Virus record (IMG/VR): IMGVR_UViG_3300007234_000010
Span: 1-36,947 of that record
Source of the DNA: a virus
Strand: one strand, 5' to 3'
DNA: 36,947 bases
Position numbers and translations under genes: made by a program. The notes under the pieces were generated by a model. The model was not told the DNA's origin, did no database searches, and saw nothing but the letters and a program-made list of their open reading frames with translations. This document shows positions 1 to 36,947 of this stretch, piece after piece (within the stretch, counting starts at the first letter, position 1; the number at the start of each line of letters is the position of its first letter).

Positions 1-120
1 CTGCGGCGCACTTGCGCGTAAAGTTGTGAACTTGCGCGCCATAGCTTGAAGCACGTCCGGTGGCAGATCCTCCTGCAAATACGAAAGCACCTCGTACTCG
101 GTGATCGTCTTCATCTGCCA
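1..120. repeat. Terminal direct repeat, left copy
   Basis: The first 120 bases are identical to 36828-36947, read base by base. The repeat lies inside the polymerase reading frame, and joining the copies restores an open frame. It is therefore most likely an assembly overlap showing that the molecule is circular or circularly permuted, not a packaged terminal repeat. Confidence 0.97.
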
Positions 121-1027
121 GGCCCGCAAGGCGGCTGAACTTCGCAACCGACGACGCCCAGAGGTCATCTGCGCATTGAATGACGTCCGCAACAGTGGCC
201 GGAATCTCATCAGGGTTCTCCTCTGCAAAAGCGAGCAAATTAGCGCGGATTGATTTGTCGATACTGTACTTCTTTTCGCCATCCTTGTAGACCTCCATCA
301 TCTTTAGCGCCTGCGGGCCGACACGGTCCATGACCCACTGCTTCATGCGTGGGCTGCGCACCGACTGGATCTCGCCCTGGGTAATGTCAGCGACTAACGT
401 CTCGATTTCTTCTAGTTCGACCGAAGCGTAGCGCACTGCGGCTTGTGCCAGTGGCATGTCGAGCAACACGCCACGGTCGTTGATGCGCTCGTTGACGTGG
501 TAGTCGGCTAACTCCTGATCGGACAGCGGCCGCATGGCCTTGGAAATCTCGCGCATGGCGCGCACGTCCTGCTCGCAGTAGGCGATCATCTCGGCCAGAA
601 GGGCGGGATCGGTATTAAATGATCCATCAGCGCGGGGTATAGATAATGCTCGTATGAGTTGGCTTCCTCGGTGGTCTTTGCGCATGTTGCTGGAGATGGC
701 GCGTCCGACGTCTTCGAGAGACCCAGGCAAGCAGTTAGCACGCGCTTGTGTCGCGGTGCAATAGAACTGCGTGAGATCGAAATTAACTTGTAGGACGTAC
801 CAGAAAATAAGGCGCTCGAACGCAGCGTTATGAGCGTAGATTCGCCCCTTGTGATGCCGTACCGCGTCAGGGAACGGCTGGTCGGGAGTCCAGGTGACAA
901 CGTCATCGTCGTCAAACGCGTAGGACATACACAGTACATCTGTACTTGCATCTTGCGCATAGTTGTAAACCCCCTTGGTGGTGAGATCGCATCGCGACCG
1001 GGTTTCGAAATCAAGCCAGAGCGTCAT
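1..1027 (-). CDS. DNA polymerase I family (N-terminal part; continues at 36827)
   Basis: Phage replicative family A polymerase. My translation from the ATG at 1027 runs open to base 1 and continues in frame at 36827, giving 646 residues on the circle. This part carries the 3'-5' exonuclease domain: ExoI D6-x-E8, ExoII H66-N67..F70-E71, and ExoIII Y150-x3-D154. Near residues 315-340 is a TGR...G.Q..N-like segment (TGRASSYGAQVHNF) that opens the polymerase domain. The start overlaps the methyltransferase stop as ATGA, which supports translational coupling. It is broken here only by the window ends. Family assignment is firm; the role in genome replication is inferred from context. Confidence 0.95.
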   Translation of the reverse strand, partial: MTLWLDFETRSRCDLTTKGVYNYAQDASTDVLCMSYAFDDDDVVTWTPDQPFPDAVRHHKGRIYAHNAAFERLIFWYVLQVNFDLTQFYCTATQARANCLPGSLEDVGRAISSNMRKDHRGSQLIRALSIPRADGSFNTDPALLAEMIAYCEQDVRAMREISKAMRPLSDQELADYHVNERINDRGVLLDMPLAQAAVRYASVELEEIETLVADITQGEIQSVRSPRMKQWVMDRVGPQALKMMEVYKDGEKKYSIDKSIRANLLAFAEENPDEIPATVADVIQCADDLWASSVAKFSRLAGLADEDDHRVRGAFVFAGGSATGRASSYGAQVHNFTRKCAA

Positions 1028-1596
1028 CCCCATTGCGCTGCCATTGCGTCGGCAATGCCTTGAAATGTTTTTGACCTTATTTTTCCGCTTTTATTGTCTG
1101 AGTACCATTTAGGCAGTTTTTTCCCTGTAGGCGATATATAGAAATCGCCTTTATCAACAATATTCGTAGGGCTTAGTAACGGTAAATTTTTAAGCCACAG
1201 ACAAGTTGTTTTTTGGGCTTTATCACCAAATTGCCATGGCTGAATTATTTGATCTGGTTTACGGTAAATGGTACTCATAATCCCAACAGGATTTTCTACA
1301 GCTATTTTGGGTATATTTGCGTTAGCAATTTTCATAAAAAAATCTATGCCCTGTTGTTGCCGTCCATCAGCGCGCTTCTTTGCAAAATGTTTTGCCCCGC
1401 TGACTGCCAAATGCGTGCAAGGAGGGAAGGCAATCATTAAATCCCATCCGTCATCAATAACATCAAATATATCGCCTTGGTAATGAGGGCCAGGCGCATC
1501 GGTAGCCAATATGTCGCACGACATAGCTTCATGACCTCTAGCTATAAATGCGTCACGGACAGCCCCGGAATATTCGCAAGCTATAAGAATTTTCAT
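1024..1596 (-). CDS. Short DNA cytosine methyltransferase-like protein
   Basis: A 190-residue protein of the C5-cytosine methyltransferase type found in phages. The N-terminus resembles the SAM-binding motif (ACEYSG at 6-11). P58-P59-C60 followed by THLAVSG matches the catalytic PPC motif IV, and E101-N102-P103 matches motif VI. It is much shorter than a standard Dcm enzyme and I see no room for a normal target-recognition domain. It may methylate phage DNA against host restriction, but specificity cannot be read and activity is unproven. The gene looks more AT-rich than the polymerase it overlaps by 4 bases, suggesting recent acquisition. No clear ribosome-binding site precedes the ATG. Confidence 0.8.
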   Translation of the reverse strand: MKILIACEYSGAVRDAFIARGHEAMSCDILATDAPGPHYQGDIFDVIDDGWDLMIAFPPCTHLAVSGAKHFAKKRADGRQQQGIDFFMKIANANIPKIAVENPVGIMSTIYRKPDQIIQPWQFGDKAQKTTCLWLKNLPLLSPTNIVDKGDFYISPTGKKLPKWYSDNKSGKIRSKTFQGIADAMAAQWG

Positions 1597-1632
1597 AATT
1601 TTTATTCTGAGAGGGTGGCCCCAGTCACCGCC

Positions 1633-1668
1633 TCATCAGGTCGAACCGACCAAGGAAAAACCTGATGA
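1633..1668 (-). promoter_or_regulatory. Competing inverted repeats in the methyltransferase leader
   Basis: The 168 bases between the genes ending at 1765 and starting at 1596 have no long gene. They hold an 8-bp perfect inverted repeat (TCATCAGG at 1633-1640, CCTGATGA at 1661-1668). A second stem, GGTCG (1639-1643) with CGACC (1647-1651), shares bases with its left arm. The two stems cannot form together, as in an attenuator or processing switch. Only the sequence is seen; the function is inferred. Confidence 0.4.
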
Positions 1669-1676
1669 TTAGACAA

Positions 1677-1745
1677 CTAGGGCCATTGAAGGGTGGGGTA
1701 CTCGCTGCACTGAGCCTCGGTGGCCATGGGACGTATCCGCAGCAT
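1677..1745 (-). CDS. Possible 22-residue leader peptide
   Basis: A short frame begins at ATG 1745 after a purine-rich stretch (GGGGGAAAGCGG) and ends with TAG at 1677, just upstream of the competing hairpins. Its product would be MLRIRPMATEAQCSEYPTLQWP split across the usual leader length. I recognise no family. It could be a translated leader or chance. Confidence 0.2.
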   Translation of the reverse strand: MLRIRPMATEAQCSEYPTLQWP

Positions 1746-1764
1746 CCGCTTTCCCCCGTGCTAC

Positions 1765-2394
1765 TTACGCCGAGCGACGACGACGTGCTGGTGCGGCTTC
1801 TTCAGCAGGCGCGTCTTGCTCCGCCTCTTCCGATTTGCCGTCCATGCCGACCCACTCAACAATTTCAAACACTGGCGTGAAAATCTTGCCGTAGCTCTTG
1901 TGTTTGTATGAGTCGTTTTTCAAGCGCACGACGGGAACCGGCTTGCTCTGATCGGTTTCAATCTGCTGCGCAATCGCAACGCCTAATTGCTGCACGGCTT
2001 TCTTACCGCCCACCGACGTCACAGTAAAGCGCACTTCCATGCCCTTGTCTGCACCGCTAAGGGCTTTCAAACCCATACCCACTTGCACTTGCCAGCCTTT
2101 CTCGGCGTTGGGTGGTGCTGCACCAACTTCAGGCAATGGCTCCATGACAGGAACCATCGTCTCGGCCAGCACTTCAGCGTCGCCCCAAGCGATATAGCCG
2201 TGAACGAACGACATTGGGTTGACAGCCCAGAGCGTGCCTTCTTCGACTTCCGTTTGGTTTGCGCCGTAGATCCAGTCCCCACGTTTATCCATCTTCAGGA
2301 TGATGGAGCCCACAGGACCGACGTCTTTTTCAAGCGTGCGCAGAGCAGTAGTCAAGGCCGCGACGTTTGGGAGATTTGCTAGAGCGAATGACAT
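1765..2394 (-). CDS. Conserved phage protein, possible ssDNA-binding protein
   Basis: A 209-residue protein of a family I associate with phage replication modules. The core looks beta-rich, consistent with but not proving an OB fold. The C-terminus is acidic (EEAEQDAPAEEAAP) and then basic (RRRRSA). An acidic C-terminal tail is typical of ssDNA-binding proteins, although the final basic residues are atypical. It follows the nuclease gene by 16 bases in the same operon; phages often pair such nucleases with ssDNA-binding proteins. The function is inferred from position and tail; it could be another replication accessory factor. Confidence 0.7.
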   Translation of the reverse strand: MSFALANLPNVAALTTALRTLEKDVGPVGSIILKMDKRGDWIYGANQTEVEEGTLWAVNPMSFVHGYIAWGDAEVLAETMVPVMEPLPEVGAAPPNAEKGWQVQVGMGLKALSGADKGMEVRFTVTSVGGKKAVQQLGVAIAQQIETDQSKPVPVVRLKNDSYKHKSYGKIFTPVFEIVEWVGMDGKSEEAEQDAPAEEAAPARRRRSA

Positions 2395-2410
2395 TGTACT
2401 TTCCTTTACT

Positions 2411-3529
2411 TTAAAGTTTAGAGAGGGCCGCAGTTAACTGCTTCCCGATTTGCAACACCGCTGGCCTCGGATCTGACTCCGGTGCCAACGTACTACCCGA
2501 CGAAACCGATACAACCAGATGCGACGGTAATTTTATTTTAATCTTTTTAAGCGCCTTCTCGGCCTGCGCTGGAGAAATAACTTCAAGCTCTTTGTACGGC
2601 TCAACAAGAGACTTTAACAGAAACTGCTTGGCCTTCTCTTCGCTCACCCACTGGCGCTGCGCCTGCTTGGCGACTAACTTGTAGCCTGGCACCGGGTGAT
2701 CCTTTTCAAGCATCTGGAACGCCAGCGCACGCAGGTCTTTGATGTAGTCTTCCAGTCGATCGGCTTGCTCTAATTGCATCGCGATCTGTTCTGCCGGCAG
2801 GTTAGCCAGCTGCAGTTTCAGCGCACGCTCGACTTCGCCTGTCATCTGCGGGCAGATCGGCTTGGCTGCGCACCAGCGGCAATGGTCGCCTGTTTGCATC
2901 GGCGCGTTAGGCCAACTGGCGATGCGAACGGCCTTGGCTAACTCGATTTCAAAGTCAATCACCCGCGCCGGTGTCGTCACCCAACGACGGATGGCCGGCG
3001 GCTGCACGATGATGCACTCGATTTCTTCTACGTCTTCAAAGACCCATTGTGCGGCGGGTGTTCGCATTGCCGCAGCTGCGTAAAATAGTAGCTGAGGGTT
3101 TTCCACAGCATCCACAAGTACACCATCGCCAAATTTCCAATCCAGAACGACCGCGCGTTTATTCTTACGCCCAAGTAGGTCAGTGCTACCAAAGACACCA
3201 GGCAGATAATCGCCAAACCCAACTCGGGTCTCCACCATGTATTCCATCGTCTTGTCGGGGTCGATGGTGTCGAGTGCTTCAAGAGCGGGAATAATCTTCT
3301 CATCAAGTAGCTCCTGTGTTAGAACCTGATCTTTGTAGGTGGCGCCAATGCACTGCTGTGGCGGCTTGTCGAACTCGAGTAGTTCGGCGATCACGTTGTG
3401 CAGCAGTGTGCCACGGTCTGCGTGTTCACTCGAGGGTTTGGGCGGCATCTTGGCGCAGAGTGCGACTGACGCCGGGCAGCTGATGACGCGCTTGGCAGTC
3501 GAGCCACCGACAATATTAGAATGGTTCAC
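2411..3529 (-). CDS. DUF2800-type PD-(D/E)XK exonuclease with Fe-S type cysteines
   Basis: RecB/Cas4-like nuclease for phage recombination or replication. With the start at GTG 3529 it has 372 residues: H44 in RGTLLH, D117 in GSTDLLG, D130-W-K132 as the D-x-K catalytic pair, and Q146 in NPQLLFYA. C18 plus C217, C220 and C226 match the one-plus-three cysteine layout that holds a 4Fe-4S cluster in AddB/Cas4 nucleases. I chose GTG because AGGAGA sits 5 bases upstream. The ATG at 3586 adds 19 residues, lies inside the promoter and lacks a ribosome site. It is the first gene of the leftward replication operon. Confidence 0.88.
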   Translation of the reverse strand: MNHSNIVGGSTAKRVISCPASVALCAKMPPKPSSEHADRGTLLHNVIAELLEFDKPPQQCIGATYKDQVLTQELLDEKIIPALEALDTIDPDKTMEYMVETRVGFGDYLPGVFGSTDLLGRKNKRAVVLDWKFGDGVLVDAVENPQLLFYAAAAMRTPAAQWVFEDVEEIECIIVQPPAIRRWVTTPARVIDFEIELAKAVRIASWPNAPMQTGDHCRWCAAKPICPQMTGEVERALKLQLANLPAEQIAMQLEQADRLEDYIKDLRALAFQMLEKDHPVPGYKLVAKQAQRQWVSEEKAKQFLLKSLVEPYKELEVISPAQAEKALKKIKIKLPSHLVVSVSSGSTLAPESDPRPAVLQIGKQLTAALSKL

Positions 3530-3557
3530 TGTACTCTCCTGAACTGTTTGAACCCCG

Positions 3558-3586
3558 ACTATGCCCGGTAAGATAATCCTTGTCAA
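3558..3586 (-). promoter_or_regulatory. Leftward early promoter
   Basis: On the minus strand TTGACA (3586-3581) is followed after 17 bases by CATAGT (3563-3558), a good sigma70-type match upstream of the nuclease GTG. Its -35 hexamer is the reverse complement of the rightward promoter's -35 and overlaps it by all but one base. Confidence 0.65.
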
Positions 3587-3609
3587 ATACTTTTTTAGGG
3601 TGTTATATT
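3580..3609 (+). promoter_or_regulatory. Rightward early promoter
   Basis: TTGTCA (3580-3585), an 18-base spacer and TATATT (3604-3609) make a sigma70-type promoter. Transcription would begin about base 3616, almost exactly at the ATG of the VRR-NUC gene, so the first message may be leaderless. Confidence 0.65.
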
Positions 3610-3615
3610 TCGGCC

Positions 3616-3888
3616 ATGCGTGAATCAGAGATCGAGAATTATTTTGTCTGGACGGTCGAGCGGGCTGGCGGCAAGACGTACAAGTTCAAGTCCATCACCC
3701 AGCGCGGAGTGAGTGACCGCATCGCTTGTATGCCTGATGGATCTACGTGGTTTATAGAATTGAAAGCCCCCAAAGGGCGCCTGTCAGAGCTGCAAAAGAT
3801 ATTCCGCAACGATGTGTTGCGATTGAGACAAAACTATGCCTGTTTATGGTCAAAGGAAATGGTGGATGAGTGGGTTAAGGGGTTATAA
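3616..3888 (+). CDS. VRR-NUC domain nuclease
   Basis: A 90-residue single-domain nuclease of the VRR-NUC group (PD-(D/E)XK superfamily, associated with structure-specific DNA cleavage). Residues fit the family: E6, G31-VSD34-R35, E48-L-K50 and Q60. An upstream in-frame ATG at 3580 lies in the promoter -35, so I use ATG 3616. No Shine-Dalgarno precedes it, in line with leaderless translation. VRR-NUC genes are often found beside SNF2-type helicases in phages, as here with the gene at 4375. Likely roles are DNA branch processing or host DNA breakdown. Confidence 0.88.
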   Translation: MRESEIENYFVWTVERAGGKTYKFKSITQRGVSDRIACMPDGSTWFIELKAPKGRLSELQKIFRNDVLRLRQNYACLWSKEMVDEWVKGL

Positions 3889-3891
3889 GTT

Positions 3892-4041
3892 ATGAACAAA
3901 GAAGACAGCATCCATACCTGCAATGCATATGAGCCGCGTTGTGACAGTTGTCCCAGTGGTGTTGCAAACGCTATCCGCGCAAGGATGACTCCACTACAAC
4001 GCATGAACAAAGCCGCTGAAGATAACGGGGAGGAGTTATGA
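3892..4041 (+). CDS. Small cysteine-containing protein
   Basis: A 49-residue frame begins 4 bases after the VRR-NUC stop, and its TGA overlaps the next ATG as ATGA. C10, C17 and C20 (a C-x6-C-x2-C pattern) suggest a small metal-binding fold, with H8 as a possible fourth ligand. I do not recognise a family. Tight packing in the operon supports it as a real gene. Confidence 0.6.
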   Translation: MNKEDSIHTCNAYEPRCDSCPSGVANAIRARMTPLQRMNKAAEDNGEEL

Positions 4042-4382
4042 CAACAGATAGAGAGCTAATGCAGATGGCGTTGGATGCGTTGGAGAAACACATCCTTGAA
4101 TACGAAACAGTAGAAGCACTCCGCGCCAGACTAGCGCAGCCTGAACCGGAGCCGGTGGCGTGGATGGAAGTTGTGAAACGGATTGACCCAAACAGCAGAG
4201 AAATATCGGAACAAACAATTTTAAGAAACTACGACACAGGGCATGGCGAACCACTCTACACCGCCCCACCACAGCGCGAATGGCAAGGGCTGACGGATGA
4301 GGAAATTGAAAACTGCTTTGAAATGAGTATGTTTGGGACTTGCCGCGCCATCGAAGCCAAGCTGAAGGCCAAAAATGCTTAA
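4038..4382 (+). CDS. Hypothetical phage protein
   Basis: A 114-residue protein starting within the previous stop codon (ATGA) after GGGGAGGAG. The N-terminal third looks helical (ELMQMALDALEKHI); the middle has the segment WQGLTDEEI often seen in phage hypothetical proteins. It overlaps the helicase start by 8 bases. No function is recognised; it may be a helicase or nuclease accessory. Confidence 0.7.
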   Translation: MTTDRELMQMALDALEKHILEYETVEALRARLAQPEPEPVAWMEVVKRIDPNSREISEQTILRNYDTGHGEPLYTAPPQREWQGLTDEEIENCFEMSMFGTCRAIEAKLKAKNA

Positions 4383-5715
4383 GCTGCGCCCCTATCAGGA
4401 TGAAGCGGCTGACTTCCTGTACGAGCGCGATCGAGCGATGATCTTGGCGCCTGTGGGCGCAGGCAAGACGGCGATCACGCTGACCGCCATGCAGGCAATG
4501 ATTAAGGACGGCCATGCGTCACGCTTCCTGGTTCTCGCGCCCAAGCGTGTCTGCACGGACGTGTGGCCCGTCGAGGCGCGCAAGTGGGCGTCTGCGCTGA
4601 CGATTGCTGTAGCGGTAGGATCACCAACACTTCGCTGGGCTGCAATGAAGCATGGCGATTCAATAGTGGTCATCAACTACGACAACATCCAGTGGCTGGC
4701 CGAGCAGGATCTGTCATCGTTCGACGCCATTGTGTTTGATGAGCTGACAAAGCTGAAGAACCCGTCAGGCACGCGGTTCAAGGCGCTGCACAAGGTGATT
4801 GGCCAGTTCAAAATCCGCTGGGGTTTGACCGGGTCGTTCACGTCTAACGGCCTCGAGGATGTCTTCGGGCAGTGCAAGATCATCGACGAGAAGCTGCTTG
4901 GCCGCGCCAAGGGCGCCTTCCTGCAGCAATACTTTGTATGTATGAACCGCGACTTCGGCGAGTGGCTGCCACGCCCTGGCGCCCTGCCGCTGGTCATGGA
5001 GCGCATCAAGCCGGCGACCTATGTCTTGGAGCCGGGCGAGTACAAGGACAAGCTGCCCGAGTGCCATGTCGTCGAGCTGCGATGCCAGCTGGACGACCGG
5101 CAGCCCTACGAGAAGATGAAAAAAGATTTCGTGGTGCGCTTTCCGACCGCCGAGGTACTGGCGGCCAACGCCGCCGCCGTTACATCAAAGTTGCAACAGA
5201 TGGCGTCCGGCTTTGTGTACGACAGCAGCCGCGTGGCGTCGGACGCGCCGGGTAAATTCACTAGCAGCAAGGAGGCTGTCTGGTTTAGCAGCCACAAGTT
5301 TGATCGGTTGGACGAACTATTGGAGGAGAATCAACATGCGAACACGCTTATCGTTTACCAGTTTCAGGAAGAGGTGGCAGAACTTCGTCGCCGCTATCCG
5401 AAACTTGCCACGCTCGATGATGACCGCGCTATTGAGCGATGGAACGCCGGCCAAACGGAGCTCCTTGCTGTACATCCAAAATCCGCCGGACACGGTCTTA
5501 ACCTCCAGCACGGTGGATGCCACATGGTCTTTTTGTCGTTGCCGTGGTCGCTGGAACTCTATGAACAGGTCATTGGACGACTCCACCGATCTGGACAGCA
5601 GCGCGACGTGTGGGTCTATATTCTGCTCGCCGAAAAGACAGTTGACGAAAAGATCTTCGCCGCTCTGCACGACAAACGAGCAATTTCCGACATAGCAATG
5701 GAGGCATTGAAATGA
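4375..5715 (+). CDS. SNF2-type superfamily 2 helicase
   Basis: A 446-residue DNA-dependent ATPase. Motif I is APVGAGKT (25-32), motif II is FDEL (121-124, D122-E123), motif III LTGSF (151-155), motif V falls near 368-377 (PKSAGHGLNL) and motif VI is QVIGRLHRSGQ (398-408), the classical SNF2 arginine-finger motif. Length fits the short phage versions with little beyond the two RecA-like domains. Such proteins remodel or translocate on DNA. With the upstream VRR-NUC it may form a helicase-nuclease pair acting on branched or host DNA, which is inference from the neighbourhood. Confidence 0.93.
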   Translation: MLKLRPYQDEAADFLYERDRAMILAPVGAGKTAITLTAMQAMIKDGHASRFLVLAPKRVCTDVWPVEARKWASALTIAVAVGSPTLRWAAMKHGDSIVVINYDNIQWLAEQDLSSFDAIVFDELTKLKNPSGTRFKALHKVIGQFKIRWGLTGSFTSNGLEDVFGQCKIIDEKLLGRAKGAFLQQYFVCMNRDFGEWLPRPGALPLVMERIKPATYVLEPGEYKDKLPECHVVELRCQLDDRQPYEKMKKDFVVRFPTAEVLAANAAAVTSKLQQMASGFVYDSSRVASDAPGKFTSSKEAVWFSSHKFDRLDELLEENQHANTLIVYQFQEEVAELRRRYPKLATLDDDRAIERWNAGQTELLAVHPKSAGHGLNLQHGGCHMVFLSLPWSLELYEQVIGRLHRSGQQRDVWVYILLAEKTVDEKIFAALHDKRAISDIAMEALK

Positions 5716-5885
5716 AACGGCTGCAATACTGGATGGCCAAGTTGCGAGCAGCGCAGGCCGAAGAACGCGCGCGCCGCCGCGAATTAAATCAGATGCAGCG
5801 GGCATTTGAGCGAGCATTAGAAGACGTTACTAAAATTGAACAGAGGATTAACCATGAAAAAGCTAAGTTGGCGCGCCCTAAATGA
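5712..5885 (+). CDS. Small basic coiled-coil protein
   Basis: A 57-residue frame begins inside the helicase stop (ATGA). It is highly charged and appears to be a single helix (RAAQAEERARRRELNQMQ). It overlaps the next gene, which starts at 5854, by 32 bases. Unknown family; kept because of the coupled start and helical composition. Confidence 0.55.
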   Translation: MKRLQYWMAKLRAAQAEERARRRELNQMQRAFERALEDVTKIEQRINHEKAKLARPK

Positions 5886-6048
5886 CAAGATTGCGACGCT
5901 ATCCGAAGATGAGGTGTTTGCCTTGCTAACGCATGAGCAATTGAACGAGCGCCGGAGTTCCATTCTTGAGCGACTGCACCAGCGCTACTGCGCTTTGCGC
6001 GATGCCCGTGAACGGGTCGAGATTTTGCAGAAAGCAGTGCGCCCATGA
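5854..6048 (+). CDS. Conserved small phage protein, helical
   Basis: A 64-residue protein resembling a family common in phages of Proteobacteria, with the core ERRSSILERLHQRYCALRDA. It is predicted to be almost all alpha-helix. The start at ATG 5854 is chosen because AGAGG lies 6 bases upstream; an in-frame ATG at 5836 has a weaker context. Its TGA overlaps the next ATG. Function unknown; this kind of gene often sits in replication or regulatory blocks. Confidence 0.7.
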   Translation: MKKLSWRALNDKIATLSEDEVFALLTHEQLNERRSSILERLHQRYCALRDARERVEILQKAVRP

Positions 6049-6290
6049 AATGTCAGCACTGTGGTTCTAGAACGTTCGTTGTGAACACTAACCAACAACC
6101 AGGTGGCATCCGACGGCAACGTCGATGTGACTCATGCAAGATTAGTGCCTACTCAGCCGAGGTGTGGATTGCCGGCAACGTGATGGTAGGAAAATCGATC
6201 TATACTAACCAAGAGGCGGCGTTGATAAAAAAGAAAGGCGTTGACGCTCGCCGCGCAAATGAAGATAGGAGGAAAAAAGATGCTTCGTGA
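6045..6290 (+). CDS. NrdR-like zinc-ribbon protein
   Basis: An 81-residue protein with C3-x2-C6 and C28-x2-C31 separated by a basic turn (IRRQRRCDSC), the pattern of the NrdR-type zinc ribbon at a protein N-terminus. The ATP-cone domain of true NrdR is absent, so ribonucleotide reductase control is not implied. It is probably a small DNA- or protein-binding regulator. ATGA overlap with the upstream gene shows coupling. Confidence 0.7.
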   Translation: MKCQHCGSRTFVVNTNQQPGGIRRQRRCDSCKISAYSAEVWIAGNVMVGKSIYTNQEAALIKKKGVDARRANEDRRKKDAS

Positions 6291-6462
6291 CGGAAACTTT
6301 ATCCGAGAAGAACCCCCTAAGATTGGCGCGCACTACGTGCCGGAGTTCTACGCTAAACCTGCAACGCCTGAAGAGCGCTTTGTGCAGGACATTATGTTGG
6401 GCGCCAAGCCGCATCATGAATCGCCACTTACTAAATTTTTTGGGAGGCTACTGAGCGTATGA
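6280..6462 (+). CDS. Hypothetical small protein
   Basis: A 60-residue frame starting at ATG 6280 after a strong AGGAGG site 7 bases upstream; the in-frame ATG at 6241 lacks one. It overlaps the previous gene by 11 bases and the next by 4. Contains a proline-rich start and an ERFVQDIM helix. No family recognised. Confidence 0.6.
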   Translation: MLRDGNFIREEPPKIGAHYVPEFYAKPATPEERFVQDIMLGAKPHHESPLTKFFGRLLSV

Positions 6463-6641
6463 AAGAACTTGTCTATATCTATTACGCGATGATCATCATC
6501 GCAACGCTCGGGTTCTTGGTTTTTTTCGTTGATGAACCGCACCGCCCTACGGCCGCCGAATGCGGCATCGCGGAGATATCGCCCGACATGTCGCCACAAG
6601 ACCGCGCCGTCTGCCGCCAGCTGCGACGGCACCGCATGTAA
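6459..6641 (+). CDS. Small single-pass membrane protein
   Basis: A 60-residue protein with one membrane segment at about residues 6-24 (IYYAMIIIATLGFLVFFV) and a short polar tail with two cysteines. ATGA coupling to the previous gene. It is the last gene of this rightward operon, and its stop touches the stop of the convergent spanin gene with no spacer. Function unknown; an inner-membrane accessory role is possible. Confidence 0.65.
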   Translation: MKELVYIYYAMIIIATLGFLVFFVDEPHRPTAAECGIAEISPDMSPQDRAVCRQLRRHRM

Positions 6642-7115
6642 TTACTTGGGTCTTAGGGATTCGTACTGGGCGTGGCATTGCTTGAGGGCTGCGCGGAGCT
6701 CATCTGCTCTGGCAGCCTCCCCTGCAAGAAATGCTGCATCCTCTCGAGAAAGTCCTGCTCCAGTACAGCTGGTGGGGGCGCATCCAGCGCTGGCGGTACT
6801 GGGCACGGCACTGGCTTCGGCGGTGGGGCGACTGGGGCGCTCGCGCAGGCTGTTAGCAAGAGCAGCGGCGCGAGCGTTGATATTCCGAATTTCTGCATCT
6901 TTGTCCTTTCGCAATTTGTCCGCTGACGCCTGCAAGTCTTGCTCCTTCTGACGCGCGGCTTCCTGCGCTTCGGCATACGCCGCGTACTGCTGGGTCTTCT
7001 CTTTATCCCATGCCTGCTGGACCTTGGCCATGCCAAGTTCGTGGCCCTTGTACAGGCCGCCAGCGCCGGCAGCCGCTACTGCCAGCGTGGCGCCCAGGAT
7101 AAACCAAGGATTCAT
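6642..7115 (-). CDS. Inner-membrane spanin subunit (Rz-like)
   Basis: A 157-residue i-spanin. It has an N-terminal membrane anchor (residues 3-22), then a long helical periplasmic part (KVQQAWDKEKTQQYAAYAEA onward) as in Rz proteins. A second gene with a lipobox lies inside it in another frame, the hallmark of an Rz/Rz1 pair. Together they fuse inner and outer membranes in the last lysis step. ATGA overlap with the upstream secreted-protein gene. Confidence 0.88.
   Translation of the reverse strand: MNPWFILGATLAVAAAGAGGLYKGHELGMAKVQQAWDKEKTQQYAAYAEAQEAARQKEQDLQASADKLRKDKDAEIRNINARAAALANSLRERPSRPTAEASAVPSTASAGCAPTSCTGAGLSREDAAFLAGEAARADELRAALKQCHAQYESLRPK
6653..6898 (-). CDS. Outer-membrane lipoprotein spanin subunit (Rz1-like), nested in Rz
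   Basis: An 81-residue o-spanin read in a different frame wholly within the i-spanin gene. It has a signal peptide ending in the lipobox LTAC, followed by a proline-rich segment (APVAPPPKPVPCPVPP) typical of Rz1. I choose ATG 6898 because AAAGGA lies just upstream and the signal peptide starts there; the longer open frame upstream is a shadow of Rz. The mature lipoprotein should anchor in the outer membrane and bind the Rz periplasmic helix. Confidence 0.88.
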   Translation of the reverse strand: MQKFGISTLAPLLLLTACASAPVAPPPKPVPCPVPPALDAPPPAVLEQDFLERMQHFLQGRLPEQMSSAQPSSNATPSTNP

Positions 7116-7279
7116 TTGGGCGGCACTTTCGTGCCGTCGAGTTTCTTATGAACCTTGATCATTTTGCAGACTTCGACTTCTTTGCCCTTTTGCTTCTCTT
7201 TGTGGCAGACCTTTTTGGTTTCGGCAGCCAGCGATAAGTTAACAGTCAGGGCCAATAAAGTTATCAATAGCGTTTTCAT
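7112..7279 (-). CDS. Small secreted lysis-region protein
   Basis: A 55-residue frame with an N-terminal signal peptide (MKTLLITLLALTVNLSLA) and a lysine-rich mature part with two cysteines, C25 and C38, that could form a disulfide. Both ends overlap neighbours as ATGA, tying it to the holin-like and spanin genes. I have seen similar small proteins in phage lysis cassettes; the function is unknown. Confidence 0.7.
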   Translation of the reverse strand: MKTLLITLLALTVNLSLAAETKKVCHKEKQKGKEVEVCKMIKVHKKLDGTKVPPK

Positions 7280-7680
7280 TCGTCTCTCTCTGGGTGGGGT
7301 GGTTGAACTGGGGCAGGTTTGCCACCGTAGCCGACTGTTGTGGGTTCCGACTCCGTGCGTACCGTGGTCACCGTAGTGGTTACTACCGGCTTTGGTGGCT
7401 CTGGCTCTGGCTTGCTCAGATTAGGCGGCACGAACTGTGGCAGGGCTTCTTTGCCTTTAACCGCGATCAGCGTGGCCAAGGCGCCCAGGATGTACTTTGA
7501 CATGTCCGAGAGCAGCAAGAAAAACTGTTTGTCCGCTGGCGCCATGCCCGACATCGGCTGCGTCACGAACACGACCGAGTACATGGCCAGGGTCGCCATC
7601 ATGCCCAGAATTGCGCAGAACGTAATACCGATCGCGAACTTCAGATAGGCGTTAAGTTGTTCTTCGGTCAGATGCGTCAT
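7276..7680 (-). CDS. Two-pass membrane protein, likely holin
   Basis: A 134-residue protein with two hydrophobic segments (about 13-38 and 52-75) and a proline-rich charged tail (KPEPEPPKPV). Position between endolysin and spanins, and the class II-like topology, suggest the holin that opens the inner membrane for the endolysin. A further membrane protein at 8448-8702 is the competing candidate. ATGA overlaps on both sides. Confidence 0.65.
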   Translation of the reverse strand: MTHLTEEQLNAYLKFAIGITFCAILGMMATLAMYSVVFVTQPMSGMAPADKQFFLLLSDMSKYILGALATLIAVKGKEALPQFVPPNLSKPEPEPPKPVVTTTVTTVRTESEPTTVGYGGKPAPVQPPHPERDE

Positions 7681-7871
7681 GGTTTGGCCTTTTCAGGTTG
7701 GGTTACATCGTCGGGACAGGTTCCTGTCGCCGTGCAGATAGGCGGCTTGCACTCTTTCGTCTCCCAGTTGGCCGGATCCTGGCAAGGGTACCGAAAGCGG
7801 TCGCTGCAGGCGTTAGCCGCCCAGCACATGCAGAGCATGAGCGTAATGTTTCTTACGGTCTTCGAGTCCAA
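7677..7871 (-). CDS. Small lipoprotein-like cysteine-rich protein
   Basis: A 64-residue protein with a hydrophobic leader ending in ANAC (C22 as candidate lipid anchor), then five more cysteines in PCQDPANWETKECKPP and ICTATGTCP. The start is TTG 7871, preceded by GGAGG at 5 bases, a strong site lying inside the end of the endolysin gene (59-base overlap). Similar proteins occur in many phage lysis cassettes. Function unknown. Confidence 0.72.
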   Translation of the reverse strand: MDSKTVRNITLMLCMCWAANACSDRFRYPCQDPANWETKECKPPICTATGTCPDDVTQPEKAKP

Positions 7872-8451
7872 TGGTTCCTCCGTTAATCCGCTTGGTCATA
7901 GTCAGTATGTCGCCAGCGTCGGCCAACGCGTTCAGTTTTGCGGTTTCCCAGTACCAGCAGGCGCTTTGCGCTGCGCCCTCGAAGGTCTGCATGTATTCGG
8001 CAGCAGCTTCAGGCGTGATCTCGAGCGACGACGCGAACCAGAAATAGTTGTCCTTGCCGGTGACTTGTATCAAACCTCGGCCCTTGTACCGGGCGCCATC
8101 GCCCGACGCCTCGTCGCCGTTGCCCATACGGTTGGCGTAGACGCGGTTGGCGATCTTGTCGGGCTGTCTGGCGTAGGCGTTTGCGGTCGCCTGATCAGGA
8201 AAATACTTGGCAAAGGTTTTCATCAGACCTGCTGCGCTGTAGTTCAGATTCTCGGTGAGGAACACAAAGCCGCCCGACTCATGACCGCATTGGGCCATGA
8301 ACGCGGCAATACGCTTGGGGGTGTTGATCTCGTACTCGTCCAGCAGGGTTTTGTTGCCTAGAATGGACTTGTGGCCAAACAAGGTGTCGTACCACTGCTG
8401 TGGGTATTTGGTGTTGGGAACTAACTGCTTGAACTGTTGTAACGTAATCAA
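7813..8451 (-). CDS. GH19 chitinase-like endolysin
   Basis: A 212-residue glycoside hydrolase family 19 lysozyme-like enzyme that cuts peptidoglycan glycan strands. E58 in HESGGF and E67 in LTENLNY are candidate catalytic acids, and RYKGRGLIQVTG (121-132) is the signature of this group. No signal peptide is seen, so export needs a holin. The start is TTG 8451, overlapping the stop of the upstream gene and preceded by GAGGTGA. The length matches single-domain GH19 endolysins with no cell-wall binding domain. Confidence 0.92.
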   Translation of the reverse strand: MITLQQFKQLVPNTKYPQQWYDTLFGHKSILGNKTLLDEYEINTPKRIAAFMAQCGHESGGFVFLTENLNYSAAGLMKTFAKYFPDQATANAYARQPDKIANRVYANRMGNGDEASGDGARYKGRGLIQVTGKDNYFWFASSLEITPEAAAEYMQTFEGAAQSACWYWETAKLNALADAGDILTMTKRINGGTIGLEDRKKHYAHALHVLGG

Positions 8452-8702
8452 GGCTCACCTCGCATTTGATCAGCAATTATTTGCTTGCGTAACTCTCGTA
8501 TTGCTTTGATTTCCATCTCAACTGCCGCTCTGGCATTGTTAAGATCCATGTACATGACCCCCATAATTGGGATAACCACCACGAAGGTCAATGCCATTAT
8601 CGCCACACATAAGACGACAATAAGCGATACGTCAGACTCTCCCTTAGAAGATACAGGACGGCGAGGAGCCACACGACGACGAAAAATACTGCCCCAAACC
8701 AT
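8448..8702 (-). CDS. Small membrane protein upstream of the endolysin
   Basis: An 84-residue protein with a basic N-terminus (IFRRRVAPRRP), a membrane segment at about 27-50 and a C-terminal helix. ATG 8702 is supported by GGGAG 8 bases upstream. Its first 106 bases overlap the 3' end of the preceding gene in another frame, and its end overlaps the endolysin start. It could be a holin or antiholin; sequence alone does not decide. Confidence 0.65.
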   Translation of the reverse strand: MVWGSIFRRRVAPRRPVSSKGESDVSLIVVLCVAIMALTFVVVIPIMGVMYMDLNNARAAVEMEIKAIRELRKQIIADQMRGEP

Positions 8703-9292
8703 GTTGCGTACTCCCAGCGTCTTCTTACCATCCTGCGTCTGTTCAATCGCTCCTGCTGCATCCGGTAGGTTTCGCGCTTATGCGCTTCGTCCTGCTCCGC
8801 GATGATTTGCTTCCACATCTTTTCATACTTGCCCCACAAGTCGCCCAACTCGGGTGGGGCCTTGTAGACCATTGTCTCGCGTAATTCGGCGAGCATGGCG
8901 TCCAATCTTGACCGGATGATGACCCGGTTCAACGCCCGTTTCCCGATGGACTGGGTGCCGGTGTAGACCTCTTTGGCTTGCGCTTCCTCCATAAGGAAGG
9001 CTTTTCCGATCTCATCATAGGCATCCATCAACGCACCCAGATCGTTGCCAATCTGGAGAAACACATCGTTCGGATCGGCCCGGCCGATTTCCTGAACGCG
9101 CTGGACTTCCTCGTTGTACTGCTGTTTCTGTGCGTTGGTGGGGTTTGGTATCTTCTGGAACTGCGACTTCAGATCATCCAGTACATCCTTAACCTCGCCA
9201 GCGGCACCTTTAATGTCCTTGTAAAGCTGACACCCCTTCTTGACTGCTGCAACCGCAGCATTTGCAGCCGCCAGTAGGGTGAGCGGGTCAAT
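8597..9292 (-). CDS. Virion-associated or lysis-region protein with apparent ATT start
   Basis: A 231-residue protein if translated from ATT 9292. The coding frame is clear from there (DPLTLLAAANAAVAAVKKG, then helices), but no ATG, GTG or TTG occurs in frame between the TGA at 9301-9299 and GTG 9064. GGTGA lies 6 bases before the ATT and overlaps the stop of the 714-residue gene. A membrane segment lies near the C-terminus (TWFGAVFFVVVWLLAVLYLL). GTG 9064 would give 155 residues with no ribosome site. Function unknown. Confidence 0.65.
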   Translation of the reverse strand: MDPLTLLAAANAAVAAVKKGCQLYKDIKGAAGEVKDVLDDLKSQFQKIPNPTNAQKQQYNEEVQRVQEIGRADPNDVFLQIGNDLGALMDAYDEIGKAFLMEEAQAKEVYTGTQSIGKRALNRVIIRSRLDAMLAELRETMVYKAPPELGDLWGKYEKMWKQIIAEQDEAHKRETYRMQQERLNRRRMVRRRWEYATWFGAVFFVVVWLLAVLYLLRESLTYRLLSSYVWR

Positions 9293-9294
9293 TT

Positions 9295-11439
9295 TTACTC
9301 ACCCACATCCATACCGCGATTACGTGCTTCTTCTAGTAATTGTTCTAGTGTAAGTTCTCTGCTTTCAACTACTGGTACTTCTGGCAATACTCGTTCCTCT
9401 ACCGTTGTAGGTGTCGTTTCTGATGCGGCAACACCGCGTGTACCGACCTGTATCAGCCCACGTTTAAGTGTATTCAAGGCCTCTAAAGCGCGGTCACCTT
9501 TGGTTTTGCCCCGTGCCAGATCCGTAATAAGTTTACGATTATTGGGATCAAAAATCACCTTGGAGAAGGCTTCTGGGCTGGCGATAACGTCGCGGGTAAA
9601 CCCGACCAATTCACGCAGCAGCAGACTGGATTGCACGTTAGCGCCTGCGCCGCGCGTAGCGCCGAACACAGTGCCGCCGGATGGCCCACCAAGACCCATT
9701 GAGGCCTCTTTAGACATGACTTGCTGCAAATACTTAATGGCCAATTGCGCGTCAGCCAGATCTGTTGGATTAGGGAACAGATCAGCCAGATCGCCTTTGC
9801 GCTGCAACGCGCGCAACGTCTGTTTAAGGCTGAACTGCGGGTCTAGTGCAGACGCGCCTTCTGCGCCCTGACGACCACGGCTCAACACATCGTCCATCTG
9901 CGCTCGACGCATGGTTTCCAATACCATGTTGACCTGTGGGTTAGGGTTATTTTGCATGACATCGATGAGGATAGCGCGCTGCGACGGTGGCATACGCTTC
10001 AATTTAGCCAGTACGTCTTCTGGCACCAACTGACTGACGTTTTGAACATCAAACGCTTTGGTCAATGGCCGGTTGGAGAATTCTTCGATGCGGTCAATAT
10101 TGGCTGCAAAATTATCCCGTGCAGCCTTCAGTTTGTCTGCACCAGGGATATTGTTGTTAATCGCCTCGTCCAGTGACTCCTTAAAGCCGCGCAGCACCGA
10201 CAATGCGATGCCTTTGGCTTTGCCAGGCGCGACATTCTCAAAAATGTTGCCTTTACCAAAGTCAGCTTTGCCCGAATACGCAGCCTCACCCCAAACGGCT
10301 AGATTGTCTTGTAAACGACCGATACTGATTGGCTTATTAGACGGCGGACGAGCAGGCGTAACATTGACTGACGCAGGTTGGCCTGTCGGTCCTACGATAG
10401 ATGATGGCGTAACCGATGCAGGCGCGCCGGGGTCCACATATTCATCCAATATGTTCTGAAGCGATTGCTTTAGAGATGCAAATCCTGGCTCTTCAGGTGC
10501 GATGCCTGCCAATTGCGCTCTGACGCGGTCAACGATTGGCGTAGTATCTACCTGACCGCCAGAGGCCTTGGCGGCATTGAAGTCTTTTTTGGCATCCAAC
10601 CGCAGCCGGGTAGACAGTGTCTTACCGTAATTCTTGAACGCGTCAACGATGCTGCCAGTGACCTGCTGCGCTTGCGCTGTAGTCACAGGCGCGCCAGCAG
10701 CACGGTCAAATAGGTTACTCAGGAACGATTCCACGTCCTTGGCCTGACCAATACGGAATTGCGAAGGCGCTTGGCCTGACGACGGCGCTGCCTCAACGCG
10801 GGCCTCGGTGGCTAACTGGTTGCGGAACAAGCTGGCTTCGCCGGGCGTGATACGACCTACGCGCAAGAGTTCGTTAACTTCGGCTTCGGTGGGATAAGTA
10901 CCGCGAGGGCGGGTGATCATACCTTGTGTCGCGCCGTAGAGCGACTTAGCCGCGTAAGGTGACAGCATCAGCCCCATCTGAACTAACGGACTCTCAGGCG
11001 CGATTTGTTGCGCAGCTAGTGATGTAGTACCTGCCGCGCCGAACTCACCCGCCAAACCCGCAGGAGTGCGGCTAAACAGACCAGGCACGCCCATCAATGA
11101 AAAAGCGACGTTAGGAGCGCCGGCTTCGCCGAACTCGTATACGCCGCGATAACCGGGGATAGTCAGGATATCAACGCCAGTAAGATTCTTAATGCCGCGT
11201 GCTATGCCCGCGCCGGACAAAGCACTAGGGTCGCCTGACTTAATTAAATAATCGTACAGATTGCCCCAGCCACCAACGATATTGATAATGCCTTTTACCG
11301 GACCTTTAAGTAATGACTCACCAGCTTTGACAAACTCATCAAAACTAGACCCGCGCTCATCCATGACAGATTCAGTGCTAGTCACTAAACCGCGACGAGC
11401 GGCTTCAGCTTGCAATTCCTCTAGTGTCGGCTCGGCCAT
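9295..11439 (-). CDS. Large virion protein, probable ejection or internal protein
   Basis: A 714-residue, largely helical protein, glycine- and alanine-rich, without recognised catalytic motifs. It lies downstream of the tail genes and before lysis, where short-tailed phages encode internal or ejection proteins. Hydrophobic stretches (VKGIINIVGGWGNLYDYL, NVAFSLMGVPGLF) could act in the host membrane. A short motif of similar sequence occurs at both ends: TLEELQAEAARRG (5-17) and TLEQLLEEARNRG (698-710). Starts with ATG after AAAGG. The role is inferred from context and size. Confidence 0.65.
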   Translation of the reverse strand: MAEPTLEELQAEAARRGLVTSTESVMDERGSSFDEFVKAGESLLKGPVKGIINIVGGWGNLYDYLIKSGDPSALSGAGIARGIKNLTGVDILTIPGYRGVYEFGEAGAPNVAFSLMGVPGLFSRTPAGLAGEFGAAGTTSLAAQQIAPESPLVQMGLMLSPYAAKSLYGATQGMITRPRGTYPTEAEVNELLRVGRITPGEASLFRNQLATEARVEAAPSSGQAPSQFRIGQAKDVESFLSNLFDRAAGAPVTTAQAQQVTGSIVDAFKNYGKTLSTRLRLDAKKDFNAAKASGGQVDTTPIVDRVRAQLAGIAPEEPGFASLKQSLQNILDEYVDPGAPASVTPSSIVGPTGQPASVNVTPARPPSNKPISIGRLQDNLAVWGEAAYSGKADFGKGNIFENVAPGKAKGIALSVLRGFKESLDEAINNNIPGADKLKAARDNFAANIDRIEEFSNRPLTKAFDVQNVSQLVPEDVLAKLKRMPPSQRAILIDVMQNNPNPQVNMVLETMRRAQMDDVLSRGRQGAEGASALDPQFSLKQTLRALQRKGDLADLFPNPTDLADAQLAIKYLQQVMSKEASMGLGGPSGGTVFGATRGAGANVQSSLLLRELVGFTRDVIASPEAFSKVIFDPNNRKLITDLARGKTKGDRALEALNTLKRGLIQVGTRGVAASETTPTTVEERVLPEVPVVESRELTLEQLLEEARNRGMDVGE

Positions 11440-11441
11440 GT

Positions 11442-13355
11442 CTACTTACCTTTCCTGGCTTTTTCAATCGCTGCTTTTAACTCGTCATCCGTCATCGATC
11501 TCACAGTGCCCGGCGCCGGCGCATTAACAATAGGTATTTTTGGCCTAAAGCCTTTTAATCCGTCATTCTCTCTAGCGTAATCTTCAAGACGAATAGCTTC
11601 ATCTATGATGAGCTGGTTCTTATTCACCATAAAGTTAATCAACTGTTGACGCGCTTTACGGCTTGTCTCTAGTTGAGGAACCAACCCAGCGATAAACTTA
11701 CGATCATCGTTAGAGAAACCTGCTCCAAGTTTTCCACCCAAAGTGGCCAAAATAAGGTCGCCAGATACTTTACTAAACGTTTGTGAGTTAGCTAACGTAC
11801 CTGCGTCTTTATTGCTAACCAAACCAAGCGTATTGAGTAAGTTAACCGCGCCTATACGACCTTCAGCAAACGCGCCGCTAGTAACACCTTGCTGATCAAG
11901 GCGGGTAAGCTCGTTCAACGTATTAAGTGCAGCAATTGCGTTATCACGATTAGCGCGAGCGGCTTCAACGTCTTTGGCGTCCAATCCGCCAAGCTTTTCT
12001 CTAAATGCTTTGACGCCAGGCGCTGATGAAGACGCGGTTGCAGTGACTTGCGATGTCATTCTATCTACATCAACATCAGATACTAATTTACGTACTTGCT
12101 CACCTTTCTCATTTTTTGAGTATACAAATTGTTGGTCTTTATTCTCATCAACATAAACAGTCTTTCCTTTATCTGTGCCAGATCTAACTTCGCCGACCAC
12201 GGTAAGATTTGGCTTGTCTTTCCTGAGCTGCTGCTCCAGTACGGCCAACCTATCTTTGGCTTCCAAAACTTCAGGTGCGGAAGGATCTTTAGCGTCGCGT
12301 ATTTGCTTACGTAACTTAACAATATTGTCAGCCACTACCAACGATTCAAACTCTTTGCCGCCTTTACGATCGGTAGATTTATCGATAAGCATCTGCAGTG
12401 CCTTGGCTCTAGGATCATTTTCAAACCCTTTAGTGTCAGGACCATATTTTGTTTGTATAGTAGAAAGTTCAGTTAAGTACCCTTCAAGACGCGTAACGTC
12501 ATCGATAGTTGCTTTAGTTTCTGCTTGGTCAAGATATTTTTTAGTATTGCGCAATTCTTGTGCTTCAGGACTATCTCCCATATTTTGGGAGTCTAGTACC
12601 CTGAGTCGTTCGTCTATACGTGCGCGCTCTCTAGCAATAACAAGTTCTTTATGCTTACCCTTACCTGCACCATCACCTTCGCCATCACCTTCACCTGCGC
12701 CGCCTTTTAGTGGTGCCAATGACTGGATCAGACGGTCAATACTTTTAACCGCGTTCGAATCTACACCAAACTGAGCGACAGCTTCCTCGCGCTTAACATA
12801 TAGATCTTGAAGTTGTGCGTATTTATCCTCGGCGCCGGGGCGGAGTGCCTTTTGAAGTCGTTGTATTTCAGCGTCTATAGGACCGCGTTCGTTTTCAGGC
12901 AGTTTAAGTCTATCTTCTGTCAACTTACGAATTCTTGCGGCAATCTGTATATCTTGCGGGACTTTTTCCGTTTCACGCTGTTTGGTCAGCGCTATCTCGC
13001 TACCTTGCTTATTCATAAAGTCGGTCAACGACAAGGCCAACTCTTGGTCGCCCATTTGTGATGCGCGCTGAATACCAGCGGTCAAGGAAGCCATATCCGC
13101 CGGGTTGATCGACCGCATGATTTCTTCGCGTTGACGAATGCGTTGCAGCTGGGGATCTTGCACACCCAAGAGACCGCCCAATCCACGGGCTAACTGTTGT
13201 CCGCCCAAGAACATGCCGTAGACGGCTTGATCACGGGGGCTCAACTGGGCAAAGTTAAATGCGCGCTGTTGTTCAGCGGCTTGCTGTTGCGCCAACTGCT
13301 GCGCCTGATATTGTTCAGGCGACACAAACAGACCTAAGATATCACTGGTAGCCAT
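11442..13355 (-). CDS. Large coiled-coil virion protein
   Basis: A 637-residue, highly charged, mainly helical protein with a glutamine-rich N-terminus and long coiled-coil stretches, broken near residues 215-233 by a glycine-acid linker (GGAGEGDGEGDGAGKGK). Position between two other large virion proteins suggests a structural or DNA-ejection role. No enzyme motif seen. It follows the 13365 gene by 9 bases and has AAGGA before its ATG. Specific function unknown. Confidence 0.65.
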   Translation of the reverse strand: MATSDILGLFVSPEQYQAQQLAQQQAAEQQRAFNFAQLSPRDQAVYGMFLGGQQLARGLGGLLGVQDPQLQRIRQREEIMRSINPADMASLTAGIQRASQMGDQELALSLTDFMNKQGSEIALTKQRETEKVPQDIQIAARIRKLTEDRLKLPENERGPIDAEIQRLQKALRPGAEDKYAQLQDLYVKREEAVAQFGVDSNAVKSIDRLIQSLAPLKGGAGEGDGEGDGAGKGKHKELVIARERARIDERLRVLDSQNMGDSPEAQELRNTKKYLDQAETKATIDDVTRLEGYLTELSTIQTKYGPDTKGFENDPRAKALQMLIDKSTDRKGGKEFESLVVADNIVKLRKQIRDAKDPSAPEVLEAKDRLAVLEQQLRKDKPNLTVVGEVRSGTDKGKTVYVDENKDQQFVYSKNEKGEQVRKLVSDVDVDRMTSQVTATASSSAPGVKAFREKLGGLDAKDVEAARANRDNAIAALNTLNELTRLDQQGVTSGAFAEGRIGAVNLLNTLGLVSNKDAGTLANSQTFSKVSGDLILATLGGKLGAGFSNDDRKFIAGLVPQLETSRKARQQLINFMVNKNQLIIDEAIRLEDYARENDGLKGFRPKIPIVNAPAPGTVRSMTDDELKAAIEKARKGK

Positions 13356-13364
13356 AACATATCC

Positions 13365-14471
13365 TTAATACGAGAAACTGTAGCCGCTAGTGCCTCGAGG
13401 AATAATTGCTGGATTTTGCCCAAATGACGGTAAATACATCATAGGGCTTGATTCAGCATACATAGTAGATTGCGCAGGCGTGCCGCCAAACATGCCTTTG
13501 GCCCAGTCATAAATCTGTGAACCCATTTGGCCTAATTGCGGGCTACTACCCAAACCTGATAACGCAGCAGACCACGGGTCAATTGAAGCCGCTTGCGTAG
13601 TGCGGGCTGCGCTTAATCCACCCGTCAATAACGACTGCCCTACGTTGGCGCCTGCCGTAGCCGCGCGGCCACCCAACTGCGCACCAATATCCAGCGGCTG
13701 TTGGCCCAAGCTCTCGAGCGTCGAGACGCCGCCCAATGCCGTAGTAAATGGCGACAGCGCGCCGGTTACGCCTGACTCGTAGCCACCGTAGAGCCCGGCG
13801 CCTTGGCCAAACAGGCCGGTGCCAAACGCCAGTTGACGCTGGCCTTCCTGTTGCGCTTGAGCCGCCAGGGCAGCATCCTGCTGTGCTAAAGCGTTGTAGT
13901 ACGCTTCCATCTCAGGATTGGCTGCTGCAAGACCGGGAGCACCGCTTGGGCGCATGCCAGTGCCGCCAACGGCCAAACCGCCACGGCCTGTCTGGTACAA
14001 CTGGTTCTGCAGCTGAGCATATTGACGCTCCCGCGACGGCGCCAGCAAGTCAAGTTGGCGCTGCATGTACTTCTGCGCTACTTGCTCCGGTGTCTCAGCC
14101 AAATACTGGCCACCGAGCTGCATCAGACGGCCGCCAGCTTCGCGTAGAGGCGCGTAAGCTTCAGGTGCCATCTCGGCTTCGCCAAGCCGCTGTTCGGCCA
14201 GTGCTTGCAGACGGTCTTGATAGGCACGCAGTTGAGGGTCGATCTGGTAACCAGCGCCAATCAGTCGGCCTTCAGGCCCAAACTGGAATTGGCTACGGCC
14301 AAACCGTGTCGTCACCCCAACTGGGCGGAAGCGCTGCTCTTCGGCAGCGAGTCGCGCAGCGCGCAGTTGCGCGTCAGCGGAAATTTGTGCGGCTCGTTTT
14401 TGGGCATCGCCGCCCATGATGCCGCCTAAAAGACTGGCGCCGCCGCCGATAAGAGCTGCCGTTATTGGCAT
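13365..14471 (-). CDS. Virion protein with hydrophobic N-terminus, probable ejection protein
   Basis: A 368-residue protein. Residues 4-20 are glycine-rich and hydrophobic (TAALIGGGASLLGGIMG), as in many phage DNA-transfer proteins, followed by alanine/glutamine-rich helices and glycine-rich segments (GTGLFGQGAGLYGGYESG). AAGGGG precedes the ATG. It is the first of three large proteins between tail fibre/cupin and lysis genes. A P22 gp7/gp20-like role is a reasonable inference, not shown. Confidence 0.65.
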   Translation of the reverse strand: MPITAALIGGGASLLGGIMGGDAQKRAAQISADAQLRAARLAAEEQRFRPVGVTTRFGRSQFQFGPEGRLIGAGYQIDPQLRAYQDRLQALAEQRLGEAEMAPEAYAPLREAGGRLMQLGGQYLAETPEQVAQKYMQRQLDLLAPSRERQYAQLQNQLYQTGRGGLAVGGTGMRPSGAPGLAAANPEMEAYYNALAQQDAALAAQAQQEGQRQLAFGTGLFGQGAGLYGGYESGVTGALSPFTTALGGVSTLESLGQQPLDIGAQLGGRAATAGANVGQSLLTGGLSAARTTQAASIDPWSAALSGLGSSPQLGQMGSQIYDWAKGMFGGTPAQSTMYAESSPMMYLPSFGQNPAIIPRGTSGYSFSY

Positions 14472-14472
14472 G

Positions 14473-14796
14473 TTAGTACCCCTTTATGATGACTTCATCC
14501 ACTTTAGCCGCGTCCTTCTCGTCCGTGGCGTGGATGCAATACCAAACACAATCTTCAATGGCTTTAACGCCGTGTACTACGTCCGCTTTAATTTCCAAAC
14601 ACGCCGGCGCAGAGATAATTTCAATTTCATCGCCGATCAATACTGCTACCTTACCTCGAGCCAGAATCGACAAATGGCTAAAGTTATGCGTGTGTTTTAG
14701 AATTGCTTGTCCAGCTTCAACACGCATCTCTTTGGCATACAGACCATCACTAAAATGATGAATGATCTGATGATCAGGTAAGGTTTCAACAATCAT
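14473..14796 (-). CDS. Small cupin-fold protein
   Basis: A 107-residue single-domain cupin. The first cupin motif is visible as H35-T-H37-x3-H41 and a second-motif histidine near 76 (VVHGV), so metal binding is likely. I choose ATG 14796 because it overlaps the tail-fibre stop as ATGA; the upstream ATG at 14811 adds five residues inside that gene. Such cupins occur beside phage tail genes; the substrate is unknown. Confidence 0.8.
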   Translation of the reverse strand: MIVETLPDHQIIHHFSDGLYAKEMRVEAGQAILKHTHNFSHLSILARGKVAVLIGDEIEIISAPACLEIKADVVHGVKAIEDCVWYCIHATDEKDAAKVDEVIIKGY

Positions 14797-15491
14797 GCTG
14801 TCCGCTTCCACATATAGACCGTGATGTACGGCTGGTAGTTTGCGTTAGTGCCGCTTGAGCCTTCCGTTGAGAGGCTAGTAGCTACTGTAATGCCTGTTGT
14901 TACGGTAGAAGTTGATGGAGTTCCACCTACACCACCATTGCCTTGACCACCATCTATAAAAGCACCGTCATCAGTAGATTTATATGTAGTAACTGTATGA
15001 CTATGACCAGAATCAGTTACGGTAGAAGTAGCCGTATGGGTATGGCTAACTACAGAAGAATTAGCTGAACCACCCGTCTCTTCCGCTGTGTCAAATAATG
15101 AGTTGCCAGAATCAAAACCAACCATGACTCGACCAGCACCAAACGCGGTCCATGTACCAAACCCCAACAACGTACCAGGGTTGGTACTGTTAGTAGCATT
15201 AGTGTAGATAGATCCTACAGGGTACAACGCTGCAAGAGCAGCCTGCACAAATGCCGTAGTAGCTAACGCAGTTGTGTTATTACCATAGGATTGCGTAGCT
15301 GCAGTAGTTCCAGTAGGCAGCGCAGGCGATCCTGTAAATATTGGACTAGCCAAATCAGCTTTAGTTGCGACAGCCGTGGCAATATTATTGAACTCGGTAT
15401 CAATCTCCGTGCCCTTAACAATCTTCCCCGCGTTACCAGATGCCAATGCATCTTTAGCAGCAAAATCTGTACTTTTTGTGTAATTACTCAT
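14793..15491 (-). CDS. Tail fibre / collar-like protein
   Basis: A 232-residue fibre protein. The central YPVGSIYTNATNSTNPGTLL segment followed by GFGTW matches the PVGSIY...TW motif of short tail-fibre and collar proteins. The C-terminal half is rich in Thr, Ser and His (SHTHTATSTVTDSGHSH) and ends YITVYMWKR, typical of trimeric fibre tips. It probably contributes to receptor binding. Overlaps its neighbours by 4 bases at both ends. Confidence 0.85.
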   Translation of the reverse strand: MSNYTKSTDFAAKDALASGNAGKIVKGTEIDTEFNNIATAVATKADLASPIFTGSPALPTGTTAATQSYGNNTTALATTAFVQAALAALYPVGSIYTNATNSTNPGTLLGFGTWTAFGAGRVMVGFDSGNSLFDTAEETGGSANSSVVSHTHTATSTVTDSGHSHTVTTYKSTDDGAFIDGGQGNGGVGGTPSTSTVTTGITVATSLSTEGSSGTNANYQPYITVYMWKRTA

Positions 15492-17047
15492 GACAGCCTT
15501 CCGTTTTTCGACTGAATTTCAATTTTCTGAATCGACAGCGCCGAAGAATTAATATCCGCCTCATAACCTGTTTGCACAATGCGACCAGACCCCGTGCCTT
15601 GTGCGTAAAGTGTTTGTAATGCAATACCATCGGCGTACTCCGCAAGAGGAACACCATTAGAACCATACTCTGCTATGCCGTACTCAGATACACTCTGCGT
15701 TGGGATTTGCGTGTTTTGCGACAAATAATTTTCGCTAAAATCGAAACACCATTTAATCGTCACATATTGATTCGTGCCGCCAATCACAATAACGCCAATG
15801 CGTTTCAATATAGACGTAACACTTTGGTCGCCCAAGTCGCTATGGTTGGTGTAGTACTGAAAACGGTACTCAGCAGTGTCATCTAGATAGGTGCTGTACT
15901 TGCCAATGTAACCAGTCTGTCCCAGCAGCAAATCGCCATTACGGCGCGATAATAACGCCGATGGCGTAATCGACGTCCATACAGTAACTCTTGATGACCC
16001 ATCAGGAAGATACCCGCGAGTATCAAATACATATACCGATTGATTGCTAGGTAGTGTTAGCAAATAAAATGCATTTATTTCCGAGTACACGGCCTTGATG
16101 TTTGCCAATGTCTCGCCCGCAACAATACCCATAAAGTCATTACGCACATTCTTGCTGATGTCGCGAAACGGTGCTGACTTTTCCTGAATCGTGCGCATTA
16201 ACGACCGCACGCCGCTGTTGGACAGGAAGAAGACATCGGTCGCAGTGCCTTGGATTGAGTCGCGCGCGATGCAGCCAATGCCCACTACTGTATCGTTTAA
16301 CGACATTGTGGCCGGCGCCGTTGCGCCTTGATATACCAATATCTGGCGCTTGCCGAAGATAATCAGGAAATTGTTGTGGGCTGCCAGGCCAACGATCTCG
16401 TCTGGTCCAGCAGGCCAAACGTTATTCACATTCAACGTGCCAGACGTGCCGCCGGTATAGATATGCCCCGCCAGCAGATCCGAAAACGTCAATGTTTGCT
16501 TGTCAGATGCCGTATTAGCAATCCACAGACGACCGTATGCTGAGATGACGATATTGCCTGACGGCACCGTGCCTGCATAGCCTGTCTTCTCGCTCACACG
16601 GCGATACGTGGTGGTGCTGACCGCTGGATCGTAAATTAGCGGGTCATGGCCCGTCTGGAAGAAATAAGTAATGCCATTAAGCGAGGCGCACTGCCAGTTG
16701 TTGGCTGTGATCGTCGGGGCAGTACCCCCTCCCCCGTAGGTCAACTCGACAACCGCATTGCTGCCATCAAGCTTAAAAATCTTGTTGTTGCCGGCAAACA
16801 GTACGGTGTATGTGCCGTCCGCTACTACCAGTTCATGAATGACGCCGACGTCATTAGCGCCCAAGTTGCCAGAGCTGCTATTGACTTTAGACCAGCCTTT
16901 ACGTGCGCCGACACGGCCGTATTGATCGATGACGCAGTTAGTTGCGACTAGCGCAAAACCAGCGTTCAAATCAAGCGGGGAATCTTGGGTATTCAGGCCA
17001 TAAAAGCCTGGCGCCGAGATTGTATCGATGCGCAGTGGCTGGCTCAT
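15488..17047 (-). CDS. Phage stabilisation / tail-tube protein (P22 gp10-like)
   Basis: A 519-residue beta-rich protein, probably a beta-propeller, in the position and size range of podovirus stabilisation proteins (P22 gp10, T7 gp12 class). The N-terminus (SAPGFYGLNTQDSPLDL) and the segment ATNCVIDQYGRVGARKGW are typical of this family in phages. It should form the tail tube or plug below the adaptor encoded just upstream, with which it overlaps by 4 bases. Confidence 0.82.
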   Translation of the reverse strand: MSQPLRIDTISAPGFYGLNTQDSPLDLNAGFALVATNCVIDQYGRVGARKGWSKVNSSSGNLGANDVGVIHELVVADGTYTVLFAGNNKIFKLDGSNAVVELTYGGGGTAPTITANNWQCASLNGITYFFQTGHDPLIYDPAVSTTTYRRVSEKTGYAGTVPSGNIVISAYGRLWIANTASDKQTLTFSDLLAGHIYTGGTSGTLNVNNVWPAGPDEIVGLAAHNNFLIIFGKRQILVYQGATAPATMSLNDTVVGIGCIARDSIQGTATDVFFLSNSGVRSLMRTIQEKSAPFRDISKNVRNDFMGIVAGETLANIKAVYSEINAFYLLTLPSNQSVYVFDTRGYLPDGSSRVTVWTSITPSALLSRRNGDLLLGQTGYIGKYSTYLDDTAEYRFQYYTNHSDLGDQSVTSILKRIGVIVIGGTNQYVTIKWCFDFSENYLSQNTQIPTQSVSEYGIAEYGSNGVPLAEYADGIALQTLYAQGTGSGRIVQTGYEADINSSALSIQKIEIQSKNGRLS

Positions 17048-17694
17048 GAAGCGTAAAACTCCTGCATTTCAGGAAAGCGAGTGGCTTCCAAAGCAATGTA
17101 GTCCGACAGCATGGTTTTGTACAGCGCGTAAGCCTCAGACGAATTAAGACCGCCGTCCTCGCCGCGCTCAACCAGCGCTCTGGCGTAAGCATTCTGAGTC
17201 ACCAATACATCTGGCACTAATACGGAAGTGGAGTCCGACGACAGCGTGGCTTGCGGCACCGACAGGAAAAACTTGATACTGTAGACACCGTTAGGGCGGC
17301 CCCACAATTGCACCTTGGCGTCGCCGTTGCCATCCACACCTTCAAAGCAATATTCCGTGGGGACTGCGGTAACCGTGGGTTGCAAATTTTGCTTGCGGCG
17401 CATGTCGCCTACAGGGATAACCTGCATAACGACGTTGCTGGTGGTGTTCAATGGATCGCTGGTAACACGGAATTTCTGCCCGGCGCCAGTCATGGAGTAT
17501 TCATAAGTGCTTGCTGAAGTAGTGATCGTTATCTCTTGCCCAAGCGCATTCCAGTCGTAAGCATCCTCAATCTGACGCTTGGCGTCATTGACGAACTTGC
17601 CGATCAGGGAAGAGTAGGTAGTCAGGCCGACCGTTGTCACCTGCGTCTCTCGCAGGCGGGCCAAGACATCATTGACGAGTTCCAAGTAGGTCAT
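17044..17694 (-). CDS. Head-tail adaptor (T7 gp11-like)
   Basis: A 216-residue protein starting MTYLELVNDVLARLRE and containing KFVNDAKRQIEDAYDW, the helical signature of podovirus tail adaptor proteins that form a ring below the portal. Mixed beta middle and a helical C-terminus. ATGA links to neighbours on both sides. The pairing with the downstream stabilisation protein supports the assignment. Confidence 0.82.
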   Translation of the reverse strand: MTYLELVNDVLARLRETQVTTVGLTTYSSLIGKFVNDAKRQIEDAYDWNALGQEITITTSASTYEYSMTGAGQKFRVTSDPLNTTSNVVMQVIPVGDMRRKQNLQPTVTAVPTEYCFEGVDGNGDAKVQLWGRPNGVYSIKFFLSVPQATLSSDSTSVLVPDVLVTQNAYARALVERGEDGGLNSSEAYALYKTMLSDYIALEATRFPEMQEFYAS

Positions 17695-17993
17695 TTGCTT
17701 TTCGCCTTATTCCTTGCGGATATAGCTTTAGCTTTTGCCTTTGCATCTGCCTTGGATGATGCCCCCCAAGCATTTAAAGACAGCAAGAGCCGAGTAGGCT
17801 GACCGTCTTTACGCTCGGGACCGGGCATATTGCCCATCCTGGCGAGAAAAGAAGCTCGTCGCGGGTTGTCGCCAGATTTTACCGGCGCTTTGAGGTTGCC
17901 CCCAGTTGCTGCATTATAAGACTCCCGGCCTTTGGCATTCAAGCCGCCCTTTGCATTTTGACCGGCCTTTCTTTGCCAAGCTGGAGTTTTCAT
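17691..17993 (-). CDS. Small basic conserved phage protein
   Basis: A 100-residue lysine-rich protein with the conserved core KSGDNPRRASFLARMGNMPG and a C-terminal lysine/alanine tail. I recognise it as a recurrent hypothetical family in environmental phages (probably DUF6321). No catalytic motif. High positive charge suggests DNA contact or a virion internal role. First of three overlapping small basic genes between the adaptor and the cysteine-rich gene. Confidence 0.78.
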   Translation of the reverse strand: MKTPAWQRKAGQNAKGGLNAKGRESYNAATGGNLKAPVKSGDNPRRASFLARMGNMPGPERKDGQPTRLLLSLNAWGASSKADAKAKAKAISARNKAKSK

Positions 17994-18148
17994 TTCTTCC
18001 TCGCTGCCCTCAAGTTATCGACCATATTGGGATAGGGCCGTCCGGCGGCCTTTGCCATTCGTTTTGCCGCTGCCTTTTTGGCAGGCGCCAAGGGTTTGGA
18101 CGGGCCTAACTTTTCAGGCCGCTTCTGCTCCCAGATTGGCTTTTTCAT
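17990..18148 (-). CDS. Small very basic peptide
   Basis: A 52-residue frame, start ATG 18148, stop overlapping the next ATG. It is rich in Lys, Arg, Ala and Pro (PAKKAAAKRMAKAAGRPYP). Both ends overlap neighbours as ATGA, good evidence it is translated. It resembles its neighbours in charge and may be a DNA-binding virion or condensation peptide; unproven. Confidence 0.65.
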   Translation of the reverse strand: MKKPIWEQKRPEKLGPSKPLAPAKKAAAKRMAKAAGRPYPNMVDNLRAARKK

Positions 18149-18309
18149 TTCTTGGCCTTTTTCTTGGCCATGCCAGCCTCAGACAGCGCAATGGCGATTG
18201 CCTGCTTTTTAGATGTAACGACAGAGCCGCCTTTGCCGGAATGCAAGGAACCTGCCTTGTATTCGTGCATGACCTTACCGACTTTCTTTTGGCCTTTGCT
18301 CATCTTCAT
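18145..18309 (-). CDS. Small basic protein, DUF6496-like
   Basis: A 54-residue protein from ATG 18309, chosen for its AAGGAG site; the in-frame ATG at 18372 lies inside the next gene. Core VGKVMHEYKAGSLHSGKGG followed by VTSKKQAIAIALSEAG matches a small family of unknown function found in phages and bacteria. Lysine-rich end (AKKKAKK). Third of the small basic cluster. Confidence 0.75.
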   Translation of the reverse strand: MKMSKGQKKVGKVMHEYKAGSLHSGKGGSVVTSKKQAIAIALSEAGMAKKKAKK

Positions 18310-18311
18310 GA

Positions 18312-18719
18312 TCACTCCTTGGTGATAGGACCGCCTGATTTCCACGCGTCGCAAGTACGATTCGACGCGCAAGTAAACTGGAACAAATCGCAGTAGCCAA
18401 GATCGGCAGCGGCTACAAACTGCTCATCGTAAGACAACTCATTCTTGCCTTCGTTTTTTTCCAAACCCCCAATGATGCACTGCATCATGGCTGGCGTCTG
18501 GATAAAAGCCGCGCAATTACCGCACCGCATGCCTTTTACCGTGGCCGTAGGAGCGTTATACATGGTGGCTTTTTTCATCCAAAAAGCCGTGTTTGCCTCA
18601 TTCGGATTAGGTGGCCCATAACCATACTCTTTGAACGCATGGTTGCGGTTCTTCAGATTGACAGACACGTCCTGTGTTGCCACAGGGCATTGTTTGCCGG
18701 ACAACAGGCCGGTTTTCAT
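18312..18719 (-). CDS. Cysteine-rich conserved phage protein
   Basis: A 135-residue protein. The C-terminal two thirds carry MRCGNCAAF, MQCI, GYCDLF, FTCAS and RTCDAW, a regular set of cysteines reminiscent of small Fe-S proteins such as HiPIP. The family is common in environmental phage genomes near capsid and tail genes, with no assigned role that I know. Fe-S or zinc binding is inference. Ends overlap the 18922 gene and abut the next by 2 bases. Confidence 0.75.
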   Translation of the reverse strand: MKTGLLSGKQCPVATQDVSVNLKNRNHAFKEYGYGPPNPNEANTAFWMKKATMYNAPTATVKGMRCGNCAAFIQTPAMMQCIIGGLEKNEGKNELSYDEQFVAAADLGYCDLFQFTCASNRTCDAWKSGGPITKE

Positions 18720-18922
18720 CTGAAAAATACCCGATCCATGATGAACGCCGCCGCACCACTAATGGCCGACACGATCGCCATGCCTACCCAAAAACCGCCT
18801 TTGGATTTATTGGCCATCTCCAGCAGTTTTTTAACGTCTTCGCGCAAGGCGTGCACCTCCACTTGGAGTGCTTCCACCTGGGCTTCGAGTTTTCCAAACT
18901 CGCGTGGGTCAATTTCCGACAT
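18716..18922 (-). CDS. Small coiled-coil membrane protein
   Basis: A 68-residue protein with a heptad-like helix (EAQVEALQVEVHALREDVKKLLEM), then a C-terminal membrane segment (GGFWVGMAIVSAISGAAAFI). This layout is seen in XhlA-like phage proteins. It may be a membrane-anchored oligomer. ATGA coupling with the cysteine-rich gene. Function unknown. Confidence 0.72.
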   Translation of the reverse strand: MSEIDPREFGKLEAQVEALQVEVHALREDVKKLLEMANKSKGGFWVGMAIVSAISGAAAFIMDRVFFR

Positions 18923-19112
18923 TTTCTAGTTTCCTTGGACGCCCCATGCGTTTGGCTGGCGGCGTTAAGATGACCGAAGATGACACTCCGTCCGCAGGTT
19001 CTTCAGGCTCATCAACCCGCACGTAGCCCTGATGGCCTTTCATGCTGTCGATATCGTGCTGATGAACGAACGTAACCGTTTGGCCACTGACCAAACATTT
19101 GAATGTCGCCAT
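18909..19112 (-). CDS. Hypothetical small protein
   Basis: A 67-residue protein from ATG 19112 (GGAG 5 bases upstream; an ATG at 19130 adds six residues and falls in the terminator stem). Core ATFKCLVSGQTVTFVHQHDI appears beta-rich, then an acidic linker and a basic end (KRMGRPRKL, an AT-hook-like GRPRK). It overlaps the next gene by 14 bases. No family recognised. Confidence 0.65.
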   Translation of the reverse strand: MATFKCLVSGQTVTFVHQHDIDSMKGHQGYVRVDEPEEPADGVSSSVILTPPAKRMGRPRKLENVGN

Positions 19113-19128
19113 AAAATCTCCAGAAGGC

Positions 19129-19154
19129 AAACTGGGGGCGGTGGCCCCCAGTTT
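19129..19154 (-). terminator. Hairpin terminator after the decoration-like gene
   Basis: A perfect 11-bp stem (AAACTGGGGGC, 4-base loop, GCCCCCAGTTT) directly follows the stop at 19155. The T tract on the minus strand is short (TTT), while five Ts follow the stem on the plus strand. It probably reduces rather than stops leftward transcription, adjusting output of capsid genes over downstream genes. Confidence 0.65.
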
Positions 19155-19481
19155 TTACGCCAGTGAACGAGCTACAACAATACGCAGTGTGGCCGAAGCC
19201 AGATCTACGGTACTGCCAGATTCGTTTTGCAGACGGAATTTGACCGTATTGGCGGCGCTGACATAGCCAGTGACCGTAATACCCACCAAATCCACGCCCA
19301 ACGAAGCGCCAATCACCATGTCGCCAAGCGCTACGCCGGGGACGGTGACGTCATCAGTCTCACCCGCACCATCAGCCAGCGAACCAGCATCCAGTGTGGC
19401 CTTGACTAGCCAAGTATTTGAGAAAAGACCGCGAAACTGGTCATTGCCAGCGCGGACTGTTACGGAAGATGCAGTTGCCAT
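19155..19481 (-). CDS. Probable capsid decoration / virion protein
   Basis: A 108-residue beta-rich protein directly downstream of the major capsid gene, with AGGAG before its ATG. It looks like a small jelly-roll or Ig-like fold (alternating strands, few helices: VVARSLA end). Position and size fit a head decoration or fibre protein. It lies between two hairpin terminators, so its expression may be set apart from the capsid gene. Role inferred. Confidence 0.6.
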   Translation of the reverse strand: MATASSVTVRAGNDQFRGLFSNTWLVKATLDAGSLADGAGETDDVTVPGVALGDMVIGASLGVDLVGITVTGYVSAANTVKFRLQNESGSTVDLASATLRIVVARSLA

Positions 19482-19500
19482 GATGTTCTCCTAATTAGGT

Positions 19501-19526
19501 TAAAAATCCCCGGCCGAAGCCGGGGA
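19501..19526 (-). terminator. Rho-independent terminator after the major capsid gene
   Basis: On the minus strand CCCCGGC, loop TTCG, GCCGGGG is followed by ATTTTTA. A 7-bp GC stem with a UUCG tetraloop and a T tract just after the capsid stop is a strong intrinsic terminator. Partial read-through would give high capsid and lower downstream expression. Confidence 0.85.
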
Positions 19527-19532
19527 GTTTAA

Positions 19533-20504
19533 TTAGGCTGGAACAGCCAGAGCAAAAGCCGAGGACGAGGTTGCAGCACCCGTAGTCGCGGCAGTACGCA
19601 TGGCTTTAACGCCATACAGCATGTCGGACGTGAACAGCGTGCCCAGGTATTCCTGCTTGTACTGGGTCTGCGAACGAACGCCCATCTGCTCAACCAGAAC
19701 CATCGATTCCTTGTGGCCCATCAGGCAGATACGGTCAGCGCCCGAGTTACCAGCGCCAGTATCAGCATTGGAAGTCACGAACACAGGGATACCGTACAGG
19801 TTGCCGATTTCGCCGTTACGGATGGCGTTGCCATCACCCACGAATGCCTGCTCAGTGTAGCGAGCCAGACCCATCAGCGTGTTACGGCTGGATGGTGGGA
19901 TGATGAAGAAACGACCGTCCATTGGGGTGTCGTTGTCGTCCAGACGCTGGATGGTACGACGGATTGCAGCATCGGTCAGGGCAGCAGCGTTCGAGGTCGC
20001 GCTGTTGTACGCAGTGGTGCCGTCCGAGCCGATATAAGCTTTGGTGCTGGACGCCGAAGTTGCGTAGTCATCAGTGCCAATGGTGGCGCCGTTAAACGCG
20101 CGGCCAAGTTGAACCAGATCGGTGTCAACTTGCTTGGCCAGTGCATAGCCAGCATCGCTGGTATAGAACTGACGCAGCGAGTTCAGAGCTTGAGCTTCGA
20201 CGATGTCTTCGATCAGGCGGCTGTACTCGTAGTGCTTGTTGATCAGGATCTGAACTTCAGATTCAGTCGCGGCGATCAGTGTGACTGCATTGGTGGCTAC
20301 TTTTGCCGAAGCCGAGCCACGGGTTGGGGCGGGAACGTGAACGGTGTCACCTTTCTTGCCCTTGAAGTTCATCTTCATCACAACATTGGCCAGAACCAGG
20401 TTCTTTTTGTAGGCCGCAACAATCTCATCACTCCAAATCTCTGGGATAAAGGTTGCTGCTGTTGTGGTTGTTACACTATTTGCTGGGGAAAATGCGGTTG
20501 CCAT
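19533..20504 (-). CDS. Major capsid protein
   Basis: A 323-residue protein in the place and size of a HK97-fold coat protein. The start (FIPEIWSDEIVAAYKKNLVL) and the segment GKKGDTVHVPAPTRGSASAK are typical of phage capsid families; the GRFFIIPPSSRNTLM segment also fits. It follows a scaffold gene and precedes a strong terminator, as expected for the most abundant virion protein. AGGAG lies before ATG 20504. No protease domain seen. Confidence 0.9.
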   Translation of the reverse strand: MATAFSPANSVTTTTAATFIPEIWSDEIVAAYKKNLVLANVVMKMNFKGKKGDTVHVPAPTRGSASAKVATNAVTLIAATESEVQILINKHYEYSRLIEDIVEAQALNSLRQFYTSDAGYALAKQVDTDLVQLGRAFNGATIGTDDYATSASSTKAYIGSDGTTAYNSATSNAAALTDAAIRRTIQRLDDNDTPMDGRFFIIPPSSRNTLMGLARYTEQAFVGDGNAIRNGEIGNLYGIPVFVTSNADTGAGNSGADRICLMGHKESMVLVEQMGVRSQTQYKQEYLGTLFTSDMLYGVKAMRTAATTGAATSSSAFALAVPA

Positions 20505-20532
20505 GTCTAACTCCTAAAGTCAAAAGTAAAAT

Positions 20533-21291
20533 TTACTTGACCCGTCCTTCTGCATAGGCCGCCATAATTTCATCGGACAGCGCATCGTATCTAGCCGGGT
20601 CGGTCATTTTCAGCCGAATTAGGTCAGCCCTGCGATAGACACGTTTTGAACTCTCTCCGGTACCCCCTACATCTACCTGCGCGGCTTTCAAGGTCTGCTG
20701 GCGGGCTTCCTTACCGGATTGATCCGCCTGCTTTTGCTTGATACCGCGTATCTGCTTGTAGGTTGTCAGCAATTCATTGGCCGCATCGAAATCAAACCCG
20801 GCATCCGCCCGTGCGTAGAGCTCCAGACGAACCTGAGACGACTTAATCCATGTCTCAAAGTCCTTATCTGCCCCGATCTCCATGAAATCTGGGTGCTCTT
20901 GCGCCAAGCGCTGCTGAGTTTGCATCCGTTTGAACTCAATACCTGCCTGTTTGGCAGCAAGTACGTCAGGATGTGTCTCAACGGTCTTTTGAATCGCCTT
21001 TTGAGGGTCTTCAAAAAAGTCTACTTCAGGCTCTGCCTTCTCAACAGGTTGAGGTTTTGACGAGAGATTCTGCTTGATGAGCTCATCGGCCAGTTTCCGC
21101 ACTTCCCCGACTTCTTGCGCCTGGCGCCCAATGACCTTTTCGGCCTCCTGGTGCATCTTGACAATGTCCTCGATCGACTTTCCGCGATAGCGGTCTGGCA
21201 ATTCTGGGACTTGGGGCGCTGCTAGTTCAGGTAGTTTCGCTTCTTCTGCCTCCAACTCACTAGGCATCTCTGGTTCTTTATCAATCAACAT
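20533..21291 (-). CDS. Capsid scaffolding protein
   Basis: A 252-residue acidic, helical protein directly upstream of the capsid gene. N-terminal acidic region, long helical middle (QEAEKVIGRQAQEVGEVRKL) and a basic helical C-terminus (YRRADLIRLKMTDPARYDAL) that would bind coat subunits, as in podovirus scaffolds. AAGGAA precedes the ATG. Not expected to remain in the mature virion. Confidence 0.85.
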   Translation of the reverse strand: MLIDKEPEMPSELEAEEAKLPELAAPQVPELPDRYRGKSIEDIVKMHQEAEKVIGRQAQEVGEVRKLADELIKQNLSSKPQPVEKAEPEVDFFEDPQKAIQKTVETHPDVLAAKQAGIEFKRMQTQQRLAQEHPDFMEIGADKDFETWIKSSQVRLELYARADAGFDFDAANELLTTYKQIRGIKQKQADQSGKEARQQTLKAAQVDVGGTGESSKRVYRRADLIRLKMTDPARYDALSDEIMAAYAEGRVK

Positions 21292-21355
21292 GTCGAAGTT
21301 CCTTTTCCTGCCATCTTTTGGTTCTCAGGATTAAACATGAACAGGGCATTTCTGC

Positions 21356-21583
21356 TTATCTGTTCGCCTTCTGCTCGGATTTTAGCTTGTCTCGGTGGCT
21401 TTTATCAAACTTTGCGTGAGCTGTTGGAAACGCTCCCGACCACCCTTCCAATTTAAACGCCGGTGCAGATATGGTGCGGCTGGCCGTCTTGCCGCAATTG
21501 CAACGAACTACTTTGTCTTCATATTCGACAAATCGTTCGATGCGCTCTCCACTTTCGCAGAGAAATTCAAAGATCTTTCTCAT
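21356..21583 (-). CDS. Zinc-ribbon-like small protein (FmdB-like)
   Basis: A 75-residue protein with C9 in FEFLCE and C28-N-C30, then APAFKLEGWSGAFPTAHAKFD, a segment seen in phage FmdB-like zinc ribbons. The usual second CxxC is reduced to CxC here, so metal binding may be lost. It starts within the next gene's 3' end (17-base overlap) after GAGGGA. Function unknown. Confidence 0.72.
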   Translation of the reverse strand: MRKIFEFLCESGERIERFVEYEDKVVRCNCGKTASRTISAPAFKLEGWSGAFPTAHAKFDKSHRDKLKSEQKANR

Positions 21584-21806
21584 TGAGTCCCTCGTATGCC
21601 TCTTCGCTGACCTGTTTCAGGGTTTTCAGCCAATTTAGGATAGATAACTCACCCTTCTTAAATTGTAAATCCTTTTCGTCTTGAATAGTGGATACATTAT
21701 TTAAAGATGTTATCATTCCGTCAATATCTTCCAATAGATCGCGCCAGCCCTGGTGGGCCATCATGGCAAACCGATCTTCATAATAGCGTTGCAATTCTGG
21801 CGTCAT
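21567..21806 (-). CDS. Conserved helical phage protein near the capsid genes
   Basis: A 79-residue helical protein with the core LQFKKGELSILNWLKTLKQ found in many phages close to portal and capsid genes. No catalytic residues seen. No clear ribosome site; its ATG follows the stop of the 895-residue gene by 4 bases, so coupling is likely. The function is not known to me; an assembly chaperone is possible. Confidence 0.75.
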   Translation of the reverse strand: MTPELQRYYEDRFAMMAHQGWRDLLEDIDGMITSLNNVSTIQDEKDLQFKKGELSILNWLKTLKQVSEEAYEGLNEKDL

Positions 21807-21810
21807 AGTA

Positions 21811-24498
21811 TTAGTTAAAAAACATTAAGAAATTGCCGGTAGCAAGACCAAAATTCCATCCAGTATTATTGCCTGAGTTTACGTTACCATTTGCTACAAA
21901 TGCCTGCCAAGTAGCGCCACCTGTAGCTGCACTATCCTGAATATCAAGATAAGAAACGGATACAGTGCCAGAAGCATCGGATAGTGTAAATCGAGTGCCT
22001 CCAGTAGAGCTACGGATTGACACCAAGTTGCCGGATGTGCCGGACAAGGTGAAGTTATTTACCGTTGTTGTACTAACAGGGAACGTAATCTGGCTTGCGG
22101 TAGCGTTCGTATTAGCAATGTCGTTAAACGTATTTGCGCCGGTAATGGTCAGCGTTCCAGCACCGCCTTGGTTTAATGTGCAGTTGTAAGTGAAACTACC
22201 TCCAGCAAATGTCTTAGCACTAGCAGATGTCATTGAAATCGCACCTGTTCCAGTACCTTGTGTTGTACTAAATCCACCAGCACCAGTAGCATTCCAAGCA
22301 GTTGATCCACTACCAGAAATTAACAACGTTCCACCGTTAAATGTTATGTTTCTTGTGTTAGCTCCCTGTGAGGATGCTGTACCAGTTGTTAAAGTAAATC
22401 CAGCAAGATTAACGGTACCCGATACAAAAGCCGTGTTTCTTGTTGACCCTATTGTTAAAGCATCTTGAAGAACGTATGTTGCACTAGGAGCATTAAAGCT
22501 AATTGGAAAATCCATTGTTTTACCATTGCTGGTAATTTGTTTAGTTCCGCTTGTTGCTCCGAATGTCATTGTCAAAGATGATGCGGTTAATGACATTCCA
22601 CTAGAAAGCGTTAAGTTACCGTATATGGTTGCAGTAGACGTTGCTTGCCATGTACCCGAGTAACCTGTGAAGTTTACATTTCTTGCGGCATAACCAGTTA
22701 TACTTAAAAAACTAAGTGCATATGTACCGCCAGTAAAATTAAAACTAATGGAGTTTGCTTCTGATAATGAACCTGTTGAGACAGTAATAGCAGTTGACCC
22801 TGATGAAGTTACGTTGACTACTTGAGTACCAGTTGTTGTTAAATTAGTTGAGACTGCATTTGTCCAAACCGTACCCGTACCAGAACAAGATATATTCCCA
22901 GTACCAAATGCAATTGTTCTTGTGTTTGAGTTGCTTGAAGAAAATAAACCTGTTGTTAGTGTAAGATTGTTCAGGTTTAACGTACCCTGCGTTAAAGTAG
23001 TGGTAAGCGTTGAGCCTAACGTCAGATTGTTTGTAATAAGTTGAATACCGCCGCCGGGCGCATCTATTGTTATTGGCTGAGTAAATGTAATACCACCAGA
23101 ATTAAGTGTCTTTGTGGAACTATTACAGAATGTGTATGTTCCAGTTCCGGTAGGTGTTACGCCTGATCCGTAAGTAAAGTCGCCGTAGAAAGTTGGCGTA
23201 TTTGTACTTGACGCTAACGTCATTGCATTAGTACGTGTTGATGCGTCTAACGTACCGATATTCCAGTTACCATTGATTGTTATGGTGTTTCCAGCAGTTA
23301 ATCCTGTGTTTTCAATAATTGCCGTGTCTTGAGGTAGTGGGTAGTTAGTATCTGCTACGCCTCCACCTGAACTTGTTGCCCAAGCAGTTGCAGTCCAGTT
23401 ACCACCAGCCGCCAAGTTCCAATACTTGTTTGCACCAGCCACAAATGTAATATTGCTGTTGCCGCCGCAGTCTCCCAATCGAGTACCAGACAACGTACCA
23501 GCCGCGCCAGCTATTGTGATGTCTCTAAAGTCAACATCAGTCATAGCAGCAATAGCCGCGCAAGTTAGTGTGCGTGATGTTCCAAGCGTATCGGAACGAA
23601 CAAATTGTCTGCGGTTACCATTAGAACCGTTGACTGTTAGAGTTCCATTGATTGTCTGGTTTGCGCCAAAAGTGATGTTGTTTAATGCAGCAGCGGCTGG
23701 AGTTGAAAACGTCAGATTATTAAATGTGTTTGCGCCAGTAATTTGTTTAGAAGCTGTAAGAGAAGAGGTACTTGCAAAAGATACGTTGTAGTAAGTAAGC
23801 CCCCCACCAGCAAACGATGCAGCTAAATTAGACGTAAAATTTATTGTTGACATACCAGCATTTAACGTTGCATTTGTGCTGGTTGTCATAGTCCAAGCAA
23901 AGTTAAAAGTAGTTAGTGTAATTGTTGAACTGTTTAAATTTATTGTCCTTACGTTTGAATTACTTGAAGAAAATGCAGCCGCAGTAACGGAATAATTACT
24001 TGCTGATGTGTCAAACGTACCGTTTGTTAGTGTAAGCGTAAACGAACCAATATTTAACGCAGAACCCAACGTCCATGCTCCACCAACACCATTGAGTGTA
24101 GTAGCAACACCAATCGTTACGCCATTCGTTGTAATTGTTTTGCCTGTAGTCGTGGCATTAAACGTCAGTGTTCCTGCTGTATTTGTTGCAGCAAAGTTAG
24201 TGGCTTGATTTGTCCATGAGCCAGATACGGTAAGTGTAGATGACGAAAAAGCAAGCGTCATTGCACCGTCTAATGCTTGTGGCGCACTTGCCCCACCAAT
24301 GGTTATATCGTTACAAACCGCAGCCGATACCGTAACGGTAAACGCGCCTGTACCTGTGTTTGAGTTGGAGTCAAAAAAGACGTTATCCGCAGCCGTAGGC
24401 GCAGATGCTCCTGCAGCACCGCCAGATGATGCGGCCCAGTTACCTGTGTTGGTAGTGTTCCATGTACCTGATCCACCAACCCAATAGCGATCTGCCAT
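21811..24498 (-). CDS. 895-residue repetitive beta-helix-like adhesin / fibre
   Basis: Very rich in Thr, Ser, Asn and Gly, with regular strand-turn repeats suggesting a right-handed beta-helix. It opens with YWVGGSGTW...GNWAASSGG (5-26), a module of phage and bacterial adhesins; a second copy starts at KYWNLAAGGNW (358-368). FSSSNSN-like rungs recur at 176, 519 and 708, and ITGANTFN at 253 and 785, so 176-353 and 708-883 are collinear copies 532 residues apart. Low GC and almost no GGCC sites set it apart from neighbours. Lying between fibre and capsid genes, it may be a capsid or tail appendage for host or surface binding. Confidence 0.8.
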   Translation of the reverse strand: MADRYWVGGSGTWNTTNTGNWAASSGGAAGASAPTAADNVFFDSNSNTGTGAFTVTVSAAVCNDITIGGASAPQALDGAMTLAFSSSTLTVSGSWTNQATNFAATNTAGTLTFNATTTGKTITTNGVTIGVATTLNGVGGAWTLGSALNIGSFTLTLTNGTFDTSASNYSVTAAAFSSSNSNVRTINLNSSTITLTTFNFAWTMTTSTNATLNAGMSTINFTSNLAASFAGGGLTYYNVSFASTSSLTASKQITGANTFNNLTFSTPAAAALNNITFGANQTINGTLTVNGSNGNRRQFVRSDTLGTSRTLTCAAIAAMTDVDFRDITIAGAAGTLSGTRLGDCGGNSNITFVAGANKYWNLAAGGNWTATAWATSSGGGVADTNYPLPQDTAIIENTGLTAGNTITINGNWNIGTLDASTRTNAMTLASSTNTPTFYGDFTYGSGVTPTGTGTYTFCNSSTKTLNSGGITFTQPITIDAPGGGIQLITNNLTLGSTLTTTLTQGTLNLNNLTLTTGLFSSSNSNTRTIAFGTGNISCSGTGTVWTNAVSTNLTTTGTQVVNVTSSGSTAITVSTGSLSEANSISFNFTGGTYALSFLSITGYAARNVNFTGYSGTWQATSTATIYGNLTLSSGMSLTASSLTMTFGATSGTKQITSNGKTMDFPISFNAPSATYVLQDALTIGSTRNTAFVSGTVNLAGFTLTTGTASSQGANTRNITFNGGTLLISGSGSTAWNATGAGGFSTTQGTGTGAISMTSASAKTFAGGSFTYNCTLNQGGAGTLTITGANTFNDIANTNATASQITFPVSTTTVNNFTLSGTSGNLVSIRSSTGGTRFTLSDASGTVSVSYLDIQDSAATGGATWQAFVANGNVNSGNNTGWNFGLATGNFLMFFN
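21850..22377 (-). repeat. Internal duplication in the beta-helix gene, second copy
   Basis: Codes for residues 708-883. It aligns with residues 176-353 at a constant offset of 532 at two anchor motifs (TRNI with VRTI, and ITGANTFN). The likeness is at protein level and decayed at DNA level. Confidence 0.6.
23440..23973 (-). repeat. Internal duplication in the beta-helix gene, first copy
   Basis: Codes for residues 176-353, the partner of the copy at 21850-22377. A third partial copy of the FSSSNSN rung begins at residue 519. Confidence 0.6.
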
Positions 24499-24501
24499 TT
24501 A

Positions 24502-24669
24502 TCATTCCTTTGGTTCTTCTGGAGGAGCAGTAATGACAGCAATCCAGTTATCCAGACGTTGCTGTTTCATTGCTTCAATTTCTGATTCAGTAAACGTATG
24601 ATCGTCTGGCAAATGCAAAGCATCGCAGAACTTGCCATACTGAGTATCAAAACAAAAATCAATCTTCAT
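24502..24669 (-). CDS. Small hypothetical protein
   Basis: A 55-residue protein from ATG 24669, 2 bases after the fibre gene's TAA; an in-frame ATG at 24705 lies inside that gene. Core DFCFDTQYGKFCDALHLPDD then a helix (TESEIEAMKQQRLDNWIAVI). Similar short proteins accompany phage fibre genes. Function unknown. Confidence 0.68.
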   Translation of the reverse strand: MKIDFCFDTQYGKFCDALHLPDDHTFTESEIEAMKQQRLDNWIAVITAPPEEPKE

Positions 24670-24671
24670 GA

Positions 24672-26078
24672 TTAAGCTTGAGTTGTAACCGCGATGGCAT
24701 CCCAACGGGTATTGTCGGCGTTATAAATGCAGCCCACATACGTTGTCTTACCAGCAGTAGTGGAGGTTGGTAGGGTGACACCTATAGCAGTATAGGTAGC
24801 GTTCCAGGTTAATGACCGGCTCGTACCATTATCCAAAAATCTAAACAATAATTTATTGCCGTTTACTGGCGTGCCAATAGGCGCATTTATTGTTAATCCT
24901 GAAGCTAATGCTGTGTAAGCGTATACATCTTTTGCTGATATATCAGGCGTTAAAGATGTAGCTGTAGCAGCAGAAACACTTCTAGGATCTAATCTTGGTG
25001 AGTTACTTTTTTCCCATAGATCTGTTGTGCTGTTATATACAATGGTTTGGCCATTGCTAGGCGATTGCGCAGCAACATTATGCAGTTCATCTAACTCATA
25101 GCCATTCTGTACTTTAACAAATAGTTTTCCTTGCGTAGGGTGTGCATACTCAACAATAGCTACATAAACAAGATGATCAGGAGCGTAAGGTTTTGTACTC
25201 GTATACGTACCAGCAACTGTAGGACTTAAATATAACTGCGTTCCATCGGAGTACGCCGACGTATCCATCCCGGTAACCAAACCGATGATGGTTACATATC
25301 CATTTGCGTTATTTGCTAGATCCGCCGATATAACACCTAACGTCTGTGCTGAAGTAGTATCGCCGCTTGCAAGAGCTTTGGTTACAGTAGAAATTTGACC
25401 TGTAGCGCCAGAGATATAGACTACCGTTCCTTTAGTCAGGGTTGCGCCAGTAGTATTTCTAACTTGAGCAACTACATTCGTGGTTGATGCAGCTACTGCT
25501 ACAGATAAATCTACGGCGCCGCTAGTGGTAGTTACCGTCACACTGCCATCGGCAGAAGCAACCGAGCTAATGCCACCACCGCCATTGTTAGTGGACATGG
25601 TAGTGACATGACGGATTTGTTCAGCTAGATTGGGTGCGACTACCTCACCGACATTTATCTCTTTGCCAGTCGATAAAGTAATAACTAACGAACCGTCAAA
25701 ATCGATTTTTGCGTCTGTAACCGATACGCCGTCTTTACCATCTACGCCATCGCGCCCATCACGACCATCTTTACCGTTTTTTCCCTCTAGTCCTCGAGGA
25801 CCAGGTGGCCCATCCTTACCATCACGGCCATCTTTGCCAGGCCGCCCTTCAATTTTGGCTGCTTTATCGTTAAAACTTTGCTCAAAAAGGTTAAATTTAT
25901 CTTCTATGTCGTTACGTATCTTTTTTAACGACTGTAAAACCAAATCCGTATTGGTTTTTACCAATTCTTTTTGGCGTACTTTGCTGTTTACTAATGCTTT
26001 TTCGATAGATGACAGAAGTTTTACCTGTTCTGACAGGCTCATGCTATCTAAATTAAGGTTTTTTATGATGTCACTCAT
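24672..26078 (-). CDS. Collagen-like fibre protein
   Basis: A 468-residue protein with three zones: an N-terminal coiled coil (about 14-75), thirteen uninterrupted Gly-X-Y triplets (78-116, such as GRPGKDGRDGKDGPPGPRG), and a beta-rich C-terminal head. The layout predicts a trimer with a collagen triple helix shaft. GKD and GRD triplets are typical of bacterial and phage collagens, which fold without hydroxyproline. Encoded directly after the portal and before the capsid genes, it may be a head or tail fibre. Confidence 0.85.
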   Translation of the reverse strand: MSDIIKNLNLDSMSLSEQVKLLSSIEKALVNSKVRQKELVKTNTDLVLQSLKKIRNDIEDKFNLFEQSFNDKAAKIEGRPGKDGRDGKDGPPGPRGLEGKNGKDGRDGRDGVDGKDGVSVTDAKIDFDGSLVITLSTGKEINVGEVVAPNLAEQIRHVTTMSTNNGGGGISSVASADGSVTVTTTSGAVDLSVAVAASTTNVVAQVRNTTGATLTKGTVVYISGATGQISTVTKALASGDTTSAQTLGVISADLANNANGYVTIIGLVTGMDTSAYSDGTQLYLSPTVAGTYTSTKPYAPDHLVYVAIVEYAHPTQGKLFVKVQNGYELDELHNVAAQSPSNGQTIVYNSTTDLWEKSNSPRLDPRSVSAATATSLTPDISAKDVYAYTALASGLTINAPIGTPVNGNKLLFRFLDNGTSRSLTWNATYTAIGVTLPTSTTAGKTTYVGCIYNADNTRWDAIAVTTQA

Positions 26079-28117
26079 TAGCGTAACCCTTTAGAGAGCT
26101 CTTCTAAAAAGTCATTATCAACTTTTAGGTTATCTTCGGCTGTTTTAGCCATTTGCATCTCGACAATCTTCGACTTGTTCTTGATGTCGGCTTCTTTTAG
26201 CATCAATTCGGCGATCTTCACCCGTTTGTCAAACTCTTTGGACGCCATCTCGTCGTTAGTTGGCAGATTCTGCGTATTGGCGGCCATAATCTTGCTCTGC
26301 ACCTCAATCGGCTTTAATTTCGTCTCGATTGTGGTGTTAATGGCTTCCGCCCGGTTGCGTTCAGCCTGCGTCTGGTTGACCGCAATCTGCGCTTGCGCTG
26401 CCTGCATGGCCAGTTGCTGCTGCATCATGGCTGCTTGCTGCGCTTCTGGGTTAGGCTGCGCCATCTGCGTCAGCGATTCCATCAGCTCCATGCGGTTTGA
26501 CAGCGAGCTGTTGGCCACAATACCCTTCAGAATCAGCGGCAAGACTGGTGTGTCGGGGCCAAGGGTCTGCAGCAAGGCGATAAACTGCGCTTGCTCGTAC
26601 TCACGGGCGATGATACCCAGTGTGGCGGTCGGCACGAAGTTCAGATCGACCGATGGATAGCGCTCGGGGTCGAACTGCATGTACCGAAACGCCGCTTTTT
26701 TGATGAACGGAATCAGGAAGTCTTCCTGGAAGTTCACCAGCGTGCGCTTGTACTTCTTGATGATGGTCGCCACCGCCATTGACATGCCTGCATTGCCGCC
26801 ATCACGGGCCACTTGGCTCACCATGCCTTGGCTATCCAAGGTGCCTGTGGCTTGCAGCAGCATGCGCTCGAACGCCTGCGCGGTGGTCAGGTTGTTGCCA
26901 TCAGTCTGGCCAAACTTGAACGGGTACAGGATCTCGGACGGGTTGCCGTTGGTCATGAACGCCTTGCCCGGCCGCACCTCAAACTTGGCACCCCGTGGCA
27001 GACGGGTGGCGTCCATTGCCACCATCGGCACTGCAGTTAGCGCCAGCGAGTCCAAGTGCGTTCTGACTTGGGCATCGATCGCCTTTTGCATGTTGTACGC
27101 TTTTTCCACCGTGCCACGGCCAGGCAGCCGGTTGGGCACCGTGTCGTCCTGGTAGGTCAATACCGGACGGTCCTTCATCATGTACGGATTCTCTTCGGCT
27201 TTTAGCAACATGCTGTCGTTGCCGATGACCACGATAGCTTCGACCAAGTCGGTGTACTCTTCCGCCGCCGAATCTTCGGGGAACAGCTCGACCATTTCCT
27301 CGTCTTCGCTGTTCAACTTCGCCAGATACTCTTTAGGCACCAGACCATAGTAGGTCAGCAGTTTGACCTTCTCGTTCTGGTACTGGCTGACCTCTTGCGT
27401 AGGTTCCAAGTCCGTGTCGTCGTAGGTCGGCACGATGTTGACCTTACGATAGACGCCCTTTTCAATGTTGGCCACCACCTTGTGGATCGAGACGTACTTC
27501 TCAATCGCCACACCCATGCAGTCGTCCACCGACGTGCCGTTGGGATCCCACAGGAAGTTCTTTGGATTCACGGGTATGGGCTTGACCGAGACGCGATCCG
27601 TCTCTTGCACGCCGATAGCCGCTTGACCTTGCATGCCGGGAATCGGTTGCGTGGCTGGCGTGTACTCTTTTTCCATCGTGACCGTGATCTCGGCGATACC
27701 CGTGCCGTAAATCTCAGCCAAGAGCTCGATCTGATCGACGTACTTCCTGAACTTGTCCTTTTTCAGATCCTCCATCATCTGGATCTTGATCATCTCGACA
27801 TCCATCGGATTGCCGTCGATGTCCTTGACGTCGTCCTTGATGTCGAAGAACTCGCCCGAACCAAAGATCGCCTCCATGATCTCAGCGTGTCTGGTTTCGA
27901 CCGCCTGCTGCGTCATGGGGGTTACGATGCGGGAGCGTTCAGAGTCGCGCGTCTTGTCTTCGATGGCCCATTCACCACGGAAGATGCGCTCATATTCTTC
28001 CCATTGCGGGAGAAAGTTGACGTTGCGGTAGTCGCGCCAGCGGTCGCAGTGGTCTACCACGAAAGCGATAAGCTCTTTATCGTTCTCAGTGGGCTGGTCA
28101 AAATCGTTTTGGTCCAT
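26078..28117 (-). CDS. Portal protein
   Basis: A 679-residue portal subunit, in the size range of P22-like podovirus portals. The start of the conserved part (WRDYRNVNFLPQWEEYERIF) and TPMTQQAVETRHAEIMEAIF are typical, and the C-terminal region is a long helix rich in Gln and Ala (QQLAMQAAQAQIAVNQTQAE), the barrel or crown helix. A dodecamer would form the packaging vertex. Begins one base after the terminase stop. Confidence 0.92.
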   Translation of the reverse strand: MDQNDFDQPTENDKELIAFVVDHCDRWRDYRNVNFLPQWEEYERIFRGEWAIEDKTRDSERSRIVTPMTQQAVETRHAEIMEAIFGSGEFFDIKDDVKDIDGNPMDVEMIKIQMMEDLKKDKFRKYVDQIELLAEIYGTGIAEITVTMEKEYTPATQPIPGMQGQAAIGVQETDRVSVKPIPVNPKNFLWDPNGTSVDDCMGVAIEKYVSIHKVVANIEKGVYRKVNIVPTYDDTDLEPTQEVSQYQNEKVKLLTYYGLVPKEYLAKLNSEDEEMVELFPEDSAAEEYTDLVEAIVVIGNDSMLLKAEENPYMMKDRPVLTYQDDTVPNRLPGRGTVEKAYNMQKAIDAQVRTHLDSLALTAVPMVAMDATRLPRGAKFEVRPGKAFMTNGNPSEILYPFKFGQTDGNNLTTAQAFERMLLQATGTLDSQGMVSQVARDGGNAGMSMAVATIIKKYKRTLVNFQEDFLIPFIKKAAFRYMQFDPERYPSVDLNFVPTATLGIIAREYEQAQFIALLQTLGPDTPVLPLILKGIVANSSLSNRMELMESLTQMAQPNPEAQQAAMMQQQLAMQAAQAQIAVNQTQAERNRAEAINTTIETKLKPIEVQSKIMAANTQNLPTNDEMASKEFDKRVKIAELMLKEADIKNKSKIVEMQMAKTAEDNLKVDNDFLEELSKGLR

Positions 28118-28118
28118 C

Positions 28119-29378
28119 CTACACCCCAGAAATTACGTCTATCGGCTCCCAATCATCGTCAGCATCGTCGATGAAGTAGGAAGTCACCGCCAGCTGGTCA
28201 ATGTAAGAGAGCGCATCGGGTAGGTCATCGTGGACGCCTTGCGCCGGAAACATCAACAGCTGGTCAAGAAAGGTCTCAAAATCACCTTCTTGGTTGAGCA
28301 CGATCCTGCCGTGCTCGAACCGACCCTGGAGGCTCCAGATGATCCGGTCAGCCTTTTTCCGGTTGCCATGCGTGAGATCAACTATGTGCGAATATACATT
28401 ATTTTTGCGCATTAAATCACTCAAATACGGCAAAACCGCGTTTTTTAGTGCCCCTCGCTCAATCCCGACCGACAGGGGCCGGTAGTCGCGCATGGCCATT
28501 AGAATCTTCGCTGCCGTCTCGCGGATGTCCCAGCGCCCGTGCTGAATGTCCTTGACGAACCACTTGCCGTCGTCCGTCACTTTCACGATCGCGATCGCCG
28601 TCTCGTCCAGTCGCTTCTTCGAGTTCGCCGCCTGCTTGGCCACTTCCTCAAACCCGGCCAAGTCCACCGCCACGAAGTAGCTGCCATAGTCCGGCTCCTC
28701 GCCATACTTGATCCACTCGTCCTTGAAGATGTCCGAGCCCGCGTTGTCAAAACTTGCCATGTACTCTTGCTTAAATGCAAAGGTCGATAGCGTCTTTTTC
28801 GCCGACTCGATTTCCTTCGGGTCAATCAGCGGATTGTCTTTGGTCGTGAAGTGCCAGCTCTTCCAGTCCGTGTCGTCGCCCGTCTGTCCTAACTTGTATA
28901 GGTCGTTGAACCAGTTTCGACCCTTGGGCGTTCCAATGAACATGGCGCGACCCTTCTTGTCGGACAGAGACGCGCGAATGACCTGCTCCCAGGCTTCGGG
29001 CTTGATGTCCGCCACCTCGTCTAGCACGGCGTAGGTCAAGGACACGCCTCGCAGGGTGTCTGGCCGATCCGCGCCACGCACGTAGATCACCGCGCCGTTG
29101 ACCATCGTGATGTCCTGATTGTTCACATGACTGCCGGCGATCACTTCCTTGCCCAGCTCTAACAACACATTCCAGATAATCTGTCGCGCCTGACCGTTGG
29201 TGGGCGCTACGTACAGGACCGCCGAGCCAGGCGGGCAGCGCAGCGCCTCGATGATCAGCGTAGTAGCCGCTAACCTAGACTTGCCACAACGCCTGCCAGC
29301 GGCCACCACTTTAAAGCGCGTTGGGTCGTTGAAGACCTCCTGCTGCCAGGGTAGTAACTGGAAGTTAAGGTCCGACAT
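28119..29378 (-). CDS. Terminase large subunit
   Basis: A 419-residue packaging ATPase-nuclease. Walker A AAGRRCGKS (26-34); Walker B YAVLDE with D120-E121; nuclease acids D239 (FVAVDLAG), E307 (VGIERG) and D385/D388 (HDDLPDAL). Both domains are complete. It cuts and translocates DNA into the prohead through the portal. With the circular map and no plausible terminal repeat, headful packaging is possible but not shown. Overlaps the small-subunit gene by 14 bases. Confidence 0.95.
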   Translation of the reverse strand: MSDLNFQLLPWQQEVFNDPTRFKVVAAGRRCGKSRLAATTLIIEALRCPPGSAVLYVAPTNGQARQIIWNVLLELGKEVIAGSHVNNQDITMVNGAVIYVRGADRPDTLRGVSLTYAVLDEVADIKPEAWEQVIRASLSDKKGRAMFIGTPKGRNWFNDLYKLGQTGDDTDWKSWHFTTKDNPLIDPKEIESAKKTLSTFAFKQEYMASFDNAGSDIFKDEWIKYGEEPDYGSYFVAVDLAGFEEVAKQAANSKKRLDETAIAIVKVTDDGKWFVKDIQHGRWDIRETAAKILMAMRDYRPLSVGIERGALKNAVLPYLSDLMRKNNVYSHIVDLTHGNRKKADRIIWSLQGRFEHGRIVLNQEGDFETFLDQLLMFPAQGVHDDLPDALSYIDQLAVTSYFIDDADDDWEPIDVISGV

Positions 29379-29676
29379 CCGTGATGTCCTTTAGCTCTGG
29401 CGGGCTGGAGAGCCCTGAGATGGTGATGTTGATCGCGCTGCGTTGCGCGGCCGTCTTTTCGAACAGGCTGGTCGGTAGCGCACGCTCCATGCAGAGCTTT
29501 AGCGCTGCCATCTGGCCTGGGTGGCCGTCGTCCAGCGCGATGTCGAGCACTTTCTGGACGACTTGCTCGCCCTTGCCCTCGATCAGCATCTTTTTCAGCT
29601 CTTTGATGCGCTGATTGTCGGTCTTGGGTAGCGTGGCCGGTGGCACGTAAGGCGGGTCTTTGATCGGTGCTGGCAT
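29365..29676 (-). CDS. Probable terminase small subunit
   Basis: A 103-residue protein encoded just before and overlapping the terminase large subunit. Proline-rich N-terminus, then helices (QRIKELKKMLIEGKGEQVVQKV) suited to oligomer formation. No clear helix-turn-helix by eye. AGGA lies before ATG 29676. Function assigned mainly by position and size. First gene of the late operon. Confidence 0.75.
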   Translation of the reverse strand: MPAPIKDPPYVPPATLPKTDNQRIKELKKMLIEGKGEQVVQKVLDIALDDGHPGQMAALKLCMERALPTSLFEKTAAQRSAINITISGLSSPPELKDITDVGP

Positions 29677-29802
29677 GGCTTTTTTCCTGTGTGGGGAAGC
29701 TGCGTGGATTGTAGCCTTTTTTCTAAAGGCGTTGGGCAGTTTGCTGAAAGGCTAATTTCACTTTTCATGGGGGTAGGAGGGTGGCCTAAATTTTATAGTA
29801 GA

Positions 29803-29834
29803 GGCTGACCCCCCTCCCCCCCATGTTGTCAGCC
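29803..29834 (-). promoter_or_regulatory. G-rich hairpin with 7-bp stem
   Basis: GGCTGAC (29803-29809) and GTCAGCC (29828-29834) flank a run that reads G7-A-G5 on the minus strand, with one more G from the stem. It lies just upstream of the candidate -10. It could form a hairpin or a G-quadruplex; regulatory role inferred. Confidence 0.45.
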
Positions 29835-29847
29835 TGATAATTATCAG
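29834..29847. promoter_or_regulatory. Perfect 14-bp palindrome CTGATAATTATCAG
   Basis: Exact dyad symmetry next to the G-rich hairpin, the size expected for a dimeric repressor or activator site. On the minus strand it includes GATAAT, close to a -10 consensus. The binding protein is unknown. Confidence 0.5.
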
Positions 29848-29898
29848 AAAAGCAACGAATTCATAGCTATCTGCTATCGACCGCGTTTTACATAACGC

Positions 29899-29912
29899 AC
29901 GTTATATAACGT
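29899..29912. promoter_or_regulatory. Perfect 14-bp palindrome ACGTTATATAACGT
   Basis: Exact dyad symmetry, preceded by a related half (ATAACG at 29892-29897 region). An operator is the simplest reading; not proven. Confidence 0.5.
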
Positions 29913-30031
29913 CGAAGTTTTTGCTATAGATGCAGACTATGGGGATAGGGGTTGGCTATTGCCAGGCCAGGATTGATAGATTTTAATTAGGGTCAGAGTG
30001 CAAGGGGGAGAGGGGCCTTTTTGCCAGTACC

Positions 30032-30250
30032 TTACGGCCGCAAGTTATTAGCCGGCGATCGATCGCCAGATATAACAAAATCATTAGCATTGCCAGGCTG
30101 ACAATGCATTTGTTGATACCAGTCTAATAGATTCCGAAAGCCGGCGCTGATATCGCCATTACCGGCGTGAGCCAAAATCGCCACTTCCGTTTCAGTCAAA
30201 TGGCGCAAAAAGTGGCGAGTTCTAACCGAAGCAGGACGGCCAGCAGGCAT
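30032..30250 (-). CDS. Small conserved phage protein, candidate regulator
   Basis: A 72-residue protein from ATG 30250 (AGGGG 8 bases upstream). GRPASVRTRHFLRHLTETEVAI begins with an AT-hook-like GRP and a basic helix; GDISAGFRNLLDWYQ is a conserved end seen in short phage proteins. No classical helix-turn-helix seen. It is transcribed away from the ATGACCAT cluster that overlaps its likely promoter, so autoregulation is plausible. A perfect palindrome lies near its 3' end (30054-30067). Confidence 0.65.
   Translation of the reverse strand: MPAGRPASVRTRHFLRHLTETEVAILAHAGNGDISAGFRNLLDWYQQMHCQPGNANDFVISGDRSPANNLRP
30054..30067. repeat. Perfect 14-bp palindrome GGCGATCGATCGCC
   Basis: Exact dyad symmetry inside the coding sequence of the small regulator, with two GATC sites. 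It may be an operator, a hairpin at the gene's end, or a chance codon string. Confidence 0.4.
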
Positions 30251-30289
30251 AAGCAAAACCCCTAAAAAAACGTGTTATCAAAATATAAA

Positions 30290-30540
30290 ATGGTCAAATG
30301 GTCATTATGGTCATCATTTTAAATCGCGCCGACCCCAACGCGAAATTTTAAATTTTTGCGTGAACGTGCGACCGTAAAGTTTCGCAGAGCCTAAAATTTT
30401 CACCCATATATCTACTTACTTACTAACTTAAAAAAATAATGACCATATGACCATAAATCCGCAAAACCCGCAGCCAGGCTACGTTTTCGGCTGGTCATCG
30501 CGCCCAAAAACATGACCATAAAATGACCATTGATGACCAT
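30290..30540. promoter_or_regulatory. Cluster of nine ATGACCAT elements
   Basis: Seven exact copies of ATGACCAT or its reverse complement ATGGTCAT plus two with one mismatch, starting at 30290 (mismatch), 30298, 30307, 30439, 30447, 30491 (mismatch), 30512, 30523 and 30533. The left three point one way; 30439, 30447 and the right three point the other. Within groups the spacing is 8-11 bases, near one helical turn. The array lies between the regulator gene and the rightward operon promoter in 407 gene-free bases (30251-30657). It looks like operators or origin iterons. Confidence 0.75.
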
Positions 30541-30586
30541 AAACCGCGCCAAAAGCAAAAAAACGCATGAAAATGCAAAAGATTGT

Positions 30587-30615
30587 TTGACACATGCCGA
30601 TTTATGGTCTAACCT
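30587..30615 (+). promoter_or_regulatory. Rightward promoter of the accessory operon
   Basis: Perfect -35 TTGACA (30587-30592), then 17 bases and TAACCT (30610-30615), a weak -10. A degenerate copy of the array element (ATGGTCTA, 30604) lies in the spacer, so control by the same protein is plausible. Confidence 0.55.
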
Positions 30616-30657
30616 GTACGCGTAACACAATTATTTACAAACTACCCGGGGCCAAAA

Positions 30658-30843
30658 ATGACTAAATTTGAAACCAAACAAGCCGCGATCGTCGAATCAC
30701 ACGTTAACGCAGGAAATGACATTTCCGCCGCGCGCATATTGTCTTCATTAATCCGCGTGGCACGTACTGACAAAAGCCGCCGCGATTTAATTGCACTAGC
30801 CGAAGGCCTTCGTTTGGCCGGACACGTTGAATTCAGAATCTAA
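30658..30843 (+). CDS. Hypothetical small helical protein
   Basis: A 61-residue, mainly helical protein (DISAARILSSLIRVARTDKSRRDLIALAEG). GGGGCC lies 5 bases before ATG 30658. First gene of the rightward accessory operon. No family recognised. Confidence 0.7.
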   Translation: MTKFETKQAAIVESHVNAGNDISAARILSSLIRVARTDKSRRDLIALAEGLRLAGHVEFRI

Positions 30844-30850
30844 ATCAAAC

Positions 30851-30868
30851 GGCCGGCGAAAGCCGGCC
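30851..30868 (+). repeat. Intercistronic hairpin with GAAA tetraloop
   Basis: GGCCGGC, loop GAAA, GCCGGCC: a perfect 7-bp GC stem with a stable GNRA loop and no T tract. More likely an RNA stability or processing element after the first gene than a terminator. Confidence 0.55.
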
Positions 30869-30888
30869 ACTACCCAAAGGGGCAAAAA

Positions 30889-30972
30889 ATGAAAAATTAC
30901 GGATTCGAGATTCTCTCAGCGATTTATTGCGCGGCCATGCTGTTCACCGCATATCTTATGTTTACTTTGTGA
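30889..30972 (+). CDS. 27-residue membrane micropeptide
   Basis: Begins at ATG 30889 after AAAGGGGCAAAAA. The peptide is almost entirely one membrane helix (LSAIYCAAMLFTAYLMFTL). It resembles the 26-residue peptide at 31154 in hydrophobic core and in its initiation segment. Function unknown; a membrane modifier or superinfection factor is possible. Confidence 0.6.
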   Translation: MKNYGFEILSAIYCAAMLFTAYLMFTL

Positions 30973-30985
30973 TAAGGGGCAAAAC

Positions 30986-31141
30986 ATGAATTCAAAACCT
31001 ATCGTCGGCCAAAAAATCAAAATGTCCGTTTACGGCAAATTGCAGACTGTCACTGTTCTTGCCGTATACAAATTTGGCACCATGGATATCGAAACCGAAT
31101 CTGGCGCATGTTTCCGCGTCACTGGCTTATCTTTTATTTAA
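30986..31141 (+). CDS. Small beta-rich protein
   Basis: A 51-residue protein, ATG 30986 after AAGGGGC. Strand-rich (VGQKIKMSVYGKLQTVTVLA...), like a small SH3 or KOW-type barrel. No family recognised. Lies between the two membrane micropeptides. Confidence 0.62.
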   Translation: MNSKPIVGQKIKMSVYGKLQTVTVLAVYKFGTMDIETESGACFRVTGLSFI

Positions 31142-31153
31142 TAGGGGCGAATC

Positions 31154-31234
31154 ATGACACCTTTTCAATATATCGCCGCGCTAATTACCGGCGCATTCGT
31201 TTATCTGATGTTTGTCTTTTTGCTGTCATTCTAA
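31154..31234 (+). CDS. 26-residue membrane micropeptide
   Basis: ATG 31154 after ATAGGGGCGAATC. One membrane helix (IAALITGAFVYLMFVFLL). Similar in length, helix and upstream sequence to the peptide at 30889, so the two may be duplicates. Confidence 0.6.
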   Translation: MTPFQYIAALITGAFVYLMFVFLLSF

Positions 31235-31253
31235 TAACTGAAGGGAACCGACC

Positions 31254-32006
31254 ATGCAAAACCCGTTCAAAGCGCAACTAAAACGTGAAAATCTACCCTA
31301 TCGGCCGATTTTGGGCGAATCCAGCGCCAAAACGATCAAAGGCCAGAAAATCGGCTATCTGACGGCCATATGTTATCTAGTGCCGGATGAAAAGCTCTGT
31401 CCGTTCGCGATAATGGCCGGCTGTTTTGAGCCGTGCCTGAAATCATCCGGCCGTGGTGCGTTTAATGCCGTGCAAGCGGCTAGAGCGGCGAAAACCGCGT
31501 TTTTCCGCGAGAATCAACGGGCGTTTATGCTCTCAATGGCCGCTGACGTATGGTCGCACGCACGCCGTGCGGAAAAGCTCGGATTGATCCCGCTGGTACG
31601 GCCGAACGGCACGTCAGATATACCCTTTGAAAACATTCAAATTGACGGCAAAACGATCTTCCAGCTGTTCGCTGACGTACAGTTTTATGACTACACAAAG
31701 CACCCAAGCCGCAAGTTAGACGGCAAAACGGCCGGCAATTATGACCTGACGTACTCATTTTCCGCTATCACGCCGAAACCGATTTCAATCAAGGGTTTGA
31801 TCAATCCAGCAAATAAACGCACGGCCGTGGTATTCCAAAAGCAGAGCGATATACCGGCCGAATTTCGCGGCTGGCCGGTCGTTGACGGCGACGACACGGA
31901 TGTTAGGCATATCGAGCCGGCCGGCGTGGTAGTAGCACTCTATGCCAAAGGTAAAGCAAAACGCGACACCGGCGGATTCGTTCAAATCAAGGGGAGGGAT
32001 TATTAA
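31254..32006 (+). CDS. GP88-family protein with cysteine cluster
   Basis: A 250-residue protein. The segment LCPFAIMAGCFEPCLKSSGR, followed by arginine-rich helices, marks the phage GP88 family (function unknown to me). C49-x7-C57-x3-C61, with C40 nearby, could bind an Fe-S cluster; later strand ends (LVRPNGTSDIP at 113-123; FADVQFYDYTKHP at 139-151) look like those of a TIM-barrel enzyme. A radical-SAM-like fold is a hypothesis only. It is the largest gene of this operon and overlaps the next at TAATG. Confidence 0.8.
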   Translation: MQNPFKAQLKRENLPYRPILGESSAKTIKGQKIGYLTAICYLVPDEKLCPFAIMAGCFEPCLKSSGRGAFNAVQAARAAKTAFFRENQRAFMLSMAADVWSHARRAEKLGLIPLVRPNGTSDIPFENIQIDGKTIFQLFADVQFYDYTKHPSRKLDGKTAGNYDLTYSFSAITPKPISIKGLINPANKRTAVVFQKQSDIPAEFRGWPVVDGDDTDVRHIEPAGVVVALYAKGKAKRDTGGFVQIKGRDY

Positions 32007-32233
32007 TGCGCACGATAACCGCAAAATATACCGGCATATGCGCCGCTACCGGCGCGCGCATACTGGCCGGCGACCTGATCCAATGGTCCAAAGGCCGCAC
32101 GGTTTTGCTCGAGCGGCGCCGCACGGCCGTGGATACGATCACGCTTTACGGCGAGAACGGCCCGCAAACGTACTATCAAAACGCGCGCGGCCGGTGTATT
32201 GATGCACCCTGTTGCGGCTGTTGCACTATTTAA
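32006..32233 (+). CDS. Small cysteine-containing protein
   Basis: A 75-residue protein whose ATG shares a base with the previous stop (TAATG). It starts strand-rich (TAKYTGICAATGARILAGDLIQW), typical of a small barrel found in phage and bacterial hypothetical proteins, and ends APCCGCCTI with four cysteines in six residues. Metal binding possible. Function unknown. Confidence 0.68.
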   Translation: MRTITAKYTGICAATGARILAGDLIQWSKGRTVLLERRRTAVDTITLYGENGPQTYYQNARGRCIDAPCCGCCTI

Positions 32234-32250
32234 CCTAGAGGGATAACACA

Positions 32251-32454
32251 ATGGCAAAACTCAAAACGGCGCTTTTGCGCGCGCAAGAAACGGCTGGTTT
32301 CATCGGCTCGAATGAATCACTACTCTGGAAAGCCAGAGAGGTGTTATCCAAAGCGCTTGATGATCCTGAGCCGTTTGAAGGCCTGGCAAGCGCTGAGACA
32401 GCCCTACACTTGATCAATACTTACTTGATGGAGACTGAATTATGCAAACGATAA
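32251..32454 (+). CDS. Hypothetical small helical protein
   Basis: A 67-residue protein, ATG 32251 after AGAGGGATAACAC. Mainly helical. Overlaps the next gene by 13 bases. No family recognised. Confidence 0.62.
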   Translation: MAKLKTALLRAQETAGFIGSNESLLWKAREVLSKALDDPEPFEGLASAETALHLINTYLMETELCKR

Positions 32455-32717
32455 ATATTGACGGTACCACGTACCGCGTGAAATTCGACCGCGATCCGAT
32501 CGAGCTTGCCAAAGCGGCGCGCAAACCCTGGAAACCGAAAAAGCCCAAAGACATCCGGAAATTTCCGGTCCGATCGGACTTGAGCACGGCCGAATACGTG
32601 CGCCAATATGACAAGCTCAATTTTCTGCAGCCGGTCCAGTACTGGCCGGAATTAAACACCAAAAGCACGGCGCAATACGATCCGTCAATGCCACTACTGG
32701 AGGAAATTGCAGAATGA
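32442..32717 (+). CDS. Hypothetical basic protein
   Basis: A 91-residue protein with a short beta start (INIDGTTYRVKF), then a strongly basic middle (KAARKPWKPKKPKDIRKF) that could bind nucleic acid. ATGA overlap with the next gene. No family recognised. Confidence 0.62.
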   Translation: MQTINIDGTTYRVKFDRDPIELAKAARKPWKPKKPKDIRKFPVRSDLSTAEYVRQYDKLNFLQPVQYWPELNTKSTAQYDPSMPLLEEIAE

Positions 32718-32971
32718 AAACGCATACCGATATCAGCGGCCCACACTGGCCGCAGCATCTTTGGCCGTACACATACACTCACGGCGACACTGAATTGCTT
32801 TGCTTTGTAGATTGGGAGCCGGCCGATCGCTCAGTCGGCTGGAGCGGCGGCGCCTGGCTGATCCACGCGTATGCTGGCGGCGTTGATGTCGTCGAGCTGC
32901 TCAAAGATCAGGTTATCAAAGATATCGAGCAAGCGGCTGCTGAAGCGCTGCAGGAAGGCCCGACATGCTAA
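32714..32971 (+). CDS. Hypothetical aromatic-rich protein
   Basis: An 85-residue protein rich in Trp, His and Tyr in its first half (HWPQHLWPYTYTHGDTELL), followed by an acidic helix. ATGA coupling upstream; its stop overlaps the small frame at 32965. No family recognised. Confidence 0.62.
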   Translation: MKTHTDISGPHWPQHLWPYTYTHGDTELLCFVDWEPADRSVGWSGGAWLIHAYAGGVDVVELLKDQVIKDIEQAAAEALQEGPTC

Positions 32972-33024
32972 CCATTGCGATAAAAGTGATTGTCGGCTTG
33001 TGGGTACTTGTGCGACGATTGTAA
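32965..33024 (+). CDS. Possible 19-residue membrane micropeptide
   Basis: ATG 32965 overlaps the previous stop (ATGCTAA) and encodes MLTIAIKVIVGLWVLVRRL, a single hydrophobic helix with a basic end. Fits the micropeptide theme of this operon but is short enough to be chance. Confidence 0.35.
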   Translation: MLTIAIKVIVGLWVLVRRL

Positions 33025-33090
33025 CGCGGCTACTCTCCGGCCGTAGCGTTCAGCAACGCTCGAGTCTTCCGCCACTCCCTCCGGCGGATT

Positions 33091-33124
33091 GCCCGTCAGG
33101 TTTAAGGCCTGACGGGCTTTTTTT
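33091..33124 (+). terminator. Rho-independent terminator of the accessory operon
   Basis: GCCCGTCAGG, 7-base loop, CCTGACGGGC, then seven Ts: a perfect 10-bp stem with a strong T tract. It ends the rightward operon just before the 3' end of the convergent primase gene. Confidence 0.95.
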
Positions 33125-33125
33125 A

Positions 33126-35423
33126 TTAGGCTAGGCGGACGGCTTGCGGTGCCGGTACTTCCTCGACCATGCGGCGCAATTCTGATTTCGGCAGGCCCAC
33201 CAGTTCAGGCGCGCAGAAGATATGCCGCTTGCTCTGGAATTCAGCCGAGTGTATGCGACCCATATCGACCCAGCCGGCTTCTCTGAGCGCGTGCAGCAGC
33301 GCCGCCTGGTAAATGCGCTGGTTACCTGCTACGCCGCTCTGCAGGCGGTCGCAGAGCGCATGGAAGGGGCCTGCAATCACGCCGGACGCAAACTCCGACA
33401 GCCGGCGCTCAATCAGCTCGACCAGATACGATTCACCCGAGCTGCGGCCCTGGTCGATCATGATGGCCTTTGCTTCGGTCATGGGCGGCGCGGCTGCAGG
33501 GTTGAAGGCTGACACGTCACGCGTGTGCAGGTAGGATGCAATGGCCTCAAACCCGCCCGAATGGTACCAGCGCCAGAGCTCGACAGCCTCGGCCTCGGGC
33601 AAGCGGCCGGCCTCGGACCAGACGCAAAACCAGCGCCGGTCGTTTGAGGGAATAGCGATCGCGGCCCGCTCGTTACTGAAGGCGACCACGAACACGCGGT
33701 TCAGAGCCATGTAGGGGTGAAGGCCCTTACGGTTGATTTGTAGCAGCTCTGGAGGCGCTGCGATGATGGGTTTTAGGGCATTCTCGAGCGCTCGCCGATC
33801 GCGTGCCTCAGACTGGCGCAGCTCGGCAATTTCCATGACTTCGCACTCGAGCGCGTAGCCCCACTGACTATTCAGGTCTTCGTTCTTGACCAGGCTGCAG
33901 TTCTGCTTAGTCTTGCCGCCAATGGCCCAGAAAAACGGCGCCATCATGGTGTCTTTGCCCGAGCCTGGGTGGCCGCCGATCAGGATTGCGTGGTTGATCT
34001 TCTGGTTCGGGTTTTGGACCTTGAAGGCCAGCGCGTTTAAAACGTGCTCGCGCTCGAAATCGGTCGGGATCATGCGCTCGACATGCGCAAGCCATCGGGT
34101 CACGTCGCCTGGGATGCCTGCAGGCCGAGCGTCGCGCCAGCGGTTGCCGTACTGGTGGCCCTCACGCTCGACGATCTTGGGCTCGCCGGCGGCATACGTT
34201 ATGCCGACCAGCGCATGAGCGCCCTCTGATTGGCGATTCTCGTCGAAACATGTAGACGCTTCAATTTTGCTGCCGTTATGTATGGACCTGCAGGGGATAT
34301 GCCGGAAAAGTGCGTTAAAAGTAGATCGAGAAATCTCCCGACGATCTTCCAGATCAAAAAAGCTCTCATCTTCCTGAACATAGGCAAACCTCGTAAACCA
34401 GTCGGCTTTTTCGAGCCTGTTTAATTCCCGGCGCTCGTTCTTTGCTTCAATATCCTTGATGATATGTTCGGCGCTGTCTTCGAACATGCCTGAATCGGGG
34501 ATTTTTGACAAGGCAGTCGTCATCACTTGCGCGAGCAGCTCGTCACGCAAGCCAGGCGAGTGCTTTGGCCCGCCCTGCCCTGCTACCCAGTCGAGAAACG
34601 TCTGCGAGTCGAAGTCGAGGCAGTGCGAGTGCAGGCAGCAGTACGCCCGGTTGGCCGGGTGGTAGCGCCCTTCAGGATTGCCGTCGGTGTGCTCGCCGTG
34701 GTTCGGGCAAACGACGCCCATCCAGCCCTCGGGGTTCGGGTGCCGCAGGATCATGCCCTGGTCCGAGAGCCAGCGCATCACATCGTCGTTGCCGTCGTCT
34801 GCGACGCGGATAGCCACCGGCCCCAGCCGCACGCTCTCGTCCGGCACGACGTCAAGCGCTGCGCAGATTTGCTCGAGCGTGTATTCGCGCTCGGGATTGA
34901 AGCGGGCGAGCTGTGCCTTAAAGCCGTCCTTGCCGGGCTTGAGATTGACCGAGCCGGGTAAGCGGAAGTTGCGCACCGGGTTGCAGGCACCGGGATCCGT
35001 GTAGCCGGCGTTGGCGATCGCGCGGATAGCGGCTGCGAAGTCGGCTTTGGTCGGCTGTTCGGAAAAGACGTAGCCCCACTGGAATGAGCCGGGCGACGTC
35101 TCCATGATCCAGGTGGGCTCTAACGGCGGTGTTTTCGATTTGGTGCCGATGTCGTCCAACATCATGACCAGGATGTACTCGCAGTTGGCAATACTTGCGC
35201 TCGGCTTGCCCTTGAAGCGGTCGATGATGAAGGAGGCCGTGTTGCCGTACCAGCTCTCGCCATCCTTGCGCTTGTGGTTCGGGTAGTAGGCCGGCCATGT
35301 GGCCTTGATCGCGCCGTCTGCGTGGAATTGCATCTGGCCGCCCGCGAGGATGGGCTTCTGGCGCACGATCAGCGCAGTCTCACCTTCGGGCGCGAGACTG
35401 GTGTAGAATTCTAAAAAACTCAT
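33126..35423 (-). CDS. Primase-helicase (AEP-type primase with DUF5906-like helicase)
   Basis: A 765-residue replication protein. The N-terminal part has D90-D91 (LVMMLDDIG) and FRLPGSVNLKPG (153-164), typical of RepB-type archaeo-eukaryotic primases. A zinc-binding set lies at 239-268 (C239, H242, C262, C263, H265, C268). The C-terminal part is a superfamily 3-like helicase with Walker A GGHPGSGKD (483-491). AAGGAC precedes ATG 35423. It would prime and unwind DNA for the polymerase encoded upstream in the same operon. Confidence 0.88.
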   Translation of the reverse strand: MSFLEFYTSLAPEGETALIVRQKPILAGGQMQFHADGAIKATWPAYYPNHKRKDGESWYGNTASFIIDRFKGKPSASIANCEYILVMMLDDIGTKSKTPPLEPTWIMETSPGSFQWGYVFSEQPTKADFAAAIRAIANAGYTDPGACNPVRNFRLPGSVNLKPGKDGFKAQLARFNPEREYTLEQICAALDVVPDESVRLGPVAIRVADDGNDDVMRWLSDQGMILRHPNPEGWMGVVCPNHGEHTDGNPEGRYHPANRAYCCLHSHCLDFDSQTFLDWVAGQGGPKHSPGLRDELLAQVMTTALSKIPDSGMFEDSAEHIIKDIEAKNERRELNRLEKADWFTRFAYVQEDESFFDLEDRREISRSTFNALFRHIPCRSIHNGSKIEASTCFDENRQSEGAHALVGITYAAGEPKIVEREGHQYGNRWRDARPAGIPGDVTRWLAHVERMIPTDFEREHVLNALAFKVQNPNQKINHAILIGGHPGSGKDTMMAPFFWAIGGKTKQNCSLVKNEDLNSQWGYALECEVMEIAELRQSEARDRRALENALKPIIAAPPELLQINRKGLHPYMALNRVFVVAFSNERAAIAIPSNDRRWFCVWSEAGRLPEAEAVELWRWYHSGGFEAIASYLHTRDVSAFNPAAAPPMTEAKAIMIDQGRSSGESYLVELIERRLSEFASGVIAGPFHALCDRLQSGVAGNQRIYQAALLHALREAGWVDMGRIHSAEFQSKRHIFCAPELVGLPKSELRRMVEEVPAPQAVRLA

Positions 35424-35444
35424 TGTTGTCCTTGTAGTTGAAAG

Positions 35445-35464
35445 AGCCGCCCTGCCAGGCGGCT
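35445..35464. terminator. Hairpin between the XF1762-like and primase genes
   Basis: AGCCGCC, 6-base loop, GGCGGCT: a 7-bp stem. The plus strand carries six Ts immediately after it, yet both adjacent genes are on the minus strand, where the tail is only TCTTTC. It may block antisense read-through or be a weak bidirectional terminator lowering primase expression. Confidence 0.6.
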
Positions 35465-35467
35465 TTT

Positions 35468-35917
35468 TTATTTAATTAATCTTTCCCAACGTATACGGGC
35501 TATATTGGCGGACCCTATATCTGCTCGCCTACGTCCAGGCCTATCCCACCCTTTATTCGCATTTAACTCCGCTACCAAAGTCCAACCTGCGCCACGCAAC
35601 GAGGCACCTGACTCCTGATGCTGTGTATAGGTGATGCATTTAGCGTAGCCTAACGCGGTAGCGGCTCTGACGATTGCCCCATAAAGCATCGAATTCGCAT
35701 TGCGGGTTCCATCTGTACAAGAACGAGTAATTTCTAATGTTAACCCGTCATCTAACATTCGCGCGATGGGCCGACCTGCTACAGCTACACCAACTAATTT
35801 GTTTTCGCTCGTAAATAAACCAACGCTAAATTTATGCCCTATAGGCGGTCTGTTATGACGATGATGCTCTGCTATAAATTGTTGCGCTAGTTTAAGCGAT
35901 ATGGGTCTTATTCTCAT
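35468..35917 (-). CDS. XF1762-like GNAT-fold protein
   Basis: A 149-residue protein of the XF1762 family, related to GNAT acetyltransferases. Typical segments are FIAEHHRHNRPPIGHKFSVG, GRPIARMLDDGLTLEITR and TYTQHQESGASLRGAGW. Substrate unknown; modification of a host or phage protein is possible. It lies between polymerase and primase, starts in the polymerase stop (ATGA), and is more AT-rich than both, suggesting an inserted cargo gene. Confidence 0.85.
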   Translation of the reverse strand: MRIRPISLKLAQQFIAEHHRHNRPPIGHKFSVGLFTSENKLVGVAVAGRPIARMLDDGLTLEITRSCTDGTRNANSMLYGAIVRAATALGYAKCITYTQHQESGASLRGAGWTLVAELNANKGWDRPGRRRADIGSANIARIRWERLIK

Positions 35918-36947
35918 TTTCCATACCTCGTCATAGTTTCAACCTCTGCCGACAAAGGCAGACCCGCAGCCCATGCGGGCGGCGTACACATCACTTGCTT
36001 TAGGGTATTGGGTGCATCAGGGTCGGCGGTCTCTAGAACGATCTCATCATGGACATGCAGCACGACGTCATCAAGCTGGCGTAAAGCATTCCGCAGCAGA
36101 TCGTTGGCGACTGCTTGCGTTATGTTCTCACAAGCCAGACCCCGCCACAAGCGTGCCCGTGGCCATTCTTTGGCATCCGCCGCCGGTTTCCATGCCGCCT
36201 TCACATAAGTGATCTCATCACCCTCAAACTTAGCAAATGGATAGCACAGGATGCGCCCCGACGGCAGCGCGTACCAGAGGTGTTGGCGGTCATACAGGTA
36301 TGTCACCCGCCCGGCGGTAAACTCCCGCCCAGGATTCCTGAGCGCCCGCGTGTAGGCGTCCTCGAGCTTGGTCCAGTAGCGCACGGCCCAGGCGTTCGAG
36401 CGCCGCCACGCGTCTACAATGCGGCGAGAGTCCGACTCGGCCATGATGACGCCGTAGTTGCGGCCCATCGCCGAAAACGCTCCGATCGAGCCGCCGAAGC
36501 CCAGCGACAGGATCGCGACCTTGCCGATCTGGCGCTGCTCTTTATCGACGTTATCCTCGGGCACCCGGTAGATACCGGCGGCTTCCCGCTTGTAGATGTC
36601 GCGGCCCTCGCGAAAGACCTGCAGCACCTCGTCAGCCTGTGGGTCGGCTGACGCCCAGGCGGTGACGCGAGCTTCGACCGCTGACCAGTCGGCGACAACG
36701 AACTGTTTGCCGGGCGCCGGGATCAGTGCGGGCCGGAGCATTCCCTTGAGAACATCTGTAGTGCGTTTTCCAAATCTTGGGGTGATGCTGTGGCCTCGGA
36801 CCATAGCGTGCCTAACGTCATCTGGCTCTGCGGCGCACTTGCGCGTAAAGTTGTGAACTTGCGCGCCATAGCTTGAAGCACGTCCGGTGGCAGATCCTCC
36901 TGCAAATACGAAAGCACCTCGTACTCGGTGATCGTCTTCATCTGCCA
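35914..36947 (-). CDS. DNA polymerase I family (C-terminal part; continued from base 1)
   Basis: The polymerase domain, residues 343-646 of the joined protein plus the repeated 120-base overlap at the window end. Motif A is VVADWSAVEAR (D389, E394, R396), motif B is around RQIGKVAILSLGFGG (441-455), and motif C is H602-D603-E604 in LHVHDEIVLE. All catalytic acids are present. An apparent start at ATG 36804 is internal; the frame is open across the junction. The stop overlaps the XF1762-like start. Confidence 0.95.
   Translation of the reverse strand, partial: ADEDDHRVRGAFVFAGGSATGRASSYGAQVHNFTRKCAAEPDDVRHAMVRGHSITPRFGKRTTDVLKGMLRPALIPAPGKQFVVADWSAVEARVTAWASADPQADEVLQVFREGRDIYKREAAGIYRVPEDNVDKEQRQIGKVAILSLGFGGSIGAFSAMGRNYGVIMAESDSRRIVDAWRRSNAWAVRYWTKLEDAYTRALRNPGREFTAGRVTYLYDRQHLWYALPSGRILCYPFAKFEGDEITYVKAAWKPAADAKEWPRARLWRGLACENITQAVANDLLRNALRQLDDVVLHVHDEIVLETADPDAPNTLKQVMCTPPAWAAGLPLSAEVETMTRYGK
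36828..36947. repeat. Terminal direct repeat, right copy
   Basis: Identical to bases 1-120. Removing one copy gives a circular map of 36,827 bp with the polymerase gene restored. Confidence 0.97.

Follow-up and report, generated by a model that had tools for sequence, protein, structure and literature searches.

What nine copies of one short word are doing between a small gene and an accessory operon, and which protein reads them, is the question raised by this phage record. The window, that is, the whole stretch of DNA analysed here, is the entire record of 36,947 bases, and its gene set comprises terminase, portal, DNA polymerase, exonuclease, helicase, lysis and primase-helicase genes. The two ends of the record (1-1033 and 35914-36947) both fall within the DNA polymerase gene, which suggests a complete genome that is circular or circularly permuted. 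A nucleotide search of phage records with this sequence returned no match.

The nine repeats lie within 251 bp (30290-30540). Seven are exact copies of ATGACCAT, found on the minus strand at 30298 and 30307 and on the plus strand at 30439, 30447, 30512, 30523 and 30533; the other two, both on the minus strand, have one mismatch each and lie at 30290 (TTGACCAT) and 30491 (ATGACCAG). A previous sequence-only reading of this DNA had counted seven exact and two one-mismatch copies in 251 bases, and our recount returned the same numbers, groups and orientations. That reading had also placed the array beyond chance, and the expectation bears this out: counting both strands, chance would put 0.99 exact copies of ATGACCAT in the whole window versus the seven seen, all of which fall within 243 bp, and in 60 Markov-1 shuffles no 8-mer exceeded three copies in 251 bp. 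Equal density of the octamer elsewhere, named at the time as an outcome that would speak against the array, was not found; the record holds no exact copy of ATGACCAT outside the array, so the repeats are clustered and unique to the locus, and it holds no second exact repeat cluster. Sites within a group are spaced by 8-11 bp, and the locus is laid out as follows.

30032-30250, minus strand: gene for a small basic protein of 72 residues, a conserved neighbour of the array and, from comparison of relatives, not its reader.
30290-30314, minus strand: tandem triple of sites, TTGACCAT at 30290-30297 and ATGACCAT at 30298-30305 and 30307-30314 (spacings 8 and 9), the '+++' triple kept in relatives.
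30317-30328, no strand assigned: conserved block adjoining the triple, CGCGATTTAAAA on the minus strand and AGCGATT-AAA in relatives (compared by eye).
30396-30438, no strand assigned: AT-rich stretch, a candidate unwinding element by its composition.
30439-30454, plus strand: central tandem pair (30439-30446 and 30447-30454), the '--' pair kept in relatives at a spacing of 8-9.
30491-30498, minus strand: single inverted site, ATGACCAG, with one mismatch; many relatives have an exact copy of their word here.
30512-30540, plus strand: outer group, with sites at 30512, 30523 and 30533 (spacings 11 and 10).
30587-30615, plus strand: promoter-like TTGACA-17-TAACCT of the accessory operon, found by eye.

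The triple precedes the small gene by 40 bp, and about 50 bp separate the outer group from the operon promoter. Between triple and outer group, the AT-rich stretch is 79% A+T, at the 99.95th percentile among 43-bp windows, and directly adjoins the central pair. The -35 element TTGACA of the operon promoter is kept in relatives, one of which (L085; relatives are given here by locus number) reads TTGACA-17-TATACT by eye; a consensus promoter scan did not list the element at 30587-30615. The degenerate copy that the sequence-only reading had placed at this promoter (TATGGTCT, at 30603) is not preserved among the relatives and probably lies outside the array proper. GC skew, which had been recommended as a check for an origin, does not turn at the array and says nothing for or against one.

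Relatives were gathered via the small gene (14 loci), the terminase (80 loci) and the primase-helicase (at least 80 loci, drawn from more than 500 matching stretches in IMG/VR). The array holds the same position in them, between the accessory operon and a presumed small terminase, TerS, whose identity rests on position only. Read on the minus strand, its layout is ---+--+++, with three sites one way, one reversed, two, and then three the other way, and its spacings are near-constant (~9-12, 22-24, 43-45, 8-9 and 8-9, with a middle spacer of ~98-143). The full pattern was recovered at one mismatch in 20 of 52 distinct candidate arrays, many others being partial and a few (L045, L062 and L081) not being arrays of this kind; array detection failed in several distant loci. 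Conservation of the array, which had been held essential to its interpretation, is thus found for the nine-site layout and not for the octamer. In the window and in the relatives nearest to it the word is TTGACCAT or ATGACCAT, and other relatives use TTGCCTACA, TCGCCTACA, TTGCCGACA, TTGCCCTCA, TTGCCCGCA, TTGCCCACA, TGACCCACA, TGACGTGCA, TGACTAACA, TTGCTTACA, TTGCCAACA or TTGTCCACA. The sites of one array change together, such that one phage has one word or two close forms, and since the word is altered at about nine places at once, its reader must be expected to have altered with it.

Other repeats were also seen in some of these loci. In the group whose primases are 69-71% identical, the region that separates the iteron triple from the terminase genes contains a second repeat array, built from palindromes with the form GTTAGTGnnnACTAAC (for example L139:5800-6003, L116:7680-7760 and L257:10337-10449), and in some relatives the primase gene has short tandem repeats of GCGGCAATA or GGCGGCAAT downstream of it (L109:10894-10930, L092:1826). 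The contigs of L297 and L299 were binned with Rhodoferax, and the hosts are therefore probably Burkholderiales.

Among the proteins shared by these loci, the primase-helicase follows the word most closely. Nearest neighbours had the same word in 40 of 51 cases for this protein, in 28/37 for the C-terminal part of the polymerase, in 17/34 for TerL, in 18/36 for the small protein and in 15/37 for TerS, and when all reading frames that are widely shared were scanned automatically, none was a better general candidate than the primase-helicase. TerS, TerL, portal, helicase, exonuclease and polymerase were rejected as readers on the basis of near-identical members with different words or poorer prediction; the operon's first gene (30658-30843) goes with the word in 7/8 cases, but with a cluster of only 12 members it cannot act as the reader in general. 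Inside the primase-helicase, residues 684-765 predict the word by nearest neighbour at 0.81-0.83, and stretches elsewhere in the protein at 0.41-0.71. The top columns among 2,238 variable ones from nine protein families were primase positions 725 and 730, with an adjusted mutual information with the word of 0.603 and 0.580, respectively, followed by 0.444 for the next column. The corresponding features in the window are these.

33126-35423, minus strand: primase-helicase of 765 residues, the proposed array reader and initiator (profile matches and co-variation).
33213-33440, minus strand: predicted C-terminal winged helix, residues 662-737 (AlphaFold2; winged-helix structural matches with Z 4-6).
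33228-33251, minus strand: wing residues 725-732 (HSAEFQSK), the putative specificity segment (co-variation and AlphaFold2).

The primase-helicase matches RepB_primase at residues 84-170, DUF5906 at 482-597 and a PHROG DNA primase family, and has no Toprim match in Pfam. Its AlphaFold2 model has a middling overall pLDDT of 79.6, rising to about 88-94 in the winged-helix domain, and places residues 725-732 as a wing between two strands; an assignment of residues 724-732 to a recognition helix was dropped, given that the model puts this segment in the wing. Structural matches to the domain are winged-helix proteins, all of them weak (best Foldseek E 0.09; VIA Z no higher than 6.2), and a profile search of solved structures with the C-terminal domain returned nothing useful. 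The third helix, which precedes the wing, is strongly conserved and may contact the part that the words have in common.

Closely related pairs place the word differences in the wing. The primases of L016 (TTGCCCTCA) and L103 (TTGACCAT) are 98% identical and their words differ; they have 7 differences over 696 core positions versus 7 over the 9 positions 724-732 (p = 7e-12). L098 and L168 differ by one base in the word and by five residues in the protein, including 729 and 730. Where the word is the same, most pairs with 9-61 differences in the core differ at 0-2 wing positions, and one same-word pair, L250/L162, differs at four, against the pattern. The register of the nine-base word was set by likeness to TTATCCACA before the rules for positions 7 and 8 were seen. 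In this register, Arg727 is paired with C at word position 8 in 55/55 primases and the lack of Arg727 with another base in 11/11 (66 primases in total), and at residue 726 Ser accompanies A at position 7, and Thr another base, in 65/66. On the core tree, which is the tree of the primase-helicase outside the wing segment, Arg727 and C8 changed about five times each, the 726 trait and position 7 changed 11 and 10 times, and about 30 word changes are reconstructed. Fisher values of p ~1e-12 are not true probabilities, the sequences being related, and it is the repeated changes that constitute the evidence.

Loci fetched later agree with this co-variation. In L257, R727S accompanies a change from TTGTCCAC to TTGTCCAT, which ends in CCATA and not in CCACA; L299 combines Lys725 and Asp730 with TTGTCCACA; and L278 has the wing and the word of the TTGCTTACA group, though its nearest core primase uses TTGTCCACA. 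L074 (M725, TGACTA) and L297 also agree with the code, and Asn725-Thr726 occurs with TGACGTGCA in three separate backgrounds (L024, L232 and L231). The held-out set was small, at 24 distinct primases, which serves as support and not as a formal test. The wing does not track the first half of the word, TTGC or TGAC, as seen where L050 and L040 share a wing with L155, and the arrays of L014 and L028 mix TTGC and TGAC forms. L112 compared with L154 and L167 gives weak exceptions to the code, and a rule by which S725 or G725 would separate TTGCCCTCA from TTGCCCGCA was discarded as not clean, the arrays of the G725 group mixing both words. The distant podovirus relative L296 (MW202483) has a word near TGTTTACA and a differing wing, CFAPELSTK, and encodes a stand-alone DnaA domain IV (Bac_DnaA_C, 7083-7379) in its accessory operon. 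Array and primase gene are separated by about 2.5 kb, a distance at which linkage may contribute to the association of word and wing. Judged from these comparisons, wing and word have switched together across the relatives, and the replicons of related phages therefore probably do not cross-react.

Several characterized systems resemble parts of this arrangement. The phage P4 alpha protein, as described in PMC4234260 (citing Ziegelin and Lanka 1995 and Yeo et al. 2002), unites primase and helicase in one protein, and its C-terminal winged helix binds origin repeats, after which it unwinds and primes. The phage protein examined here is likewise a primase-helicase with a predicted C-terminal winged helix, at middling scores, and its proposed targets are iterons, as at the P4 ori with its type I iterons. 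It differs in having a RepB_primase N-terminus in place of the bacterial-type Toprim primase, and the record has no second array like crr. P4 alpha was absent from the listed results of the profile and structure searches, which excludes nothing. The primase-helicase is thus not a member of the P4 alpha family as defined, yet by analogy would work like one. The replication protein of pRN1 has an AEP primase, an SF3 helicase and a C-terminal winged helix, with a small DNA-binding repressor gene alongside (PMC4234260); the domain order looks similar here (RepB_primase and DUF5906 matches and the winged-helix model), and a small gene likewise lies nearby, but the pRN1 origin is a stem-loop without iterons (PMC4234260), in contrast to the nine iterons of the phage. 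In the PLE satellite of Vibrio cholerae and ICP1, RepA and its iterons vary in concert, and replication requires a cognate pair (PMC8263062). PLE RepA is of the RepA_N type and pairs with semi-palindromic iterons of about 30 bp through swaps of whole domains, whereas here a word of 8-9 bp appears to be retuned via a few residues of one wing. In the winged helix of RFX1 it is the wing, not the helix, that reads the major groove (PMC4333399). Specificity residues are placed in the wing here as well, a comparison of the mode of reading only; RFX1, unlike the phage protein, is a eukaryotic transcription factor.

Taken together, the co-variation, the conserved layout and the AT-rich stretch make it very likely that the array is the iteron-bearing replication origin of the phage and that its reader is the phage's own primase-helicase. 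The locus combines clustered, unique repeats with an adjoining AT-rich stretch and a co-varying primase-helicase encoded by the phage itself, and of the two functions offered by the sequence-only reading, an operator array or origin iterons, it is the second that gains from these results. Copies of the primase-helicase would dock through the wing on the three groups of sites, and the stretch at 30396-30438 would then, by analogy, melt. The helicase part would be loaded at the melted stretch and the primase part would lay the first primers. The bound initiator could conceivably also damp transcription of the small gene and the operon, as the sites are near both.

A related explanation grants that the wing reads the array and makes the array a regulatory or copy-control site, with replication starting elsewhere. 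The sites flank two promoters, co-variation demonstrates reading and not firing, and the same kind of protein in P4 also uses a second site, crr. Against this, an AT-rich stretch and grouped iterons are the anatomy of an origin and the window contains no second array, and we give this explanation a small chance.

Still less probable is that the array is an operator for the 72-residue protein, which would repress its own gene and the accessory operon, as the sequence-only reading had envisaged. The small gene is always near the array, its product has a basic N-terminus and two predicted helices, which suit a small DNA-binding protein, and short tandem operators are common among small regulators; the protein had no Pfam, PHROG or PDB match, and a profile search of solved structures and Foldseek were unhelpful. 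Examined as a candidate ribbon-helix-helix (RHH) regulator, it thus offers the two predicted helices and no profile or fold match. However, L013 and L159 encode identical small proteins beside TGACCCACA and TTGCCCTCA, and those of L083 and L084, which are 98.6% identical and do not differ at all in residues 1-58, stand beside TTGCCTACA and TTGACCAT, which largely refutes this role. The same word is also found beside differing small proteins, and the 18/36 recorded for this protein is a poor prediction of the word.

That the sites serve host DnaA, or a phage DnaA-like HTH protein, is very improbable. Several words resemble DnaA boxes (TTGTCCACA vs TTATCCACA) and the distant relative MW202483 encodes a Bac_DnaA_C protein, but the words vary far past a DnaA box (TGACGTGCA, TTGACCAT), the window accessory proteins that were scanned gave no DnaA-domain match, and the code sits in the primase wing. 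The DnaA-box pattern TTWTNCACA is absent from the array and has two plus-strand occurrences, at 3099 and 16422. DnaA-trio-like TAG/TAA repeats by the central pair were considered and dropped, being present in some relatives (L103) and not in all. Lastly, a packaging (pac) site for the neighbouring small terminase would fit the position of the array upstream of the presumed small-terminase gene but is scarcely credible, because presumed small terminases that are 100% identical occur with different words (L083/L091 and L087/L105).

Primase-helicases that carry a C-terminal winged helix and read iteron origins are already known. The apparent novelty is that nature supplies some 14 words and the wings that match them: the initiator changes in concert with all of its sites, and outside the wing the proteins are up to 98-99% identical; we found no paper on such a word-wing code in a literature search that leaves out most subscription journals. 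It is likely that in this large family of freshwater phages the nine-site origin word has changed as a whole, along with a few wing residues of the initiator and according to simple residue-base rules, in some 30 word changes inferred on one tree. Escape from a nuclease that mimics the initiator and attacks the origin, as in Vibrio satellites, is a possible driver of such change (PMC8263062), and by analogy the word changes seen here have perhaps been driven by co-infection competition, satellites or origin-directed nucleases. The matched small initiator-origin pairs provide material for comparing specificity in vitro, and they make testable both how a DNA-binding protein with nine simultaneous targets changes its specificity and why phage origins diversify. 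If the origin assignment is true, these phages would represent a natural series of orthogonal origin-initiator pairs.
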